Assembly (NCBI GenBank): GCA_947568835.1
Contig: OX387606.1
Location: 8,804,001-8,868,000, forward strand
Direction of reading: 5' to 3'
DNA: 64,000 bases
Origin: Protonemura montana
Lineage: Eukaryota; Arthropoda; Insecta; Plecoptera; Nemouridae
A program made the position numbers and the translations under genes. The notes below the pieces were generated by a model. The model searched no databases, was not told the DNA's origin, and worked only from the letters and a program-made list of their open reading frames with translations. Each line of letters opens with the position of its first letter. Within the stretch, counting starts at the first letter, position 1. Positions 1-64,000 of this stretch are shown here, piece after piece.

Positions 1-334
1 TTATGGGAATAATATAGAAAGGGAGTAAATTTGTTATTCCAATACTCAAAATTTAACACTAACAAAAATTCAAGCACCTCCTATTAGTTCAGGCATAAAT
101 GCTGGTTAAACATAATTTGTTTTCCCCCTGTATGGCATTTTTTTTAGTTGGGTAGGTAAAAAAATCTTTCAAAATTGAAGTTGTCTAAATGTGAGTAAAA
201 TATCTCACCTTGGTCATATGTCTTACTTAGTTATGACTTCCATACTTTCATTATCTGGATTTGCAAAAATAAATAAACATCAAACAATATATTTTAATAC
301 AAGTACATTTTTGCCAGAGAATTTTCAGAAGTAC

Positions 335-3300
335 CTGGTAGGAGCTGTCAATGACAGAAAGGCACTGACTGCCGAGGTCCCACTGCAATCTAGTCGGCGT
401 AGGTGGAAGTAGCTCTGGTTCGCCTAACGTATGTCCGTCATCGCGGTATCTGCAAATTCAGCGATCAAAAATGATGATGGCGTCTAGGGAAGGCAGCTGT
501 GCCATAATTAGATTTATTTGGCGTATTTCAAATAAGCAAAGCCGAGAAAAAAGCAGATGGAAAAGCAGAGGCAGAAACTTTACAATTTATAATCTTTAAA
601 TAAATCAATGTAAGCTTGAAAGCTTACAGCAACAAGACGTTTCAAGTTTGACAATAAAATTACTTGGCATTTTTGGGAAGAGATTTGACAATCAAAATTT
701 AATTAAAACGCACGTTAAAAAATGTATATAAAATAGCAAGCCAAACAAAACCAAACAAAACTCAACAGCACAATACATGCAGGAAACATTTGGTAAGCAG
801 GAATTGGATGGAGCTTTTTGTTTGATAAATGATGCTCAATCAGAGCGAATAAACTGATGATTATGAATAAAATATAATGGTACACGGTTTTAGATTTGAA
901 ACGTTAAATTGTATATGGAATGATATGCATGAAAGTATGATGTAAATGTTACATAATTAATGGGCATAGGAAAGAAATAAGGAAGCGAATGATATAAGAC
1001 AAGGTCACAACACAACTCCTGTCTAAAGTTAGCTTTAGAGTTAAATTCAAACCTATGCAAACGTAACACGTATTGAACAGTTACCCGTCGATTACCTATT
1101 TGAAAGCTCTTGACAAATACAGTACTCCCACATATGGCCCAAGACTGGCGCATCAGCCCTTCAAGCAACGAGATTAAAAGAAAATAATTAACGTTTGTCA
1201 TCGATGTAAGCTAGCGACACAATACCGTAACCAACGACAGCGTTCGCCTGCAATATGGCTAAAAAATAAAGAAATTATAAGTAAATGGAAGAGGAAAGCA
1301 AATAAAATAAAGAGGCAGTGCAGTCAAGAAGAGTTTGTCTTTGAGCTGACAGGCTGTTTGGGGAGGGAAATTCTTTTACCGAACGTTCATCATCTCCTCG
1401 CAAATGACGAACTCCCAGAGATGTGACATGACAGCAGCGTCGGCCCTGAGAAAACAACACGGTGCAATGACGTCTTAACTTTCAACTCGAATCTCTCGGC
1501 AGCATTTCGTAGCACACCGCAAGAACACCGAAGCAAACAAAAATAATAATAGAGTTAGTTAGCTTACCAACTGCAATGTGTGTTTTTTTTTATCAGTGCA
1601 CACTTTCCAATGTGCGTACATTTTTCAGCCACTCAAACATGCATACATCAAATGAGAAATTTGGCAATTTTTTTAGGAACTTACAAATATTTCTCATTAG
1701 CCATTATACATATTATTATCATTTTTCTAAATTAATCATTTTGTTACCAAATCAAATTATTTCAGCTCTGGAAATATTAGAGACGAAAAAATAATATTTA
1801 TAGTCGTTTCAAGCGGCCCACACTTTCCACCCTCCCACACACTGACCGCGAGTTGTGACTGATGTGAATTGATGACAATTTGGCAAAACATTCACTGAGT
1901 ATCGTGCCTCTGCCAGGGCACTGGTAGTGTATGGATGTGGTCAGAAGTCCACATTTAACTCGAAGTGGGGCAGAAGGTACACAAGATATAATATATGACA
2001 TATGATTCTCAAATCTATCTTTCTGAAACTGAAATATCGACAAACTGGTTGTGTGCCCCTAAAAGCAAGGAACTACTTTCATTTCAATTTCAGAATGCTC
2101 AGATTTGCCTAGTGCTCTAGTTTCGCTGCAGTTCTGTGCAAATAAATTAGAGTAACTGTACACCAACAACAACCAAGCGCTTCAAACGTAATCGAGACCA
2201 GCTCATTGCTTACCACGAGTGCTCTGCATTGAAACCAACCTGTAACCAAGAAGGATAATTGTCAGTCAAGAAATCTATACAAATTCAGTAAATGACAAAC
2301 CATGCACCTCCATACTAATTTGTAATACTTTAATGGAACAACTACAATCAATAGTGAAAGATCTCACATAAAATTGGCAGCATAATAGTTAACTAAGAGA
2401 AAAGTTTGGAAAAATCCCCTTCTAAACAGAAAAGATTGAAAGGAAAAACAAGTATGAAAATAGGAAAAAAAATTATTAGTAATATTCTAATATTGCATTT
2501 ATAAGGGAAGCTAAGTATTACATTTCTTTTATTCTATCCCACCTTACTCAAATTCTAAGCAAAAACAGTAAAAAAATTTTTTTTTCAGATGCAAAACAAA
2601 CATTAGACACAAGGCAGCAAAAATGTTCCAGTATATTAAATTGCTGTAGCACAAAGTCACTCACCCGTCCATTGGATCCGATGCACAGAGTGAACGACTT
2701 GTCAAACCACCGATCATAGCCCTTTCCGTGTAGCAAAATCGCACCGTACTTGTCGAGCTTCTGCGGTTGTTTCACGTCAAACTCGTATGGGAAGTCGTCG
2801 AGAGCGACAACGAACGCTGCCTTCTCGATGGCGTCTAGGGACTGTCGATTGGTGCCCTTGATGAAGAACTCCTGACGCGCATTGGCCCAGGCTACGCGCG
2901 GGCCAGCCGTCAGCGCTGCCAACTGCTCTTCGCCCGCGGCTGGCTCGGACGTGTCGTTCAGGATTGCGTTGATTTGGCTAGAGAATATCAAAAGCAGAGA
3001 GTTAATAAGAGGACAAGATCTTGTCCACGTTATTGAGGAAGTGTAATTTTTTATGGTTAATGGTAAAAGGGCAAATTTTTTTTTTTTTTTAATATTTAAG
3101 CTTAGTTTTATAAATTAATTATTGCTAATATGGAAAGAGAATTTTGATGAGCTGGAGGTGTGGTTAGCCTGCAACTTTTTACAGTTTTTTAAATATTTTA
3201 TAGTCGGGATTTGATGAGAGATTTGCTTCCATGTGGTATGAGGAGAAACACAAGTGAAAAAAAAGTATCCCTGAAGCTGTACAATCTAATATCCAACCCT

Positions 3301-6300
3301 GTTCTGAAGGTATCAAACCTTTCATTGTCTTTATATATTAAAAATGCATAGCAGGAACATTTTTGAAGATAAAAATACTGCAGCAAAAGAGGAAATCAGC
3401 TGAATGAAAAGCAATGACTATTGCAAGGTAATCAAGGGCTTATCTGTAATCAAGGGTCAATTTGTACAGTGTGATAAGTGGCTACAAAGACACTCTCTCT
3501 GATAGCGATCTTCACCACTAATATTGACAGAAGAATGCTAAACTGAGAATAACCTTTGACCAGTTGACCAGTTTGATTGATTGGTACTAGGGAAGCTCTA
3601 CTGGCCAAAGGAACTACCCCGATGGTAACTGAAGTGAATAGTGGACAACAAGATAAATTGCCGATTCCATTTCACGTGTCATAAATCTGGTAAGCCCAAC
3701 ATACTATTGATATTTATTCCTTACTTCTGAGCAACAAGCTGGAAAAATATCTGTCCCTTTAATCATAACCTCGCTTCAAATGTACACATACTAAATATGA
3801 ATCCCGCAATATTTTTACATCTGCCAATAAAATTCTTCTGCGAGTTTTAAGAAATGAATGAAATCAGATTTTCATTCTTAGCAACAACTGAAACTTGAAG
3901 TATTAGAATCATTGGGCTTTATTATTGTTATACTGGCCTGAACACCCAATGATAAAACTACATTCTACAAAAAGTTACAATAAAATGACTTACACTTCTA
4001 TTTCGCAAGGTAGAAGGATCCTTCCACTTTGATAGATGATCACTTTGAAGTATCGGCCCTTGTGGTAAACAACAATATGCTTGGAGTCCGAATAATGCAC
4101 AATCTTGTCTGTGTCCACCCCAGGCACACGCGTCGTGTTAAACACGCGCTCGTACTGCCACGAGCATAGCGGCACGAGACCTTGGATGAGAATCGGCTCC
4201 AGTTCCTGCCTCTCGATCATCCGTCGGAACTTGAGCACGGTTGAGATGAGGGTGGCGGCGCGGGCAGACTGAACGGAGCGTGTCTCTAACAGAATGGCAT
4301 CGATGCCGTAGAAGTTGGAGTTGATCATCAGTGGGGTGCGGCCTCTCAGGTAAACGTATTCCTCCCACCAGTCGGAAACGTAGTTGCTCGACCACCAAGA
4401 TTTTAGGGTCAAGTAACGTTGCAGCTTCGGTCCGATGCCCTTCTGGAACTCGTCGGCTAGCTTCTCCATGCGCGAGTATTTCTCGTCGTCCAGGATCGGT
4501 TTCACACTGCGCAGATACTGGGGAAATGAAGGCTAAGTTATACAAAGATGGGGTGATTAAACTGATATAAATGACTAGATACATAAAACTGCAAATTATT
4601 GGAGATCAGGACATAATTCCTAAACATTTATCATTATAGGCTATGATATCTGCCTAAAAAGCTGTGATTGTTTAAAGTTCAATCGCTGACATGTTTTTGG
4701 TACGATAACAACTAGAATATGGAGTTATTTGAATTAATATTAGTATAAGCACAGATAGACATACACAGATTGTCCACTCCTATGCTATTGGGAGCTACGC
4801 GAAAGCTTTCGCCCCGCAAGATTCGCGCCAATCCCCTCACCCACAAGCTAAAATAGTTTGCCCTCTGGACACGGGATGGCGCTACGTTCGCTACCTCTCA
4901 AGTATACTATCTGTTCCAAGCTTGCTCGGTCATCGGTCTAAAGTCCTTTCGCTCACATTCGCTCACATTCGCTCTCAGCGCTGCCGCTATCCTACTGTAT
5001 CCAGGCGATAACTGCAGCGGAGTTCGAGCAAGTCCAACATTGAAGAAAAATGTAAACATCCCAGAAAATAATTATAATGATGCTCTGGTGCCATATTTGG
5101 GGAAGATCGTTTTGAAAGCGATCTTTTAAAAAGATCAAGATCGTCGTCAAAAAACAATCGCGATCGAAGATCGAAGTTCGCGATCGTTTTTTTTAGATCT
5201 AATTCAAATTCGTTTCAATAAAATATCAAGTTGAATAAAAATATCAAATATCTGCGTGGTTCAATAAGAAATCAATAAGAAATAGGATTAAGTACATAAA
5301 GGGTGATTTCTTGTTCCCTGCTTTGTTGTATATTTTCATTATTAGTTACACCGTTAATTAGTTCAATTTATTGCACCGAGAAGTTCAGTTCGGTACAGAA
5401 AGAATATTGTCACAATGCACCTCAGAGCGATGTCATGAACGAGTTTTCTTAGCTATAAATCGTACACGAGATATGTCAAATCTAGTCGGCTGCTTATTTC
5501 GGCAAGTAAAATGCTTGCTACTGAACTAAATTGTGATACCATATTGCAGCCCGTTAGACTCGGTGGATGCCAGCCAGCCGCACGGCTTATCGGCGCTTGG
5601 CAGCGCGCCAAGAGTTACCTCTCGTAGGGAAAAGCAAAAATCTCAGTTGTGAACTTGACGTGTTCAAAAAGTTAGATCTGCAGTCTTGTAGACAAAGATT
5701 TGAGCTATCTTCACAAACTCGTTTTATAACATTTGGCCAATATTTAGTCCCGTGGCATTAAGTGAAAAGTGGTATATATTTTTTTTGCGTTTTTTTTAGC
5801 TACTTTTTGGCTCATATCATAGGTTAGAAAAAACTTTTTGATGTTTTTTAAAAACGGCATCGATATAACGTATTAATGCCTAGGCTTCTGCGGAAACTAG
5901 ACGTTTATAAATTCAAAAATGACATACTTATTCAACTTTTAAGAAATTTTCATTTTTTAAGAAATTTTGACTTTGGTAATTTTTTTGAATGTCTTCCGAT
6001 GAAAATTTTTTGTCCGGGTTTGTGACAATAGTTGTGTCATGGTGTTATGCACATAATATCAAAATTTCAGCTTTATATAACACCGAATATCCTAACTTCT
6101 CTATTTGAAGAGATAGCCGCTCGATATTCCTAGACTATTGCTTATATAAACACGCTTGGAAGTCGCTGTGAGCCTCTCATTGCATAAATTCACGATCATG
6201 ACCAAGTCATATTGAAATTGTTGGGTGAGAACTAATGTCAAATCGCTAAATCTGGGGCTAGGATGTCGATCAAAAAAGATTTCCGCATAGAAAATTTCGG

Positions 6301-9300
6301 AAAGTAATGTGGATTGTTTCAAATTTCGAAAATCTATTAAATGATAGGTACTTTGACTTGGCGGGTGCTTATCTCAATGTTGATTTTCTTGGAATTCCCG
6401 CATTGCTGGGTTTTATAATAATATCGCCAGGCGATTACGATGGTTTGGCGAGACTGAGCAGGTGGCCCAGTAACCTTGCTGGTTGATCACGGTAAATTGA
6501 TGCTAGAGAGGGTAGTTTCAACATTAGAACAAAAATTCAAACTGATTTGAAATCAGGTTTTGATGCCGAATGTAATGGTGCTTTAAAAAATTTCGAAATT
6601 CAATTATTAGCATAAGATGGTTTTGTGAGTTAAATGGCTCTGGTATTAGCGATTCTCGGAACATTTTTATCGCAAATCGGCTTAGATATTCAGTAGTGTT
6701 TTGTTCCAAATCAAATCTAGACGCATAGCTAGACACATAATCTGAAACTGCAAACTGACCAAAACGTGATTTGTGCCCCTTTAATGACATCATTGCTGGT
6801 CGTTCTTGTTACGAAAGGATCGGTCATGTACTGAGAGTGGAAACTACAAAAATAGGGGTATTCGCATTGCTTTGTCGGCGCTGTCTTACAAAGGGTATGC
6901 GGTGCGCTGACCTTGGCCAAGCTTATAGTTTCGCGATCGCGTAGTCAATATTATTATGAGCGAGCATAGCTGTTGTCATATATTTTTCAGAATGATTTTG
7001 TAAGATTCTTTGAACCATCTTACTGTACGGCAACTCATGCCATACGGATGGCTTTTACTTTTTAGCCCTGGAATGTTGACAGCTATTGATGAGTTACGGA
7101 AAAAAATCTCGTATCGAAAGATTTGAGAATATCCAAAGAGTTTTCGAGGGTTGCTCGAGCTCTCGGGCACACACGTAGTCGGCGCCCCTGGTATTGGGAC
7201 TTGCTTTGTATTTTCATTTGATCTCTTTAGATGAGACTGACTTTTTGTTCTAGTTTCTTCAAATTGAAACCTGAAATATAACAATATATTGTTGTTAATG
7301 TATTTTTATTTCCCCAGCCATTATGCATTTGTAATAGAAACAAAATAGGTACTGTCAGCTTGCAGTGCCTTCAGAAGGAAACACACATATGTCCCTGCTT
7401 GCGATTAAAATATAGTTTAAATATGATAATGGACTCGCCTTTCTTTTTATTCAGCTGCAGTGTACCGACGTTTGCACCTAAATCCTCAATTTTCTTCAAT
7501 TTTTAACACTTACACGATCCCTTTTCCAATGACAAGTACTTCGCCAAATCCAGTACCCATTTTTTAGTTCAGCAAGCTGTACTCTCGCCCCACCACTCGG
7601 TCAAACCGATTACCCTGCACTCTGGTGGCCCAATATTCAACTGATGCTACTATACATCGCGATGCCAGCGCCCCTCAGTGCTCGCGTAACAAGTATTTTT
7701 TTGCCGTAGCGTGCCGTAGCCAAAGCTGGGTAAGGTGATATATCTGTGTATGTCAATCTGTGGTATAAGGTTCAAGATTGATTGCGGTAAAAATGCATTT
7801 CAGTTTAAGATGCCACAAAATACAATTTTGAGATCAAAACATAACACTGTGTTATTTTGATCATGGTCTAACTATTACCGCACAACAAGCTACAACGTTA
7901 AAATGCTTACCCTGGCCATTGTATCTGCAACTTTGGGCAGCGGCAACCTCGGCAAAGATCCTTGAAAGCTGTAGAGCTGTGGCTTGGTGACGCCGGCCAG
8001 GAACTTGACCAGAAGCACCCAAAGCTTGGTCCGTTTAGAGATGGTGACGCCCTTCCCTCGAGCTTCGTACATCCACCCTTTGTAGATGAGCAATAGCCGG
8101 AGCGTGTAGCGTATCGTAAAGATCACCGTAAGCCAGAACAGCAGGCCAGCGGAGAAAAGTGCAACCATTTGCCATCGCAGTGATGTGCTGAAGAGTTAAG
8201 CAAAGTTAATGTAGGCATCTAGGTAGAATCAGGAAGGAGGTTCATTGCCGTGGAATTGCTGTTGATTTTTAACAAGAAAGTAACTGCATTTGGTGGCTAA
8301 AATGCTTTGGTATTTTTAGCATACTGGTATTCACCTGTGACCAACTTTTTGTAATATTCTATAACTACAGATATTGGAGGGGTAGAAAGGCTTAGTTTAG
8401 TACTAATGGTCTTGAGAGATTACTACAGAAATTATCCTGTATAGTAAAGGGGTATGTATCGGTTACAAATATATCGGTTAGCATTTGGAGAGAAAAACCT
8501 GAGATCAGGTCACAACATTATTAATATATTTAAAGTCTGGAAAGGTCAAGAAAGCCTGCTTTTTGGGAGGAAGCATCAATATGAACTGGGTTTTTTGTAT
8601 TTGTATCACTGTCCATGTATACCAAGTCCCAGAGAGTAAAATAAAATTCACCAATTGTTGGCAACTGCCAATCTGCTATACCTGTGGCTATTTGAAGAGA
8701 ACATACCTAAACGACATGAAGAAACCTTTTGATTTACAACAACACCGGCTTTCTGCGGGGATAGATATGATTGCTGGAAAACTCACTCTGGCATTTGTTC
8801 GAGTAAATTGGTGACGAGCCTGTTCGTGATTCCAACGCCTGAGTAGTGTATGGCCGATAAAACGGCCACCGTGGCCCACAAGCTGAACAACGGAGCGGGA
8901 TAGACTCCATTCTTGATGCTGTTCTGGAAACCAACAACAACGACAACAAAAGTTATCTTCTCTTATCTTATTTTTGTGACTTAGTAGAGGAACAAATAAT
9001 GTCAAGATGGCAATAATGAATTCAAATTTTATTCATTAGTGTTCTTGAGTTCATTTTTCTCTTCAAATTTTGTCTGTTTCATGTTTACAAGTTTAACCCT
9101 TGCAGAAGAACCCTAAATGTGGTTACTGGTTGACACAATTATTGCGGCATGTACTTATAAAATGGGCTCATATGAAAAGAGGGACACATGAGTAGGTACC
9201 TGGCCAATGGCATAGCCAAGATTTCAGGCTTGGGGGCAAAAAAGTACATTGGAGCACCAAATATTATTTAATAATAGCATAATGGCTTTCCATGACTTAA

Positions 9301-9816
9301 AATGGCTATTGGAGCTTTCTCAGGCCTGAAAATGAATGTCAAGAATATTGCCCATTTCCTTCGATTGTTTGTTTGCACCGGTGCACCCATTTTATTCAGG
9401 TCTTGCAAGAAAAAGTTTGGGGCTCTAGCCAGGCTGTATAAATTTGCATACCTATCTGCCCCTTCCCCCCTTTGGGGTGTGCTGCTGTACCTGGCTGAAT
9501 TAATAAGATATTGATATATGACCTTCTTTTAAAATTGAAACCTGTCATTATAAAGTGCATAAGTTGCACCCAAGTCAAAATTAAAATATTGTACAATCAC
9601 TGCAAAGCAATATAGTATAGATTTACCCCCTACTACTATATATACTATAGATCTACTCCCTAATTTCAAACTTACCTTGAATCGTGCTAAGCGTTTCTTC
9701 CAAGAGCGAATGCCCGATGACCAGACAAGGTGAAGGACTTCCCGGTCAAAGTTAACGTCCCAACCTTCGTGAGTGATGGAGAATGAGAAGGCGACGGCTG
9801 AATGCGCTTCTGCCAT
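335..9816 (-). CDS. CPT1: Carnitine O-palmitoyltransferase 1 (CPT1), C-terminus off the window
   Basis: Outer-mitochondrial-membrane enzyme that moves long-chain acyl groups from CoA to carnitine, the controlled step of fatty-acid import. Eight coding exons join in phase: 9816-9676, 8923-8787, 8187-7911, 4517-3994, 2977-2665, 2239-2214 (26 nt), 1445-1380 and 449-335, giving 533 residues. The start at 9816 opens with MAEAHSAVAFSF, the usual short regulatory N-terminus. Two hydrophobic segments lie near residues 54-79 and 100-122, with the linker YKGWMYEARGKG after them. The choline/carnitine acyltransferase region follows (NYVSDWWEEYVYLRGR, KHIVVYHKGRYFKV, YDRWFDKSFT, NAEHSWADA). The catalytic histidine is in DDGHTLG, about residue 501, in the exon at 449-335. 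The family is usually about 770 residues, so roughly 240 C-terminal residues lie beyond position 1. The 3.4-kb intron 4518-7910 is almost filled by a mobile element. Identity is clear; exon edges are read by eye. Confidence 0.95.
4750..7762 (-). mobile_element. 3.0-kb DNA transposon in a CPT1 intron, inverted repeats with 7-bp target duplication
   Basis: The two ends form an inverted repeat of about 21 bp: 4750-4770 begins CACAGATAGACATACAC, and the complement of 7742-7762 matches with one difference. Both sides carry the same 7 bases, GTATAAG (4743-4749 and 7763-7769), as expected of a target duplication. On the minus strand there is a possible spliced gene. A short exon starts with ATG near 7560 (MGTGFGEVLVIGKGI) and reaches a GTAAGT donor near 7510; it joins in phase to an open block of about 90 codons from 7271 to about 7010. 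Further open blocks lie at 6793-6524 and 6322-6101. I recognise no transposase family in them, and stop codons break the frame between blocks, so the copy may be decayed. The element sits wholly inside the intron and is not expected to alter CPT1 protein. Confidence 0.72.
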
Positions 9817-12800
9817 CTTGGTTGTTTACTGCAAACGCAACTGGAAACAAGCGTAGTCTTTTTTTAACTGCTGCAGCTAGGAAACTGTGAGATAATTGTG
9901 ATTTCTAGGAAACAAAAAGAACTTGTTGACTGTATTGCATCTGTAAGTGATCAGATTAATTATTTTATTTGACCTTGAGTCATCTGATATTTTTAGACAA
10001 TACTAGAGAAAGAAAGAGGAGTGACTACTGGAATTTCTTTTTAGCATTAGATTATCCACACCATCAAGTATATGCAGTGCTCAGTTAGGAGCTCTTTTTT
10101 ACATCTTCAAATATGAATTGTTTTTTGTTGCCTAAAAACCTAGTTGAAGCCTTGATGTTCGGTACCTCTCTAGCTAACAAGAGGTACTTTTCCATAGAAA
10201 AACATTCAAACTACACAATAACTTGAAACGCCATTCAAATCAACCTTGATGATATCTAATCACTTAGAAGTGGATCTAAGTGGTTTTATGTGATTTCTCA
10301 AGATCAAAATAAAATTCTCATACATTCTTGATATACCTAGAGGTATTTTCTATCAGCACTTCATTTGATTAATTTTTTTTTATTTCACAAAATAACAAGA
10401 AAATAATTTGAATGAAGAAATGTATTTTATACAAATAATGTCCACATTAGCTAGGAAAGACTAAAGAGGAATCGGCCGGAAGATTAGCATAGAATACACA
10501 AATTCGACCTACAATGTGTATTCCTATGCCCTCAAAGCATGAGAAAGACATTCTTTCTAAAAGTGCACGGTCATTGCCAGGCACTGTCAGACATGAAGTC
10601 AATTTAACATTAGCGCATAATCTTCTGAAATAGTTGCAGGAAAAATGATGGACAGCAGGCTCTAATTTAACTAAGCAATTATAATATTAGCTGTCAATTA
10701 GATTAAATAGTAAAGCAAATTAAATTAAAATTATATAATTAATTTATATATTATCTTAAGGTCAAGTGTAATTGTAAATCAATAAATATTAGCTATCATT
10801 TAAAGGGCATAGAATGATATCTGCAGCCATTTCACATACTACTTGCACCTACTAAAAATGAATCCCGAAAATTCGCCCATGTATTTAAAAACTATTTCTA
10901 GTTCTGGCACTATTATGTGCAATTGTGTTGATAAAATTGCTGTGACTGACATTAAGATAGTTTGTTGGAAGGCGTAAGTTATTCTAGAGTAAAGTCACTT
11001 GTCAGATTTTACCTATCTACTCCAACACAATGCCCTCCATTTCCTAGAGATAGGTAGGGACATTACATAACACTCCTAGACTAATACTATTTCTATGCTA
11101 ATACTATTACTACGACTTTGCCAGACAATGCCCTTGCAATGTCATCAATTCAATTGATTATCCTCTTTCCTAGCAAGGTACTTGTCGGGGATTAATTCAA
11201 TGGAAATCTGAAGAGGGTACAATTCCAAAGGTTTTACTCCCTAAATAGGTCAATATCAAAATATTGATAAAAACCACTTCATTGATAGTGTAGTAAAAGA
11301 ATATAGGTTGAATGTGATATTGATCTATTAATGACTGCATCTGATAATTCATAAAGTTGGTACTCTGCCAAGTTTTCAGCTGGTTATATTTCCTGCATGC
11401 AGTATAAATGAAGTTACAAAACAGTAAGTTACTCCTAATATGAAATACATGAAGTGGTATTTAAAGTGGCATGCAGGCTCAAAAAAATACCAAATCAGAA
11501 AAAAATGTCTAGGTTTTCCACTACCATACTGCTGTTATAATACTTATTTGAAAGGCTGACTAGATAGAATCTCAGGGCAAAAAGAATTTCAATTGATGTG
11601 GAAATTGTGTAAGTTACGACACTACTGCTATTTATGGCTGAGCTCTCCACATTTCTGATGTTGGCAATCTTTGTTTGTCAACAACTTGAGAAAAAATGGA
11701 CTTGCTAATGAAGTAGGTAGGCACTTTCACTGCCTTTTTATTCAAAATTCAACATTTGAGTTTAATTCGATGCCTACCATACCAAACAAGAAATGGTACA
11801 AAAACACCCAAATTGCAAATGAAAATACTGAGAATCAACCCAGGCATTTTTTACATATAACCTAGCTGATCCAATAATAGCAATGAGAATTTGGTACATT
11901 CTTCAAAGTTTGTATCTAGTTCAAAATTGAAAACATATCATTTGTTAATTGTTTAGCTTCTTTCACAATTTCCTTGGGTATCAAACGTCGAGTGTGAAGT
12001 ATTAAGAAGTGAGAATACTGCAGAGTTAAAATTCCTATGACTTCATTCTCTGCTCTCAAGTAGCCCTTTGAACTCGGATTCAAGCCAAACAGTTTACTGA
12101 CTAGTTGGGACTTCAAACTTTGAACCCATTTGCTACACCATTTTAAAAAAGCACATGGACAATTTGTTAAGTTGGCTCATATAAATGTCAATGTTGCAAG
12201 CAGAGAAGCAAGTTGATAAATGTGAACTGTACCGGCAAATATGCATGTACGTCCTAGATTTATTCAGGTAACAGTTTTAAAGGTGATGTAGCAATCACGG
12301 TAATTTCTTATTAGTTTAGAAATGTTTCTATAGAGACTTTTCGATAATCTTAATTGATCTTAATTGATGAACTTATGATGTGTACTGCTATACGATTTAA
12401 TTCTTTACTGAAAATTAGCATTGTTATCCAATCACCTCTTTAGTCTACGTTGAAACAATAAATGTACCTATTGGTGTGAAATGTGGCACATGGCATGGCA
12501 ATCATTTATGCTAACACTAATGACAGGGGACTGTTTCCCTTTTAGGGGCTGTTACATTCAAATATTTACACAAATTAATTTAATTGTTTATTTTGGAAGG
12601 AATGGACTCAATAAAAACATTTATAGCTTACGTGATGAAGATGCACTGGTAAAGTGAAAGTTGGGCTATTCTCGAAGCACTGTTACATAAAATATTTAGC
12701 AAGTAACACTTCCTAGGTGGCCTCAGCTGGATCTTGAGTAGATACCTTAACCCCAATCGCTTGTTGGTATGAACTTTTCTATGAAGTTAATTTTAAATTT

Positions 12801-14713
12801 TAAAACATATAATGAACGGCATAGCAATAAACTCTTTTATAAATATCTATGTAAATGGAGTATCAAATGGAATCCTTTTCTAATCTGTGCGTGAACGCAC
12901 GCGCACGAAATTTCAAAGAGAACTCAAACGTCGGATTTGCTTCACGATACCACTATGGCCATTTTGCTTTAAATGTCCCATTGAGCAACTTCATTCAAGT
13001 CACTCCCACAAAATCTAAGGATTGGTCAGATTTTCTATGACTGCATCACTGCGCTTTTTTGACAAATGTGGCGGGAAAAATGATAAGTAACCTCTTCTAA
13101 GTAAATAAGTAACTAAAATTGTAATTCCCTTGGATCACATTTTGTGGGGTAGATTACGTACATTAAAATAAATTGCTACTTGTAAAGATCTTGCCATGAT
13201 TGATTCACTGCATTTTGTCAGCTTTTCTTCGTAGTATAAAATGCACCGAGCATTTATTGCAGATCAACCCTAATTTTTGGTACTAAAAGCGATTTTTACA
13301 GCCGATTTTACAATATTTCGTTAAAAATAATTCTGGATATTTGTTGAGAACCTTGCTGTAATATATCAAGAAATGAAGCCTATTTTTAGTTGGCATGCCA
13401 GAAATACAGCCACATTTTTGGACTGGTGGTTGAATTGTCACACAAATAAATATGTGTACAAAAACCTTGCAGATATAAAAGAATGTATACTCTCTTTCCT
13501 TTCAGTTGATTTGCAACAATAATAGGAGGCAACTAAGCTAAAAACATCTAGGTCTGAGCTTTAAGATGTCGCCAAATCCTTGGGGTTTTCCTAGATGTAT
13601 CGAGGCAATTAAACTTTCACAATGTCAATGGGGTGTAAGGGTTTCCACACCTAGTAGTAGTTATCAGAACAGTCAGAGGCAAATAATATAAATAACAGAA
13701 TATGGTAAAGGAAGAATAGCTTAGAACCTGTCCTTATTCTATGCAAGTTTTTTTTAAATTTAATCACATCCCTGTTTCATTCAAGGACACCTAACAAAGT
13801 TTCATTAAAATACTTTAAGGAAAGGAGCAGTAACAAGCAAACGTGTTCACGTAACTTCGACCAGAAAGTAGGGAGAACAAGGAGCAAAATTAAAGAGAAC
13901 TTGAAATTCAATACAAATTCAGTTTAGTGAATGGGTTCAAATTTATTTTCTTTCATAATAATGTGCAGCTGGAAAGCGATCACCTAACTAAGATGTCGCC
14001 GTTGCCGTTTACAATGATTAAGAAATGTCGGTGGCAGCTATCGTGATCCTAATAATTAGAACCGACAAGGGGCAACTCAAGTAACGTAACCGATCTACTG
14101 GTAGGAAAAAATAGACTACTTTATGTTGTTTTCAAAAACAGTTAGAATATCCAACAAAATTGAAAACTGACATTTTAGTTAGGTACCTAGCATCAAATAT
14201 ATTTAATACTGAGCACTAATATGGGAGTTGACACACATACACACGTGGACGTTTGTGAGCTTTTACGATATTGCCTACGAGTATTCAATGGTTACTGTAC
14301 ATGCGCAGATACCCTAGCTGCATAAAATCTTTTTGCACTCATAAATAACAAAACCAGCTTCTAAACCTAACAGCTGTTTTCATAATTTGAGATAGCTGCT
14401 ATATCTTGTTTAACATCTACTAAGGTCTCACAAAATAATAAATCTTCTGGCGCTCAACGGGTGACATCAAGCCAAGAATAAACTTTGGTCCAGAGATTTG
14501 GACTTTCTAAAACTAAAAATCATGTAGGTAATAAAAATAATGACATGTTAATGTTAATAATATATAGGTACGTAGCGAAGAGATATGAATCAAATTTACT
14601 TTTAAGAGATAGGTGGGATCAAATAAATTGATTTTGATAAAATTTCAATTTTTCAATGAGGTTTGCACGTATAAGAGAGTCGACAGTGAAGGTGAGCTGC
14701 CGGTTGTTGTAGA
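9817..14713. other. Gene-less stretch between CPT1 start and lin-7 3' end
   Basis: AT-rich DNA of 4.9 kb with no supportable exon. The part next to 9816 must hold the CPT1 leader and promoter; a TTTGCAG splice acceptor just upstream of the ATG suggests the leader is split by an intron. The part next to 14713 is expected to hold the lin-7 3' untranslated region. Open frames of 60-66 codons at 11671, 11916 and 12855 look like chance. Confidence 0.5.
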
Positions 14714-17214
14714 TTACTGAAATTGCCGTCTCCTAGCAGCTCGCTGTTTGTCGAACCTCATTTCCATTTCTTCAAGCACTTTCGGTGTGTAGCGAACAAC
14801 TAGCTTCACTGAGCCTAGAGCTTGCTTCAAAAGCTCAACGGCTTTCTCGTGATTTTCTCCTTCGACAGACTGAAAAAACAATTAATTAATTCATGTTGCA
14901 GAGTGGGACACATTTGGGCAACCTTTTTTTATGAGAACCCAGTTCAAAAACTATATATTTTCACTTTGGTTCATGGTATATTTATATAGTTTTAATTTGT
15001 ACTGATTGGGATAGTTAAGACTCCGTCGCTACTGTCCTTTATTGCAAATAACCAGATACATATCAAAATGTCTCTAGTGTACAGAGTTTGCTATCACATT
15101 GCTTGTTATTGTACGCCAAAGATATAAAAAAAAAATTAAGTATGGTTGCAGTTCAGATACTTAAAATTTTGAAAAAGATTTTAGTTCCAGTTATTTAGCT
15201 TCAAGCTTTTGAAAAAAAAAGCTCTGGTTTTACAAAGAAAACGTTAAGTCTCAAAAATAGTTTTAACATAAATTACAAGAGTTGACGATTTTATCATAAT
15301 GATTCCACTAATGACTACCAGTTCCATTTAAAAAAATGCCTGGCCTATAGTGGCAACCACTAAACATAGGGACAGTTGTTTATCATGAATACGTAAAAGT
15401 TGTAGCAAGCTCACTCAACGGTAGCACTGTTTAAACATCTGACACCAGTTCAACTTCTTGGGTTTTCAGTTGCAAGACTTCTCTGGGAGAGTTCTCCTTA
15501 TATGTTTGTTAAGGACAAAATCATTTTCAGAAGTAGTTTTTCATAAAAGTAGACAATATTTATTTTGATTTTTTTTTAAGCCTAGATAACAAAACCATGC
15601 CAAATAGAACCTGCTTACCCAAAAAAAATGAACAAAATAACAACAAATTAAAAAAACTGAAGTTAATAAATATTTTTTTTTTTATTGAGTAGGTATAATC
15701 GTTGAGTGTAGGTTATAGGTAGAGTTTCAACGTCAATGTTACAGTCTCTGCGTGAAAAATGACTACCTTACCGACAAAAATACAGAGTACCGGAACATCA
15801 CGTTAAGTGGAGCCACTGTCGTATGAATTTTAATTTTGATATTTCTCGTAGGTTAACTCGCTTTTGAAACTTTTCATGCCCAAAAAATCACCATCAATGT
15901 TTACCTTAACGATTGATAAACACGTAACGATATTAAAAAGCGAGTAACCTACTATAAATATCGAAATTAAATTTCATACGACAGTGGCTCCACTTAACGC
16001 GACGTTCCGGTACTCTGCATTTTTGTCGGTAAGGTAGTCATTTGGCGGCCATCTTTCACGCAGAGACTGTAACATTGACGTTGTTTCTCTACCTAGAACC
16101 TACACTCAACGGTATAATGTCTCTGATCCCATTTCTAGTTAAAAGTAAAAAGTCACTTTGGATTTCAGAAATTTTAAATAACTGGTCCCATTATGAGGAC
16201 ACAATAAAAATCAGCTATTTAAATTTTTGGACTCTTTAAAAGTTAACTTTTTTTTTATTTAGCACACAAAAACAATATACTTGTTTACCTAGGTGACAAA
16301 AAAAAAGTACAATAAGTTACCAACTCTGATTATTCAGCATATCTTTGTCTCAAAAGAGCATTGAAGCTGTGAATTACTATTATATACTGCAAGACTCTTT
16401 TCAACACCCTGAATTTCCACATCACAGGTTTGCTATCATCTCAACAATGCCTGCATCCGGATCGGGTTTGTAAAATCGCTTATTTGTCTTGATTATCACA
16501 GTTCTTAATACACAAATTTGCAGTTGATAAAATGGCAAAATTTACTAGATAGAAACATCAATATGTATGATGGGTGAATTGGTGAAGTAACCTGGACCAT
16601 TAATTTCTTTCCTTACCACTCCATTGACAGAGAGCAGTTGGTCACCACGTTTCAGACCACCGTGTCGATCTGCAACTCCTCCGGGGATGATACGTGATAT
16701 ATAAATTGGGGAATTTTGCTCTTTTCCTCCCATCACATTAAAGCCAAGACCTTCTTCCGTCTTGGGCAGCTCCACAACACGGGGATGGGCGTGACCTTCG
16801 CTTGCTGCAAATGCAGCAACTGTGGCCTTTGCAGTGGCTGATGCTCGGATATCTTGTGAGCCTTGGATGTCAACAGTCTCGTACACATGTTCGTACACCT
16901 CACGAACGGCATTTAAAAAATCACTTTGCAGTACTTTCTGAAGCGCAGCAAGTTTCGTAGCTGGTACCTCACCACCTATGACAACATATGTGCAAATTAG
17001 TTCTTGATTATTCAATCAGTTTGATAATAAAATGTTTAATGATTACGTACTCTTTTGAAGTTTTTCCAGCAGTTCAATGGCCCGTTTTACATCTAAAGGA
17101 GCAGTTACAATACACAATGTATTTTACATAACCTACAATTTGATTCAGAACTGTCCAAAAAGTACTTTTACACTTACCTCTGGCCAAAGTTAGAGGTTCT
17201 CCTACTGCTGCCAT
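14714..17214 (-). CDS. lin-7: Protein lin-7 homolog (Veli), L27-PDZ scaffold
   Basis: Small scaffold of the LIN-2/LIN-7/LIN-10 (CASK-Veli-Mint) complex, which places receptors and channels at basolateral membranes and synapses. Four exons join in phase: 17214-17178, 17092-17051, 16975-16617 and 14869-14714, giving 197 residues, the normal family length. The start [22 protein letters not shown] matches the family. The L27 domain covers about residues 10-65 ([19 protein letters not shown]). The PDZ domain runs from [14 protein letters not shown], with the carboxylate-binding loop GLGF at residues 102-105, through [16 protein letters not shown] to [16 protein letters not shown]. The basic C-terminus ends RAARRRQFQ. 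The last intron (14870-16616) is long and holds a foldback element. No reading-frame damage is seen. Confidence 0.97.
15693..16118. mobile_element. Foldback MITE in the last lin-7 intron
   Basis: Two arms of about 167-175 bp, 15700-15866 and 15936-16111, are reverse complements of each other (roughly 90% by eye) around a 70-bp loop. The outer ends are CGTTGAGTGTAGG and its complement CCTACACTCAACG. Each side is bordered by GTATAAT (15693-15699 and 16112-16118), a 7-bp target duplication, or 8 bp if the adjoining G is counted. The right arm has about 10 extra bases including GATGGCCGCC. There is no coding capacity, so this is a non-autonomous element of unknown family. In the lin-7 pre-mRNA the arms would form a long hairpin. 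Confidence 0.88.
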
Positions 17215-17601
17215 TGTACTGTTAGTCTGACTCAGTTCAAAAAGTGAATTCTCAGCGAAAAAAAAATCTGTGAATTGCGTTAATACGAAACACAAATCGC
17301 GAGATCAACGCGAGATGAGGCAGTGTCAATGTCACAGGCGGTCAGTGAACAGGCACGAAAGGCATGAACGATTCTTTGAGAACCCCGCCCCGCCCAATTC
17401 GCTGTGGCAGCCAAATTATTTTCTTTTGTTTCGACTTAAGAATGGCTGGTAAAATTGCGATCCCGTGCCTAAATGTATACTTTTTATAGAACGCTAGGGT
17501 TCACGATTCTTTCTGGTGTGGATTAAAACTGCTCTCTGCTGCTACCATAGGAAAAGGTTGCTACATAACCTGCACGCTGCTGCACGCTCAACATGGCTAT
17601 C

Positions 17602-17628
17602 ATCAGAGATCTATCATAGATCTCTGAT
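17602..17628. repeat. 27-bp palindrome
   Basis: Thirteen-base arms (ATCAGAGATCTAT and its exact complement) surround a single central C at 17615. Related CTGATAG words follow at once (17625-17642). It could be a protein-binding dyad or a hairpin; no function can be assigned from sequence. Confidence 0.6.
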
Positions 17629-18035
17629 AGAACCCCTGATAGTACTGCATTACTAGTGAGATTTCCCTCTTCATAAAAAGGCAAGGACACCATTGACTGT
17701 CCACAACATCTAATGTAAGGACAACATATTGCCCAACAACCTGTCATCAACAATAACTTACAACCACTTAGCTTGAATTAGGAGCAGGACACCAACTATG
17801 ACAGGAAACTCAAGATATTGCACATAGATCTCAGTTTACACTTTATCGGATTCAAACCTTTTTGCTGGCATTTCAATGTTTGAAAGTACAGTGCAGGGAA
17901 AAAATACTCTCGATTCCACAATGTTAGTGTAGTACAATTCAATTTACTTTTTTCGATTAAAATGTACAGTACATCTTTTTAAATACTTTTCAGAACAATC
18001 TGGAATAACATTGTGGTGCATGTCTAGTGCCTATT

Positions 18036-18085
18036 TTTATTGGTTTACATACATGTAACGTAGCCATCGACTGTACACCTTTATT
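18036..18085 (-). other. Poly(A) signals of the ADP/ATP translocase gene
   Basis: Two AATAAA hexamers read on the minus strand, at 18085-18080 and 18041-18036, follow the translocase stop at 18181. Their spacing fits a short 3' untranslated region. Which one is used cannot be told. Confidence 0.5.
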
Positions 18086-18180
18086 GAAAGTTATTCCAAG
18101 ATGAGTATCGGAATGAACCGGGGGATGGAATGTCCGATAGAATAAAGTGAATGCTACACAACGATGAAATTGGCCTAGAT

Positions 18181-19887
18181 TTACATGAGGTCTTTCAGCT
18201 CATCATATAAGACAAGCACCATAGCGCCACCGGTACCACGAAGCACATTGGAGAAAGCACCCTTGAAGAAAGCACCACTTCCTTCATTCTTGAGGATCTT
18301 GCCCCAGCAGTCGATGGTGTTCTTGTACATAATGTCAGCCTTGGCACGGCCAGACTGCATCATCATTCGCCTCCTGACGGTGTCGAAGGGATACGACACA
18401 ATACCAGACACAGTTGTCACGCACTGGAAGCAAAGAAAAAGTTAGTTCTCATGTTACAATCGAAATACTGCACACCGTCACTACGGTTTGCTTTGAAAGA
18501 AATCCAATCCATTTACCTGGGCAATAGCGAACGAGATGTAGAAAGGTGTTGTCTTGGGATTGGGGAGCATGCCCTTGGCGGTGTCGAACAAGCCAAAGTA
18601 TGCAGCCCTGTAGATGATGATGCCCTGGACAGACACACCGAATCCACGGTACAATCCGAGGAGGCCATCACTCTTGAAGACCGATGACAAGCAGTGTCCA
18701 AGTCCAGTGAACTCCCGAGCTCCAGTCTTGCCGATGTCAGCTGCCAACCTGAGAAGGACATTTGAATGTCATTAGTGTCATTGTCTGATATAGCAAGTCC
18801 TTGTTGAACTAGGTACTCCAACGATTCAAAGCCTAGTGATTTTTTTTAAGGTTTTATCTTTCAGACAAGAACTTATTATTACATGTTCTATAGAGGTGGC
18901 ATATAGGACAGATAATGAAAAAACAGGCATTTTTAGCGAACCTTGTTCGGGCGAAGTCAAGAGGGTAGACGAAGCAGAGGGAGGTGGCTCCAGCAGCTCC
19001 ACCGGAGGCAAGGTTACCAGCAAAGTAACGCCAGAACTGTGTGTTCTTGTCAACTCCTCCAAGGAACACCTGCTTGTACTTGTCCTTGAACGCGAAGTTA
19101 AGTGCTTGTGTTGGGAAGTAACGGATGACGTTGGCCAAGTTACCTCTCCAGAAACTGGCGAATCCCTGCTCTTTGGGGATGCGCACAAAGCAGTCGACAA
19201 TTCCTGAAACACAGCATACAGGAGCATGAAAAAAAAAGGTCGAGCAATCCTCTTCATTTTTCTGCAGCATAGACCTGGGCAGGCTGAGTGCCAAAAATAT
19301 TCTCTTTCACAAGAGGTTGCAGCCTGGCTATGGAGATTTTTAACCTAAATGAATGAATAAAGCTTCATTGGTTATTGGCAGACCATAAACATCTGGCCAA
19401 AGTCCTAGCAGCTCGATATAGTGTATTTATACCTCTACCTTAAAGTATAGAGAGACGTTGAATTATCATTTATCGCAAGAGTGCCGTTTTCTAGCTCAAG
19501 GCCTTCCTAGAAAGATGGGAGGGATTTCAGAATTTTTCTTTGCTGCGGCGCCCGGCATGTGGCAAGGTGAGAACCCAATGTGAACAGTCCAGTAACCTGA
19601 CATTGGCAGCTACATACACAGCGAAAATGAAGGTACATTTTTCCAGATCTGTATTCTGTCAGCTACCGGCACTGCACAAAATGGCTTCTGACAAAATCGG
19701 CTAGGCCTAATTGCAAATTACACTCACCCTTGTATTGGTTTTCCTTCGAGATCTGCTTGGAGACAGCTTGTACTTGCAAAAGCAACTTCACACGCTCGAT
19801 GGGAGCTACACAGGTTTTCGATACGGCAGCAGAGATACCACCGGCGGCGAAATCTTTAGCAAACGAAACTGGGTCGGCGAGCGACAT
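18181..19887 (-). CDS. ANT: ADP/ATP translocase (adenine nucleotide carrier)
   Basis: Inner-mitochondrial-membrane carrier that exchanges matrix ATP for cytosolic ADP; SLC25 family. Four exons join in phase: 19887-19728, 19203-18942, 18748-18517 and 18423-18181, giving 298 residues, the normal length. The start is [20 protein letters not shown]. Three mitochondrial-carrier repeats carry their PX(D/E)XX(K/R) motifs: PIERVK, PLDFAR and PFDTVR. The diagnostic RRRMMM motif of adenine nucleotide carriers is at residues 235-240. The C-terminus is [12 protein letters not shown]-like ([12 protein letters not shown]), as in other animals. No damage is seen. Animals often carry several paralogues; this is the only one in the window. 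The strong CpG-rich leader upstream of 19887 fits a highly expressed gene. Confidence 0.98.
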
Positions 19888-20929
19888 CTTGACTGGACTG
19901 TTGTTCGAGTGATGGCAGCCGAAAGAGGAAGAACGACGGTGGGTAGTCGGTAACGAGACTCAGATCCCGGCTCGGTTATGCAACACGAATTCTCATTCGT
20001 GAAAGTTCGTGTACGTATTGCCGATTCTGGCCAATGAGAGAACTTGTTAGATACAGAAACATTGACGTCAAAACGAACGTCGATTTTGGTTGGCCGCACG
20101 ACTCGAGCTGCAGCCGACAAATCGATCGGTAGATGGTCATGTGGTCCCTCGGTCATGCGGTGCGCCGGGACAAAAGCCAAAATATATCCTCCGATTTACA
20201 AACGCTACTCTCAAAATAATAACCCAATAAATGCTTCAAATATATTCTGATTAGGCAACCCGCTAAAAATACCACATTCTTAAAGGCAAGGACAAAGTAA
20301 AGTTAATTTTTTTTCGGGAATACCTTCCCTAGTATGTATTTTTTGTATATCCATCAGAAAAGAAAAGGAAGATAAAAATATGATTGACCTATATTCAGGT
20401 TCAGAAAATAAATCAGTTGGCACAGTCGTCATTCTAGTAATCATTTCGCATAGACTAGACCCCCAAAGCCTTTTGTCTGTAGAAATCACACTGTACAGTT
20501 TGCTGGAGCAGGTATTGATCTCTATATTCCAGTTAAACTCACTTTCAATTAGATTTTAAATACATTTTATTCAGTTGCTATACAACTTTCTTAAAACAAT
20601 GGTATGCAACAAGTGATAATTACACTGATAATTGATTGAAATATAAGAGATGGTGTACCCTTGAATTCATAGCATAGAGATAGCATATCATAAAGATGTG
20701 ATAATAGTTAATGTAATATACAAATTAAAGACTTTTTTTTTATAACTCATAATGTACACATTATCTTAAAATAAACAATAATAAATTGGGTTATCCCAGA
20801 ATATGTAGAGCTGATATAAATAATACTAGAGTATTGCTCAAAGGCATGACCAGAGGCATGACCTATGCAGTTGACTTGCTTAACAATTGCAGCCAAAGCC
20901 AAGAGGAGGCATACCTATGCGTTTAGCAA
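19888..20929. other. Translocase promoter and TMEM9 3' region
   Basis: The first 300 bases, up to about 20200, are richer in CpG than the surroundings and should hold the translocase promoter and leader. An open antisense frame there (20180-19806) overlaps the first exon out of frame and is not a gene. The right part is AT-rich and includes a minus-strand AATAAA at 20571-20566, about 360 bases past the TMEM9 stop. Confidence 0.5.
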
Positions 20930-21805
20930 TCAGTTCAACATAGTGTGTCGATCATAAATGTTTCGTCGTTGCTCTCGTACTTGTCTCTTCCATTTATCTT
21001 GCTGGTGACCGACTCTGTTGAGGACGTTTCCGCGAACGCCCATGGCGTGAGAAGTACCTGCCGTTGCCACAACTTCACCACTTGGTTCCTCGAGCTGGAA
21101 ATAAATATTTACCAAAAATAAGATTAATTTTCTTGAATGAAGTATAAAATTGAAGAGATTTGTTACAAGCAAAGACATACCTCTTCGTTAGTATGCTCTT
21201 GATAGCTGCCTTTAGCACGTTTATTGAGTAGTGGATCCAAGCAGATGAGAAATAACATGTAAATAACTAGTATAGATATGATCCAGATGACAATGATAAC
21301 AACAACCTTAATTATTGTTGTGTTTCTGCTTTCATATTTGCATTCACATCGAGGACAAAACTCTTGTTCTTTTCCTTTGATATCGCCTCCTACTTGTGGT
21401 AGGATTACATTATCACAATCACTGAAAGAAATAAAATAATCGTTTTAGGATTTTTGTCAATTTTATGTGAGGAACTATATTTCACTGCAAATACTACAAC
21501 TCACCACTTGTTCGGTGGTACATTTCCGATGTACAGTTTTCGGTTGGAGTGAGTGCCGTTTACGACAGAAGGATTCGGACAGACACATTTGCAGCGTACA
21601 TCCTCATATGATTGTGCCTGACGGCCAAAAAAAAACACAGTAACATCAATTATCATCATTTTGCAGAAAAAGCTGGATCTGACAAGCAATAAGGACACCT
21701 GTACAATAGCCTCTTTCTAAAAATAATGCCCAAAGCACATACATTTACCGACGTCAGATGACACACTGTAAACAACAGGAGCAAAATGCAAGCTTTAAGA
21801 TACAT
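20930..21805 (-). CDS. TMEM9: TMEM9 family protein (endolysosomal, V-ATPase assembly)
   Basis: Single-pass protein of late endosomes and lysosomes. Vertebrate TMEM9 binds the V-ATPase accessory subunit ATP6AP2 and promotes V-ATPase assembly. Four exons join in phase: 21805-21749, 21617-21505, 21421-21181 and 21094-20930, giving 191 residues, close to the 183 of human TMEM9. Residues 1-19 are a signal peptide (MYLKACILLLLFTVCHLTS). The lumenal part is cysteine-rich (EDVRCKCVCP, CDCDN, FCPRCECKYESRNTT) with two N-glycosylation sequons. The membrane segment is at about 94-117, followed by LDPLLNKR. The conserved cytosolic tail contains NVLNRVGHQQDKWKRQVREQR and ends NIYDRHTMLN. It lies head-to-head with WDR77, 288 bp apart. 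Confidence 0.95.
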
Positions 21806-22093
21806 ATTTTTGAGAAAAATACACCAGAAAGAGGATTATTTATCGTGAATAGTCTTAAATAGTTTGACAGCTCGTCACCACACGCCACACGGTAAAATGA
21901 CAGCCACTGACAACAGCTGATCTTCAGCTGCTTGGAAGTCTGCTCGATCTGCTCTACCATTGGCTGATTCTCTGAAGGTCGAGTCTCATGATTTGTTCGG
22001 CGGCTGAAATCAACAACTTTTAGGTTAAGATCTAGAGAACGTGGTTGTAGCCGTTCCGTGTTTTTCTGGATTCGACCTAATAGCAAAAGTAGA
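21806..22093. promoter_or_regulatory. Shared promoter region of TMEM9 and WDR77
   Basis: Only 288 bases separate the two start codons, which face away from each other, so both leaders and both core promoters must lie here unless a start site is further inside a gene. No TATA box is obvious at a suitable place. A bidirectional promoter is inferred from geometry, not from a recognised motif. Confidence 0.6.
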
Positions 22094-24272
22094 ATGAATT
22101 TCAATGATCTTGACCCTCATCTAAACGCGGAAGGGTATAGGAATCATCATCCGACAAATTTGTTGGAGAACCAGATCGATTTCGTGGAATGTAACAAAGG
22201 TAACCTACCTGTTAACTCTGACGAGTGCATGAGGTTATTGTCACTGCTTACTAGTATTTAATATTTGAAAGTAGAACTTCATTTAATCGTCACTGTTATT
22301 TGTATTCTGTATGCCATTTTAATGTGACTATCGCATTATTTCACTTTTAGATGGAAATCTTTTGCTGGGATGCTCGTCTTTGACTGGCCGTTTTTGGAAT
22401 GGTTCCGTCTACTATTGTGCCGATGCAGATGCTGCTCCTGACAATGCTATTGCTAGTTTGAAGTGCGAGACAGGCGTTGTCGAGGGAAACTTTCTAGCCG
22501 GCAAACGTGTAAGTATTAGCTTGCAATCAATTCTTATGAATTAATCTGTTTCGTATTTTTTGTGTAATTTACCAATTTTGTGTCGAGTAGATCATTGTTG
22601 CTGAGGATTCTGGAGTCATTGCAGTAGGTGCAATTATAACCAAAGATGACCCTACCACAAACAAACGTTCATCGACACTGAACATACTCAGCTCTACTTG
22701 CGAACATGACGATACCATTTCTACACTTTCAGTCTTCTCTGATTTAACACATGCTGTGACTGGAGGCAATGACAAAAAGTATGAAAATATAAAAAAAAAG
22801 TTTTATTATGATTGAACTATGTGCATCTGTCAGCAATCTTAAATACATTTTCTGGTTTTTTCTTTCAGCATCAAAGTGTTCGATATTGAGACACTGGTTG
22901 CTGAACACACTTTTCGGCCAGCACATCGAAAAAGAGTCACCTCAGTTAGCGGGAAACCAAATGCTGGAAACCACCAAATTTTCGCATCCAGCTCTTTGGA
23001 TGGATACGTTATGTTGTGGGACACTCGTAAAAGCAAACCTGCTATGGTTCTAATGAAAGATCCTACTGTTGAGTTCACTGCTCTCGCCTGGCACTTTTCT
23101 CAACCAGACATTCTTGCCATTGGCTCAAACCAGGGGAAGGTCACACTGGTTGACACTCGCCAGTTGAGCATGGAAGAGGGAAGCGCAATCCGAGAAATAA
23201 AATGCTTCGACCGCCCAATACATCGGCTGCGGTTTGCTGGCCATTGGTATGTAATTAAAGTTTCTTTAAAACTGTTACTAGCTATGACATCATTTTCATG
23301 CAGTAAACTGTGGGAATGTAGAATTTTTGATGTTTTATTTTATACTTGGATAGCAGTTCTGTAAAGGAAATTAAAAAAAAAAATTGTTAGCAGATTTTAA
23401 AATTAGTCTCATCAATAAATGGCAGAGGTATCAGCAAACTCTTGTTGTAAGTAGTTATTGTTATTAGTTAGTACTTCCATCTAAACTTACCAATAGGTAC
23501 AAATGAGTCAAGTTCCGATTTTTCCTACTAATTCAGATAAAGCTAGCCAATAACTCGAGATACCAGACGACCATCTGTGCCGTCGAAGCTTCTTTATAAT
23601 GTAGTTTCCAAAATGTGTGCATTAATAGGATGTTTGCTTTGAACTACATGCGTAGAGGTAAGATTTATTTATTTTTCCAGTCACGACTGGCTGGCCGTCT
23701 GCGCAAACGACACCCCGGTAAAGGTACTCGACTGCTCGTCAGACACACCGAAAGTGATGTAAGTTGATGTGTTGATTCCGTGTCCGCCACACCCCATTCC
23801 ACAATCGGCCACAAAGCAGAGGAAATACTAATTCTACTGTGCTTTCGTACTGATATTACATCAATTAAAATCTGATGTAATATGTTCTGCTAAATAAATA
23901 TAGCAGATGTGATTACAGCTTTTTCAGTTGTGTGATTCAGCCGGGGGAGTAATCTCTTGTAAGCCATGGACTGCAGAAGATATTATTGATGTGTAAATGG
24001 AAAAAGAGCTTTGGAATTGAAACCTGTTAGTTGGAGATTGTTTGAATCTTTAAAGATATCTTTGTAATTCTGAGAACTAGGAAGCCATGTGAAGGTTATA
24101 ATGTGAATTATGATTTCTTGCTTTTGGCAGCTTCGAAAACGACAGGCATATCGACTTCGTCCGAGGTCTGGCGTGGCATCCCATCTCGCACAAACTCATT
24201 TCCTGCGGCTGGGACCGCAAGGTTTTTACCCACACCGTCGATCTTTCGTCGAGCAATATGGACGCTAAATAA
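22094..24272 (+). CDS. WDR77: Methylosome protein 50 (WDR77/MEP50), WD40 cofactor of PRMT5
   Basis: WD-repeat partner of the arginine methyltransferase PRMT5; the complex symmetrically dimethylates Sm proteins and histones (Drosophila homologue valois). Six exons join in phase: 22094-22199, 22351-22508, 22591-22778, 22869-23246, 23681-23758 and 24131-24272, giving 349 residues (human 342). Family markers include GNLLLGCSSLTGRFWNGS, VAEDSGVIAVG, SSTCEHDDTISTLSVFSD, HAVTGGNDKNIKVFDIE, SLDGYVMLWDTR, TALAWHFSQPD, DFVRGLAWHPISHKLISCGW and the C-terminal WDRKVFTHTVDLSS. The WD repeats are divergent, as usual in this family. The ATG at 22094 is the first in frame after the head-to-head promoter. An AATAAA lies 267 bases past the stop. 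Sm methylation links it to snRNP assembly, as does the nearby U1-70K gene, but nothing shows co-regulation. Confidence 0.95.
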
Positions 24273-24983
24273 GAATTCCAGCTACATCTACGAGACTAAA
24301 ATTACAATTCACGAGCGAGTCCAGTTCAAACTAGATCTGAGCGAAATATGTATGTTTCTTAAACTCTAGATAGGAAAATGTTGTATTTTAACTTGAATTA
24401 ATTGGTGTTTTTTTCTTTAAAGTAAATGTAAACATGTTCTTCATTCAACAATTTAATTTGTTATCTGCCATAACACATTCCCCAACATTCACCAGATATA
24501 AATTATTCGTAACGCTTTTGTCATGCGAAATTGATTCAAATAAATGAAAATTGTAAAAGTCAAGAAATCATTCAAAATCAAAATATACACACAAAATAAT
24601 AAACACAGATATTTGTAACAAAATATGCAATCGATTTAGTTCACAATAAGTATCAGTCATGGTCTTATAGACTCCTAATTCCCTGCCAACCATTGATTTA
24701 AAATCCCATATCATAATTAATATGGTGGTCTTAATTACTCTTTTTATCATTAAATGTAGGTATTTAAAATATGCAAGAGCAAGGCATGTATTATTATACC
24801 TGGAAGTGTTCTTGTGTCTACAAAACCAGTCCAACAACGATCCCCTTGTTATTCTAGTAGGTAGTTAATGAAAGTTGAAAGCTGACGACCATGCCGTGTA
24901 TCAAAGTCGACCGTCTGTTGAGGGAAGTGTATGTCATCCAGCATTCCGCCGTGCCGTTTTGCGCCGTTGCGAGCCTGACCGCC
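24273..24983. other. Tail-to-tail spacer between WDR77 and SND1
   Basis: AT-rich 711 bases holding both 3' untranslated regions. A plus-strand AATAAA at 24539-24544 suits WDR77. I see no clear minus-strand AATAAA for SND1. The open frame at 24837-24568 looks like chance. Confidence 0.55.
24539..24544 (+). other. Poly(A) signal candidate of WDR77
   Basis: AATAAA hexamer 267 bases past the WDR77 stop codon, in AT-rich DNA, the only one on this strand at a plausible distance. Confidence 0.5.
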
Positions 24984-27900
24984 TTAGCGGCCAATGCCGA
25001 ACTCCTTAGCGTCATCTTCGGTGATGTCGCCGTACTCCCACATGTTCAGGTGGTTCTTCTTTGCCTCTTCCTGGGCATCTCGGTACTGCGACACCTGGAC
25101 AAAGATATTACATTTTAATTGCAATTGATTTACTCCTACTAAGCACTCAACTGAAGGTACTGTCGTCATAAATAAACTCAAATGACCAACATCAACGTTG
25201 ATAGCGGTTAGACTCTGTAGAACCCAAAGCATAATCAAAGCTTGATAGCTTCTCTTTTCTTATAAAAAAATTATGAAAATATATCAGTGAAAAGATATTT
25301 TAATTTCACTATCCCTTAGATTTCACAGTACATTTTTAAATGGTGTGAATGAATTTGCAGAAAGCAATGTCGTACAATCGAGAGATTGTAAATCAAGGCC
25401 AGGTAAGTAGCTAAAGTGGGCAGTCAAATGGAAACAAAATGACCCAATTCTGTAGCTTGAGGGGGCATAACGGGCCAGTCAAATTTGTACAGGTTAAAGC
25501 ATGAATTTAGCAATCTGCAGTCTATGAAACCCCCTGCCCCCTAATAGCATGCAAATTTTCAATGCATTTATCTAAAGCAATCAATCCCCCTAGGTCTGAA
25601 ACTAAAATTAAGCTCGCTAGCTTTTACCCTGTGTATCAAAAGGTATGCTTGGCCAAATAGAGATCCTCACAGCAACACAGAGTTCGTGGCCCACAAACTA
25701 GCAAGGTCTTAAGCCGAGTTATGGCAACGTTCTTTGTCAGGAATCAGTAATAACTGTGTGCCTAAACATGACACGCCACAAAATCATAGCACTGGGTCAG
25801 CATATCACTGACCCTTTGATAGCTCAATTTGGCACTTATCTGAATGGGCTTTTATAATTCTGTATTGGATGAAGTGAGAGAGCAGCAAACTTATGTATTC
25901 GAAAGGAAATTAATTTCCCCAACGTAAACATAGCACCCACTAAATGCAAGTTTGTTAAACATGTTATTAGTTATAACCAGTTATTATTACCAGTGACCAA
26001 TTTATACAAAAAGAAGGTAGGAGTACAATTGCCTTTTTGGCGAATTGAATTTTTAACCATTTAACCATTCTTCTCACCAGTTTGAGAAGTCTCTTTTCTC
26101 TGCGCTTCTCGACCAACAGCAAGCCGTCGGCAACGAGTGTTTTGACAACGTCCTCATCAGTGCTGGGGTCGACCAGCGTGGCGTGGCCGAGCGTGCCGTT
26201 GCGATACTCGACATTCAGCTTGAGCGTGCGGTTCTGCACGTCATTCTCGAATGCACGGATCGCCTCATCGCGGTACTCGACCTATTGAACAGACAGTCGA
26301 GCAAGATGAGAGCAAGTCTTTATCGAAGATCTTGCCAAGTAGAAACTTGCCAAGTTTTATGTAATAAATAATAATAAGATGTGAAACTTCACACTAAAAA
26401 TTACGATGATATGGATATTTCTTGTAGCAAAAGTGCAAAATAGTGATACGAGGAAAATGGCCAATGGACAAAGCTAAGATTTGAATTCCTGGAAGTTTTG
26501 AAGAAGTCTTTTGATTTTGACTGCTGAGAACCTGTTATGGTAAATTTCTAAGCAGTTTTAAGCAATCTTACTGAGTGGTGTACTAAGTTGAGCATGGATG
26601 ACAGAACCTGAGCATGCCAAGAGTAAACTGCTTACTAATCAGAATCAACCATTAACAGCTTATAAATCTAAACATTTTGGCAAAGTGCACACTTAACAAC
26701 CTGCTATTCTTTTTCCTAACCGACATAATAAAAATACCAATTGAAACAAACTACAGACTAGTTTTACAATCTTCAGACAATTGAGCAACCAAGGGTTAAG
26801 ATGCAAATAAAAGTATCTGATTGGTCGAGATCAGGAGAAGAGTGTTTAACTGAGAGTCATCTTTTCAGCCGGGCATTGTACAACTGGCCCTGAGAACTTT
26901 CTCACAGATAAGGGCTGCACGTTAACGTCATCAAGTGTTCCAAGCAAAGGGAACCCTAACATATCTCTGGTAAGTTGCACTACTTTCTTCCTTCTGATTT
27001 CCACTTCCATGGTCCAGCTTTTAAGCACCCTAACCATTATATCTACCTGCCAATTTGGTCCAAATTCCAGTATAGATCATTTGAAGACAATCAACCAAAT
27101 CAAGAAAAGATTTATAATGAAAATTTAAGCAAAGACTGTTATTCTTTGAAACTAGGAACGTGATTTTCACAATTCAAAATCGAAAGGGAAACAGACCACA
27201 CAGTTAATTAAAAAACATCACACAATCCCATCCCAAATGGGAACCATAGACATCAGAGGAAAAACTCACGTCGTTGGGCAGCTGAACGCACGCGAGCGCG
27301 TATTCGAGAGCGTATGGCTTCTCAGTGACGAAGCTGGACGGCAAAGGTGCGCATCTCGTCGAGTTGAGAACCTCTCGGTTCCCGTAGTCGATGTAGAATA
27401 CGCTGACCTCGGGGCCAGAAACTTTCTCGATCTTGGCACGATACCACTGCTCATCTTGCGCAAACTTGGCTGCGCACAGGTCGCCTCTCTTCGGAGTGTA
27501 CGCTCCCGGAAGCGGGGGGTTGGTGATAAACTCTTGTCTGGAGTTTAATGAAAAGATTGCTAAGCTTTGGAAATTATTGTTTTTAATCCTAAAAAGCCAG
27601 ACTAATAATGAGAACGAGCTGCATACCTATTCTCAAAATGTTACCAAGGCTAACCATGTAAATTGTTTGTTAAGGTCGCGGTCAAGCTGGCTTGAATAGT
27701 CTCAGGGATTTTTATTTTTGGCTGCAACCTGGTTTTTTTTTATTGGGGCATGTCCAACTGAATAAATGTTCTAAAAGTTCCAAGTTTTATTTGAAAACAA
27801 ATTTTATATGACTGAAGACTTGGTGATTTATTTTTCAGATTTAACAATTAATTTCAAGTCAATTTTAAGCTTTTTGTTGATGTACTCACTGAATTAATGT

Positions 27901-30552
27901 TTTCTTTACATGAGTCTGAAAAATGTGCAATACTTGCCTGATTTTTGCCATCAATTGTTCGAGTTTTGCTCCTTGGTCCATTTGCTGAGCATAGAAGTGC
28001 AGTTCGGGTGTGACCTCGATTACGCACACCTTCTGGTACTCCACTTTACGTTCTGTAACGCGGTCTTCCTCCACCTTCTTCTCTTCTTCGTCAACTTCTA
28101 CATAGTCCTTCCAGATCTTGAGTTTCTTTGCCTTGGCATCATCTTCTGCTTGCTTCAAGAATCTGAAGTAGTCAGAACGCTCAGCGGTGAAATGCACAGA
28201 TGCGAGACCAGCCTCGACCAGTGCCACGGAAAGATTGACATTATCGACCCAAAGCCAGCCGATGAAGTTCCCGGCCTTATCCATTGATTCGACATGGATC
28301 TCAACTTCACGCTGCAAGCATTTCTCCTTGGTGAAAATGAGTGCCTCTTCTCCGAAAGGCTCTCCTTCCATCTGAGTCTGGCCTCCAGGTGCTGGCCTGG
28401 ATCCTCTAGGACAGCTAATACCTCCCAAAAGGAAGGTAACAAGGCACGTTTCCTTGGCGATAAACAACCGCAGTCGTGACCCGCTGGCCACAAACTCACA
28501 AACAGCTTCCGTTCGAGCAGCACGTTGCAAGAACGGCAAAAACTGCTTGGCCTTTGCAAGGTCGCCGGCGACATCAGCCACTCGATGGTTTGGAATCGCC
28601 TTCTTGGAATGGACACCGCTGCCAGACTTAAGTGCTTTGTTTTCAGCAGCCAGCAGACTGTCGTAGTGCGAGGAGCGCTGGTCGTCGTCTTGTCGATATC
28701 GGACGCAAGTGGCCAGACCTTTGCTGACCAACGCTTCGGCAACGTTCACTCCGCCTGTGGTCACCGTGCAACAGATCTTCTCGGGGAAGTTGTCTCGGGC
28801 TGTCTGGATGTAATCCACCACCACGTTGACTCGCTTGCCGATCAGCTTCTTCCGGAGGAACTCGCGAGCTTCATACATCCAAGGAATGTCGTAAAGTGGT
28901 CGGAAGCCTTTCGGTCGAGGAGGGAGTGGCGCAGGAGGCTCGCCAGGCACTTTCTCCTCTTGCGCTCGCTGTTCTCTTGGCGGCCTGATGCTGGCGAGGA
29001 ACACCTTCTTGACGGTGCCGTCGTTGAGCTTCACATACAATGCATCTCCATTGACCACTTCGTTGACCACTCCGGAAAATTCTTTGTCCTTGGACGAGAT
29101 CTGGGGCACAGCTGACGCCTGGTAGTCTTTCCAGACTCGTAGCTTGTTGTCTTTGGCATGTTTTTCTGCCTGACGAAGCTTATCAGCTCCTGATTTCATG
29201 AATGCCATTGACCAATCCACACACTTGGCAAATCCATCTTTTAATAGCGCCTCTGCAATGTTGCCTTTCGGGTGAATGATGCTGGCGTAGTAGTTGTTGT
29301 TGTTGACGGACTCCAGAATAACCTCGATGTCTCTTTGAAGTAATCTGCTCTCCACAAAGAACTTGGCTTCATCGGCATATGGCATCGTTCCGTTAGGATC
29401 GGGCTTTCCATCCTCGAGTTTGTACCCGGGACATCTGATGCCAGAAATCATGAGAGTTACATGGTGGAACTCAGGAAGCAAGAAGGCACGAACAGTCGAT
29501 CCGTCGCGCACGTGCTCGATCACGGCTTTAATCGGCTTACCGCCACACTTGTCAACAAAGTTGCGAGGGTTGTCGACGTTCCACTTGATACTTCTGATGT
29601 GATCCTCGCTGTTTTCAGAGGTTGACCACTTGCCTTTCTCTGCAGACTTGGCAGCATCTTCAAGTTCGATCAGACGGGCCAGCTCTGGTCCAGCGCGGAC
29701 TCCTTCACGCCGAACTGTTGCAAGACCCTCAGAGACTAATGACTCGGTCAAGTTTTCACCAGTCGCAATGTCTAGCAAGAAAGAGAACAAGATAAAAGTT
29801 TACCATTCAGCTAAAATCACACCCGTAGAGTAAAATAATGTAGTAAATACTTATATTTTGAGTGATTTTATAATCAGTTTTCAGCTAGAAATCTAACCTT
29901 TTCCAATGTAAATACAGCCATATTCCCGTGTGGTATTAGGTGATTTCTCCACAACGAAAAGCACCTCTTCACCGATGATCTTCTTTCGCAGGAATTCACG
30001 AGCCTCCCAAGCATACGGCTCATCCTTTGTCTCGTCAGCGCTGCAATATTAAAGAATTTATTTTTTCATCATGTGGATACATATCCTTACAAAGAACTCA
30101 TCTTGCAATTATTTTGTCAGAGCACTTTCTAATAGAAAACATCCCCAAAATTCTTACTTGTTGGTGGCACGGCGGCCCAATTTAGGGGCAAGGATGTTTG
30201 ACAGACTGATCTGTTTCTCTGGAGGTGGTCCGCCAACAGGAGGTCCCCGGATGATAACAGAGTCTCCGGAAAGAACCTATAACCAAATTTATTATGTGTT
30301 TAGCTGCTTTTTCATACAAGATTACCGCTTCCACACATGACATTGCATTCGAAGGCAAGCCCCCTGCATAGACCAATGAATGGGCCTGCCTGCCAACAGG
30401 GCACATATCGGCTGCTAGCAGACGAAAACGTATGATACTGACGTTTTATAAAACAACCCATTTCTTAAGAATACGCACACTAATAAACAAATACTCAATT
30501 ATCTTACCTGTTTAACGATTCCTCGCTTTATCTGTGGCTGTGGGGCACTCAT
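24984..30552 (-). CDS. SND1: Tudor-SN / SND1 (staphylococcal nuclease and Tudor domain protein)
   Basis: Conserved RNA-binding protein with nuclease-fold repeats and a Tudor domain. It acts in RISC, cleavage of edited RNA, splicing, transcription co-activation and stress granules. Seven exons join in phase: 30552-30508, 30276-30158, 30040-29898, 29771-27938, 27537-27270, 26281-26078 and 25094-24984, giving 907 residues (human 910). It starts [20 protein letters not shown]. Four SNase-like repeats follow; most of them lie in one 1.8-kb exon ([13 protein letters not shown]-type helices recur, e.g. [18 protein letters not shown]). The Tudor core [11 protein letters not shown] is at about residues 761-771, with aromatic-cage candidates F739, Y746, Y762 and Y765 for dimethyl-arginine. 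A split fifth SN repeat follows and the end is [13 protein letters not shown]. The intron after the large exon uses a GC donor. No disruption is seen. Confidence 0.97.
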
Positions 30553-31553
30553 GATGATCTGCCCATACAGATGCGTGCATAAAAAGGTAGTGGCAAGTAG
30601 TAGTACGAAAAGGCCTATTGTTGAGTGACGTCACGTCTCGATAACATACGTCCTTCCTGTCTGGAATTTACAAATAAAATTTAAAAAAATGATCTAGGGC
30701 CAGATTCCAATAATCATTTATCTTTGCAATAACTAGTGGTTATTTGATGTGTTATTATCGATAGTAAGATACATAAAATAATGCTATATGAAATGGGCCT
30801 TTGTTTCAACCCGTAGGGTGATGTGGCATGGTGGCATGGCAATCCATGCCTTGATTTGTGAACCAATTTTAGTACAGGGTCATTGTACCTTGGCGGGCAA
30901 AATGAATTCAGTCTACGGCCAGCAATCACAGCACTAGAAATGGATAAATAGAAACTAGGACCAATCTGAGGTAAATCAAGCACAGTTAATTGGAAGTTAT
31001 TTGTTTTTAATTGATTTATTGAAATTCAATACTTGAAAATTTCACCTGGTACGCTGGAGAGAGCTAGAACTTTTTCATACTTGAATGAAATGCTTAGAAA
31101 TTACACAAAAAATTAAGTCAATTGAACTTGCCTACTTACTTGGCAATTGTTTTAAACATACACATTACTTGTTAGCATAGCATAATTCTTCAGCTTTACT
31201 ACTAAAATCTAAGTCCCTCTCAGATGACACGTAAGATATGAGCTCACCTTCAGTTTCTGTCCATCATTACAATATCAAGAGTGAAATTAAATGATTGGAA
31301 AGGAAATAATTGCAGGAGACTTGTCGCTTTTTCATTGCCGAACTGTGGTATCTGTGAATTGGTATACATTTGGTGTAAAGAAATGTGACAATAACAAACA
31401 TTTCGTTGCTGAAATTTGAAAATGTTTGTGTGAAACAAAAGCACCTAAACGATGCCTTCGTTTTCCACTGTGAAATGAAAATATGCAATTTTGCAGGCAT
31501 CACAGTTCTCCTCAAAGGGAACATTTTATCTCTACATTAATTAGGCTCTTCAC
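30553..31553. other. SND1 promoter and SNRNP70 3' region
   Basis: About 1 kb between the SND1 start and the SNRNP70 stop, both on the minus strand. A TGACGTCA site lies at 30626-30633. A minus-strand AATAAA at 31020-31015, about 535 bases past the SNRNP70 stop, may end that transcript. No exon is visible. Confidence 0.5.
30626..30633. promoter_or_regulatory. CRE-type palindrome upstream of SND1
   Basis: The full palindrome TGACGTCA lies 74-81 bases upstream of the SND1 start codon and is extended on one side to TGACGTCACGT. It is the consensus of CREB/ATF bZIP factors and overlaps an ACGT core of the kind bound by ER-stress bZIP factors. Use as a promoter element is inferred. Confidence 0.4.
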
Positions 31554-34500
31554 TCAGTAATCTTCGCCCTCAAATTCATTGTTGAACGATCTGCCATTTG
31601 ACTCGGCCCCATTATCATCAACATCTCTACCCTCGGCATCGTCGTCCTCGTACTTGACAGGAGCTTCGTCGTAGTTGCTTTCTGCATATTGGCTTGTTGC
31701 ATAGTCAGGATAATCTGTCGAAGAAATAACATTTAAGCACAACTTTGTTTTTTGACATTATTTGACATGGTAGGCGGATTTAGCTGCATACCTAAAGAAA
31801 ATATTTTCCTTAGACCTCAGTAAAATAAATTGTTGTAATAAATCTGTCAGACCATTCAGCAGTGATAATGAACTCACCATCAATCGGTTCCAGTTTTATC
31901 CTGACTTTCTCTTCCTCCTGGTCATCCCCACCGCCTCCTCTGTTCCGGCGCTCCCGGTCCTTGTTCTCTCTCTCCCCGCCGCGGTCCCTATCGCGTCTCT
32001 CCCGCTTCCTGTCACGGTCGCCTCGCTCGCGTGACCGACTCCTCCTCCTCTTCCTTTCCCGGTCCTTGTCACGATCTCGTTCGCGTGGCCGCTCGTCCCT
32101 GGGCGGCCGCTCAATCTCCTCGATGTCCGGATCCTTCTCCTTGACACGGTCGCGACTACGCCGCCGCTTGCGATCCTTGTTCGGCGAGCGACTGCGAGAC
32201 TTTCGCCGCTTGTCACGATCGCCGCGCTCTCGTTCACGGCTGCGCGATCGACGACGGTCGGGTCGGTCTCCGCGATCTCGTTCAGGTCGATCACGTTCTC
32301 CACCTCCGCGAACAGTCTCTCGCTCGCGCTCCAGACGGTAACGCTCGCGTTCTCGCTCGTTGTCCTCGCGACCGGAATGCTTGATGTTGACGTCGGGTCC
32401 ACCGCGGCGAGTGCCTCCCAGACCCCCACCTGATTTGTGATATATAGTATGATATGATAGTATTGAAGTAACTGTGACTCTCTACAAACCCAAGTATATT
32501 GGGTACGAAACTAGTACATCAAGTTTTCTTCTCCCATTCTGTCATATGATAGCCACAGAAAGGTCAGATACTGTTAATGTTTTTAATTTTTTTTTTTTTA
32601 GATTGTTTGCTACACCAAGTGGTAAGAAGAGAGCCAGGGACCCCTGGAAGTACTTATTTCAAGGACCATTTTGCCAGAGTACTCTAGCATTTTGCCATAG
32701 CAATGGGTTGAAAACAATGTCAAGACATATTTCCAAGTAAGTTCAGTGCCTGTAGGTATTGTAAGTGACAAATCAGATAAGATCAGCAATTAATTTAAAT
32801 TGTCTTGACTTAACAACACATGTGCCCCATGCATTTATTTTTTGCCAGACCCCAGACTTAATGTTACCCTAGGAGCCCAATCAAAGGGATGCTTTCCAGA
32901 AGGCAGAACGATTGAACATAAAACACTGACCTAGCCTCCGAGGTAGCCACCCCTTGACCGTGCGAGCCCTCTCCACATCGACAAGGACTCGTCGGCCGTC
33001 GATCTTCTTCCCGTCGGCGTGCTTGTACGCGGCTGGAAGAAAAACTAGGTAATCGCAAGCCCGTTGCACGGCCCTAGCTACCAAGCCGCAACCCCTCAAA
33101 TGCAGAGTACTTTATTCGTCTCAAATCCGCTTCTGCCACGAGAACACACTTACAGAAATGTCTTCGTAAAGAAGTTGACTTTGGACAATAGTGAACCACA
33201 TTTGAAATGGTTTATGCTTGTATTTGATTAATCACTAAAATAATACATATATCCATTAGAAACAGAACATCAACAAGGGCCACCAACTTCTGAAATGGGA
33301 TTACCTACCAATGCAGGGGGGTTTTGGGAAGACATATAACAAGGAACGTCCTAAATATGTGTGAAGAATACCCACCCATTAAATGCATGAGTGTCGCGTC
33401 GAAATTATCAATGATTTGCTTACCAACCAACTTCTGGGTTAATTAAATCACAATACTTACGATACCAAAACGATCGGTAACATGATTACCCTATGCCAAA
33501 CTAATTGTCAAGTAAGTAAACTTGTAAAAAATATTAGGTATTTAAATACATAGTACTACCATACTATGTTGTAACCGTGTATACCTACCCCATCCGTTAC
33601 TTACGCTTACGCAACGCGAATTATCAATGCTGAGAAGCTAAGAGACAAGGGACGAGTGAGCCAAACAAGCAGATTCCATCGAGCCATTTCCGATTACCTG
33701 GTGCGCTATTACTTACGTCATCGCGCTCTTTATTCATTTACCCGTAATGTGAACCCACCCTTAAAATGCCTATTTTTTAATACTTATCATCCACATGTTT
33801 GGCAGAATCATTTACTTTTGTACGTTTGCGAAATGTCACGAAAAACATTTGATAGATGTAGAATTCATGCTCCTAGCAAAAGAGACTGTTATTAAATTAA
33901 TGTAGCAACATTTTATATGCCAATTTGTATGGATGAACGTTTGCCTTCGTTAAGAAATCCAATCCCCCAGTAACTGATTCAGAATAATTATAAATTGTTC
34001 TCTGTTATTTAATCTCTTTTTGTATGTTGGGTCTTACCACACATACAAACCTATTTAAGCCAGCAATGGATTTTGCACACAAATGGCCAAAGGGGGCATT
34101 CACCAGCCCGCCATGCTGTACCAAAAACAAGATAAAAGTGCATTAATATAATCCGATGCGGCTGCGCTTGATGGCTGGCGTTTGCTCGACAATGGGAAGC
34201 CTAATCGATAGCATAAGGATGACAAGAATGAAGATGCTTTAAAACGTGAGTACCTATTCATGACCACTTCAATCAGAGGCGGTTCCTCTTAATTATGGAA
34301 GGGAAATTGAATTCTAGCAAACAGCTTACTAACCCGTTTCGAAAATAGCTAGCTAGCTGTACAATTTGTTGAGAAAGTAATTTCTTCACAGGGTCAAATG
34401 GCAACTGCTTAAATGGGATAAAGGAAAAATTACCTAGCAAAAATTTGGAGGTCAAAATAAGAGGTTAGAAGACTATGTCGGATAATACAGATCGCTACAA

Positions 34501-35825
34501 GAAATGGCTTAAGGTAGAAAAATATTGAATGAAGTGCTTGAAGCAAATAGAGCAATAAGTACATCATTTCTATGTCAAGAGATGTTAAATTCTAATTTGG
34601 TAGTAAACCAAGCAAATAATGGTTAACTTTTGAAACTTAATTGATGTTGCATCTTTAGCCAGAAACTATTAGCAGGTTAAGCAGATAAAAGCTGAGAACT
34701 AGACATTTTGCAACAATCTCCATCAAGGAGCCAAGAGCCTAACATATAGGTATCCTCATTTTATCTCACGATGTCATTTCTTGAATCAGCTATCGGGCAA
34801 TACTTACAGTGCATGTCTCGTTCATGCTCATATTCGATGAATGCGTAACCCCGAGGTTTCCCATTAACAGTGTTGTGGCTGACGACTATCTGAAAACAAG
34901 GCAAAAGGAGATAGATTTCTTATTATAGTGTTTAGGGACAATGATTTGAATTATTAAAAAAAAGTATAGAGAGTGCTTAAAAACACACCTTTTTAATAGG
35001 TCCATATACTTCAAATTCTCTTCGTAACTTTGATTCGGATGAATCATAATTCTGAAAGGGTTAAATTGTGATTAGATCAAATAAAAAAATATAGTAATCA
35101 ATTTTATAATATAAATAGGAACAGTCTGTTACTTACAATTCGAGCTACGAACAAAGTTTTAAATGGATCTCCAGTTGCAGTAGGAATACCAGCAGGATCC
35201 CCTAAAATAAAGAAAAAGATTAGTAAATATGCAAAATTTATTAAGCAAATTAATATTAACATTGATGTGCTGTGTTTTTTTTAACATGGAAATAGCCATG
35301 GTGAAATTTTCTTTAGATCCAAATTGACTTACAGACAGCAATCTCTTGCTCAAGCTTGTAGGCAACTTGCTCGGCCCGCTCTCTGTGTCTTCGCTCCATG
35401 CGTTCATCTCTCGTCTCAACCCTAAGTGGTGGAGGCGTATCATTTGGATCCTGAAATTTAAGGAATGTGCAAATTATTATAAAGCAGCACTGTTATAAAC
35501 ATATATTTGGTAATTTTTCTGTAAGATTTTAAGTTTTGAAAATTAATTTAAGGTTGTGGAAGGCCTAGTGAAAACGAACCGAGCCAACCTTGTAACCTGT
35601 AGATCCCGACTGCAATTTCATTTTAAGACCTAGTTGACTCTCTACCGTTTTATATATTAAAAAAAAAAGTATGCTATTTACCTCGAACAGATTAAGAAAG
35701 CCTCCTACTCCAATATATCCACCGTTTTTCTTCTCGTGCGGTAATTTGCTGCAAGGAGGTAGGTAAGGAATCGCATCGCGTGGGGCAAAAAGTGCAAGCA
35801 AATTAGGTGGTAAGAACTGCGTCAT
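31554..35825 (-). CDS. SNRNP70: U1 snRNP 70 kDa protein (U1-70K)
   Basis: Core protein of the U1 snRNP; binds stem-loop I of U1 snRNA and helps define 5' splice sites. Eight exons join in phase: 35825-35682, 35450-35333, 35201-35137, 35051-34989, 34889-34808, 33032-32931, 32429-31878 and 31714-31554, giving 428 residues (human 437). The N-terminus [20 protein letters not shown] contacts other U1 proteins. The RRM starts near residue 101, with RNP2 in KTLFVARI and RNP1 RGYAFIEY at residues 143-150. The glycine/arginine linker [11 protein letters not shown] follows, then a long Arg/Asp/Glu/Ser low-complexity tail in one exon (about residues 192-375) and an acidic end (FEGEDY). The 1.8-kb intron after the RRM (33033-34807) is the longest; no extra exon was recognised in it. 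Confidence 0.97.
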
Positions 35826-38800
35826 AGCGAATCACTATAAATAATTGATGCAGATATTCAGTTAGGAATTGTCACAGACACTTAACTTGGTTAGTTTACG
35901 GTCAACCACAGAAATAAAACAGGGGTAAAGTCCGACTAAACCAAACCATCACTCGCACGACGCCATTTTACCAAATTCAGCGTCACAGCGCTTGGTACTC
36001 TCCCACAGTTGTGCCAACCGGCAACCCAGAAAGTAAAATTCCCTAGATTTTACAATATTGCAAGATATTAGCGATAATGAAATTATTAGTAAAATCGTTG
36101 TATAATATTATCTTTAAATTTAATACATTAGCACTGATTATCAAAAGATAAAAACAAACGAGAACAACCTCAATGACAGAAAGAAGGCGGTAAGAATAAA
36201 GTCCTCTTCGTGCTCCACCAAATTTCACGTATTTCATTCCATTTTATATTCTATTTCCATTTGATCAATACGAGAAAAGCCTTACTTCTCATTTTCTACC
36301 ACGTATATTGACAGCCAGCGACGTTTATTTAAAATGTCGCAAATCCAATAAACGGTTGACTGGTGCGTGGTGCTCGGTCTCCGCCGTCCTACGTATATTA
36401 TGCGAGAGCACATCACGCAGCACGCACGCGAGCATGCACGCACGCAAAAGTGTACGACGCTCCATCGACCGGGCGTCCGTACGACACCGACAACACCGAC
36501 GTCGTCCTCTCGACAAGTTATGCGCCCGGAAAAACCGGCGGGACACTTCATTTTGACGGATAGCAAATCATTTCAAGGCGCGATGGGTGTTTAAAAAGTG
36601 GCTTTTCCGTTTCTTTTCGGTTCAGCAATTGTGGGCGATGTGCAATTGAATACGTGTAGATCTTGAGATGTTTTTTTTTTATTGTAGAATTTTGATTCGC
36701 CGAAAGAAATCTTGAAATCAAGATTCTTATTTTTTCCCCTGCGTATACTGATAGATAGGTATCTTTTTTCTATCAGCTTCAAAACAAAAGTCTTACAGCC
36801 TTTCTGCGTACCATGTTTAACGGTTTAGCTATTAATACCACCTGTTTAACATGAGCACGCTGAAATTGGCCACAATAACAAATGGCCACAGGTCCTGCGT
36901 GAACCAAACATGCCAATTGTCTGGATTTTAAAGCGATTCGAAAGCTGTGATTTGCTAGAAAATTATTCTTAGGAGCAAGCAGGAAGAAATGAGGAAAACC
37001 AGTCCCATGTGGATCTTACGCCTCAAAACGGGAAAATTTTGCTATTTCATTCTCCACCTATACCTCATTTCGTGAAACGAGACGAGAAACGAGAAAATCG
37101 AGCGAAGTAGGTACCTCTTTTCTAAGGAATTAACATTCATGTAAATACTTATAGGTAACACCTTTCACGCTTTATTCCACTAGTACCGTTCTCTAGTGAC
37201 ACCAAACGATGCTTACCAAAAAAGACATCGTCTACAATTACTTGTGAAGTATGAAAATAGGATAATTATTCGAAGAACATTATTTGTAAGCATTATAGCA
37301 TTTAGCTCATGTATGCGTTCACTTACTCTTTAGGTGCTTCCTCCTAATTTGTTTTGACCTACATTGTCCACAATAATGCCAGCATACTATACCATACCTT
37401 TCTTTCATCTTAGTTTAAGCAATCTTTTCTACCAAGAAGATCAAAAACAAATACACTGCCAAGACATCAAAGAAAAAAGCAATTATTTGGCGGTATAAGA
37501 GAAACTCCCGTTCGTCTCCAAAAACGTACAGAGCTTTTTAAAATCTTAAGCGGATTATAAAACATATAAAACAGAAAGCATCCAAAGAAATGTTCAATTC
37601 TGTGTTCGAATCCAATAAAAATAAACTCTCGCCCTTCAGCTCTCATTGACACCAGAGAAGGGCAAAAATGCCCTTTTGTTTGCTAGAGTCAGTCTATAAA
37701 AGAGCAGAGTGGTGATAGATATATATATTTTTTTTCAATGTAGATAAAAATAAAGATAACGATAAAAGATAAAAAATGCAAGTGCATATACTTTTTGACT
37801 TTGGGTCTATGACTTGTCAAAAATCCGCAATCTCAGATCTAAAATTTGCTCTGACATGAGTTAACTTTGCCATTGAAAATTTAAAATAATGTTACTTTTA
37901 CAGTGAAAAAAAAACTCAAAAGAACGGGAAACATCTAAGGGAACCTTTTTTATCTTAAAAACATCGTTAAGATGATAAAATTTCGTATCTAGGAAAAGAA
38001 AAAGACAACGGTTGACTAAATTATCCAAATAAGATAAAAGACAACAAAAATCTAGACAAAATTATCAAGATAAGTCAATACTCTGATAAAGACAGAACCA
38101 GCCAGGAGAATTTCTCTGGAGAGAATGCAAGCAATTCGGACAGGCAGAATATATTCGAGCAAGGGAGAACAAATTCAGCCGCTTGAACGTGCAGATTAGC
38201 AACTAATCAGATTAGCACCCATTGTCAGAGATTCGGGATGTTGTGTGAGAGGGGTGAAAAGGTCGAACGTCTTGTCTTCGACTTCGATGCATTAGTAATG
38301 TTGGTATTGAGTGCCACCGATCCGCGACCCCCTGCATTTCCGAGCACCACACAGCAACAGCAACAGTTCCTCGCTTGTAGCAATGCAAATGTACACACCT
38401 GAAAGTACGTGTAGTATATAGATATAAAACAGCGTTACTATTGTATAAAATGCACTTGGCTTGGAAATCTACTTTATTTTGTTTGTTGGAGGTTTATACT
38501 ACTGTTTTATTAATTACACTTGCTTCATTTCTTCGTCATCGATCTAAATATTGGTCTATTTAGGCGGCCGTCGGTAATACTGGGAATGGAACAGTGCGTG
38601 CAAAGGTCAACGGCCTATTTAAATTTAAGCACTCTAACCTAACCCACTAGTCATGTCAGTTTCATGTTAAATAATATCACCCTTTCACATAAGCTTCACG
38701 TTTTATAACACATTTTGTCTGTCGAGTAATATTTTCGAAGCGTTTATGGTCTTAGATCAGAACGAAATATGTAATTACACCTTCATAACTACTGAAAGTA

Positions 38801-39875
38801 CGTACATTATTTTTGAATGGCGACTGCATGACATATTGCCCCGGCTTGCACTTGCGTGTTGCCGGGTAAGAATTTTATCTGTCTTATCTTATGGTCTAAT
38901 TTCGCCCCCCATAAGTCTACCACTGCTCGGCTAGACGCCGTGGAAATAGGCAGGGGTCGATAATCACACTTCCATGACCATACCTATGCCAACGTCCTTC
39001 TTCTATACTACCCTTGACTATATACCTTTCTGCATAGTTTCTCGCATTTTTTTTGCCATTTGTCTCTATGTTTACATTTGTCTAAACGTGTTACTTTTAT
39101 GACGAACATGATATTGTGGGTAGCCTTGGTAAATTAAAAGTAATTACCGTGTAATAGGTAGTAACTACTCTACGTGCACATGTGAAGTTGGAAAAGCACT
39201 TAGCGCGTATTTTTACAATTATAGTGCAGGATAGATAATAATCACTTTGAAGAAAAATGGAATAAAAATGTCGAACGATAATCAGCCTGTTTTTCGCTGT
39301 ACTTTAACACCGTTTGATGATCATCGATGATTCTCTTGCTTGCAGATCATTAAAAAAAAAGGATTGCCAATTATAAGGTAATAAATTGTATGGAATAAAA
39401 ACGGGCATAATTATCACTGATTAACGGCACGATTTAACTTTTGAGAAACCAAGAATCTATAACTATTTGAAATATTATTTATATTGCAAATGCTTCCAAT
39501 GGGCAGAGAATAGTAAAATAGCTCTCATTAATATAACGAGCACAAAGGTAGCCCGTGAGAGAAGATTGGCATTTCAAAGCCATCTGTTTGAATTTGTTTC
39601 CACGAGCCATTATCGCAAAAATGGCTCTTGAAAGCTTTGATTCTAAATTCCCTCCCAAAAATGTCATAAGTGCCTTGATCTAGAATAAAAGGTACAAGTT
39701 TTGTTTGATCAGATAATTTTGACGTTTGGCTTTCCATTTTGAAACTTGGCAATTACAGGATTTGACCATTGAACATTGATCAAGAAAATGAAATTCAGAG
39801 TAAGCCTTGTCTATGATTAGCGATAATTTATGGGAAAACGACCCCAGATTCCTTTCATATATAAAGGTTTCTTAA
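35826..39875. other. Gene-less stretch upstream of SNRNP70
   Basis: Holds the SNRNP70 promoter and leader near 35830-36000. A CpG-rich block at about 36300-36570 is open in several frames at once, the mark of base composition rather than of a gene. A GATA-word cluster lies at 37742-38089. The rest is AT-rich with no supportable exon. Confidence 0.5.
37742..38089. promoter_or_regulatory. Cluster of GATAA/TTATC words
   Basis: Eleven GATAA or TTATC words fall within about 350 bases, four of them in the first 35 (37742-37775) and two back-to-back at about 38062-38073. GATA factors bind such words and clusters are typical of enhancers, but the AT-rich setting raises the chance count. Confidence 0.3.
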
Positions 39876-40133
39876 AGGACCACCTTCAATTGACATTTAA
39901 AAATTACTGTATGTGAGGAACATCAATTAATTAAGGATCCCGTAAAAAAGAAAAATCTAAAAAAATGCGGTGCACATTTCTCGCACTTTTTCTTTTTGGC
40001 GCGAAGCTCCGTGCGTGACGTCAGAGATAGGGAGTCTGCAGCGGCAGTCTGCAAGACTGTAAGACGCGCGCTGCAGAGTCGGTAGGGTCGGCGCGCTCGC
40101 GATAGTGTCGCATTGTTTCATTGAAGTGTGGCA

Positions 40134-40706
40134 ATGGCTGGACCTTTCAGTTTAGACCCGAAGTTTACTCAGAGCGAGATTGAAGAAAATATTTGCAAAA
40201 AAGCCGATGAAAGGAGACTACAAGAATCCTTTGTAGGGCGAGCAGGAAACACCTCGTGGTGTACGTGTGGTAACTGCGTTGCAATGGACAGCGACGTAGA
40301 ATCGCATTGCTGTAAAGAGCCACCACAAATACGAGCGTTGTGCCAGAATGACGAGTGCATTACCGAGCACGGGTCATTCGACGTTATCACGAAAAGCATT
40401 GATGTGCTCAACATTACCAGGCATAAACTGATTATGCACACAGCATCCAAAGACACTAAAGACAAAATGCGCTGTCCCTCAAATAAAGTTTGGCGCCATT
40501 TGGCTTATAAATCATTTGTTTCCTGGGTCAATTCGTGGGCTGCATTAGGGAAAAATAGGCGTGTTGTTATTCCGTCCTGCGTCGTGAATTCCATTCGCAA
40601 TACGTTCCCAGAAGACGATGGAATTTACGTCGGATTCAACGCTGCAGCGATGGGTTTCACTCGCGGATTCGGGTGCGATTTGCTCGTTGACGGCTCGTTC
40701 AAATAA
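40134..40706 (+). CDS. P2X7 C-terminal (ballast) domain-like protein of a mobile element
   Basis: A 190-residue protein, intact from ATG to stop. It resembles the zinc-binding cytoplasmic C-terminal domain of the P2X7 receptor, known also from many stand-alone invertebrate proteins. The cysteine cluster WCTCGNC (residues 42-48) is followed by CC at 59-60, C70, C75 and H79. The second half has the family pattern AYKSFVSWVNSW, then RRVVIPSCVVNSIRNTFP and DDGIYVGF (about residues 124-168). There is no P2X channel part: no membrane segments and no ATP-binding ectodomain, so this is not a receptor. The start is the ATG at 40134, 110 bases inside the CRE site of the left inverted repeat. Its last 82 bases are antisense to the THAP gene. 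Function in the element is unknown. Confidence 0.85.
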   Translation: MAGPFSLDPKFTQSEIEENICKKADERRLQESFVGRAGNTSWCTCGNCVAMDSDVESHCCKEPPQIRALCQNDECITEHGSFDVITKSIDVLNITRHKLIMHTASKDTKDKMRCPSNKVWRHLAYKSFVSWVNSWAALGKNRRVVIPSCVVNSIRNTFPEDDGIYVGFNAAAMGFTRGFGCDLLVDGSFK

Positions 40707-41092
40707 TCTGGCACATGGTCCAATAACTCCTCTTTCTCCTTATTGATCAAAAACATGGACTTCTGACGCTTTTTCGGTGGAGGACAAACATTCGAATGTG
40801 ATTTACCAGTCATGAGCAACGACGGGACTGCCGTTTTCTTCAAAATGGGTCTGGATTTCACTGCATCGCCCATCAATTGCAGTTTTAGTTTGTTGCGAAT
40901 TTCAAAATCATCTTCTTGAAAATGTGCGGAACAAACACACGAGGATTTTCTTGGGACAAAATCTGTCCGATTAACTTTATGCAACCATTGCCGATACATC
41001 CCAGGAAACTTATTCTTATCTGGAAATTTGTGGAAAGAAAATGGGCCTTTCGTGTTCGAACACTGATACACAACACAATGATTGTTCACCAT
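40625..41092 (-). CDS. THAP-domain protein of the same mobile element
   Basis: A 155-residue protein, intact. Residues 1-92 form a THAP zinc finger, a DNA-binding C2CH fold shared by P-element and Kolobok transposases and host THAP factors. The zinc ligands are C6, C11, C54 and H57, with the conserved P24, W36 and F58, and an AVPSL box at 88-92 in place of the usual AVPTIF. The remainder is basic and low in structure (PPPKKRQKS, a possible nuclear signal). No catalytic domain follows. It probably recognises the element's own inverted repeats, by analogy with P-element transposase. It is read from the right inverted repeat toward the P2X7-like gene and overlaps its 3' end. Confidence 0.9.
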   Translation of the reverse strand: MVNNHCVVYQCSNTKGPFSFHKFPDKNKFPGMYRQWLHKVNRTDFVPRKSSCVCSAHFQEDDFEIRNKLKLQLMGDAVKSRPILKKTAVPSLLMTGKSHSNVCPPPKKRQKSMFLINKEKEELLDHVPDYLNEPSTSKSHPNPRVKPIAAALNPT

Positions 41093-41704
41093 TATTCTGC
41101 AGTTGGTTCACTTATAAAGTAGCAATCGTTAGACATAGCACACATAGACAAATATACGAGACAAATATAGTAACGAGAAAAAACAATCCTACTCGCAAAG
41201 AGGTATCGCACGAACTAACTGGCAGCAGCCGCGGCAACCGGGCAGCGCTTGCTAGCCCTGCAGACTACCTATCTCTGACGTCACTAGCGGAGCTTCGCGC
41301 CAAAAAGAAAAAGCGCGAGAAAATATGCACCACATTTTTTAAGATTTTTCTTTTTTACGGGATCCTTAATTAATTGATGTTCCTCACATACAGTAATTTT
41401 TAAATTTCAATTGAAGGTGTTCCTTTAAGGCTTACTATTAGTATAAGAGATAGGCATTATTAAATGCACGAATTAAACCATTTGACAAGACAGCGCACAC
41501 TAAAGACTGCAGGTAACTTCCAAGAAGTTCAGGAAAATCGTGTTTTTTGGAGCAAGGAATTGCGATGGCATGCGCCAACTATTGGCGTGGCAGCCATGAT
41601 ATTCGGAAGTTTAGATTTAATAATTATTGTTCTAAAATCCGCATGCACCATCGTTGCGCCAGTTCGCATCGCATCGCGTGCTTTTGTTTTTAGGCGACCA
41701 ACGC

Positions 41705-41706
<2 letters not shown>

Positions 41707-41736
<30 letters not shown>

Positions 41737-41738
41737 TC
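41707..41738. repeat. (GACGCC)n hexamer run
   Basis: Five near-perfect CCGACG units in a row, in an otherwise AT-rich stretch. Shorter runs of the same word occur at about 55863-55878 and 56876-56895. Confidence 0.7.
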
Positions 41739-43197
41739 GATTTACCTATACGCGCGCTGGGATGCAGATAATTCGCTAACTCCACGACCCCATTTGTTTT
41801 TGTGCTGTTTAACGGCGCACTCTATTGACAAAGGCAACTGGTGGCGCTGGTATATATATATATATTTGACTTCGTTCATATAGCATCCAGAACTTTTTTT
41901 GGCCAAAAACTTAGCCGCATCCGACATTAGTTTTTTAACGATTTACTGCGTTCTACCCTTGATCTCAGGGCAACAACTTTGTCCCTGTGGACGGTCACGA
42001 TTACTTGAACGAGAAGAATATAGATTCAAAAATTAGACAAACAACGTATATGCAAAGGTGACAATCGGAAATAGGTCATATTTTTGGAAACTACTAAGAT
42101 ATATACAACCATATAATTTAGGATTCGAAACCATTGAATTTTGATGGCATATCATATCAATATCTTACCGTCTTATTATTTTATTGGAAAGTGTTGATAA
42201 CGTTTTTGTTTAACCGTTATTAAGTTGTGATTTAGTCAGTTTCTCTTTAGTATCGGGTAAAGATGCTCCACTGCGTCACACAGCTGCAATTGGGTAAATC
42301 CAACCTTCCAGTTCTAGCAGCGGTCTTTCCTTGCTAGATAAATGGCCTTAGGATCAGTTTCCTCGAGTTTTCCAAGCTGAATTTTCTATCTTCTTGATCA
42401 AAATGCCAAATGGTACCCATCTGTCACCTTTCAAGGATTAGCTGCCTTTTCACCAATAAGTTCTCCGCTTTTTTCTATGTTTCAGGCTTTTACAGAGTTT
42501 CCATGTGCGTCAATGAGTCGGTAATTGTGTTATAATAAAACTAGTTTTTTGTAGTCAATATTATCAAAAATACATTATTAATTATGATGCATTTAAAGGT
42601 TATTTTTACCTCTCTTCTTGAGTTGTGTACCTACCTGTGTGTGTTCCCATCAAAAAGTTAATTATCTCGAATTATATATATGTACACATATATATTTTTT
42701 TACTTTCAAAATTTTCCTTGTGCAGTAATAATAGTGCTACAGCAGTGAACATTTTGGACACTACACAATTTTATCTTCTACACAATAGTATTTAATTTAA
42801 GCCTGTGGCACGTTGAGTGCACGAAATGGTAACCCGAAACTCCGTTTTTTTCTGGTGATTTCAAGCGCTCTCGGTGCACACGGATTGATTTTTTTCATGG
42901 TACAGAAGAGTAATTTACATAATATCCTTTAGTTTCAGCCTGGCTTTTGAATTATTGAGCTATAGAAATAGATCTAATTCTGTGTAAGAAACGAGAACTT
43001 ATTTGTAGATAGACATTTATTCTACCTCGCTAATGAAAACATATTTTACGTACTAAAGATACCTATAGCGAAATAAGGTTAAATTTTATGTGCTTCGATA
43101 GTATAACCTACAAAAAATGTTAATTATAGGTTTCGAACAAATTCGAAACTTCATGGCGCTTTGAATGCGCAACTCAAATTCAAAACTCAACAAAATG

Positions 43198-43530
43198 TCA
43201 TAACTTTTTGTCGGTTTTCATATTAATCACGTGTAGCATAAAGCCTCGGACCCTTTGATTGATGAAAGGGATCTCGTGTCTATTATCATTCCGTTGATCC
43301 AATCCAGGAAATACTTTCGGTGATAACTTTTCTGTCGTGTTCTCGTTTATGGTGGGCACGGATTTCATGACAAGCTCGTTTGGAAGTCTCCAAACTGCAC
43401 TGCAGTACACCGCTAATGACCTGTAAAACTCCTGGCAGCCCTGGAATAAGTTGTCTGTGGGTACGTTCTCAGTGGGTAAGTTTCGGAACCCAAGTTCATT
43501 GAAAGCTAGGAATACTTTAGAAGAAAATAA
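43198..43530 (-). other. Unexplained open frame of 110 codons
   Basis: The minus strand is open from 43530 to a stop at 43200-43198. The translation is not low-complexity (it includes FNELGFRNLPTENVP and VYCSAVWRLPNELVMK), and a TTCCTAG acceptor lies at its upstream end, so it could be a last exon or the relic of one. I recognise no family. It could equally be chance in AT-rich DNA. Confidence 0.2.
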
Positions 43531-45417
43531 CTAATATAATTAAACTTATTTTTTTATTTGAATTTTCAATGTGAGGCAGTCTGGAGTGAAATGTTTGCTC
43601 AATAGAGCTAAGATTGTTTTTGTTCTTAACTTTTATTGTTTTTTTATTTTTTTGGTTTAGCTACAATTAGTTTTGCTTCTAATGAGTAACAAATATCAAA
43701 CGTGGTGTCTAATGAAGATTTAAACTTTAAAGGGTTGCTTGATGTTTCCATGCAACCCAGCATTTTGATGTGGACAACTTACCTCTTCTACCTCTTTACA
43801 AGGTGACCTCTTTTTACCTTAAACCTAAAAATCTAACCTCGCACAAGTATACAAAATAAGTTGCGAAACATCTCCAAAGTAACTAATTTTCAAAATCTCT
43901 GGGAAACAGCTAAATGTGGACTGAATCATCTCAAGAGATTTTGAACCCACCCTAAGGTCGATACAAGCTTAAAGTAGCCGACCTCCGCAAAAAGAAACAA
44001 AAACACAAAAAGACAAAAAGAAAACGTGGCTTTTCAACTAAAAAAAATACACCTCTTTGTCAAAGTATTTTTTCTTTTACTCGTTCAGAGGCTTCATAAC
44101 TCGAGAGGTTGAAATTGTTTGTTTTTTCTGACAGCTTATTATCAAGATTGCCGGCATAATGTACAAAGCCAGCATTTTGATCGAATGCTCAACCCTATAG
44201 CGCATGTTAAGAAGGAAAAAGGAGTTTTCTGAGACAAAATGCCGTGAATTACTACTGTTTACTAGCGTTAAAGATCAGCGGTCACGAGAGACGTGCCTTG
44301 AAATTATGCCCTCGGACCTTAATCTCGACAAAGTACATATATATAGCCAGGTATATCCATCGGGAACGCCCCGGTCCCATTCCCAAGTCCCAATCCGGTC
44401 GGGATTTCTTGTGCAGCGCGAGCAACGAAGTGCCTAGAAGGCGACATCTATATGAAAGTCGATACGGGCTCGCTCGTGTAATGATCACACAATTAGTCTC
44501 TAATAGCCCGACAACCATACACCATTAGGAACCTGTGCCGTGAGAGAAATAATGTCAATTGATTCAATCTAAAACGGTATCAGTCTTTACGATTATCGAT
44601 CGTTTCAGGCGATACTTACAGGAGAAATCACGTTGTTTATGCTGAGAAATGAGGATTTTTTTTAATGGCATTGCGGCGTGTCTTTTAAAAATTCAAATGT
44701 TCTTTGAGTATTGTATTCTGGTTATATACCTTAACTACGCAAGGGTCAGAAAGGTAATCGATGATTTGCGTGCACGACGAGTATAAAACGAGAGAGAAAG
44801 GAATAAGCCAGAGAAATGGCCCTTTTCAAATCAAATTGTCTAGGGATCAAAAGAGCAACGAGTGTCCTAAATTAATTAGTTGTGTGAAAACGGAGATAAT
44901 TACGTTAGCGGGCTCGTGGGTGAAGTGTTTCACAAGAGGAACATTGGATGCGTAGATGTCTGTGTGGATTTTGTGCGTATACCTATGCTGCCGAGCGTTA
45001 TGTAAATTCGGGGCACGCATTTCGTGGTCAAGAGACCCAGAGCCTGGGGCAGTGGACAGTCTGAACTCGTAACACGTCAGGCGACCGATGCACGGATGGT
45101 AACTCGCCGTGTTGTGAGAAAAATAACTTTTGATGGCATTGGTAATACCTACGTAAGTGTATTGCAGCATCTCAACTATAACGTAACTGTACTTGCATTT
45201 ACGCTAGATGTAATTATCTTTCTTTGCTTGGTTCAAGGTTTTATAAGTTGAGATGCATTCGCGAAATCTATACTTTCGATTTTGAATTTCGCCACGGCCT
45301 CAACGACCGCAAAAACAAGAAATCTGTCAGTCGGCTGTTTTTCGAGTAGTGGATCCTTTTCTGTTTTCAGTACAGAGCGAGAAGCATATGCAATTGAACA
45401 GTTCAATTTTAAGTTTT

Positions 45418-45423
45418 TTTATT
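45418..45423 (-). other. Poly(A) signal candidate of the glycosyltransferase gene
   Basis: AATAAA read on the minus strand, 93 bases past the stop codon at 45516, followed by T-rich sequence on the plus strand. Confidence 0.5.
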
Positions 45424-45515
45424 TCTTCATAAATGTTCTATATGCTCTATCCAATAATGTATTTCAATTAATATGACTGTAACTTAAATATTTCGAGAAT
45501 AAATCACACTGTCTT

Positions 45516-47076
45516 CTATCTTCGAGAGTAAACGTCTGGACAGTATGCTTGCATAACCCCCTCGACCTTCAGTTTTAAGTCATATGGAGTCATATCGCCT
45601 TTGCGAAAATATTCACTCAGGTGCACCGCATGGGGACTGTTCGGTTCCCCTTTTTCGACTAGGTTGACATGATCTTCGGCATCCTCTTTCCACTCGCTTG
45701 GGTTGAAAACTTGGCTGGGAAGAACGCTCAAGTTTCCGCACTTCTCTTTACTGAAATTTTCCACCTATAAAACAGAAAATTAAATTCCATATATGGTGAA
45801 ATTTCAAAAGACAATCGCGTTTAGTTTGTATAGAGTGTACCTTATTTTCCCTGCAGTGGTCCTTCAATACACGAGTTATCATGTCGGGTCCATTATATTT
45901 CGCAAGATGTCCCTGGAAGTCATCCCTTAAGCTCTTGACAAACTTGTCAGCAATCGTCTTCCCGAGTCTCGAGCTGCTCAATCGGGCAGCGGAGTAGTTG
46001 ATGACGCCTCGCTCCTTCAGCGTAACGAAGTCACTCGCCAAATCGGAAAAAGACCTCGGGGACAATTAATAACGAAAAAAAAAAGAAAATAATCAGGTGA
46101 AGCACCGAACATTCATTAGAACTTCGTTCTTCTTAAACCTAACCCTAATGAAACCTTAACCTTCCATCTTGAAAAGTACAAGTGATAATCTTTCCATGAA
46201 AAGGGGTAATCCCATGTACAGTCTATAGCGACCGTGGGCCCTCTTTGTGTTTGCAAAATACCTTCTATTCTCAGCCTGAAATTGAGATTATACTGTAGAA
46301 AAATATGTGTTTACGTCTTGGAATTTGAGGAAGATATACATGGAGCTGGGACCCTGAATATAAAAGTGAAATACAAATAAGAAAGTAGACAGGAGATAGC
46401 ATAGGAGATAGCATGCGTGCAGGTTTATTTTCTCTTACCTCTTGCTGACTACATCCAAGTCCAAATAAGTTCCCCCGTATTTCCATAGGATCAACGTACG
46501 AAGGACCTCGCTCGCATGTAATTTCGGGTAGAACGACCAGCGAAGTGTATTCGCCGAGTAGAAATCCTCTAGCGGTGTACCCTCGAAGAAGCCCTCCATA
46601 CTTTCATGCCAGACATTCACGTTGCGACGTCGGAAAAGTGATTGCACAATGTCACTAGATCTGTTCAGACTCGCCGAGTCTACGGGACAGGTGTAAAACA
46701 GGTAGACGAGGGCGTCTGGGTTGGATATTGCAGCTGATTCGATCGCACAAGCCTGGATGTTGCTCAGGATCACGACAGGCTCCAATATGTCGTAGCCTTT
46801 AGTTGACACGGCACAGCTGGACTCGACGAAGAATATTTGATTTTCTCCTTGTCTAGGTATGTTTTGGTTGACGCTTCGAGTATACTTAATTGACTCTTTG
46901 TAATCGGTGATTAAGTGTAGTGGCATCTTGAAGTGATTGTCTTGTCGGAACTCGTCGATGTAAGATGATACTGTTATGCTTGTGGTGAAAACTGTCATTA
47001 TAATTATCCATAAATAAATGTAGGGTCTGCTTACACTTTTCGTGTATTTGTATAGTTCTTCGTATAAATCACCCAT
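45516..47076 (-). CDS. Alpha-1,4-glycosyltransferase of the Gb3-synthase (A4GALT) family
   Basis: Golgi type II membrane glycosyltransferase (GT32). Vertebrate A4GALT adds alpha-1,4-galactose to lactosylceramide; Drosophila relatives add alpha-1,4-GalNAc to glycosphingolipids, so the donor sugar here is open. Three exons join in phase: 47076-46439, 46054-45841 and 45764-45516, giving 366 residues (human 353). The start MGDLYEELYKYTK is the first ATG after a TGTTTCAG acceptor at 47112. A signal anchor lies at about 20-40 (YIYLWIIIMTVFTTSITVSS). The donor-binding DXD motif is in YGGTYLDLDVV, D206 and D208. The C-terminal Gb3-synthase region contains INYSAAR, GPDMITRVLK and a conserved histidine-bearing stretch AVHLSEYFRKG. 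The open frame extends upstream of the ATG to 47256, so a longer N-terminus cannot be excluded. Confidence 0.9.
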
Positions 47077-49423
47077 CGTTCTGGTACGCAAGGGAAGACA
47101 GTTTTTTGCTTCTGAAACATGTTCCATTTGAATCAGATTCACAATAATGTAAACAAATAGAAAAGAAAATCGAGGCATATAAGAAAACAGGAACGTACCT
47201 TTGATTGGATTTCCCGCGAGACTCAAATGTGTCTGCTTCTCATGTCCTGCGATCAAAGAACTCGCTTCACGAATGTTATGCCAGGCAAACTCGCAGCGAA
47301 GAAAGTGAACCTATTCGGAATATCGAGGCGGATGATGCAAGGCAGTCTGCTAAAGACAAGTGAAGAAAGAAACTTGTTTCGGGCTCGCCACACATGTCAT
47401 AGATCACAAAAACGTAACATGTTACACCCATTGTGTATAAAAAAAAAAACACATTTTGATACCTGTTTAAAAGTAACACAACTTGTGCCACTTACGATTT
47501 TGAGTGTCTATGTGTGATAGATTTGAGAGTAAATTGGTAATCGACCACCAGGTAATTAGTGACAACATTATTTTGTTATTGCAAAATGCCCCTGTATGCG
47601 TTGAAAACGCTAAATCTGTGTCGATAAAAAAAAATACATTGCAGTTAACTTTATTTAGTATCAATGATGGTTTTTAGACTCACGCCTACATCATCTAACC
47701 TTACGTCACCATTACTTTATCATAACTTTTCCACTATTTTATCATTACTCTACCATTTATTTATCATTGCTTTATCTTTTTATATAAATTTATCATCAAA
47801 AATGAACAGTCAATGTGCTCACGTGGCTCGCAAAAAAAGAGAATCGCAATTGCAATTTTTAAATTTCCACTGCCAACTGCAGATGATTGATTATTTTAAT
47901 ACAAGTAGTCTCATTGCTCCGACAAATTTCCACCTCACATCCTGAATTTCCCGCCCACTAAATTTTCCTCGGGGCCCCATTATAAAACATCAAGCGGTCA
48001 GCCCACGTATAACTATACCCTATACCCCCTCCCCCTCCCCCGATACCACTAACCATTCTCATGCATCTCATATGCTAGCACCACCCCCGGCAGCGACCAC
48101 GACCAAAACCTGTTGATACGTGTTACACTAATTATACCTTTCATTAACCCAAAACCCCATAAAAAAATGCTGCCATGCACAGGCAAAATTCAGCGGCAGC
48201 CGACACTAATAGATTACCCGATGCACAAATCCATGCGCGGTGACCAATCAAGAAAGTTTGAATCAAACGTTGATTGAGTTTAAATGCTATGCAGCGTCGG
48301 CGCCGGTGGCATCCAGGTGATACGGAACCCATCGCGACGCTTTCCAGGCGTCGCGGCGCACGGTGCGTCGACGCATCGCAGTGATGGCGTCGTGTAAAAT
48401 ACTCACCGCCTTCTTGAAATGCTGGGCAATCCGGGTGAAAGCTGAATGCTCTCATGTATACATGCTTATCGCTGTAACGTCCTACTCCACACTGCTACGA
48501 TCTCCTTTATGTTCTTTGTTTTAATTGATAAAGTTTTAGGTCGGACCGCAGCTTGGATAGCAACAATTGTTCATAGTGAGCTTATGTTAGCTTATTTATT
48601 TATTTATTTTAACGCCCGAGCCATTTAGTCATTAGATGAAGTATGGAAAAAAAAGGGACAAATTAATAAAAAAAATGTTTGTTTTTACTAACGACAGAAA
48701 AAAAGTGAAATTGGCGGCTTGAAGGCATTCAAGCTCGCTTGGTATAGGCGCCGTGGCGGATATTTACTAATATCCGATAGATCGAACTTCACATTAAAAA
48801 CATTCCAGAATGGAGATGGTTGATAATTGCGTATTGGCGTTGTATTGGTTCGGTAAAATCTACTGAAAACGTTTTGGAAATAACAAAATGTTTCCACAAC
48901 TTTGAACTGCACTTGAACACAGCTTTTTATTTCAAGTAATTCTTTTGTGCAAACATAGAAATTACCCACTTGTCACAGACACGTTCGTCAACGACATGCT
49001 AGTATTGTTAACCATTTGCTACACCTCAGCACAACCCTAACATACACCCCGCATAACATTTCGACGTCGCCGCCGTCGCAGATCGACGCTCGCCGCGTGC
49101 TCTGCCCTTCGCCGATGGGCGCCGAGCGTCGTCGCTCTTTCAATGTTGCGGCGTCCCTCGCTAGTCGCGTCGGCGTCGCCGTGCTAGCCGGTCTGAACGC
49201 AGGACGATTACCGTGGCGTCCACAGACCCACCCGGTGAAACCATACTGGCTAAATAACAACAACAAAAAAACAAAATAATATCGCTCCGAGAAAAAGCAC
49301 ACGAACACTTATTTAGTCGTGGGGCGTGAAAAGTGTGCGAGAGATGATATCGTCAAATAGTGATCGTGATTTCAGCTAGCGTGTGATCGTGTAAGGTGTG
49401 AATGTGTCCATCAAATTGTCATC
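47077..49423. promoter_or_regulatory. Divergent promoter region with a CpG-rich block
   Basis: Lies between the glycosyltransferase (leftward) and the rightward first exon at 49424. The part from about 48990 to 49240 is GC- and CpG-rich and open in both strands, a sign of composition. It probably holds the promoter and leader of the rightward gene. A T/A-rich stretch at 47680-47790 repeats TTTATCATTAC-like words loosely. A second CpG-rich block lies near 48280-48390. No exon was recognised. Confidence 0.45.
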
Positions 49424-49566
49424 ATGTGGCATTCCGGGGGTATGGGAGGCCATGCCGCCAACAATCCCTGGATGAAGCTGATGGGCATTGTGCAGAAGGA
49501 AAGGAGACATCACGACGGGGGTACGACCACCTCAACGACAGGCTCGAACGACCGGACGCTACATCA
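49424..49566 (+). CDS. First coding exon of an unrecognised gene
   Basis: An ATG at 49424, after a CpG-rich block, opens 47 codons (MWHSGGMGGHAANNPWMKL, then MGIVQKERRHHDGG and a Thr/Ser-rich stretch) and meets a strong donor, CA|GTAAGT, at 49567 in phase 2. Codon use and composition are unlike the flanking DNA. No signal peptide or known domain is visible, and I do not recognise the family. No partner exon was found in the next 14.4 kb, so the first intron would be at least that long, as is common in neural and developmental regulators. A candidate acceptor at 58700 (TATTTCAG) reaches a stop after six codons in this phase. It could also be a leader exon with a chance open frame. Confidence 0.5.
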
Positions 49567-52500
49567 GTAAGTAGCTAAGGGCCCTCGGATCGGAAGTTTT
49601 CACTTTGATGACGATAACTTTGAGGAGCTTAGAGAGCGAGCTTGCTAACTTTGATTCCGTATGTCTGTAACACTTGTGGAACTTTCAGCGTTCACGTTAT
49701 GCTCTGTGGCGTCTTGTCTGTTACGATTGAAAATTGACGCTCGAACGTTGACTTAATGTGGGAAGTACAAGAACACTCAGAACTGACAATTTTCCTACAC
49801 TCTAAAATGCGGTTTGTTGGGTAAAGGACTCGTGAAAACCGTAATCTACAGCGAGATTAAAATTGGTTTTACAGTCATTTAAATGACAAATCTATTTAGT
49901 AATCAGTTGTAATGAACAGGTCGTTAAATGTACACGCTGTCTATTTTATAAACTATTAATCCTGGATGACGAATGCGTAATGTCCGATATCTGTACTCCG
50001 CACAGCTATCAACTTGAAATGTCTCGCTTTAGATTCAATTAATTAAATCTCGTTTCCAGCGATGAGTTCCAAAATACGAATGCTCAGCACATACCACGGA
50101 CTGATTGGTAAAAACGTAATCTCTCCAGCAAATAACACGTCGCTGGACTTGCCCGTGAATTGTTCGTGTACTTACACAAACACATAGAAGAGCAGGCAAA
50201 CCGGGAAAGCGTAAAAAACAGTCGGCTTTCTGTGCAATAACCAGATTTTTCCATCCTGTCCTTCCATCTTTAATAGAAAAGAGACTTTGAAAGCCACCTG
50301 TAGCCCGATTGCCTTGGCTCGCACAACTTCTCCGGGCAGAAAGATCCGCTCGAGATGACTCCGCCGCGAACATCTTTTCGTTTAAAATATGGTCCATATT
50401 TAAACCTACACTGAATGAATAAGACGTGCGTCTCCCCCTCTTTACTATACATACACATTCAATGAGGTAAAACTTTCCCTGCAAATATACCATTTGTATG
50501 CAAAATACGTCGAGTTAAGCTTCGATCATGACGTCCATAATGCAAGGGTAGCGAGCGGATAGTGGCCGAGATAAAATCGTTGCGTGTGACGATCAAGCGC
50601 AAAAGGTTATAAATCGCGATAGGATAGAGCCAAGAAAGCGGCCATTTGTAAAAGAAAAATATTTTAGAAAATAGTGCTACCTATCCGTGACCCTTTGAAC
50701 AGAGCCACGCGATAAAAATAATATAGATTAATCTAATGAATGATGACGTGGAGGTTCCAAGATGACAAATATACGCTGCTGCTTACGCCATTCGGGATAC
50801 GTCAAAGCGGCGGCGGCGGCGACGTCGAGTTGTCAAAATCTAGGGCAAATTTCCAAGCACAACACTTTTGAAAAGGAAATGTTTACGGCGGCAGTTGGTC
50901 TGTCGAATGTTTAGCGGTGGAGTGGCGTGGGGATCTGGGGGGGAGGGGGGGGGGGGGGACACGTGCCCGCGTGATCGCATGCGTCGGGGCGGATTAATTG
51001 CGTCATCGATCCCCATTGTTGTCGAATTGTTGGGACAAGTATTGCAAATATTTTGGATTTAAATTAAGTTTGCCATAAGCTTTCTTGCTGCCTCTCACGA
51101 TGGCTGTTTTCAGTAAAAACAAATTTAAGACCGAGATTAGATTCAAGGTTTCGATTTCTTGTTTGCTCTGCACTCTACTCTAAAAACACTGTGATATTAA
51201 CTTGGCTTATCTTAAATTCAGAGAAGACTTGGGGCTTATTATGATACTTGTCTTATAAGCCCTAATGAATGGAAGGATCAGAGATTCAATAATGGGAAAT
51301 GAAGAAAATTTATGTCTTCGCTTTTCTCTCCCGGGAAATTTATATTCATGAAGACCGTTATTTATTAGATGCTTGTAAATCTTTGAACAAGGGCTACTGA
51401 TATCCAGAAGATGGAACACATTTTCTATCGAACAATAACGATAATTGCTGTTTACCTGAAAGTTTAAGAGGGACTTAATTACATTTCACGATGTGGGACG
51501 AAGGGTTTGAAGAGCCACAAATTTTCTTTTAATGAAAATGCTGTCGAGATCGTAAAATAATTTAATTTAGATGAACGACTACCAAATGGGCAGGGGGGGG
51601 GGAGGGAGGGGTTGAAATGGAGAACTATTTGTTTCATTGCAATTAAAATACTTTGATTAAAGGGATACACAGATAGACCTAATTACGATTCTGTACATGG
51701 TAATCGAAGATATACTGTTGTACTTTCGTGTTTAAATCGTCCACTTTGTAGCAAGTGACGGTGATATTAGTCGGCTATCCGGATAATCTGATCAGTAGCT
51801 TCAAGTGTATTGTCCCCGAGAATCGAACACAAACACAATGAAGTCAATCGCTTCATTTTAGTAAGTCGAGGAATTTACCTTTTGAAAAAATTGCCGTCAT
51901 CTACAAAGTTTTCATTATTGAAATGTCAGTCTCAATCAAGAGAAATAGGTGTTTGTTTGCTATCGGTGACTCGATTGAAGTGCCTTCTCAAAAGACATCG
52001 CGATCGCTCATTATTGATTTGTAATTTCCATTTTAAAATATGATTCACACAGAAAATCACATCAAAAAGTCATGACACTTTAAATCAACCAACTCTTTTC
52101 TTAGACTCATTTCAAAGTGAAAAGATTTACGATGAGAAATTGTCTGTGGTTGTTATTCTTATTTATCTATTCTCATTATTTCCGTCTGTACGGCTCGGTA
52201 ATGAATAGTGTTGAACTCGGGGATTGAAGTCGGGACTTTGAGACAAATAAGTCTTGCTCTATATAGCAAGTCTGATGCCTGCTGTTGGCGAAAACGACTT
52301 AAGCCGTTTAATTATTGTTAAGTTATCATGAAGAATAATGCGAACGAACCAGACTTTTGCCCTTTTGGCTGTGATGAGAAAGAGATGAAAAAGAAGTGTT
52401 TGCAGATGCTATGTGCAGAGAGCGGGGGTTGGTGGGCGGAGGGTTTGCTAGAGAATTTAAGGGCTGGAAGAAAAGCGGGGGCGGTGCAAATTGGAGGCGA

Positions 52501-53047
52501 GAAAACTCCCAAAGGACCAACAATGGGCAGAAGAGAAACGAGCTCCTTCGAGTAACTTTCACTTGGGAGATATTTGGAATTATTGCACGATAAAATGGCA
52601 TAGCGAATGATATTTTCTCCAAGTGAAATGTTTTAGAGAGTTTTAGCCTTCGTAGCACATGGTGATTTGGTTTATTTCGGGGTCGGTTTAACGAAGCATG
52701 TGACAGTGATGCAAATTGTTGCGTCCCTCGACGGTGTTTCGTCACGTCGCCATTCGGAGTAGAGACTTGAGAGTGGAAAAAAAGGGTGACGATTGGCATG
52801 GGATGTAGGTGGGAGAAGGAACATGGAAAGCTTTGCATGTGCAAGTCTTTGGAATCAAACTCATCGGATGGGACACAAAGTAAAATTGTATTATTCATAT
52901 TGACAATTGAAATGGAATCAGAATACAGTAATTTTATTATTTCAAGAAGTTGAAATAGCACATCAGTTCATTGTCTGATGTTTTATCAAAGTTTTATATA
53001 GAGAATGTGAAGCAATGAGTCGAAATATCAAGATAAATGTTTGTATT
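49567..53047. other. Probable first intron, left part
   Basis: No supportable exon. Contains a (CGG)n run at about 50808-50822, a G-rich stretch at 50937-50958 (7 and 14 Gs split by one A) and another at 51592-51610. The open frames at 50493-50035 and 52961-52326 on the minus strand lack splice context or recognisable content. Confidence 0.45.
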
Positions 53048-54854
53048 TCAACTGATATGGCTGCGTATTTAAGTTAGTTGTTAGGATCAGTTAGGCTACG
53101 ATCCCATCCTGCGTTATTAATATCAACTGATATGGCTGCGTATTTAAGTTAGTTGTTAGGATCAGTTAGGTTACGATGTCATCCTGCGTTATTAATATCA
53201 ACTGATATGGCTGCGTATTTAAGTTAGTTGTTAGGATCAGTTAGGTTACGATGTCATCCTGCGTTATTAATATCAACTGATATGGCTGCGTATTTAAGTT
53301 AGTTGTTAGGATCAGTTAGGTTACGATGTCATCCTGCGTTATTAATATCAACTGATATGGCTGCGTATTTAAGTTAGTTGTTAGGATCAGTTAGGTTACG
53401 ATGTCATCCTGCGTTATTAATATCAACTGATATGGCTGCGTATTTAAGTTAGTTGTTAGGATCAGTTAGGTTACGATGTCATCCTGCGTTATTAATATCA
53501 ACTGATATGGCTGCGTATTTAAGTTAGTTGTTAGGATCAGTTAGGTTACGATGTCATCCTGCGTTATTAATATCAACTGATATGGCTGCGTATTTAAGTT
53601 AGTTGTTAGAATCAGTTAGGTTACGATGTCATCCTGCGTTATTAATATCAACTGATATGGCTGCGTATTTAAGTTAGTTGTTAGGATCAGTTAGGTTACG
53701 ATGTCATCCTGCGTTATTAATATCAACTGATATGGCTGCGTATTTAAGTTAGTTGTTAGGATCAGTTAGGTTACGATGTCATCCTGCGTTATTAATATCA
53801 ACTGATATGGCTGCGTATTTAAGTTAGTTGTTAGGATCAGTTAGGTTACGATGTCATCCTGCGTTATTAATATCAACTGATATGGCTGCGTATTTAAGTT
53901 AGTTGTTAGGATCAGTTAGGTTACGATGTCATCCTGCGTTATTAATATCAACTGATATGGCTGCGTATTTAAGTTAGTTGTTAGGATCAGTTAGGTTACG
54001 ATGTCATCCTGCGTTATTAATATCAACTGATATGGCTGCGTATTTAAGTTAGTTGTTAGGATCAGTTAGGTTACGATGTCATCCTGCGTTATTAATATCA
54101 ACTGATATGGCTGCGTATTTAAGTTAGTTGTTAGGATCAGTTAGGTTACGATGTCATCCTGCGTTATTAATATCAACTGATATGGCTGCGTATTTAAGTT
54201 AGTTGTTAGGATCAGTTAGGTTACGATGTCATCCTGCGTTATTAATATCAACTGATATGGCTGCGTATTTAAGTTAGTTGTTAGGATCAGTTAGGTTACG
54301 ATGTCATCCTGCGTTATTAATATCAACTGAAATGGCTGCGTATTTAAGTTAGTTGTTAGGATCAGTTAGGTTACGATGTCATCCTGCGTTATTAATATCA
54401 ACTGATATGGCTGCGTATTTAAGTTAGTTGTTAGGATCAGTTAGGTTACGATGTCATCCTGCGTTATTAATATCAACTGATATGGCTGCGTATTTAAGTT
54501 AGTTGTAAGGATCAGTTAGGTTACGATGTCATCCTGCGTTATTAATATCAACTGATATGGCTGCGTATTTAAGTTAGTTGTTAGGATCAGTTAGGTTACG
54601 ATGTCGTCCTGCGTTATTAATATCAACTGATATGGCTGCGTATTTAAGTTAGTTGTTAGGATCAGTTAGGTTACGATGTCATCCTGCGTTATTAATATCA
54701 ACTGAAATGGCTGCGTATTTAAGTTAGTTGTTAGGATCAGTTAGGTTACGATGTCATCCTGCGTTATTAATATCAACTGATATGGCTGCGTATTTAAGTT
54801 AGTTGTTAGGATCAGTTAGGTTACGTGTCATCCTGCGTTATTAATATCAACTGA
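53048..54854. repeat. Tandem array, 24 copies of a 75-bp unit
   Basis: The word ACTGATATGG recurs every 75 bases from 53051 to 54776, giving 24 copies and a few bases of a 25th. Most copies are identical. Scattered single changes are seen (for example GTTAGAATC near 53610, TGAAATGG in two copies, GTCGTCC near 54605), and the last copy lacks one base. The first copy is the most divergent (CTACGATCCCATCC). All six frames contain stops, so it is not coding. The uniformity points to recent expansion or repeated homogenisation; the true copy number may be misassembled. Confidence 0.98.
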
Positions 54855-56044
54855 AAGGTCATTTGTCTGCGTGAAAAGAGCAGCGTACAAGGACAGAGTT
54901 GAACTGGTTCCGCACAAAAGCCGCAATCGAGAAAACAATACTATACCTTGAGTAATGGAAATAAATTTACGAACAATGCTAAAAAAATAGGGGGTATTGA
55001 ATTATAAATAGTTTTAAATAACAAAGAAAACCAGCTGGGAGGGTTTTGATAGAATTTTTAGCTTGTTCTTTTTTTATTTTCTTTTCAAAGTATTTTTTTT
55101 TCCGCCACGATATACCAGCTTTTGAAATCCAAAACAATTAGTTTAATTTAGTCGCTCTAACTTTAATGCAAGTTGCACGTTCGCAAGCGCGCGCGTTGGC
55201 CAGCGCGTGAATTTTCCGAATTTTCTTTTCTCGGGCAAAAAGTTTTGTTTCTCGCCATTGCGCCTATTTTCTTTAAGTCGATCGTTTCCATTGTTTTCAC
55301 CGGATTCTACCTCCCCTTTCAGAAGCCAATATTTCCTGGCCGAACGCCTGAAGAGGAACCATGGAAGACAAAGCATTTGCATTATTAATTTTTTTTTATT
55401 CAAAGAAATTACATTCAATACTGTAGAAAGATCTAAGAGTGACAGAAAGTTGCAATCACGTTTAATTGCCACTCAAAAAGATCTTATGTAAAAAAATAAA
55501 AAAAATAATAATATTACGAAATAGTCCTGTTAATTTAATTTTAAAAATCATTGCATCTCGTTTTTTCAAATGTCATGTCAAAATCCCAACAAATGAGATC
55601 GCGTGCTCTTTGTCATTTAATGCTTAACGTCGAACATTTTGTGAATTATCTTTGAAATTTGTGCCAGTGGTAATCATCTAATTGCCAAATTTCACTCTCA
55701 AATCCATACGCTAAACGCAAATGTTATTTTAGTCGCCGCTGACTGGCAATCTCGCCCAGCCATGGAAATTAATTACGAGTAGTAATTTCCCGCCCAATGA
55801 CATGCATCGTTCAGTTCTGGACAAACTCAATCCGCGAGGACCCACTTGTTTGCTAACATCCCTACGCCGACGCCGACGCTTGCATATCGGCGAGTTACCC
55901 ACGTTCAGTCAGCAGCGAAAAAAAAAACGGTGTTCGTAAATTTGATTTTATGTGAAAATCCATATTCAAATTGCGACTTTCCTTCATGCAACTCTTTAAA
56001 ATCTTGGTTAGCGTCGCAAAATGGTGGAGGCGTGTGAGAGACGT

Positions 56045-56067
56045 GGGGGGGGGGGGGGGGGGGGGGG
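56045..56067 (+). repeat. Run of 23 G residues
   Basis: Uninterrupted guanine homopolymer in AT-rich DNA. Such runs can form quadruplexes and are hard to sequence, so the length is uncertain. Confidence 0.8.
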
Positions 56068-59000
56068 TCATGAGAGCACGGAAGAAGCAGCCGTTTTAAT
56101 GTCGCGTTAACCAATGCCAGCAAAGACTTCATCTGAACATTTCTTTTTTTAAATTAACTTTATTTCTGCATGCCTGTTCACAAATTTACTCGTATGGATA
56201 AACCTTCGCGTGTATTTTTTTAATTAAACGAAGAGTTTAGAAACTTCCATCATGAAAATCGTCGCAATTTCCACATTGTTTTCTCCGCTGCAGCCTCTCA
56301 CGGCATGGCAATTGAAATCGGCTAAGTAAATAAAGCATATTGTATATTATTCAAATTTAGAAAGAAGAAGAAGAAGCTCACATGCGTCGTTTAAAGTCAG
56401 AATAAAAAGTCTTATTATCACAGTCTTTGAGAAAGAAGCGATCGAAGTGAGTCTACTTAATACTCTTGTCTCCGCTCATCTGGCTTACAAACCTCCCGAG
56501 TCCCGACAGTATTAACAGGCGGACGAGTACTGCTAATCTAATAGAATTACGCAGTCCTTCGGAAAAGACTTTCTCCTGTTGGTCTCTTCGGTACTTTGTG
56601 TCAATTTTGGGTGTTCCTTTCTCTCATTTTCCTAAAAAATTATCATCATCGCCTATCATTCACCAACGAATATAGTTTCTTACCGTGGTTGTCAAAAAAG
56701 TGCGATGCGAACCGGCACCTCCACCACTCTAAACGAAAAGTGAAGAGCCTTTCACCAGCACAGAAATTACTTTGAAGCCGTAGAAACGGCAGTAACGAAT
56801 CAATTACTCCTTCTCAGTTCGCGTGTTCGTTTCGCTAATGTCCAGAACCCGCCGACTTGTTCCGCATATTATCCGACGCCGCCGACGCCGACGTCGATGC
56901 TTGTGCATGTGGTGACGTCACAAATACACCTTGTGCCAGTCCCGGGCGTCTAACGCAGGACCTCGACGCATACGGCGTGACTAGCATTCAAAACCAGGCT
57001 CCCATTGTACGTTGAACTATTTGTCAGCTGACATGATGCCGCCGATGATATCTCGCTTTGCCGTCGTAACTTTTCGCGAGAATTTCTACTGTTTTCTGTT
57101 GTAAGTCGTTGTTGATATACAACGCTCCATATTTTTTTTTGCCGCAGGGATATTTTTCTTTTAGCGAATTTTGTCACGCCCACGATTTAGTATATAACTC
57201 GGGGTAAGAAGTCAACCCCTTTTCGGTGCAGACCTAGTAAAAGTTTTATGTCTTGACTTGGCAGAAAACTGCCTAATTATTAATGCGTTTTCCTGCTGCA
57301 GATCCGAAATTTTGGGGCAGGAAAGCAAACACTATACCTAGTTTCCTTGGGTGTAGTTCGCATCGTTTGAAAGACTGTAGTATGTTAGGTAAATTGATGA
57401 CATCATTACACTGGTAGTCGCCACCGTATTAGACTTATATTGCTTGTCGATCAATCACTTTCCAGTCTCTCACTGCTTTCTCCCCTTATATGTAAATTGC
57501 ATAGGGTTCGCAACGTGAGTGGAGTTACAACGCGGAGGAGTCCGTCAATCTCTGCGCTGACGGGACCAAATTACGTCGTGTTCCAGGATCAAGCTTTGAG
57601 CCTATAACCTGCTTACAGCGTTCAAACAAGCGTGAAATTAAGTAACCTGGAGTGTACACAATCGGCTGGCGAAATGTAGTCAAATTTAGGGTGATATTAT
57701 GTGTGAAGTTTTGCTGATTTACGGGCTATTAGCAGTCTGTATCGCTTTGTAGGGGAGGAGGGCGCTCTTATTTGCTGGAACCTAGAGCACAAGGAAATGA
57801 ACAAGAAATTGTGAATTAGTGGGTGTTGGCTGCGCTTGCGATAAAATACAGGCAATGCGATAAAAAAAAAGTAATTGCAATTTTCATAAAGTGATTCCCT
57901 TGCTACAGTGGTCACGAGGTACCTAACGCTGTGAAAAATATCGTCATTTATTTGTTATTACTTATTTATAGTAAATAGATTATTCATTTGATCACTTGCA
58001 CAAATAATTGTATTTTGTTACGCATACGTTAGCCTCTCAATGAGGAAAGACAGTTGCTAGGATTGAAGTTATTTCGAATATATAAACAATCTTTAAAAAT
58101 TAGATTCATTTGAAGCGTAATAAAATTGCAGTTACTGGTCATTCAAGTTTCTGGTCATTCAGGGGTTTCAAGCTTCGAATTGTTTTACCTTCCAAATAGG
58201 TTCAAATCAGTCTTTGTAAAAAGAGAAAGCCAATTATTCCAGTTGGTAAGGTCACAGTGGTCAGTAGTTCATTAAATTATTCATTTAACGAATGGGCGAT
58301 TTGTTGATTACCTGATGTCATTCCAATTTCCGACAACCGACAGTTTATCGACATGACCCCTTCGCCATCTATTCCCGCGAACCGCGAGTCGACGTTATTT
58401 TTCAATTTAAAAATTCAGCCGTAAATTTTTGCTTATCAGGGTTGCCACTCTAAACGCCACAGACATTTCAAGCAAGTGTCGAGGTAATTTGGCGCTAGAA
58501 ATCTTCAAAAGTGAAGGTATCAGTAGATATGCTCACTATCTCACTATCATTATCATGTCAGTTGCGTTTTAAACTGTTGGTCTTTGACCCTGTGCAGTGT
58601 TTTGCTAACATTTAATATTTCAAGCCGTGAATTCATTGGGTAGAGGTTGGCATTGAAAAAGTTCGTTACTTTTAGCTAGTTAATTGCTTTTGTATTTCAG
58701 TGAACTTTGCGAGAAGTGAAATAGAGATGGCGTCGAGGCAAAGGCAGCAACAAAGCGGTTGTAATGTAGAAACTTGTTAATTGGTCCTCGTGCGTGGTAT
58801 CGTGTGCCTCTTTTCGTGAATTACGTTGTCCAATTCGAAGGGAGTGTTGCGACCAAAGCCAAGCCTTCGCGCCAGTGCCCGACTTTCGATGGCATTCGTT
58901 GGTTATACGATTGGTCGTTACAGGCGATACTATTCAGGACCAAGCTATCAAGGTATTTCCATATTTATAATTTGTAAGCCTACCTTTTGAACTGTGTACA

Positions 59001-62000
59001 TGCAGCGTTTTTGGACTTAACTTTGCACTAGTTTATGAAATAGTGGCACCTCTTCTTTGAGGTAAACAATCTACAGTCTCCTAATAATATTACACGCTCC
59101 TTGCTCATCCTATTATTATGATGCGTGCCATCCATAATTAGCTAGTTGGTGCTTACTAACATGCTTTAATCCCTCCAGCCAAAGTCGTTACAACCCTGCT
59201 ACCTTTAATATGGTAATAATTTTACCTCCATCCATACGGTCTCGCATTTAACGAGTCTAACAATTTAAACACGATGAAATCACAGTATTTAGACGTGATA
59301 ATACGCTTACATTTTTCCCCTCGGCTTGTCCGTCATATTATTACACTTTATATGAAACAATCGGATTGACGGCGTGGATGAAACTGTGGCCTGGCCAGCT
59401 GGTGCAGATGGCTTACAGAGTAGAGCGCTGGACCGTGATTTGACCATCTCGACACTCGGGCAGGGATGCATTGAGTGTTAGTAATAATGATGGAGGTGTG
59501 AATGTGAAGTTTTACCGGAAAGTGTGGTGTGCGCGCGTTATATCACAAATCATCCGGCGGGAGTGAAATCCAGGCGAGCACAGTTGGAAAATAGCGCGAT
59601 GCGCAAATTGCAATTGCTTCGACGCTTTACGTAATTGTGTTCTGTGCCATTTGCGCTGGAAATTCGTGATATAATCCACAGTTTTAGCTGCAGTAAATTT
59701 CTACAATGTGCCCTAAAAGTGGTTAACTGTGTCGATTTCAAGTGTAGAATGTTATTACCTTATTGCACTTAGATGGTTATTAGTTGATACTAAACTACAA
59801 CTCGTGGCTTATTGTGAAAATGTACTTGTCACGGTGAATTTTGTAAACCGGTCACGCATATCATTTATGTGAGGAAAAAGCGTAAATTTCAACGCTTCAT
59901 AATTGGCCCGCGAGTCTGAAAGAGAACTATTTATACTCTTCTGCAGAGACCAATGGTAATTGCGGAACTGCATCACTCAGCTCGAGTAGACATACTTGGG
60001 CCTTCCAGCTTTTCATGCACACACGAAATGAACAAAATTTGAATTTCAAATTGGCCCCCCTGCCAGTCTGTCAACGCCAAAACATGATCGTCGGAACATT
60101 AATTCTGATCGATGTTATTCAATTTGGCACTTCCCCAGCCGCTCGAGACTACACTACCCTCGTATCTAATACTGGGACGTATCTAGAGGATATTATGCGG
60201 ATAGGAGTATGATGTGTATTGAGGTGAAATTTGTGCTATGAGAAATGTGTGCGAAATTATAAATTTAGTCCCGGTTATTTATTCGCCGTCCAAGACATGA
60301 CACCTCAGCGTCTCGCCAAAGGAGCGTCGCCTACGATGATGAGCTCATTTGAACCAAGGACTTTCATCACAGCAATTTCCACTTTCCAGGTCCCTTGTTC
60401 AGCTTAGGATTAAGTGGTTCCTTATTAACGCGGGTCGTTCCTTCTTAATCAAAGCACCAAGTGCCTTGAAATTGGAGTAATTGCCCCCAAATCTGACTCG
60501 ATTTCAATTAGGAGAGCAATCAGAAAGAGAGTTGACATGGCGTGTTTCAGGCGCGTCGTTTTGACAGGCTTGACGCATCTTTATTAGCTCCCCGGGGGGC
60601 ATCAAAAGCACTTGGCACTAGACGCGTTTACAGGGGTAGGATCGGGAACGACGGGGCAGGCAACATGACAAGGGTCGAACCTATGACGCCCGATACAGCC
60701 TCCAAAGAGACGATTTATTTGATCTACGGTCAAGAAGTTTGTCTTGAATTTTCACTTCGCGGCACTGGAAAGCTCTTGGAATTCTTGCGACCTTACGAGC
60801 AACGTGCCTTGGCGCAAACAATGCATACGACTACCAGTTTCTTCTGTATTTTTCATGTAACAGATACTGTCTGCAATGCATATGGGGGCAAAAGGCTGCG
60901 AAAAAAAAATGGCAACACTCTGTAATTTTGGGGGATTTAATATTGCGCATTCACTCGCCGGTCGTGAGTAGGCCATAAAATAACATTCACTCAGCACAGT
61001 TTTTCATGAGCGAGGCTCTCGGAAAATGCTGAGGTTGTTTCTTTTACTCCAGACAAGAAAAAAGAAGCTTTTAAAGTATTACATTTCTGTTGGACATTAT
61101 TAGACATTTTTTAAGCGAAGCACGCTAAAACGGAATCCAATTAGATCGTCTGCATCGATCATTCCTTCAGTGTAATGTCGAATGACTCTAGGCAAGCCCA
61201 TTCTTTATTTTACCATCGGAATTCACGAACAGCAAGAACACTGCGAGACCCTTATTTTTCTTTCCAATACCTCGCCAGCTCATAATAAAAATCATTCTAT
61301 TTTTAGCATCTGAGTATTCGGCACATATCCGGTCTTTTATTGTCATCGCTAATTTCCCTCGGCGAGTTCTTGGTGCGCGAACGTCACGAGAAATTCGGCC
61401 AGTGAACGGGAAAATATTTTCCCGATGACAAACAAGCAGCTAGCGGTATTGACTCGACGTGACGTACTATTCTGACTGCTGGTATTAACTTAGTAAACAT
61501 TGAGTGCCTTAGGACATGGTTCTAAACCGATTGAAAACACGGCATAAGAGTAATTTTGTATTGCTTTCCGTCACCCCGTCAGTAGTAATATCGAGCATCT
61601 AACCGAGCGTAACTAGCGTTGGTACGTAAATACAGTGCGATTCGTTGGGTTTTATGACACATTTGTCAGAAAAACTATTGGGACTTGGAGTATGGCCCAG
61701 GAAATGCTTAGTATAGCAATTAGAAATATAAATTCGATGATAATTTTGAATTATCGTAACACCATATTAATAATTATAATCATCATAATCACAATGGCAT
61801 TATCATAATATATTAAATTATCCGCTTATTGAATTGTAGTATTACCCGAACCGCACGTATTTTACACATCAATAAAATATCATTTACATTGTCTCACTCA
61901 ATCATTATTTAATAAATAAGTGGCCTCTGATTTTGTTAATTACTCTCGATATAGTTTAGTGTATTACCTCAATTATATGCAAATAACCTTCCGGTGCAAA

Positions 62001-62849
62001 CATTCTACACTAATAAAGAGAACTGCGCTGTAATATATCAAGGTTTCAAAAAGGAACCAATTTGGCTCTAGTTGAAAGTAGGTACTACAAAGTAAGTTGC
62101 TCTTGCTGGTATGTGCCATGGCCCATTGGCAGCACACGTACTCGACAGAAGTCAGAGGAATCGATTGCAGTCAATACAGCGTTCGCCATTGTGTGCATGC
62201 CGTAAGCCACCATTAATATAAATACGCTTCTTGTTCGACAAAAGCTATAAAGGAGGACTGAACTTGGTCTTTCGTCTATCTCTGATACAGCTACATATAT
62301 ATATATCGGCTGCTCATATATACGAGATATCAACAAGTGTAATTCTAGTAGCAATATCAAGCTTTTTCTTGCATTTTATTTTTGGTGCTGAACAAACAGT
62401 CATTTATTTGATGGAATCATGAATTATCGGAAACATGATAGGGAAATAATACGGGCCATGTATAAAATGAAAAACGTGATTTTTTATTCGTGTGAAAATT
62501 GGTATCTATTGGAAAGATACCAGGGAACTTATGGAATACTGCTCATGTATTGTGCGTGAAATCTGCTTTCAATAAGAAAAAATATATATATATACCATCT
62601 ACGGCTACAGGGCTATCAAAACTGGAAATGTCGTTTCGTATTCGGAGAGCAACAAGCTCAGGGGATGTGTATAGGGATGCAAAGGAGGTCGACGAGGGGG
62701 CAAGAGAAATATGACATGGGCGGAATTTAAATTTCATTCGCACGTGGCACAAGATATCGTAGTGATTAAAAGACGTTGTAATGTCGTTCTTGCTGAAAGT
62801 AATGTTACGAGGAACGAGAACACATTTTGTAAGCAGTGTGCAAGTGGGT

Positions 62850-62900
62850 TTGATTTGATTGATTGATTGATTGATTATTGTGTTTAACGACACACTGTTT
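62850..62900 (+). repeat. (TTGA)n followed by GTGTTTAACGACACAC
   Basis: Five TTGA-type units run into TTATTGTGTTTAACGACACAC. A GATT/TTGA microsatellite joined to a GTTTAACG word is a layout I recall at the head of dispersed repeats in several invertebrate groups. One copy only is seen here, so repeat status is inferred. Confidence 0.35.
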
Positions 62901-64000
62901 TGACAACTGGCCCTGTAGTACTGGTCTAATGGCGTTGGTGAATGAGTGGATGATGATGAGGATGATAATGCATGTTTTGATTTGAGAGAGAGTCTGAGAA
63001 TGTGAGAGATGAGTGACATGCATAAGTGAAATTGTGAAAATTCTTGTACTCAGCGCCTGCACTCAGATCATTCGTTGACATGAGTTTTCATCGCTAAGAT
63101 ACCTCGTGGTTCCCTTAAAACCCATACTTTTTATAAAAAGGTAAGAAAAGGGCGGGATCACAACTTTTCCCACAAATGACACGGGGTTTATGGATCTGGT
63201 CCAAGAGTTGAAGATGATCAGCCAATTACAGACGGTTTTCCAGGTTTTCAGAGTTTGTTACCACGGTGATAACCACTTTACCCCCAAATTTAAGGGTGTG
63301 AAGCTTTATGGAACCGGTCACAGTTAAACAAACGCGGGGAAAACATTTGGTTTTCACCGAATGAGCAATCAATTTCCAATTGTGGGAAATGTTTTTTGAT
63401 AGCTAGTGCACATAAGGTTAAGACAAGGTATAGCATGAGTCTCCAAAACATTATTTCTCAGTACTTTATAATCTGTAATTGTCTTCTAGTTGATTTATGC
63501 ATAGAGGGGTTGGGTATTATAAAAGTTTTGAAGACTCTCAAGCTGTCAGCTAGATATTGCAGTATTGGTCTCCGGGGATGTAGTTTCATTCCTTCACGAA
63601 ACTCAAACTGAAATATCGAGTTAGAAGCCAATGCAGAAAAGAGCCACAAGCAAATTAATTGTTCGCGGTGTACTCTGTTTTTCGATTCGTTTTTCTCTCA
63701 GAAGAGAATTTGCAGTTTATTTCACTTTATTCTTTTAGGTTAGAACAAAACCGCACTGGCTGCAAGCAAAAGGGTGAAATTACTCTATAAAAATAAAATC
63801 TTAATAGAACGCAAACACTCTGAGCCGGAGCATAAGCTATGCAAATGTGGTCTTCTCTTCTTTTTGTTACTTATGTTTGTGACATTAAAAGCCTGGAACA
63901 CTTGTATCTCTATTCTCTAGAAGACGACTAAGCATATAACCGTAGCTGGAGTGGTCTTATCCTTAGCAACGCCTCTGGCCTTTCGAGGTCCTTTCCACGT

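Follow-up and report, generated by a model that had tools for sequence, protein, structure and literature searches.

A recently active Kolobok-type transposon with a P2X7-type ballast gene in Protonemura montana, and its internally deleted copies

The DNA analysed here, referred to as the window, is a stretch of 64,000 nucleotides from contig OX387606.1 of the plecopteran Protonemura montana (positions 8,804,001 to 8,868,000 of the forward strand, assembly GCA_947568835.1). It holds an element bounded by inverted repeats (about 170 bp, 93-94% alike), with TTAA on both sides, much as a preliminary description of the same DNA had it (Table 1). The repeats can be divided into outer arms (39871-39979 and 41321-41429; 109 nt, 95% alike) and inner arms (39977-40041 and 41258-41322; 65 nt, 92% alike), and because such long and similar repeats surround TTAA in many copies, chance is ruled out as the source of the arrangement. 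Between the repeats lie two open reading frames. A Pfam profile search matched the first to P2RX7_C (PF20478; E 4.5e-18, score 66.3 bits, cut-off 23.5), which bears out the claim that the element carries a gene for a P2X7-type ballast domain; this gene is called KolX below. The same type of search matched the second to the THAP domain (PF05485; E 4.1e-15).

Table 1. Features of the window copy (positions in the 64,000-nucleotide window) and genes of the full-length element (positions in that element, as marked).
Feature	Position	Strand	Remarks
Left TTAA target-site copy	39872..39875	.	Read from sequence
Right TTAA target-site copy	41425..41428	.	Read from sequence
Left terminal inverted repeat	39872..40041	+	170 bp including TTAA; 5'-AGG starts the element proper
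Right terminal inverted repeat	41258..41428	-	171 bp including TTAA; element proper ends CCT-3'
KolX (P2X7-type ballast) ORF	40134..40706	+	190 aa; P2RX7_C match; compared with 180-aa full-length KolX
KolX residues 1-172, native part	40134-40649	+	Followed by 18-aa tail antisense to transposase gene
P2RX7_C domain match	40206..40637	+	Profile 64-191 of 192
Internal deletion junction	40646..40648	.	Microhomology AGC; same junction at L013 and L014
Truncated THAP-transposase ORF	40625..41092	-	155 aa, without DDE catalytic region; last residues antisense to KolX
THAP DNA-binding domain	40817..41077	-	Residues 6-92
KolX, full-length element	263-805 of full element	+	180 aa; 182 aa in L010
Transposase, full-length element	3099 to 913 of full element	-	689 aa; two predicted exons; 117-bp intron, predicted on GT-AG ends and continuity of motifs

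Comparison with a full-length parent of 3435 bp showed that the window copy is 1557 bp long and has lost 1878 bp (reference 778-2652, give or take the 3-bp microhomology). The ballast gene had been called intact, a description that does not hold strictly, as only 172 of the 180 residues are native and the final eight (GEEPEYFL) are swapped for 18 foreign ones read antisense from the transposase gene. The companion THAP protein of the preliminary description does have a real THAP domain, but it is a piece of a larger protein, truncated by the deletion that also cuts KolX: about the first 149 of the 689 residues of the transposase are left.

A search of the genome (258 Mb in 34 contigs) for further copies, as had been proposed, gave at least 23 loci of this family, designated family A, with the window included; the copy counts are lower bounds, 40 of 41 candidates having been scored. 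Four copies are full-length (L009-L012; 3435 bp, with one of 3441 bp), 16 are two-ended but deleted, among them the window copy, and three are odd: L019 has just the right end, L033 just the left part, and L025 two right halves. The full-length copies, whose inverted repeats measure 170 and 171 bp and are 93-94% alike, differ by eight substitutions and one 6-bp insertion, and this near-identity indicates that the burst was recent. The 500-bp flanks of L009 and L010 are identical on both sides, so that both go back to one insertion. TTAA was present at both ends of all 20 two-ended copies (18 others checked, L010 and the window copy). Older relics resembling family A also occur, 70-82% alike and several of them with stops. 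In L025 (C1:22582370-22584296) the right halves are arranged head to head with TTAA at both outer ends, and the locus is read as foldback-like, the outcome of repair or transposition gone wrong.

The full element of 3435 bp contains two convergent genes, KolX and a THAP/DDE transposase (Table 1). The transposase frame is open in L009, L010 and L012 and carries a nonsense codon at position 235 in L011; three full-length copies, derived from two insertions, apparently encode both genes intact. The N-terminus of the full transposase again matched THAP (PF05485, E 4.6e-14). In an alignment of 16 transposases (14 of 36 matches, frog and acorn-worm proteins included, and two sequences of this genome) at least 15 rows conserve D364, D428 and E571, the DDE triad, as well as D449 and H452 of a DVWH motif at 449-452. 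C486, H503, H508, C519 and H521, lying between the DxxH and the last E, were conserved in at least 15 of the rows, and this Cys/His set is likened to the published Kolobok motif by position rather than residue by residue. The named matches were from frogs, an acorn worm, amphioxus and a stick insect, with 31-38% identity to the frog proteins, which carry no Kolobok label. In Pfam the catalytic core stayed below the cut-offs (Mutator 21 bits against 26.5, MULE 18.8 against 27.6), so the assignment to Kolobok rests on the termini, the TTAA, the motifs and the identity to the frog proteins.

Insertion at TTAA could be followed at sites that lack the element. For the L012 insertion, six of eight matching rows, at 90-100% identity, ran without a break through all 204 bases of the joined flanks and had TTAA once; the remaining two rows are the occupied site. 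For the L018 insertion all 40 rows scored (of 1612 candidates) passed through TTAA without the element. These uninterrupted paralogous sites demonstrate precise insertion at TTAA for L012 and L018, and together with the anatomy of the ends they establish TTAA as the point of insertion. The empty TTAA site that the preliminary description had named as a check exists for two other insertions; for the window copy the search of this genome gave no uninterrupted site in 19 rows, the outcome to be expected from one haploid assembly if the site is unique. A search of the same kind for the L009 insertion gave no uninterrupted site in 15 rows.

The 16 deleted copies represent 11 distinct junctions, several of which are common to more than one site (the window with L013 and L014; L015 with L016; L021 with L022 and L024). 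The window junction recurs at L013 and L014 with different flanks at each, and among the 20 two-ended sites flanks are shared only by the L009-L010 pair and through one 133-bp repeat. The simplest reading of one junction at sites with different flanks is that the copies were moved in trans after the deletion had arisen. KolX is kept to residue 171 or beyond in six of the 16 copies, corresponding to three of the 11 junctions, and is cut earlier at the other eight junctions; among the six copies that keep it, L015 and L016 each have at least one KolX substitution. The L027 copy keeps the whole of KolX without a complete transposase. The THAP region is open in all 16, in frames of 145-307 aa, and its preservation may reflect a need for the right-end sequence in cis or a KP-like repressor effect.

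KolX is not confined to family A. The P2RX7_C profile gave 24 matches in the genome (34 candidates scored), 13 in family A, one in a family B and ten in a family C, and a protein search added weak KolX-like fragments, most of them with stops. Family B has one full-length copy of 3543 bp (L063, 838-4380) with KolX and an open transposase frame that has no intron; many short family B matches elsewhere cover only the first 34-105 residues of KolX and look like deletion copies. Family C consists of ten near-identical copies of a broken element (L056-L062 and L064-L066) within a shared segment, on C1, C2, C4, C11-C16 and C28, all within ~107 kb of a contig end. The segment, of which up to 8 kb was compared, is 98-99.95% alike near the ten contig ends, and family C spread with it by subtelomeric duplication rather than by transposition. 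In each of the three families KolX stands beside a transposase gene that converges on it, and between families KolX is 34-39% alike; the same convergent pair in three families indicates that the ballast gene belongs to the element.

One contig end (L030, C1:33120742-33122741) is (GGTTT)n in every one of 2000 bases, the telomere motif thus being TTTGG. It was one of four contig ends inspected; of the other three, one had nothing but N at the ends as printed, while the printed parts of two contained no such array. The usual telomere motif of insects is TTAGG, and a TTTGG telomere has reportedly been found in Lachnaia leaf beetles.

The full-length KolX frame of 180 aa matched P2RX7_C as its sole profile above the Pfam cut-off and has no P2X channel domain. 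Its seven cysteines and ballast fold are those of KolX in Kol0 elements, and the predicted fold, the structural check proposed earlier, agrees with that of the P2X7 ballast; a first AlphaFold run on seven rows (pLDDT 41.8) was discarded. The rows used to assess conservation numbered 40: 37 of 48 matches, after eleven short or odd ones had been dropped, plus three sequences of this genome. Three of the five GDP-contact residues listed for rat P2X7 in the available text of PMC7016195, R546, H547 and R578, correspond to R121, H122 and R155 of KolX, and for R574 and K583 the alignment gave no counterparts. The closest named insect proteins were from Macrosiphum and Ceutorhynchus assimilis. The former is an aphid and the latter a weevil. 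As the accessible part of PMC7016195 has the ballast domain not found in flies, bees or beetles, the C. assimilis protein would widen its range.

Taken together, the window very probably contains a non-autonomous copy, with an internal deletion, of a Kolobok transposon of the Kol0 type that has recently been active. This confidence applies to the identity of the element and excludes the role of KolX. The published criteria for Kolobok, as far as the available text of PMC9587614 and PMC6004289 gives them, are TTAA, the termini, THAP and the DDE motifs, and the termini AGG...CCT fit the 5'-RR and YY-3' ends by which Kolobok is separated from piggyBac (PMC9587614). Since THAP domains are present in P transposases and piggyBac uses TTAA, either of these might have been thought of instead. 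P elements, however, duplicate 8 bp according to the part of PMC7776569 available to us, whereas here the duplication was TTAA and never 8 bp in the sites checked, with TTAA in 20 of 20 two-ended copies; the ends are unlike those of piggyBac; and the 689-aa protein matched no piggyBac or P transposase model in Pfam up to E 1. Both were rejected, and there is next to no chance that the element is of either type. Another reading would have the transposon as a gene-capturing vehicle that took a ballast exon from a host gene (P2X7 or nanor-like) as a passenger. The domain does have host relatives in P2X7 and nanor, the transposon does carry it, and the conserved linkage of some ballast genes reported in the portion of PMC7016195 we could draw on allows that the host copies are old. 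Against this, three families of one genome have KolX only 34-39% alike in an identical convergent layout, KolX is a single frame with the element's own start and stop, every one of the 24 P2RX7_C matches belongs to these families, and the Kol0 elements of other animals also have it, as described in the available parts of PMC9587614. Gene capture, which is very unlikely, was rejected because KolX is regular in three families as a single frame of its own. Kol0 elements of the Kolobok superfamily regularly have KolX as their second gene, and it does not look like host-derived cargo. Thus the idea of the transposon as a vehicle for the ballast survives in that the element carries a true P2X7-type ballast with a THAP transposase gene and has moved recently, but probably not in the sense of captured cargo.

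Cut-and-paste movement is a known habit of such transposons. The transposase would bind the inverted repeats through its THAP domain, excise the element and join it into TTAA. Faulty repair of internal breaks may have given rise to deletion copies like the one in the window, and the full-length copies would move these in trans. For the binding of the repeats by THAP and the movement of the window copy in trans, this scheme draws on known relatives. The window copy itself could yield no more than a ballast protein that differs slightly from the native one, together with a THAP fragment; like the KP repressor of P elements, this fragment might be a competitor for the repeats. The keeping of the KolX-transposase pair in three families makes an accessory subunit the most likely role of KolX, and we give an even chance to its being a zinc-stabilised part of the transposition complex that may also bind a guanine nucleotide, as the P2X7 ballast does; this last point is drawn from the fold and the kept arginines. 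The P-element transposase has a built-in GTP-binding domain (PMC7776569) and the ballast gives P2X7 a zinc site and a guanine-nucleotide site of unknown function (PMC9859053), as far as the available portions of these papers go. It is conceivable, if rather improbable, that KolX would act as a trans-acting, guanine-nucleotide-binding and zinc-stabilised subunit replacing that built-in domain; if so, the GDP and zinc sites of P2X7, so far without an explanation, would have come down from a cofactor of transposition. Alternatively, KolX might act on the host or on copy number, as a repressor, silencing antagonist or target-site chooser, which we hold to be possible rather than probable. No test of its role was found in the available parts of the published descriptions, some deletion copies retain KolX (L027 all of it, without the whole transposase), and its preservation to residue 171 or beyond at only 3 of 11 junctions means that it is not clearly needed in cis, all of which would suit such an activity; the pairing with the transposase in three families fits a direct role in the transposition cycle instead, and an accessory subunit is therefore the role we prefer.

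The link between ballast and transposon was already published in 2022, and the present element adds a good example to a kind already known. Kojima and Bao (PMC9587614, in the text available) described KolX, recognised its ballast fold and concluded that a P2X4-like gene, fused to a KolX of the Kol0 lineage, gave rise to P2X7; as far as we found, this is the only paper joining KolX with Kolobok. The accessible part of PMC7016195 does not mention transposons, although it gives an Ixodes ballast ORF with a domain printed as TAHP, which is probably THAP and so fits a mobile element. The conserved linkage of ballast genes across phyla in the same source suggests that not every ballast gene is mobile. 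That an element of this sort was the source of the P2X7 domain, as the preliminary description had inferred, is therefore a proposal in print, but the lineage found here was probably not the donor. A first tree of 40 rows had long branches, and a second of 35 (seven dropped, two KolX of this genome added) placed 18 KolX-type rows, among which were the aphid protein and the three families of this genome (A, B and C), on a supported branch without P2X7 (100/98.8); P2X7 was joined by Priapulus and two unnamed proteins (99/96). The AU test rejected a tree in which P2X7 was held with the 18 KolX rows (p-AU 0.0009) and also one in which the other rows were held together without P2X7 (p 0.0024); the groups were picked after the first tree and P2X7 was represented by two mammalian sequences on a long branch, so that the result is only a hint. 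It suggests that a Kol0 donor, if there was one, belonged to another branch. A search of this genome for P2X receptors gave no match, and the control queries gave none either, so that nothing follows from it; a search for GH45, aimed at a link of the host with plant-feeding beetles, was just as silent for target and controls. If the ballast descends from a transposon protein, KolX in a possibly mobile element would be a way to its first function, and for this the genome has three full-length copies that look intact and stem from two insertions, as well as deletion copies that arose naturally and the two other families.

Among known systems the closest is Kol0 (the Kolobok-1_XT type, with KolX and transposase), which, in the descriptions available to us, shares the TTAA, the 5'-RR/YY-3' ends, a KolX with ballast fold and seven cysteines, and a transposase with THAP and a DDE core with DxxH and a Cys/His motif; the element in the window differs in its repeats of ~170 bp. 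The hosts named for Kol0 in the accessible text of PMC9587614 are vertebrates, annelids, cnidarians and sponges, with arthropods given for Kolobok overall. Unlike the ballast of P2X7 (PF20478), KolX stands alone without a channel; the conserved G139 and R143 of its LGKxxRxVIPSC stretch are D562 and F566 in P2X7, and R574 and K583 of P2X7 are absent from it. The Drosophila P element, as far as the descriptions to hand go, is similar in its THAP transposase and in having full-length copies beside many internally deleted KP-type copies with short products, but it makes an 8-bp duplication where TTAA is found here and has its GTP-binding domain inside the transposase. P elements are not known to carry KolX. 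Galileo belongs to the P superfamily and has internally repetitive repeats in the accounts available, but it resembles the present element in combining long inverted repeats with a THAP transposase.
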